Origin: a virus
DNA length: 20,444 nucleotides
Direction: 5' to 3' (one strand)
IMG/VR virus record: IMGVR_UViG_3300009160_000212
Span: 1-20,444 of that record
Shown here: positions 1 through 20,444 of the stretch, piece by piece
How the letters are laid out: each line of letters begins with the position of its first letter
Numbering within the stretch: the stretch's first letter is position 1
Translations under genes and position numbers: made by a program
The notes under the pieces: model-generated
Told to the model about the DNA's origin: nothing
The model's input: the letters and a program-made list of their open reading frames with translations, nothing else
Databases searched by the model: none

Positions 1-1242
1 GTAATTATCTTTTAAGTATCCAGCATAGGGTGAAAAATTCAAGTAATCAGTTCTATCTACATATGCAGTAGTTGATACAGTGTCGGTAATTCCGTATCCA
101 GCAAGAGTAGTTGGCTTATCTACTAAATTAGCAAAACTTACAAATTTCCAACTTGCGTCTGCTCCATCTGTGTGTAATACTTTATTAATATTTCCAGCTT
201 GTGTTGGTAAAAGATTATTTAGTGCAGTCTTTTTGTCATTTGCATTGGTACCTCCATTTTGAATTGGCAATATACCATTTAACGAAACAGTTACTGCTCC
301 AGCAGAACCTGATACAGAAATATTGGTTCCGCCAGTTAAAGATGTAACACCAGTATTATTAATTGTTTTACCGTCAATTGAAATTCCAGCGCCGGCTGAA
401 AACATATTCGGTCCACCGAATTGTGTGAATACTATATTTGAAGTTCCAACAGTTATAACTCCACTGGTATTCATTACCCACTGAGTGGATTCTAATTCCC
501 CCTCACCAATAAAGAATGCATCACCAGCTTTGATATTGATGGAATCGTTATAATCGTCTGTTCTGGTCAGCACATAGGGACTAGTAGTAGTTGTTACTTC
601 ATACATGCCGTTTTGCTTGGCATCAGTTTGATTTTTAACTAATACACGATCACCAAAACGAAGTGTGACACCACTAATTACTGGCAGACTTGTTGTTCCT
701 GTTAGAGTAGCTCCAACTCCATTTGTGCCGTTTGAATATGTTGCAGTCAATGGTCCGGTTGTTCCTGCTCTAGCAGATACTCCAATTGATAGTCCATTTG
801 CCAAATTATCTACATATTGCTTTGTTGCGGCATGCAGTCCTTGAGTTGGATCAGCATTTAATTTTAGATAGCCAGTCATTGTATCACCGGCAATATTAAC
901 TGCACCCAGATTTGTTCTTGCAGTCGCTTCTGTAGTAGCTCCAGTTCCACCATTTTTTATTGAAAGTGGATACTCAGATACTATATTACTTAAAACTCCA
1001 AATTCATCAATACTTAATCCTGTTCCTATTTTTACAGAGCCAAGAGCACTTGTACTAGCTATTGGAACTAATCCAGGAGATATTGAATTTGCTGTTACTA
1101 TTTCTGTATTTCCAGAATCGGCATTTCCAATAAATAATCTTTTCTGATCCGTTGCCCATCCTAATTCACCCGAATCAAGCTGGGGAAGCTCAGAATAGTT
1201 ACCGGTTTTATTAATTATCTTGCTTATTTGAAGTATTGTCAT
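1..1242 (-). CDS. Tail fibre / receptor-binding structural protein, N-terminal part (runs off window)
   Basis: An open frame of 414 codons runs from the ATG at 1242 to base 1 without a stop, so the C-terminus lies outside the window. The first 45 residues contain LPQLDSGELGWATD followed by KRLFIGNADSG, which resembles the N-terminal domain of phage tropism determinants and other tail fibres (GELGxATDxxRLxIGN). The rest is low in Cys and rich in Gly, Thr, Ser and Asn. It contains fibre-type segments such as NGGTGATTEATARTNLGAV and GDTMTGYLKLNADPTQGLHA (a common fibre motif), then AATKQYVDN. The likely role is host recognition at the virion surface, by analogy. No Shine-Dalgarno precedes the ATG; instead CATAAATA, a late promoter match, lies 8 nt upstream. 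Fibre identity is fairly sure; the receptor is unknown. Confidence 0.8.
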   Translation of the reverse strand, partial: MTILQISKIINKTGNYSELPQLDSGELGWATDQKRLFIGNADSGNTEIVTANSISPGLVPIASTSALGSVKIGTGLSIDEFGVLSNIVSEYPLSIKNGGTGATTEATARTNLGAVNIAGDTMTGYLKLNADPTQGLHAATKQYVDNLANGLSIGVSARAGTTGPLTATYSNGTNGVGATLTGTTSLPVISGVTLRFGDRVLVKNQTDAKQNGMYEVTTTTSPYVLTRTDDYNDSINIKAGDAFFIGEGELESTQWVMNTSGVITVGTSNIVFTQFGGPNMFSAGAGISIDGKTINNTGVTSLTGGTNISVSGSAGAVTVSLNGILPIQNGGTNANDKKTALNNLLPTQAGNINKVLHTDGADASWKFVSFANLVDKPTTLAGYGITDTVSTTAYVDRTDYLNFSPYAGYLKDNY

Positions 1243-1250
1243 AGTAATAC

Positions 1251-1258
1251 TATTTATG
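1251..1258 (-). promoter_or_regulatory. T4-type late promoter candidate (CATAAATA) for the tail fibre gene
   Basis: The minus strand reads CATAAATA, 7 of 8 matches to the T4 late consensus TATAAATA. Only 8 nt separate it from the ATG at 1242, so the mRNA would start at or within a few bases of the start codon. No Shine-Dalgarno is visible. Confidence 0.5.
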
Positions 1259-1264
1259 CAAGTA

Positions 1265-1278
1265 GATTATTAATAATC
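1265..1278. repeat. 14-bp AT-rich perfect palindrome between exonuclease and tail fibre genes
   Basis: GATTATTAATAATC reads the same on both strands. It lies between the exonuclease stop (1297) and the tail fibre start (1242). It could be a weak transcript end or a protein site. It lacks GC pairs and a clear U-tract, so I do not call it a terminator. Confidence 0.4.
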
Positions 1279-1296
1279 CGATACTATTAGGACATA

Positions 1297-2016
1297 TCAA
1301 GTAATGTTAGACAAGTAATACTGTTCTACTCTTTTCCACCACATATCAGTGTATCGTGTAAACTCAGAACCCTCTAGTATAAATTCCTGATATTCTGGGT
1401 CGCGTGTCATTACTCCGCGGTCGTTGACATCTGGACGAACACACATCATAATCACGCCGCGATTTATAGCAGTATCATAGACTTCATTGTGTGCTTGAGC
1501 ATATGCACACAATTGCATAAAATAATCATCTATCCATTCACGCTTTTTTGGCTTGTTGGTTTGCTTAAAGTCAATGATACTTTGTTGAGAAGCATGAACA
1601 CCAACGCAATCAGTTGTGCCAGCATATACTTTTGGAAAATATAGCGAAACTTCTATGCCCCAGAATTCATCACAATTGCTTAAGCCACTGCTGATGACTG
1701 TTTCAGCCATGTGCCAACTGGGATGATGAAATGGATTTTGAGGTTTATCTGCTAATTTACCGTCACGAATATAATGCTCTAAAAATGTGTGCATTTTGGT
1801 TCCGCGATTTGCAGCCTCAGTGGTTATTTGCTGAGCCCGTTCAGTTCCAACTCGTTTCTTCCATTCGGTTAATTGCTTAATACGCTCCGCTGGTTTTGTA
1901 GCATCAAGTATAGTAGTTACACTTGGAAGATGTGTGTCGTCGGGAGTAACATATCGTCGTTTACCGTCTATTTCTTTACGGGTAAGAGTTTTGTAGTTAA
2001 ATTTTGGATTGTACAT
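1297..2016 (-). CDS. PD-(D/E)XK exonuclease, RecB/MGME1-like
   Basis: A 239-aa protein with a complete PD-(D/E)XK nuclease core. Its parts in order are LPSVTTIL near residue 31, RGTKMHTFLEHYI near 72, GIEVSLYF (E122), AGTTDCVG (D136), IIDFKQTNKP (D149 and K151, the D-x-K pair) and FMQLCAY (Q168, Y172, the RecB-family QxxxY motif). Nucleases of this type are common in T4-like phages of aquatic bacteria and probably process DNA ends in recombination or genome degradation; that role is inferred. I chose the ATG at 2016. The in-frame ATG at 2034 (245 aa) lies inside a 27-bp palindrome and between the -35 and -10 boxes of a promoter, so it would not be transcribed from that promoter. Neither start has a Shine-Dalgarno. 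Confidence 0.85.
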   Translation of the reverse strand: MYNPKFNYKTLTRKEIDGKRRYVTPDDTHLPSVTTILDATKPAERIKQLTEWKKRVGTERAQQITTEAANRGTKMHTFLEHYIRDGKLADKPQNPFHHPSWHMAETVISSGLSNCDEFWGIEVSLYFPKVYAGTTDCVGVHASQQSIIDFKQTNKPKKREWIDDYFMQLCAYAQAHNEVYDTAINRGVIMMCVRPDVNDRGVMTRDPEYQEFILEGSEFTRYTDMWWKRVEQYYLSNIT

Positions 2017-2021
2017 AGTAA

Positions 2022-2048
2022 AACAGCATAACATAATGTTATGCTGTT
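2022..2048. repeat. 27-bp perfect palindrome overlapping the exonuclease promoter
   Basis: The arms AACAGCATAACAT (2022-2034) and ATGTTATGCTGTT (2036-2048) are perfect reverse complements around a single central base. On DNA this would suit a dimeric repressor. On RNA it would fold as a hairpin at the 3' end of the upstream transcript, but only four U follow it, so termination would be weak. Confidence 0.7.
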
Positions 2049-2052
2049 GTCA
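2025..2052 (-). promoter_or_regulatory. Sigma70-type promoter of the exonuclease gene
   Basis: On the minus strand TTGACA (2052-2047) and TATGCT (2030-2025) are separated by 17 bp. The -10 box ends 8 nt before the ATG at 2016, so the predicted mRNA is leaderless or nearly so. The -10 box and the whole spacer lie within the 27-bp palindrome 2022-2048. Confidence 0.65.
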
Positions 2053-2069
2053 ATTCTATTTTTTTAGAA

Positions 2070-2423
2070 TTATCGTTTTTTAGTTGCTCGCTTGGCCATT
2101 TTTTCTAGAGTATTGGCTTGATGTTCTGCTTCGCTTTCTTTATCAGAAAAATTGTCAACCGAAAGATCACTGTCATTCTCATCTTTAAATATCAATTCAC
2201 CATCTTTTATACTGACCACTTTACTCAAAGGAGGATTTTCAATCATTTTAGCAAACAACTCTTCATCAACATCCATTCCTCGTTTATGAAGAGCATCTAA
2301 CACTGTTTTAACACTATAATGATTGTTGTACCCCGTGTCCTTAATACGATTCAACATCATCCCAATAACACCGAATAATATAGTCTCGTGACTGACATCA
2401 GAGTCAAACTCATATAGTTTCAT
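2070..2423 (-). CDS. Conserved-type phage protein of unknown function (117 aa)
   Basis: I do not recognise a function. The protein has a predicted mostly helical N-terminal part (MKLYEFDSDVSHETILFGVI, then MMLNRIKDTGYNN) and a short segment IENPPLSKVVSIKDGELIF. The tail is acidic, then basic, ending AKRATKKR. The layout resembles small conserved hypotheticals of T4-like cyanophages, from memory only. The ATG follows the stop of the 236-aa gene by one base (TAACATG), so translation is probably coupled to that gene. There is no separate Shine-Dalgarno. A probable transcript end, the palindrome at 2022-2048, follows. Confidence 0.75.
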   Translation of the reverse strand: MKLYEFDSDVSHETILFGVIGMMLNRIKDTGYNNHYSVKTVLDALHKRGMDVDEELFAKMIENPPLSKVVSIKDGELIFKDENDSDLSVDNFSDKESEAEHQANTLEKMAKRATKKR

Positions 2424-2424
2424 G

Positions 2425-3135
2425 TTATCTACGCTCGCGTCCTAGATTACTTGATATTTCTTCTGGTTCCTCTGGCTCTTCTGGAAGCTCTGGCAACTCA
2501 GGTAATTCTTCATCAGATGTTTCTTCATCTGGCATTTCACCTGACATTTCATCTGACATATCTGATGGCTGATTAGCATCTGGCATCATGCCGCCCTCTC
2601 CAGTAATACTACCAAGAGATCCTTCTAATGAGTCCTTTGCTGTTTTAAGAGCCTGTTGCAGTGCAGTTAACGCTTCGCTAGCAGAGCTATTGAACTGAGA
2701 AACATCTGTTTCTTCAAATTCACTGCAACTCTTCATGCCACCAACAACAGCATTTAGTTCTTCAACATTCATTTTGCTAACTTGCTCAAGCATTTTTTGA
2801 ACACTGTCAATCATGTCTTGTGCAGCTAATACAACTTGAGATTTTTGAACCTCTTCGTTTTCTACAACAATTCGTGTCTGAGCGCGCAAATCACGCAAGT
2901 GCCCAGATAGAGCCTGCTCTATCATTAGTAATTTTAAGTAAGCAGGATCGCGATGACTTGAGTGTACGCGACTACTAATTTTGGACTCTTTGATTAGCGT
3001 TCTAACTTTTGTTAACATTCCATGTGTTCTTCGTAAATCTAGTTTACTTAGTTTCATGTCATAGTTAAAACTTTCACGCAATACTTTGATAGCCAACTTG
3101 CTCTTTTTGCTTTCCTGAAGGTCTGTTAAGTTCAT
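2425..3135 (-). CDS. Helical protein with acidic Pro/Glu tail; possible virion or prohead-core protein (236 aa)
   Basis: Residues 1-80 are basic and helical and include DPAYLKLLMIEQALSGHLRD. Residues 85-170 are predicted helix or coiled coil. Residues from about 185 to the end form an acidic, low-complexity tail with repeats (MSDEMSGEMPDEE, then ELPELPELPEEPEEPEE) and a basic end, LGRERR. From memory the N-terminal half resembles a family in marine T4-like phages sometimes annotated as a prohead core or structural protein; I cannot confirm it. The start is supported by GAGG 8 nt upstream. The 5' end overlaps the 167-aa gene by 62 bases in another frame. A late promoter candidate lies 41 nt upstream, consistent with late expression. 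Confidence 0.8.
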   Translation of the reverse strand: MNLTDLQESKKSKLAIKVLRESFNYDMKLSKLDLRRTHGMLTKVRTLIKESKISSRVHSSHRDPAYLKLLMIEQALSGHLRDLRAQTRIVVENEEVQKSQVVLAAQDMIDSVQKMLEQVSKMNVEELNAVVGGMKSCSEFEETDVSQFNSSASEALTALQQALKTAKDSLEGSLGSITGEGGMMPDANQPSDMSDEMSGEMPDEETSDEELPELPELPEEPEEPEEISSNLGRERR

Positions 3136-3577
3136 TTTGAAATCCTCGTTCTTGGCATATTTTAGCCACTGTGATGTATTTATTCAATTCATGCTGAAAT
3201 TTATTTTGCCTAATCAAATCTTGCTCATACTTGACGGAATACAGCAAATAATCTGATTTAAGATTTTTTTTAAGTCGTTGATGAATTGCTTTGTCAACAT
3301 TAATACTTTCCAATAACAAATCTAATTCTAACACTCTATTTGCTTCGTAGAACTTATCGTGCTTGTCAAGTATCGCCCATACAGTGGCATTTTTTATTTT
3401 GTTAAAGGTAAACTCACGCTCATCGCGATGTCTGTACACAACAAAAACTCCTTTAGTTTTGAATATCTTGTATTTCTCAAAAAGCACATAAGAATCGTCA
3501 TCGTTATATATCAAGCAATTTAACAGTGTAGGTGTCACTAATTTACTAATTTTGTCAATGTGTTCAAGTTTATTCAT
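3074..3577 (-). CDS. Phage protein of unknown function (167 aa)
   Basis: No family was recognised. The first two thirds look like a mixed alpha/beta domain (for example SYVLFEKYKIFKTKGVFVVY, then NATVWAILDKHDKFYEANRV). The last part is basic and helical and ends in a Gln/Lys-rich tail with no motif. It overlaps the upstream 149-aa gene by 8 bases (ATGAATAA) and the downstream 236-aa gene by 62 bases, so all three are probably translated from one transcript. A GATAAATA late promoter candidate lies 42 nt upstream, pointing to late expression. Confidence 0.8.
   Translation of the reverse strand: MNKLEHIDKISKLVTPTLLNCLIYNDDDSYVLFEKYKIFKTKGVFVVYRHRDEREFTFNKIKNATVWAILDKHDKFYEANRVLELDLLLESINVDKAIHQRLKKNLKSDYLLYSVKYEQDLIRQNKFQHELNKYITVAKICQERGFQNELNRPSGKQKEQVGYQSIA
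3177..3184 (-). promoter_or_regulatory. Late promoter candidate (AATAAATA) for the 236-aa gene
   Basis: AATAAATA on the minus strand matches 7 of 8 positions of TATAAATA. It is 41 nt upstream of the ATG at 3135, inside the coding region of the preceding gene. Confidence 0.45.
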
Positions 3578-4019
3578 CGCGTTCTACTTCAAAGTGAATG
3601 TTTTTTAGGTTCAATGATATATTTATCTGCGACTGTTGATCAACAGTTTCGTCCAATCTTAACAGCATTGGAACTCCATCACAATCCGAGAATAAATTTC
3701 CAAGTTCATTGTTACCGTCATTAAACACCCCACTGTGATGAATGGTAAATGAGAATGACCAAATATAAACTTCGTTGTCTTGTTTTGTATATTGACTACC
3801 CCATCTAGTGTCATTTCTAATAGAAACTAAAGTTTTTTTGGGTTCAGTGATATTTTCTGGCTGGCTTCGCATGCTTATTATTTGAAGCACTGTTTCAAAA
3901 TTAGTTTGCTGATTTCTCTGCTTTACATAAAGAGTAGAATCTTGCACATTGTACGAAGTTCTTCTATTGCTTATATTTGTCTTAGTAATATCAAAAAGTG
4001 TGTAACATTTAATTTTCAT
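3570..4019 (-). CDS. Conserved-type T4-like phage protein, unknown function (149 aa)
   Basis: The protein begins MKIKCYTLFDITKTNISNRR. Other recognisable stretches are QRNQQTNFETVLQIISMRSQ and SDCDGVPMLLRLDE. From memory, short proteins with this order (KCYxLFDIT ... RNQQxNxETxxQxxxxRxQP ... DCxxVPM) are widespread in T4-like aquatic phages, with no known function. I chose the ATG at 4019. A longer reading from 4076 would translate the terminator hairpin at 4048-4064, so it is not a real extension. There is no Shine-Dalgarno. CGTAAATA (4034-4027), a 6/8 late promoter match, ends 7 nt from the ATG and suggests a leaderless late mRNA. The 3' end overlaps the 167-aa gene by 8 bases. Confidence 0.8.
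   Translation of the reverse strand: MKIKCYTLFDITKTNISNRRTSYNVQDSTLYVKQRNQQTNFETVLQIISMRSQPENITEPKKTLVSIRNDTRWGSQYTKQDNEVYIWSFSFTIHHSGVFNDGNNELGNLFSDCDGVPMLLRLDETVDQQSQINISLNLKNIHFEVERDE
3620..3627 (-). promoter_or_regulatory. Late promoter candidate (GATAAATA) for the 167-aa gene
   Basis: GATAAATA on the minus strand is a 7/8 match to the T4 late consensus. It is 42 nt before the ATG at 3577, almost the same spacing as the candidate at 3177-3184. Confidence 0.5.
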
Positions 4020-4026
4020 AATATAG

Positions 4027-4034
4027 TATTTACG
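4027..4034 (-). promoter_or_regulatory. Weak late promoter candidate (CGTAAATA) for the 149-aa gene
   Basis: This is a 6/8 match to TATAAATA on the minus strand. It lies between the terminator at 4042-4064 and the ATG at 4019. A gene placed directly after a terminator needs its own promoter, which is the main support for this weak match. Confidence 0.35.
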
Positions 4035-4041
4035 GACAAAT

Positions 4042-4064
4042 AAAAAACCCAGGAAATTCCTGGG
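4042..4064 (-). terminator. Intrinsic terminator after the 129-aa gene
   Basis: The minus strand carries a hairpin with arms CCCAGGA and TCCTGGG (4064-4048) and a 3-nt loop, followed by six T (4047-4042). On the plus strand five T also follow, so it may work in both directions. Confidence 0.85.
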
Positions 4065-4069
4065 CTTTT

Positions 4070-4092
4070 TAATCATTTAAATTAAATGATTA
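4070..4092. repeat. 23-bp AT-rich palindrome containing the stop codon of the 129-aa gene
   Basis: The arms TAATCATTTAA and TTAAATGATTA are perfect complements around one base. The palindrome begins at the TAA stop (4092-4090) and lies 5 bp before the GC-rich terminator stem, so two hairpins sit in tandem at the 3' end of this mRNA. Confidence 0.65.
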
Positions 4093-4479
4093 GGCTAGAG
4101 TGCCGGCGTTGACGAAAGCGCCACTTAGATCGTAGCCATTAACTGTACCTAGAGCACGAACTGCTATCTGTAATGCGGCCGCTGCGTCTCCACCTGTTGG
4201 GTACATAGCAACACGATATGCGCCGTCGTTGTTGAACTGATACATGTGAACTGTACTCATTTGAGCAAATACACGCAATACAGCTTCAACTGCGCCGCCT
4301 GTACCAAATTGACTACTAACGCCTGATGCACCTAGGTCACCAGTGTAGAACTCTAACTTTGGACCGGCTGGTTGAATTGGAACTCCGGCTGAACCAGATG
4401 TTGTTCCGTTAACATATTGTGCTACATCATATACGGCTACGCCACTTGCGTCACCATTTGATCTTGAAAATCCTGCCAT
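4090..4479 (-). CDS. Small, probably abundant virion protein (129 aa)
   Basis: The composition is typical of capsid or tail proteins: rich in Gly, Ala, Ser, Val and Thr, without Cys or Lys-rich tracts. It starts MAGFSRSNGDASGVAVYDVA and has segments such as AAAALQIAVRALGTVNG. No family was recognised, so 'virion protein' (for example head decoration or tail component) is inference. The expression signals support high late expression: GATAAATA about 42 nt upstream, a 5-bp hairpin in the leader, a strong AAGGAG 7 nt before the ATG, and tandem hairpins with an intrinsic terminator just after the stop. This is the clearest single-gene late unit in the window. Alternatively it could be a non-structural protein made late in infection. 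Confidence 0.85.
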   Translation of the reverse strand: MAGFSRSNGDASGVAVYDVAQYVNGTTSGSAGVPIQPAGPKLEFYTGDLGASGVSSQFGTGGAVEAVLRVFAQMSTVHMYQFNNDGAYRVAMYPTGGDAAAALQIAVRALGTVNGYDLSGAFVNAGTLA

Positions 4480-4500
4480 GATAAATCTCCTTAATAGTGT

Positions 4501-4515
4501 GAGGTCATGTACCTC
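4501..4515 (-). promoter_or_regulatory. Stem-loop in the 5' leader of the 129-aa gene
   Basis: The minus strand reads GAGGT-ACATG-ACCTC, a perfect 5-bp stem with a 5-nt loop. It lies between the late promoter (4529-4522) and the Shine-Dalgarno. A hairpin near the 5' end could protect the mRNA; that role is inferred. Confidence 0.45.
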
Positions 4516-4521
4516 TACATT

Positions 4522-4529
4522 TATTTATC
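4522..4529 (-). promoter_or_regulatory. Late promoter candidate (GATAAATA) for the 129-aa gene
   Basis: A 7/8 match to TATAAATA on the minus strand, in the 77-base gap upstream of the gene. The gap also holds the leader hairpin and a good ribosome binding site. Confidence 0.65.
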
Positions 4530-4556
4530 AGTTTTATAAAAAAATATAGTCAGAGA

Positions 4557-5387
4557 TTATATTGTAAGATTGTCGTATGCTGCGTGATATTGTATGTTTA
4601 ACTTCTTTATAGAGTCAGCATGTTTCATTTCAGCACTTGCAATGCCGCTAGTCATATCAACCCAAGATTTTCTTGTAAAGTCAAACTCAAATTTTCTAGT
4701 TCCACCAATTTGCAGAGTAGGATTATCAGTTATTGGATTACCTTTCATTGGTCCACTAGGAATTGTTCCACCGTGACTTGAATTAATAGTATCTCTATAT
4801 TTTTCCCATGCTGCTTGATCTGGAGGAGCATCATCGTCCAGTGAAGTAGCTCCGTCATCTGCATCTTGCTGTGTCTTAGCTGCACTCATAACAATAGTCC
4901 AATGTCTATCAGCCAATGGCTTTGCTAGTCTGTTAAAATAACCAGGAATATTTACTTTTTTTGCTAACGCCGTTCTATATTCATTTGCAAATTTTGTAAT
5001 ATCAGCATCCAAATCAGTAATTTGATCTGGAGTCATAGATACTTTTTCTTTTTGGATCTGACTAACCATGTAATCTTTGACTACTTGCTCAATAGTTTTT
5101 GCAGTAGCTTCGGTTAGTATGATTGACTCTAGCAAATTATTAAATTTCTGATAGTCGCTCATACTTTCTGTTAGACCGCTAGCAGATTTTCTCTCTGCAT
5201 CCAATACTTGCTTAAGTCCAATTAAAAACCCTTGAAGAAATTTTTGATATGCAAGCTGCTGATCTGCTTTGGCATATGCTAATGCTTGATTGGTTGATCC
5301 AAGAAAACCACTACGAGCAGGTGCTGACTTGATTGCATTCCAAATATTACCTAACATGCCCTCATCAACAAATTCATTGCTTTTCAT
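4557..5387 (-). CDS. Phage protein of unknown function (276 aa), possibly virion-associated
   Basis: No family was recognised. Residues 1-150 are Ala-, Gln- and Lys-rich and predicted helical (for example NQALAYAKADQQLAYQKFLQ, and later VVKDYMVSQIQKEKVSMTPD). An acidic linker, DADDGATSLDDDAPPDQ, lies near residue 180. The C-terminal part contains IGGTRKFEFDFTRKSWVDMT and resembles a small beta/alpha domain. GAGG upstream supports the ATG at 5387. The first 14 bases overlap the upstream 85-aa gene, so the two are probably co-translated. Its place among late-promoter genes suggests a structural or assembly role, which is only inference. Confidence 0.8.
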   Translation of the reverse strand: MKSNEFVDEGMLGNIWNAIKSAPARSGFLGSTNQALAYAKADQQLAYQKFLQGFLIGLKQVLDAERKSASGLTESMSDYQKFNNLLESIILTEATAKTIEQVVKDYMVSQIQKEKVSMTPDQITDLDADITKFANEYRTALAKKVNIPGYFNRLAKPLADRHWTIVMSAAKTQQDADDGATSLDDDAPPDQAAWEKYRDTINSSHGGTIPSGPMKGNPITDNPTLQIGGTRKFEFDFTRKSWVDMTSGIASAEMKHADSIKKLNIQYHAAYDNLTI

Positions 5388-5631
5388 TTGAGTCCTCAGA
5401 ACGCTTTAAGCTACGAACAAATTTTCCTTGATCGCGATTTTTAATAGCAATCAATAATTTTTTTTCTAGTATGGCAGCCTGTTCGGAATCATAATTACGC
5501 TCAATTACTTCCAATAAATGAATTGCACTTGAAATAATATTAACAGCACGATTTTCAATGATATGTTTAGTATCATGGTTTCTACCAATGCTCTCAAGCT
5601 CTTCTAACAGACTTTTTGTATTGCGCTTCAT
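5374..5631 (-). CDS. Small helical protein of unknown function (85 aa)
   Basis: It starts MKRNTKSLLEELESIGRNHD and continues as an almost wholly helical protein (VNIISSAIHLLEVIERNYD, then KKLLIAIKNRDQGKFVRSLK) with a charged end. From memory, short proteins starting MKRxTKSLLEEL are widespread in T4-like cyanophages and related viruses, without a known function. No Shine-Dalgarno precedes the ATG. GATAAATA ends 5 nt before it, suggesting a leaderless late transcript. The 3' end overlaps the 276-aa gene by 14 bases. Confidence 0.75.
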   Translation of the reverse strand: MKRNTKSLLEELESIGRNHDTKHIIENRAVNIISSAIHLLEVIERNYDSEQAAILEKKLLIAIKNRDQGKFVRSLKRSEDSNEKQ

Positions 5632-5636
5632 AATTA

Positions 5637-5644
5637 TATTTATC
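5637..5644 (-). promoter_or_regulatory. Late promoter candidate (GATAAATA) fused to the start of the 85-aa gene
   Basis: A 7/8 late promoter match in the 25-base gap after the helicase gene, ending 5 nt before the ATG at 5631. The predicted start site would coincide with the start codon. Confidence 0.5.
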
Positions 5645-5656
5645 TCAGTGACACAA

Positions 5657-7084
5657 TTAAGTATTCTGCTTTAAGTTATTAAGCATTGCTTTTAATTTTG
5701 CACTTTGAGTATCGGCAACAACTGGTTTTGCAGATGATAAAATCTCTCCAGTATTAGAGTCAATCTTTGGAGAAACAGCCGTTCCTACACTGCTGCTGGT
5801 TTTAATTTTATTCAACAGAGAACTTGCACTGTTACTGCTGGCAGTGTAACCAGTACTATCACCGTCATCAAAGATTTTTAGAGTGTCAACATTAAAAGAC
5901 AAATCAATCTTTTGACCTACACCACTTGATGAACGAGTCTTCATCAATTGAATTTGATATTGTCCCTTTTCTCTCATATGACGACTGGTAAAAATGCCGA
6001 ACACATTATCAGCCGTGTTAATTTTTGAGATACCGCCGCTGATATGACTGTGATCAAATTCAATTTCTTCAACAGCCGAACGATTAAGCTGACTAGCCGT
6101 TACCAACAACACATTCAATTCTTTTGCCAAGTTACGAATTTCCTCACTGACATATTTGTCTTTAATAAACAGATCACTGGGGCTAACTTTTGTACTTACT
6201 GGCATTAACAAATCCAAATAATCAATACACACAAAATCTATTGTAACTCCAGTTTCAATACTTAGAGTTTTAATGTAGGCGCGAATGTCATTAACATTGC
6301 TTTGTGCCGGCATGTATTTAATCCAAAATCTACCTGCTTTTTTGGCAGTCATCTTAACTTTTAATTCAACATCGTCCAAATTCTTAAAAACATCTTTGGT
6401 TGATGTATCAGTCATCATACTATCAATACGCCATGCACATAGTTCCTCACTCAGTTCTAGTGTAACGTATACACCATTTAGACCAGCAAGTGCCCAATTT
6501 ACACTGAGATTTTGCATGAACAATGATTTGCCGCTACCAGAACCACCAGCAAATATTTGCAACTCACCACGATTGAAACCTCCGTATAATTTGTTGTCTA
6601 GGCAGGGCCATCCAGTGCTTATTTGCCCGTTGTTATTTTTAATCTTATTCAATCTAGCTCGTGGGTCAGCAAAGTAATCAGTGCCCATGTCTTTTGTAAG
6701 AGAAATTTGCACTGCATCTTTGATTAGCTTTTCTACCGGGTCATAGTTACCCTTCTCAAGCAAATCAGCACTCTTAAAGATTGCTCGTTCTAATTCTTTC
6801 TTGCGAGTAAACTTTTCAAATTCATCTAGAAACCAATCAATATCACTTTTGCGTAAGTCATCAATGCACTTCAGACTGAGACCCGTAGTTGCATGAATTT
6901 GATCGCTGTCAGGAACACTAGTATACTTTTCAGCAAACTCTTTAATAAACTTTACTGTTGGTCTGAGACTTTTGTCAAAATTGTCACTGTTCAAAATATT
7001 AGTAATTCGTGTATACAACTGCGAGTCGCTAATCATCATTCGCAAGAACAATTCTTGTAGCTCTACTCCATACTCTTGACTCAT
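5657..7084 (-). CDS. 41: Replicative DNA helicase, DnaB/T4 gp41 type
   Basis: The 475-aa length is the same as that of T4 gp41. The N-terminal part (about residues 1-130) is the helical domain of DnaB-type helicases. The RecA-like domain has Walker A GGSGSGKS (180-187), the catalytic Glu in VTLELSE (E210), Walker B FVCIDYLDLL (284-293), a DnaB-type segment LLVTASQLNRSAVEEIEF and a final SHISGG...ADNVFGI motif. The protein would unwind DNA as a hexamer at the phage fork and load or carry the primase. It overlaps the primase gene by 4 bases (ATGA), so translation is coupled and the two subunits of the primosome are made together. The last 70 residues are Ser-rich and probably disordered. Confidence 0.95.
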   Translation of the reverse strand: MSQEYGVELQELFLRMMISDSQLYTRITNILNSDNFDKSLRPTVKFIKEFAEKYTSVPDSDQIHATTGLSLKCIDDLRKSDIDWFLDEFEKFTRKKELERAIFKSADLLEKGNYDPVEKLIKDAVQISLTKDMGTDYFADPRARLNKIKNNNGQISTGWPCLDNKLYGGFNRGELQIFAGGSGSGKSLFMQNLSVNWALAGLNGVYVTLELSEELCAWRIDSMMTDTSTKDVFKNLDDVELKVKMTAKKAGRFWIKYMPAQSNVNDIRAYIKTLSIETGVTIDFVCIDYLDLLMPVSTKVSPSDLFIKDKYVSEEIRNLAKELNVLLVTASQLNRSAVEEIEFDHSHISGGISKINTADNVFGIFTSRHMREKGQYQIQLMKTRSSSGVGQKIDLSFNVDTLKIFDDGDSTGYTASSNSASSLLNKIKTSSSVGTAVSPKIDSNTGEILSSAKPVVADTQSAKLKAMLNNLKQNT

Positions 7085-14429: not shown

Positions 14430-14459
14430 ATTATACTTATCAACCGTGTAGTGTGTCAA
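14430..14459 (-). promoter_or_regulatory. Sigma70-type promoter of uvsW
   Basis: TTGACA (14459-14454) and TATAAT (14435-14430), both exact consensus hexamers, are 18 bp apart. The -10 box ends 7 nt before the uvsW ATG at 14422. It directly follows the terminator of the AAA+ ATPase gene. Confidence 0.8.
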
Positions 14460-14473
14460 GTATTATTAGACCT

Positions 14474-14499
14474 AAAAAAAGGACCCCGAAGAGTCCTTT
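14474..14499 (-). terminator. Intrinsic terminator with UUCG tetraloop after the AAA+ ATPase gene
   Basis: The minus strand folds as AAAGGACTC-TTCG-GGGTCCTTT, a 9-bp stem (one G-U pair) with the very stable C(UUCG)G loop. It runs into a tract of seven T (14480-14474). This ends the early block before the uvsW promoter. Confidence 0.92.
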
Positions 14500-14518
14500 G
14501 TTGATTCTAGAACAGTGC

Positions 14519-15562
14519 TCAAGCCTTGATGCAAGTCTCACGAGCAAGCATTTTCCAGTCGTTGGAGTCAATGCGAAACAGATCGGCAATCTTGAGCGAC
14601 ATACGGAGACTAATTTCGCGCATCTTGGAACGGTTCTCCCACATGAAGTCCAGAATTTCCTCAGCTTCGTTACCCTGAAAATCGTAGCTAGAGAACAGAC
14701 CACCAACCGTATCTTTACTGGCATCCTCGTGAACCTGCTTGACGCGAAGCATCTTATCACGCTCAGTGTTGATGGTCAGATCCAGATAGTGACAACGAGA
14801 TTGAAGTGCTTCCAAATGAGCCGCGATCTTCTTAGAACGACGGTCGCTAAAATCCAAGTTGGTCACGAAGATACAAGAACCGTTGAACTCAAAGTCAGTG
14901 GGAATGCCTTCCTTACGCAGATAAGAACTGTCACTGTTCCACCAAATGCGACGACGCTTGCCACTGTCAAGTGCAGCCTTCAGAATGTTAAGTGCATCCT
15001 GATCGTCCCACACATCGCAATCGTCAAAGACCAACACTGACTTGGAATCACTGTACTTATACAGCAGTGCATACAGACCGATAGCAGTGATCGCACCCTT
15101 GACAATCTCAAAACGAGTGCGCTTGCCAGCCAGCTTATCAAACAAGCTTGCCTTTTCCAGTTGAGTTTCAATACCGAACGACTTGCCAACACCAGGAGGG
15201 CCAGTCACGATCATGGCACGGCACTCACCGTTGATCGTAGCCTTGGTCATGGTGTCCAGAATGCGAAAGCGACGACGAATCCGATCCATTGCCTGCTCGT
15301 CAGTCTCATTGGATTCAGCCGCGACCGCAGGAGAGAATGCTACCACTTGAGCGGGTGCGGCAGCGTTGACAACCATCTCTACATCAGACATACTGGCAAT
15401 TTCAATATAAACCTGCTTGGAATCACCAGGCAGTTGACCGTCATTTTTGACTTGAATGCGACCAGTCATGGCATCCAGCGGACGAGCCAGCGTAAACATC
15501 ATATTCTCCACTGCAAAATTCATCTTACGATACACACCACGCTTAACAAGAATCTTAGCCAT
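14519..15562 (-). CDS. AAA+ family ATPase (347 aa)
   Basis: The N-terminal 110 residues have no clear domain; they carry an Ala/Val-rich stretch near 66-82. The ATPase core follows: Walker A GPPGVGKS (121-128), a helix and strand to Walker B VLVFDDCD (176-183), sensor-1-like CIFVTNLDF near 232-240, and a likely arginine finger in LEALQSRCHYLDL. The order and spacing fit AAA+ ATPases found in many large phages. The substrate is unknown; it may remodel a protein or nucleic acid complex early in infection, which is inference. GGAG 9 nt upstream supports the ATG. It is expressed from early promoter cassette 1 and ends in a strong terminator. Confidence 0.85.
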   Translation of the reverse strand: MAKILVKRGVYRKMNFAVENMMFTLARPLDAMTGRIQVKNDGQLPGDSKQVYIEIASMSDVEMVVNAAAPAQVVAFSPAVAAESNETDEQAMDRIRRRFRILDTMTKATINGECRAMIVTGPPGVGKSFGIETQLEKASLFDKLAGKRTRFEIVKGAITAIGLYALLYKYSDSKSVLVFDDCDVWDDQDALNILKAALDSGKRRRIWWNSDSSYLRKEGIPTDFEFNGSCIFVTNLDFSDRRSKKIAAHLEALQSRCHYLDLTINTERDKMLRVKQVHEDASKDTVGGLFSSYDFQGNEAEEILDFMWENRSKMREISLRMSLKIADLFRIDSNDWKMLARETCIKA

Positions 15563-15598
15563 TTGTGTTAACTCCAGTTGTTTACTGACTATGAATAC

Positions 15599-15627
15599 AG
15601 TATATCAAAGAACCGATTTATTGTCAA
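15599..15627 (-). promoter_or_regulatory. Early sigma70 promoter cassette 1 (before the AAA+ ATPase)
   Basis: TTGACA (15627-15622), a 17-bp spacer, then TATACT (15604-15599) preceded by TGA, so it is an extended -10. The stop TGA of the preceding 79-aa gene (15626-15624) lies inside the -35 box. The downstream bases GTATTCATAGTCA are shared with cassette 4. Confidence 0.9.
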
Positions 15628-15863
15628 ATCGCACGAAACTCACGCAAGCATTCCAGATCGTCTTCGGTCAGCGGGCTTTCGGTGAATTCCACATCCCAGC
15701 CTTCCATTTGAAGACGATCAATCTCGCTAAGAACACGAAGAGTAGCGGATTCAAACGAGGGTGCCACATCGCGACCAGGAATACGCCAGCCGTAGGGAGT
15801 CAGATTGCTTTCGCAGATGAAATCGCCGTTAGGCTTGGTGGCAGTGTAGGACAAATATTTCAT
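15624..15863 (-). CDS. Small early protein of unknown function (79 aa)
   Basis: The protein is acidic with a short beta-type N-terminus (MKYLSYTATKPNGDFICESN) and a helical, Asp/Glu-rich C-terminal half (ESPLTEDDLECLREFRAI). No domain was recognised. The start has AGGAG 9 nt upstream, in the leader made by early promoter cassette 2. Its stop TGA is part of the -35 box of the next promoter. Small genes with their own early promoter often encode host-takeover proteins in T4-like phages, but nothing in the sequence shows this. Confidence 0.8.
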   Translation of the reverse strand: MKYLSYTATKPNGDFICESNLTPYGWRIPGRDVAPSFESATLRVLSEIDRLQMEGWDVEFTESPLTEDDLECLREFRAI

Positions 15864-15894
15864 TTCGTTCGCTCCTGTTTTCTAACTTGAATAC

Positions 15895-15923
15895 AGTATA
15901 ACAGAGTTCCGAATTACTGTCAA
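15895..15923 (-). promoter_or_regulatory. Early sigma70 promoter cassette 2 (before the 79-aa gene)
   Basis: TTGACA (15923-15918), a 17-bp spacer, then TATACT (15900-15895). The TGA stop of the HD hydrolase gene (15922-15920) lies inside the -35 box. The leader TCAAGTTAGAAAACAG is the same as in cassette 5. Confidence 0.9.
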
Positions 15924-16363
15924 ACTAGCCGTGACTTGATTTCCATGTAAAATTGATGATACTTTGCCATACGAGAAATATCTTTTTCTGACACACCCTT
16001 AAGACGACGGATATCAGTGTTGTGTCTGAGATCAGACATCTTTACACGCATGGCATCCTCATTAGCAAAAACACCTTCCTTGTATTCTTCGTAGGTCTGA
16101 CCAGGAACCTTTGTCAGAGCCTTGATGCCTGCAATAACCCGTTCACTGATACCAGCATCACGGAGATCCTTGTATGTTACTGAGGTGTCCTCCACAACAT
16201 CATGTCCGAGTGCCATGCACATCAACTCTTCATCCTCAGTCTTGAGGTAATGCATTACCTTTAGTGGGTGAAGAATATATGGATTGCCACCCTTGTCAAA
16301 TTGACCAGCATGAGCATTGGTGACGATGACTAACATCTTACCAAGCATTTCACCCTTCTTCAT
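15920..16363 (-). CDS. SpoT/Mesh1-like HD-domain phosphohydrolase, probable (p)ppGpp hydrolase (147 aa)
   Basis: It matches the hydrolase domain of RelA/SpoT proteins throughout: NAHAGQFDKGGNPYILHPLK (H18, H32), MALGHDVVEDTSVTYKDL (H54-D55, E58-D59) and KMSDLRHNTDIRRL (D111, N115). These correspond to the metal-binding and substrate residues of the SpoT hydrolase (HP, HDxxED, DRxHN). No synthetase, TGS or ACT domain is attached, and the length fits Mesh1-type small hydrolases. It may lower host (p)ppGpp (stringent response) early in infection; other pyrophosphate substrates are possible. I chose the ATG at 16363 with GAAGGGG upstream. The reading from 16498 would begin upstream of the promoter and overlap the previous gene. 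Confidence 0.88.
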   Translation of the reverse strand: MKKGEMLGKMLVIVTNAHAGQFDKGGNPYILHPLKVMHYLKTEDEELMCMALGHDVVEDTSVTYKDLRDAGISERVIAGIKALTKVPGQTYEEYKEGVFANEDAMRVKMSDLRHNTDIRRLKGVSEKDISRMAKYHQFYMEIKSRLV

Positions 16364-16390
16364 ATCTGACCCCTTCTTTACTGTATTTGT

Positions 16391-16419
16391 AGTATATAAT
16401 AGGTCCGATTTATTGTCAA
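16391..16419 (-). promoter_or_regulatory. Early sigma70 promoter cassette 3 (before the HD hydrolase)
   Basis: TTGACA (16419-16414), a 17-bp spacer, then TATACT (16396-16391). The -35 box begins two bases after the TGA stop of the 250-aa gene (16424-16422). The spacer starts ATAAATCGG, as in cassette 1. Confidence 0.88.
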
Positions 16420-16421
16420 AT

Positions 16422-17174
16422 TCAGACAAAAATCTTAACACGATTAAGCTGAGTCTTACCATCAGCGTGATGCGCTTTGACAGTGCCCTGACCAGCAACT
16501 TTAGATCCGACCGCAGCCGAAGTTTTCTGACTGTAGAAGATTACTTGATCCTGATTCGTAATCAGAGTGGTAAAGTAGCAATTCCACTGCTGGCTGTAGA
16601 CCTGACGAAGTACCTCGCCAGCAAAGCTAATCTTATCGTCAATCTGACCAATATGGCCACCGCGCGCATCACTTATACGATCATCCACGGACTGTTTTGC
16701 CGTTGCACGTTCATATCCAATTGGCAAGTAAGCCACTGTGCCAAGATCACGATCACTGATAGTATCGCCATTGGCCAGGGCCAGTGATTTAGTGTCAAAT
16801 TCGTTCAGGACCTTGCCAGCAAGAATCTTAAACATCAAACCCTTGTAGTGAGTACGAATGTTAGATGCCAGAGCACGATCCTCTTCCGTGATCATAGAAG
16901 AATCTCCAAGAGCGCGGACCATGAAATCACGGTTGCTGATCACGGGAAAAGTCTCACCCTGATCATTGACAGAAACAGTGCCTGCATTGATGTACTGACC
17001 AGCACAAAGTCTGAATGCGGTCGCAGCAGCGGCAAAAACCGTGTCAGTGTCATACATCTTGGGTTGTGCGCGAACTGAGCGAGAGCGCCGAGCGGGCTGA
17101 TCTGCTTCATCTTGCTGATTGAGACGCTTGACTTCCAGAGTAGACATATTGGATACATCAACGAAACCACTCAT
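16422..17174 (-). CDS. Early protein of unknown function (250 aa)
   Basis: The first 40 residues are charged and Arg/Ser-rich, then come Ala-rich helices (TDTVFAAAATAFRLCAGQYI). The middle holds ISNRDFMVRALGDSSMITEE and IGYERATAKQSVDDRISDAR. The C-terminal part, TVKAHHADGKTQLNRVKIFV, could be strands of a small beta-barrel. No family was recognised. AAGGAG supports the ATG at 17174. Only 30 bases separate it from the 133-aa gene and no promoter is seen there, so it is probably co-transcribed with that gene from cassette 4. Its base composition is like the AAA+ ATPase nearby, and the two may work together (inference). Confidence 0.85.
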   Translation of the reverse strand: MSGFVDVSNMSTLEVKRLNQQDEADQPARRSRSVRAQPKMYDTDTVFAAAATAFRLCAGQYINAGTVSVNDQGETFPVISNRDFMVRALGDSSMITEEDRALASNIRTHYKGLMFKILAGKVLNEFDTKSLALANGDTISDRDLGTVAYLPIGYERATAKQSVDDRISDARGGHIGQIDDKISFAGEVLRQVYSQQWNCYFTTLITNQDQVIFYSQKTSAAVGSKVAGQGTVKAHHADGKTQLNRVKIFV

Positions 17175-17204
17175 TTTTACTCTCCTTTAGATAGACAAAT
17201 ATTA

Positions 17205-17606
17205 TCAATCGTGATAAATGACCATGTGATCAACGCCAGGCACAACACCAACTGGCCTATAAATTCGCTGCTCACCGTCCCAACCATCTTCATCAAACAG
17301 AACATCATGCTCACCGACAACAGTGAACCGAACTTCCTTGCCAGTGTGATGACTCACAACAAAGAACTCTCTGGGCATGCCGAAGTACTCAGATGTCAAT
17401 TTGAGAACCCGACGGTTTTTGTCATACTCGCAATACTTGAGCGAGACGGTGGGAATCTTGGGCTGCTTGTCAGGAACATAACGACCTTGACCTGCGATCA
17501 CATTACGAGCATAGGTACCAAACATTTCTGACTCCTCATTAAGACTGGGCAGTGGATAATGTTGCTGTTCCCACTCTGCTGAAACAGAACGAAAATTACT
17601 CAACAC
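17205..17606 (-). CDS. Early protein of unknown function (133 aa, GTG start)
   Basis: No domain was recognised. The N-terminal third is polar (EWEQQHYPLPSLNEESEMFG). The rest is predicted beta-rich, with PTVSLKYCEYDKNRRVLKLT, FFVVSHHTGKEVRFTVVGEH and a final GVVPGVDHMVIYHD. The start is taken as GTG at 17606 because AGGAG lies 9 nt upstream. A TTG at 17615 touches that ribosome site directly and is less likely. It is the first gene after early promoter cassette 4, followed by the 250-aa gene. Confidence 0.75.
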   Translation of the reverse strand: MLSNFRSVSAEWEQQHYPLPSLNEESEMFGTYARNVIAGQGRYVPDKQPKIPTVSLKYCEYDKNRRVLKLTSEYFGMPREFFVVSHHTGKEVRFTVVGEHDVLFDEDGWDGEQRIYRPVGVVPGVDHMVIYHD

Positions 17607-17635
17607 GATCTGCAACTCCTTTTGACTATGAATAC

Positions 17636-17664
17636 AGTATATCAGGGTTTGGATTTATTGTCAA
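17636..17664 (-). promoter_or_regulatory. Early sigma70 promoter cassette 4 (before the 133-aa gene)
   Basis: TTGACA (17664-17659), a 17-bp spacer, then TATACT (17641-17636), with an extended TGA before the -10. It begins 3 bases after the TAA stop of the 106-aa gene. Downstream bases match cassette 1. Confidence 0.9.
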
Positions 17665-17667
17665 CTG

Positions 17668-17988
17668 TTAGGCTTTTACCTTCTTCCAGCACTTGGCCAC
17701 TTCTTCCCAGCAACCGTGGCTCAAACCAAAGCCCCAACTGTAGGGACCATATTGACAGATGGCTTCAACCTTGAGCACATCGCGGCCTTCGCCGTAGCAG
17801 AAGCAATGATCGCCGATCTTGAGACCGGGCAACTTTTCAACCTCAAAGGTCAACTTGCCGAATTCCTCTTCCAACTTGAGAAATTCAGTCTTGAGAAACT
17901 TGGTGATCTCTCGCTTGTTTTGAAACACAAAAGACGCTTGGAGATTGCCACGCACACGACCTACGAACTTGAACACTGGGTTTGTCAT
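17668..17988 (-). CDS. Small early protein of unknown function (106 aa)
   Basis: No family was recognised. The N-terminal half is helical and charged (KREITKFLKTEFLKLEEEFG). The C-terminal half has Cys and aromatic residues (KIGDHCFCYGEGRDVLKVEA, then CQYGPYSWGFGLSHGCWEEV) and could be a small beta-barrel or bind a metal through its four Cys (inference). It is the sole gene of early promoter cassette 5. The leader is nearly the same as in cassette 2 but reads AGTAG where cassette 2 has AGGAG, so its ribosome site is weaker. Confidence 0.8.
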   Translation of the reverse strand: MTNPVFKFVGRVRGNLQASFVFQNKREITKFLKTEFLKLEEEFGKLTFEVEKLPGLKIGDHCFCYGEGRDVLKVEAICQYGPYSWGFGLSHGCWEEVAKCWKKVKA

Positions 17989-18017
17989 TGCTTGCTACTG
18001 TTTTCTAACTTGAATAC

Positions 18018-18046
18018 AGTATAACAAAGAACCGAATTACTGTCAA
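18018..18046 (-). promoter_or_regulatory. Early sigma70 promoter cassette 5 (before the 106-aa gene)
   Basis: TTGACA (18046-18041), a 17-bp spacer, then TATACT (18023-18018). The TGA stop of the uvsY-like gene (18045-18043) lies inside the -35 box. Spacer and leader are nearly identical to cassette 2. Confidence 0.9.
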
Positions 18047-18498
18047 ATCGCGGCATCTTCCATACCCGATACGCGAAGACGAACAATATGCCCTAGCATA
18101 AAGTTTTTAGACTCCAGTCCCTTCATAATTCCAAGATAACGATTTCGTAGCAGAGAAACCTCGCCGATTAACAACTCCATGTTGATTACCTCGGTCTCTC
18201 CGTCTACATACTTTTCTGCATCACGACTGGTTAACGCTCGTTGATACCCCTCTAGATACTTTTTGAAGAACTTGCTTTTGGTTTTCTTTAGCTCTAAATT
18301 AAGATAGTTCAACACAGCCTCAATAAGTTGAAGCTGTTGAAATCTGTAATCAGTGATACCTGGTAAAGCCGCAAGATTTTTTTCTATATTTCCCTTTACG
18401 CTAACTTCATGTCGCGCATCTTCTAACTCTTTTTCATAGTGTGAAATAAAATCTGGCAATATTGCCAGATTTTGCGTCAGTTTAGCGTACCAATTCAT
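18043..18498 (-). CDS. uvsY: Probable UvsY recombination mediator (151 aa)
   Basis: The protein is all-helical and Lys/Glu-rich. The part LNLELKKTKSKFFKKYLEGY, followed by QRALTSRDAEKYVDGETEVI, and the end LGIMKGLESKNFMLGHIVRL have the order and character of UvsY proteins of T4-like phages: a long helix, a short K/RD...YV/IKGDxE segment, a helix, then the KxFxIxHIxxxR-like end. The length is close to T4 UvsY (137 aa). UvsY loads UvsX onto ssDNA coated with gp32. Position two genes after uvsX supports the call. It follows the 90-aa gene by four bases; no Shine-Dalgarno is evident. Confidence 0.65.
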   Translation of the reverse strand: MNWYAKLTQNLAILPDFISHYEKELEDARHEVSVKGNIEKNLAALPGITDYRFQQLQLIEAVLNYLNLELKKTKSKFFKKYLEGYQRALTSRDAEKYVDGETEVINMELLIGEVSLLRNRYLGIMKGLESKNFMLGHIVRLRVSGMEDAAI

Positions 18499-18502
18499 TT
18501 AA

Positions 18503-18775
18503 TTATTCAGAATAATCATCTTGATCATCAAAATTCAATTCGTCATATTCTTCGTCTGTTTCATAATCATCAGTGGTATCCTCGCTATAAAACTTTACTG
18601 CTTCCATGATATCACTGTCTCCATCAAATTCGTGACGAATATCTTCTAAATCGTAATCGTGTTCCATAAGAATGATGATCAGATTATCTGCCAATTGTGA
18701 TCTGTCTTCTGGGTTGACATAATCACTCATTAAATTCCAAACATCAGAGATTGCTGTTAGTGTTGATTTATTCAT
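18503..18775 (-). CDS. Small acidic protein between uvsX and uvsY (90 aa)
   Basis: A helical N-terminal part (TAISDVWNLMSDYV, then QLADNLIIILMEHDYDLEDI) is followed by FDGDSDIMEAVKFYSED and a strongly acidic tail (DDYETDEEYDELNFDDQDDY). From memory, similar small acidic proteins lie beside uvsX in T4-like cyanophages; their function is unknown. The acidic tail could mimic DNA or bind a basic partner, which is only a guess. It overlaps the uvsX stop by 8 bases, with GAGG before its ATG, so the pair is co-translated. Confidence 0.8.
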   Translation of the reverse strand: MNKSTLTAISDVWNLMSDYVNPEDRSQLADNLIIILMEHDYDLEDIRHEFDGDSDIMEAVKFYSEDTTDDYETDEEYDELNFDDQDDYSE

Positions 18776-19826
18776 TGATTGCTTCCTCTACAATTTCAGT
18801 ATTAGTGACTTTAGTTTCAAATTCCTTCATTACCAAATCCATAATTCCATTTTCGTTTCTATTCCACTCTTTTCTGAAATACTTATGAATTTCTCCATTA
18901 TTATCAGTATAAGCGTAGCGATTGCCTTCTTTTTTAATTAACTGTCTTTTTTCAATCAAGTCAAAAAATCCGCTATATGGATTCATCCCCGTTTCGTAGG
19001 GAATCTGAATTTGAATGTCTTCAAACGGTTTAGCGTATCTGGTTTTCATGATCTTGCATCCAGCACGAATACCCAATACATCAGTGACCTTGTTTCCTTC
19101 TTCATCTTCTTTTAATTTCAATTTCTTCATTGCGACCAAAATAGATGATGCATACACAAATCCTTGTCCGCCGCTGACTACTGGGTCTGGATTATATGGG
19201 TCTTGGCTAGCATAAGAATGATTGGTAGCCACTAATCCGATGTTTAGTGAACCGAACATGTTGACACAGTTTCTGACCAAAGACATTAGAGCTTTTGGTT
19301 TTCTACCTAAATCCCCGCGCATGTCGCCACTTTCAAACTGATTCACATCGGTGGGAGTAAGCAACATGCCCAAACTATCAATTACAAACAAAACCTTTGG
19401 ACGCTCGCTTTCCGCGAGTGCTTTATAGCTTTTTACGAATTCGGTAATTGTCTTGGCAACATCATCAATCATGCTCATTGATAGACGAAGTAGTTTGTTC
19501 TCGTTAGTGTCTACTCCTAGATTTTTCAACCAACTTTCGTCAAGTGCATTTTCGCTGTCAATCAAAATTACATAAATGCCCTGTTCTTGAGCATTCTTTA
19601 CTATGTTACCAGAACAAATGTACGATTTGCCCGCCCCACTTTCTCCAGCAAATACCGTTACCTTTCCTAGCGGGATTCCTTTTTTGAAATCCCCAGATAT
19701 CAAATAATTCAGTGCGTAATTTCCAGTGCTGATCCAGTCAGTTGGATCATTGAATCCAATGCTAAGTCCGTCAATAGACTTAGTTATTTCTTTTCTGAAA
19801 CGACTAATATCAAATGGCTTTGTCAT
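18768..19826 (-). CDS. uvsX: UvsX, RecA-like recombinase
   Basis: A 352-aa protein (T4 UvsX is about 390). Walker A is GESGAGKS (61-68), followed by YVILIDSENALDESWLKNLG with the catalytic Glu, Walker B VLFVIDSLGML near 145-155, and a following TPTDVNQFESGDMRGDLGRK. The later NHSYASQDPYNPDPVVSGGQ corresponds to the DNA-binding loop region of RecA-like proteins. The protein forms filaments on ssDNA and carries out strand exchange for recombination-dependent replication. GGAAGA lies in the short gap before the ATG. It is encoded with the possible SSB upstream and the probable UvsY downstream. Confidence 0.95.
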   Translation of the reverse strand: MTKPFDISRFRKEITKSIDGLSIGFNDPTDWISTGNYALNYLISGDFKKGIPLGKVTVFAGESGAGKSYICSGNIVKNAQEQGIYVILIDSENALDESWLKNLGVDTNENKLLRLSMSMIDDVAKTITEFVKSYKALAESERPKVLFVIDSLGMLLTPTDVNQFESGDMRGDLGRKPKALMSLVRNCVNMFGSLNIGLVATNHSYASQDPYNPDPVVSGGQGFVYASSILVAMKKLKLKEDEEGNKVTDVLGIRAGCKIMKTRYAKPFEDIQIQIPYETGMNPYSGFFDLIEKRQLIKKEGNRYAYTDNNGEIHKYFRKEWNRNENGIMDLVMKEFETKVTNTEIVEEAINE

Positions 19827-19828
19827 AA

Positions 19829-20068
19829 TTATCTTCCGTTCACTATTTGCTTGTTAGTATAAATGCTGAACGATTGTTTGTCTAATAATTCTGGACAACT
19901 ATTTGCCATTTCTTCAAATTCATAATCGTTTGGATAATGGCGTAATACACCACGAGCACGATCACGCACAATACTTGGAACACGAGGTGTTTTTCCCGGG
20001 TCACATAATTCTTCTAATAGCTTCTTTCCCTGCTTTAGGGAACGAAACCTTTCATCTGGTAAAGTCAT
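19829..20068 (-). CDS. BPSL0761-family-like small protein (79 aa)
   Basis: It starts MTLPDERFRSLKQGKKLLEE and continues TPRVPSIVRDRARGVLRHYP. This agrees with the pattern of the BPSL0761 family (MTMPDERxRAL ... PRxPxxVRxxAxxLLRHYP), small proteins known from Proteobacteria and some phages, with no known function. The ATG at 20068 is chosen because family similarity begins at MTLPDER and GGAG lies 9 nt upstream; a longer reading from 20098 would run into the terminator hairpin. The stop is two bases before the uvsX ATG, so it is co-transcribed with uvsX. It is the best hint in the window of a proteobacterial, perhaps betaproteobacterial, host. Confidence 0.75.
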   Translation of the reverse strand: MTLPDERFRSLKQGKKLLEELCDPGKTPRVPSIVRDRARGVLRHYPNDYEFEEMANSCPELLDKQSFSIYTNKQIVNGR

Positions 20069-20079
20069 TTTTATTCTCC

Positions 20080-20115
20080 AAATAATAGAAACAAGCACTC
20101 AGTATGAGTGCTTGT
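20080..20115 (-). terminator. Probable intrinsic terminator after the ssDNA-binding-like gene
   Basis: The minus strand folds as ACAAGCACTC-ATACT-GAGTGCTTGT, a perfect 10-bp stem with a 5-nt loop, followed by a T-rich stretch (TTCTATTATTT). It lies between the SSB-like stop (20128) and the next ribosome site. The T tract is interrupted, so some read-through into uvsX is likely. Confidence 0.7.
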
Positions 20116-20127
20116 GTGCTTACTGAT

Positions 20128-20444: not shown

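Follow-up and report, generated by a model that had tools for sequence, protein, structure and literature searches.

The stretch of DNA analysed here (the window, 20,444 nucleotides) is a 20.4-kb IMG/VR fragment with T4-like genes, and its source is a large T4-like phage. Profile or PHROG matches identify UvsX (18768-19826), UvsY (18043-18498), a DnaB-type helicase (5657-7084) and, on the minus strand at 11834-14443, a UvsW-type helicase with a LAGLIDADG intein-like insertion (PF14528, residues 396-461). The UvsX protein is 66-67% identical to the jumbo-phage UvsX proteins of Vibrio phage 2.275.O, Xanthomonas phage XbC2 and Pectobacterium phage CBB. Also on the minus strand, positions 14519-15562 encode an AAA ATPase-like protein of PHROG 1250 (4e-87, no assigned function), distant relatives of which occur in 1233 of 50,697 phage records, some of them labelled 'thioredoxin'. 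The PHROG matches of the UvsW-type protein to terminases, primases and helicases probably reflect a common intein, and a weak Cas4-like match at 1297-2034 on the minus strand (TIGR00372, E 0.002, below cut-off) is probably a phage exonuclease.

Among several small genes that separate uvsY from uvsW, positions 15920..16363 of the minus strand hold an ORF that begins with ATG and encodes a protein of 147 aa with a single HD domain, which from its sequence, predicted fold and place in a tree we describe as a predicted adenosine 3'-pyrophosphohydrolase of the Aph1 type. A ribosome-binding-like AAGGGG, read from the sequence, lies directly upstream of the ATG (16370..16375, minus strand). A longer form starting from a TTG at 16498 was considered and rejected, because it would cover the promoter and enter the upstream gene, and because the alignment with relatives begins at the ATG. 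The best PHROG for the protein is PHROG 990 (2.5e-58); Pfam HD_4 reaches 22.2 bits, below its gathering cut-off of 27.2, and the NCBIfam model TIGR00691 (spoT_relA) matches residues 13-97 with an E of 5e-15, far below its whole-protein cut-off. Pfam and NCBIfam profile searches found no synthetase domain in the 147 residues, and PADLOC returned no match for the hydrolase and five of its neighbours.

Upstream of the ORF, a sigma70-type promoter (TTGACA-17-TATACT; 16419..16391, minus strand) matches the consensus at 11 of 12 positions and ends 27 nt before the ATG, as expected from an earlier, sequence-only reading of this DNA that had given the gene a promoter of its own. Minus-strand sites with at least 11 of 12 matches number six in the window against 0.5 expected. 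Similar promoters, with at least 10 of 12 matches within 150 nt upstream, precede 67 of 79 hydrolase relatives, compared with 239 of 1316 other ORFs at the same loci (one of 80 relatives was left out, its start being too near the locus end); the p of 7e-35 for this comparison is no true probability, since the 1316 ORFs also count chance reading frames and ones internal to operons. In these relatives 23-31 nt usually separate the -10 box from the ATG. Since the promoter is kept upstream in most of them, the hydrolase gene would usually form its own transcription unit, whatever its neighbours, and the sigma70 type of the promoter suggests that it is expressed early. The window contains five near-identical promoters of the form TTGACA-17-TATACT, at 18046, 17664, 16419, 15923 and 15627, all on the minus strand, with one small gene behind each, in the interval from uvsY to uvsW or the AAA gene; their spacers are alike (ATAAATC or GTAATTCGG), and four of the five share a GTATTCA start region.

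The ORF at 15920-16363 is a real gene and not a chance reading frame, and it is under purifying selection: dN/dS is 0.021, 0.023 and 0.028 against three relatives (L003, L004 and L006), the other 11 tested comprising one identical sequence (L002) and ten with saturated dS. A tblastn search of 50,697 phage records finds hydrolase relatives in 325 at E<=1e-5 and in 383 at E<=1e-3, several of them annotated as ppGpp pyrophosphohydrolase; a first scan of genome contigs found no relative. In viral contigs the search pattern matched 104 stretches, 102 of which encode one, and we kept 80 of these 102 loci as a viral sample, across all of which H18, D23, H32, H54, D55, E58, D59, K108, D111, N115 and D117 are invariant. 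The residues H32, H54-D55, E58-D59, D111 and N115 are the RSH metal and HD residues, and all of them are in the hydrolase at the positions the sequence-only reading had assigned to them.

That reading had further credited the protein with a full SpoT/Mesh1-type active site, of which the metal and HD residues stand and the base-contacting Arg of SpoT and Mesh1 does not, being replaced by Asp. In RelSeq, Arg44 is reported to contact the guanine base, and the R44Q exchange to abolish hydrolase activity (PMC13299517). The alignment places Asp23 of the window protein (codon 16295..16297, minus strand, computed from the ORF start) where RelSeq Arg44 and the corresponding MESH1 Arg stand in the QxR motif, and all 80 viral relatives likewise have Asp at this position, whereas Arg occupies it in all seven of EcSpoT, RelSeq, RelMs, MESH1, SSU5 SAH, Lmo0812 and an Erwinia phage protein. 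(In a larger alignment the SSU5 row slips out of register at the Arg/Asp motif; the SSU5 sequence itself reads QKRK.) The rows with Asp are the window protein, 35 viral relatives (35 of the 80 viral loci entered the residue alignment, and all 80 the invariance count), PVP-SE1 gp220 and the structure 7smg, together with rows from Streptococcus, Pasteurella, Cronobacter, Escherichia W70, Vibrio, Aeromonas and Rhodococcus phages. These Asp-type rows also carry a second Asp after the N115 motif and a two-residue insertion relative to SpoT and Mesh1 (Asp117 in the window, codon 16013..16015, minus strand, again by alignment and computed from the ORF start), with Ser instead in the Rhodococcus row. 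Among 80 bacterial relatives the first Asp is present in 79, with one gap, a count biased by the finding of these relatives partly with an Asp-bearing pattern; the second position is Asp in 68, Asn in 11 and a gap in one. The Asp23/Asp117 signature was derived here from the alignment, independently of the published Aph1 specificity signature.

Comparison with solved structures gives the same assignment. The best match in a PDB sequence search is 7smg, described as a '(p)ppApp hydrolase' of Bacteroides caccae, at an E of 1.4e-24, with the best Rel at 8.3e-11 and MESH1 at 0.0059, and a profile of 11 family members against the PDB gave 2.9e-39 for 7smg against 2.1e-17. We take 7smg to be the Aph1 described by Ahmad et al. 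(2023). For an AlphaFold2 model of the hydrolase (mean pLDDT 92.7), Foldseek ranks 7smg first (E 3.3e-10) and MESH1 next (2.2e-6), while VIA superposes 7smg with Z 22.5 and an rmsd of 1.4 over 142 residues, followed by the Pseudomonas aeruginosa SAH 6yvc (Z 18.4, rmsd 2.2), with the HD domains of MESH1, SpoT and Rel mostly at Z 13-18 and some Rel entries lower. The sequence-only reading had named structure prediction against Mesh1 as a check on its assignment; by both programs the model lies nearer to 7smg.

In a tree of these sequences one branch separates Asp-type from Arg-type rows with support of 99/93 (61 versus 6 rows), and the same split appears at 97/93 (58 versus 5 rows) when the motif columns and long branches are removed; the Arg-type rows are thus few in both trees. 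The first tree included 46 of the 80 bacterial rows (the first 30, then every third), with L099 and L127 omitted for length, and the second also left out the long branches AsFcp2, Weasels2, Erw31 and PmpPasteurella. In the first tree the phage subgroup of the window comprises PVP-SE1 gp220, Cronobacter CR3, W70, Vibrio 2.275.O and one Mesorhizobium row (99/95); AsFcp2 also falls among the kin of the window protein there, on a branch of 3.3 that makes this placement untrustworthy. By sequence, fold and tree the hydrolase clusters with the (p)ppApp hydrolase of B. caccae and apart from SpoT, RelSeq, Mesh1 and SSU5 SAH, and we regard the enzyme class and this relationship as well supported.

These results bear directly on the reading that the gene encodes a SpoT/Mesh1-type (p)ppGpp hydrolase that relaxes the host stringent response. 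In its favour are the complete set of RSH metal and HD residues, the TIGR00691 match (sub-threshold for a whole protein) and the ppGpp pyrophosphohydrolase annotation of several related phage genes; but the guanine-contacting Arg, whose replacement by Gln reportedly kills hydrolysis in RelSeq (PMC13299517), is Asp in every one of the viral relatives, and both the nearest structure and the clade are those of a (p)ppApp hydrolase. We consider this reading unlikely. The SpoT/Mesh1-type assignment was accordingly rejected on the Asp for Arg, the PDB sequence search, the tree and the predicted fold, and the accompanying proposal that the phage clears (p)ppGpp to keep starved hosts active is not favoured, the place of R44 being Asp and the closest solved structure that of a (p)ppApp hydrolase. 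Activity on ppGpp is disfavoured by sequence and model, and clade, fold and this one residue suggest a substrate preference for (p)ppApp.

A second possibility is that the enzyme is promiscuous and that its main job is to remove the pyrophosphate put on the 3'-CCA of tRNA by the toxSAS defences CapRel, PhRel and FaRel2. The SAH of phage SSU5 is reported to do so (PMC11559606), tRNA-modifying CapRel is described as a proven anti-phage system (PMC9712102), and the adenosine at the tRNA 3' end would suit an adenosine-type pocket. SSU5 SAH is, however, of the Arg type and distant (34% identity over 109 residues), and the available parts of the literature on PVP-SE1 SAH and Aph1 carry no mention of tRNA action; as a main function we think tRNA repair improbable.

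The neighbourhoods of the relatives offer a different kind of evidence. Genes of NAD+ salvage lie within about 6 kb of the hydrolase in 20 of the 80 related loci, with an NMNAT-Nudix gene in 19 (17 of them at most 2.5 kb away) and a NAMPT gene in 17 (13 at most 2.5 kb away). In ten records with both genes, the NMNAT gene lies less than 8 kb from the hydrolase, centre to centre, in six, and at 8, 15, 27 and 287 kb in the other four. This closeness exceeds random placement (Fisher combined p 4e-5 for the ten records; 7e-4 for eight, with one of each close pair kept). At an identity threshold of 0.85 all NAD+-linked loci fall into one of 11 clusters, so independent linkage events may be few, and 13 of 23 related records contain neither NMNAT nor NAMPT. 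Whole or partial, the arrangement seen in the window (uvsX, uvsY, hydrolase, AAA gene and uvsW) recurs in L002, L006, L007, L008, L010, L012 and L019, so that the hydrolase gene occupies at least two settings.

Several further features of these loci may be recorded. The NMNAT-Nudix and NAMPT genes, an NAD+ rebuilding pair, stand directly downstream of the hydrolase in L054, L055, L057, L058, L060, L062, L064-L066, L068 and others, and macro-domain-like and dual-specificity-phosphatase-like genes lie close to it in some loci. Vibrio phage 2.275.O (L083) has a NADAR gene (3184-3672, 7.7e-48) two genes upstream of its hydrolase relative and a Nudix gene two genes downstream, and L048 encodes at 7-693 a second, different HD-domain protein.

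That the protein is instead an HD phosphohydrolase of metabolism, acting on a different adenine nucleotide (such as NADPH, PAP or CoA) alongside NAD+ salvage in large phages, would fit this proximity in a quarter of the related loci and the reported hydrolysis of NADPH by Mesh1 and XccSAH (PMC9765508), but the nearest tested relatives act on 3'-pyrophosphates and a NAPRTase-family match is absent from the window and from 13 of 23 related records, and we judge this very unlikely.

The proposal that the protein lacks a synthetase is confirmed, and it extends to the surroundings of the gene: the alarmone synthetase domain PF04607 is absent from the window and from 21 of 21 related phage records. 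PF04607 may miss prophage Apk domains, as a MuF gene beside a Streptococcus HD gene gave only Phage_Mu_F; within that limit, linkage to an alarmone-synthetase toxin of the apk2-iapK-aph1 prophage type was not found. The absence of PF04607 means that the hydrolase is not obviously an immunity factor against a toxin of the phage itself, and such a role was rejected for the window and the 21 related records, which may be fragments.

Our preferred reading, which we hold to be probable with substantial room for error, is that the protein acts as an adenosine 3'-pyrophosphohydrolase of the Aph1 type, is expressed early from its own promoter and reverses toxic (p)ppApp synthesis during infection. The gene would be transcribed early from its sigma70 promoter, and its product, a metal-dependent HD enzyme, would cleave the 3' pyrophosphate off (p)ppApp and give back ADP or ATP as usable nucleotide, possibly with a side activity on 3'-pyrophosphorylated tRNA. 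In this way the hydrolase could undo the action of toxic alarmone synthetases, whether of the host or of a rival or resident prophage, that drain ATP or block translation. The tested relatives and the genes found beside related loci point to such a counter-defence role. The sequence-only reading had also raised a role against toxSAS-type defence; a possible role of that kind is supported, the 56%-identical SAH of PVP-SE1 being reported to have relieved FaRel (PMC7644958), while a link to ppGpp clearing is not favoured.

Proximity to NAD+ salvage genes hints at a wider nucleotide-restoring counter-defence toolkit. We offer only tentatively, and as less probable than the enzymatic role itself, the view that a portable, self-promoted (p)ppApp hydrolase in large lytic phages is part of such a toolkit against ATP-draining synthetases, its partners often being NAMPT and a bifunctional NMNAT-Nudix, along with macro or NADAR ADP-ribose removers. 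If so, systems that convert ATP to (p)ppApp would be common anti-phage defences in the hosts of these phages. A ppGpp hydrolase annotation is common for the small HD enzymes of phages; should this group be specific for (p)ppApp, then that annotation and the accompanying 'anti-stringent response' account would be wrong for many phage genes, which would instead reflect an arms race in which ATP and toxic alarmones are at stake. The group also provides phage proteins that are directly testable against FaRel, Apk and CapRel systems.

Several known systems invite comparison. Among the literature matches listed, in which subscription journals are mostly uncovered, none reports an infection experiment on a (p)ppApp hydrolase from a lytic phage. 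The SAH of PVP-SE1, the ATfaRel of C. marina, SSU5 SAH and human MESH1 are reported to relieve FaRel toxicity in E. coli (Jimmy 2020, via PMC7644958), and, because SSU5 SAH and MESH1 did so too, relief of FaRel alone cannot separate activity on ppApp from activity on ppGpp. Pseudomonas phage Adele is described as carrying an SAH together with a pathway of NAD+ reconstitution, in a study that could not predict whether ppGpp or ppApp is preferred (PMC12846349). The HD domains of MESH1, SpoT and Rel share the HD fold and metal residues with the window protein but have Arg in the QxR motif and lack the Asp117 insertion. SSU5 SAH (PaSpo), from a Salmonella phage, is likewise a phage-encoded stand-alone alarmone hydrolase, reported to relieve toxSAS and to remove the modification that FaRel2 puts on tRNA (PMC11559606), but it is of the Arg type, is longer (213 aa) and is separated from the window protein by the main branch of the tree.

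Closer to the window protein is gp220 of Salmonella phage PVP-SE1, also of PHROG 990, which is 56% identical to it over 136 residues and is the sole tblastn match in the PVP-SE1 record, and so is probably the SAH that was tested on FaRel. Taken as such, it is like the hydrolase an Asp-type, stand-alone protein of a large phage; it differs in that PVP-SE1 belongs to the Vequintavirinae and has other neighbours around the gene, and its activity, the relief of FaRel, is reported second-hand.

The closest parallel in structure is Aph1 (7smg), which resembles the hydrolase over its whole length, in fold, in the HD residues, in the Asp that replaces the guanine-contacting Arg and in the Asp after the second N motif, but at an identity of only 34-38%. 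The Aph1 of apk2-bearing prophages is reported to hydrolyse pppApp and to protect across species, its gene standing behind the apk2 MuF toxin and iapK (PMC12226406); the label IPP37_Aph1 is a putative one, given from the gene order of MuF gene, small ORF and HD gene. Whereas prophage aph1 thus follows apk2 and iapK, the hydrolase gene of the window stands alone, without a synthetase, in a T4-like replication region.
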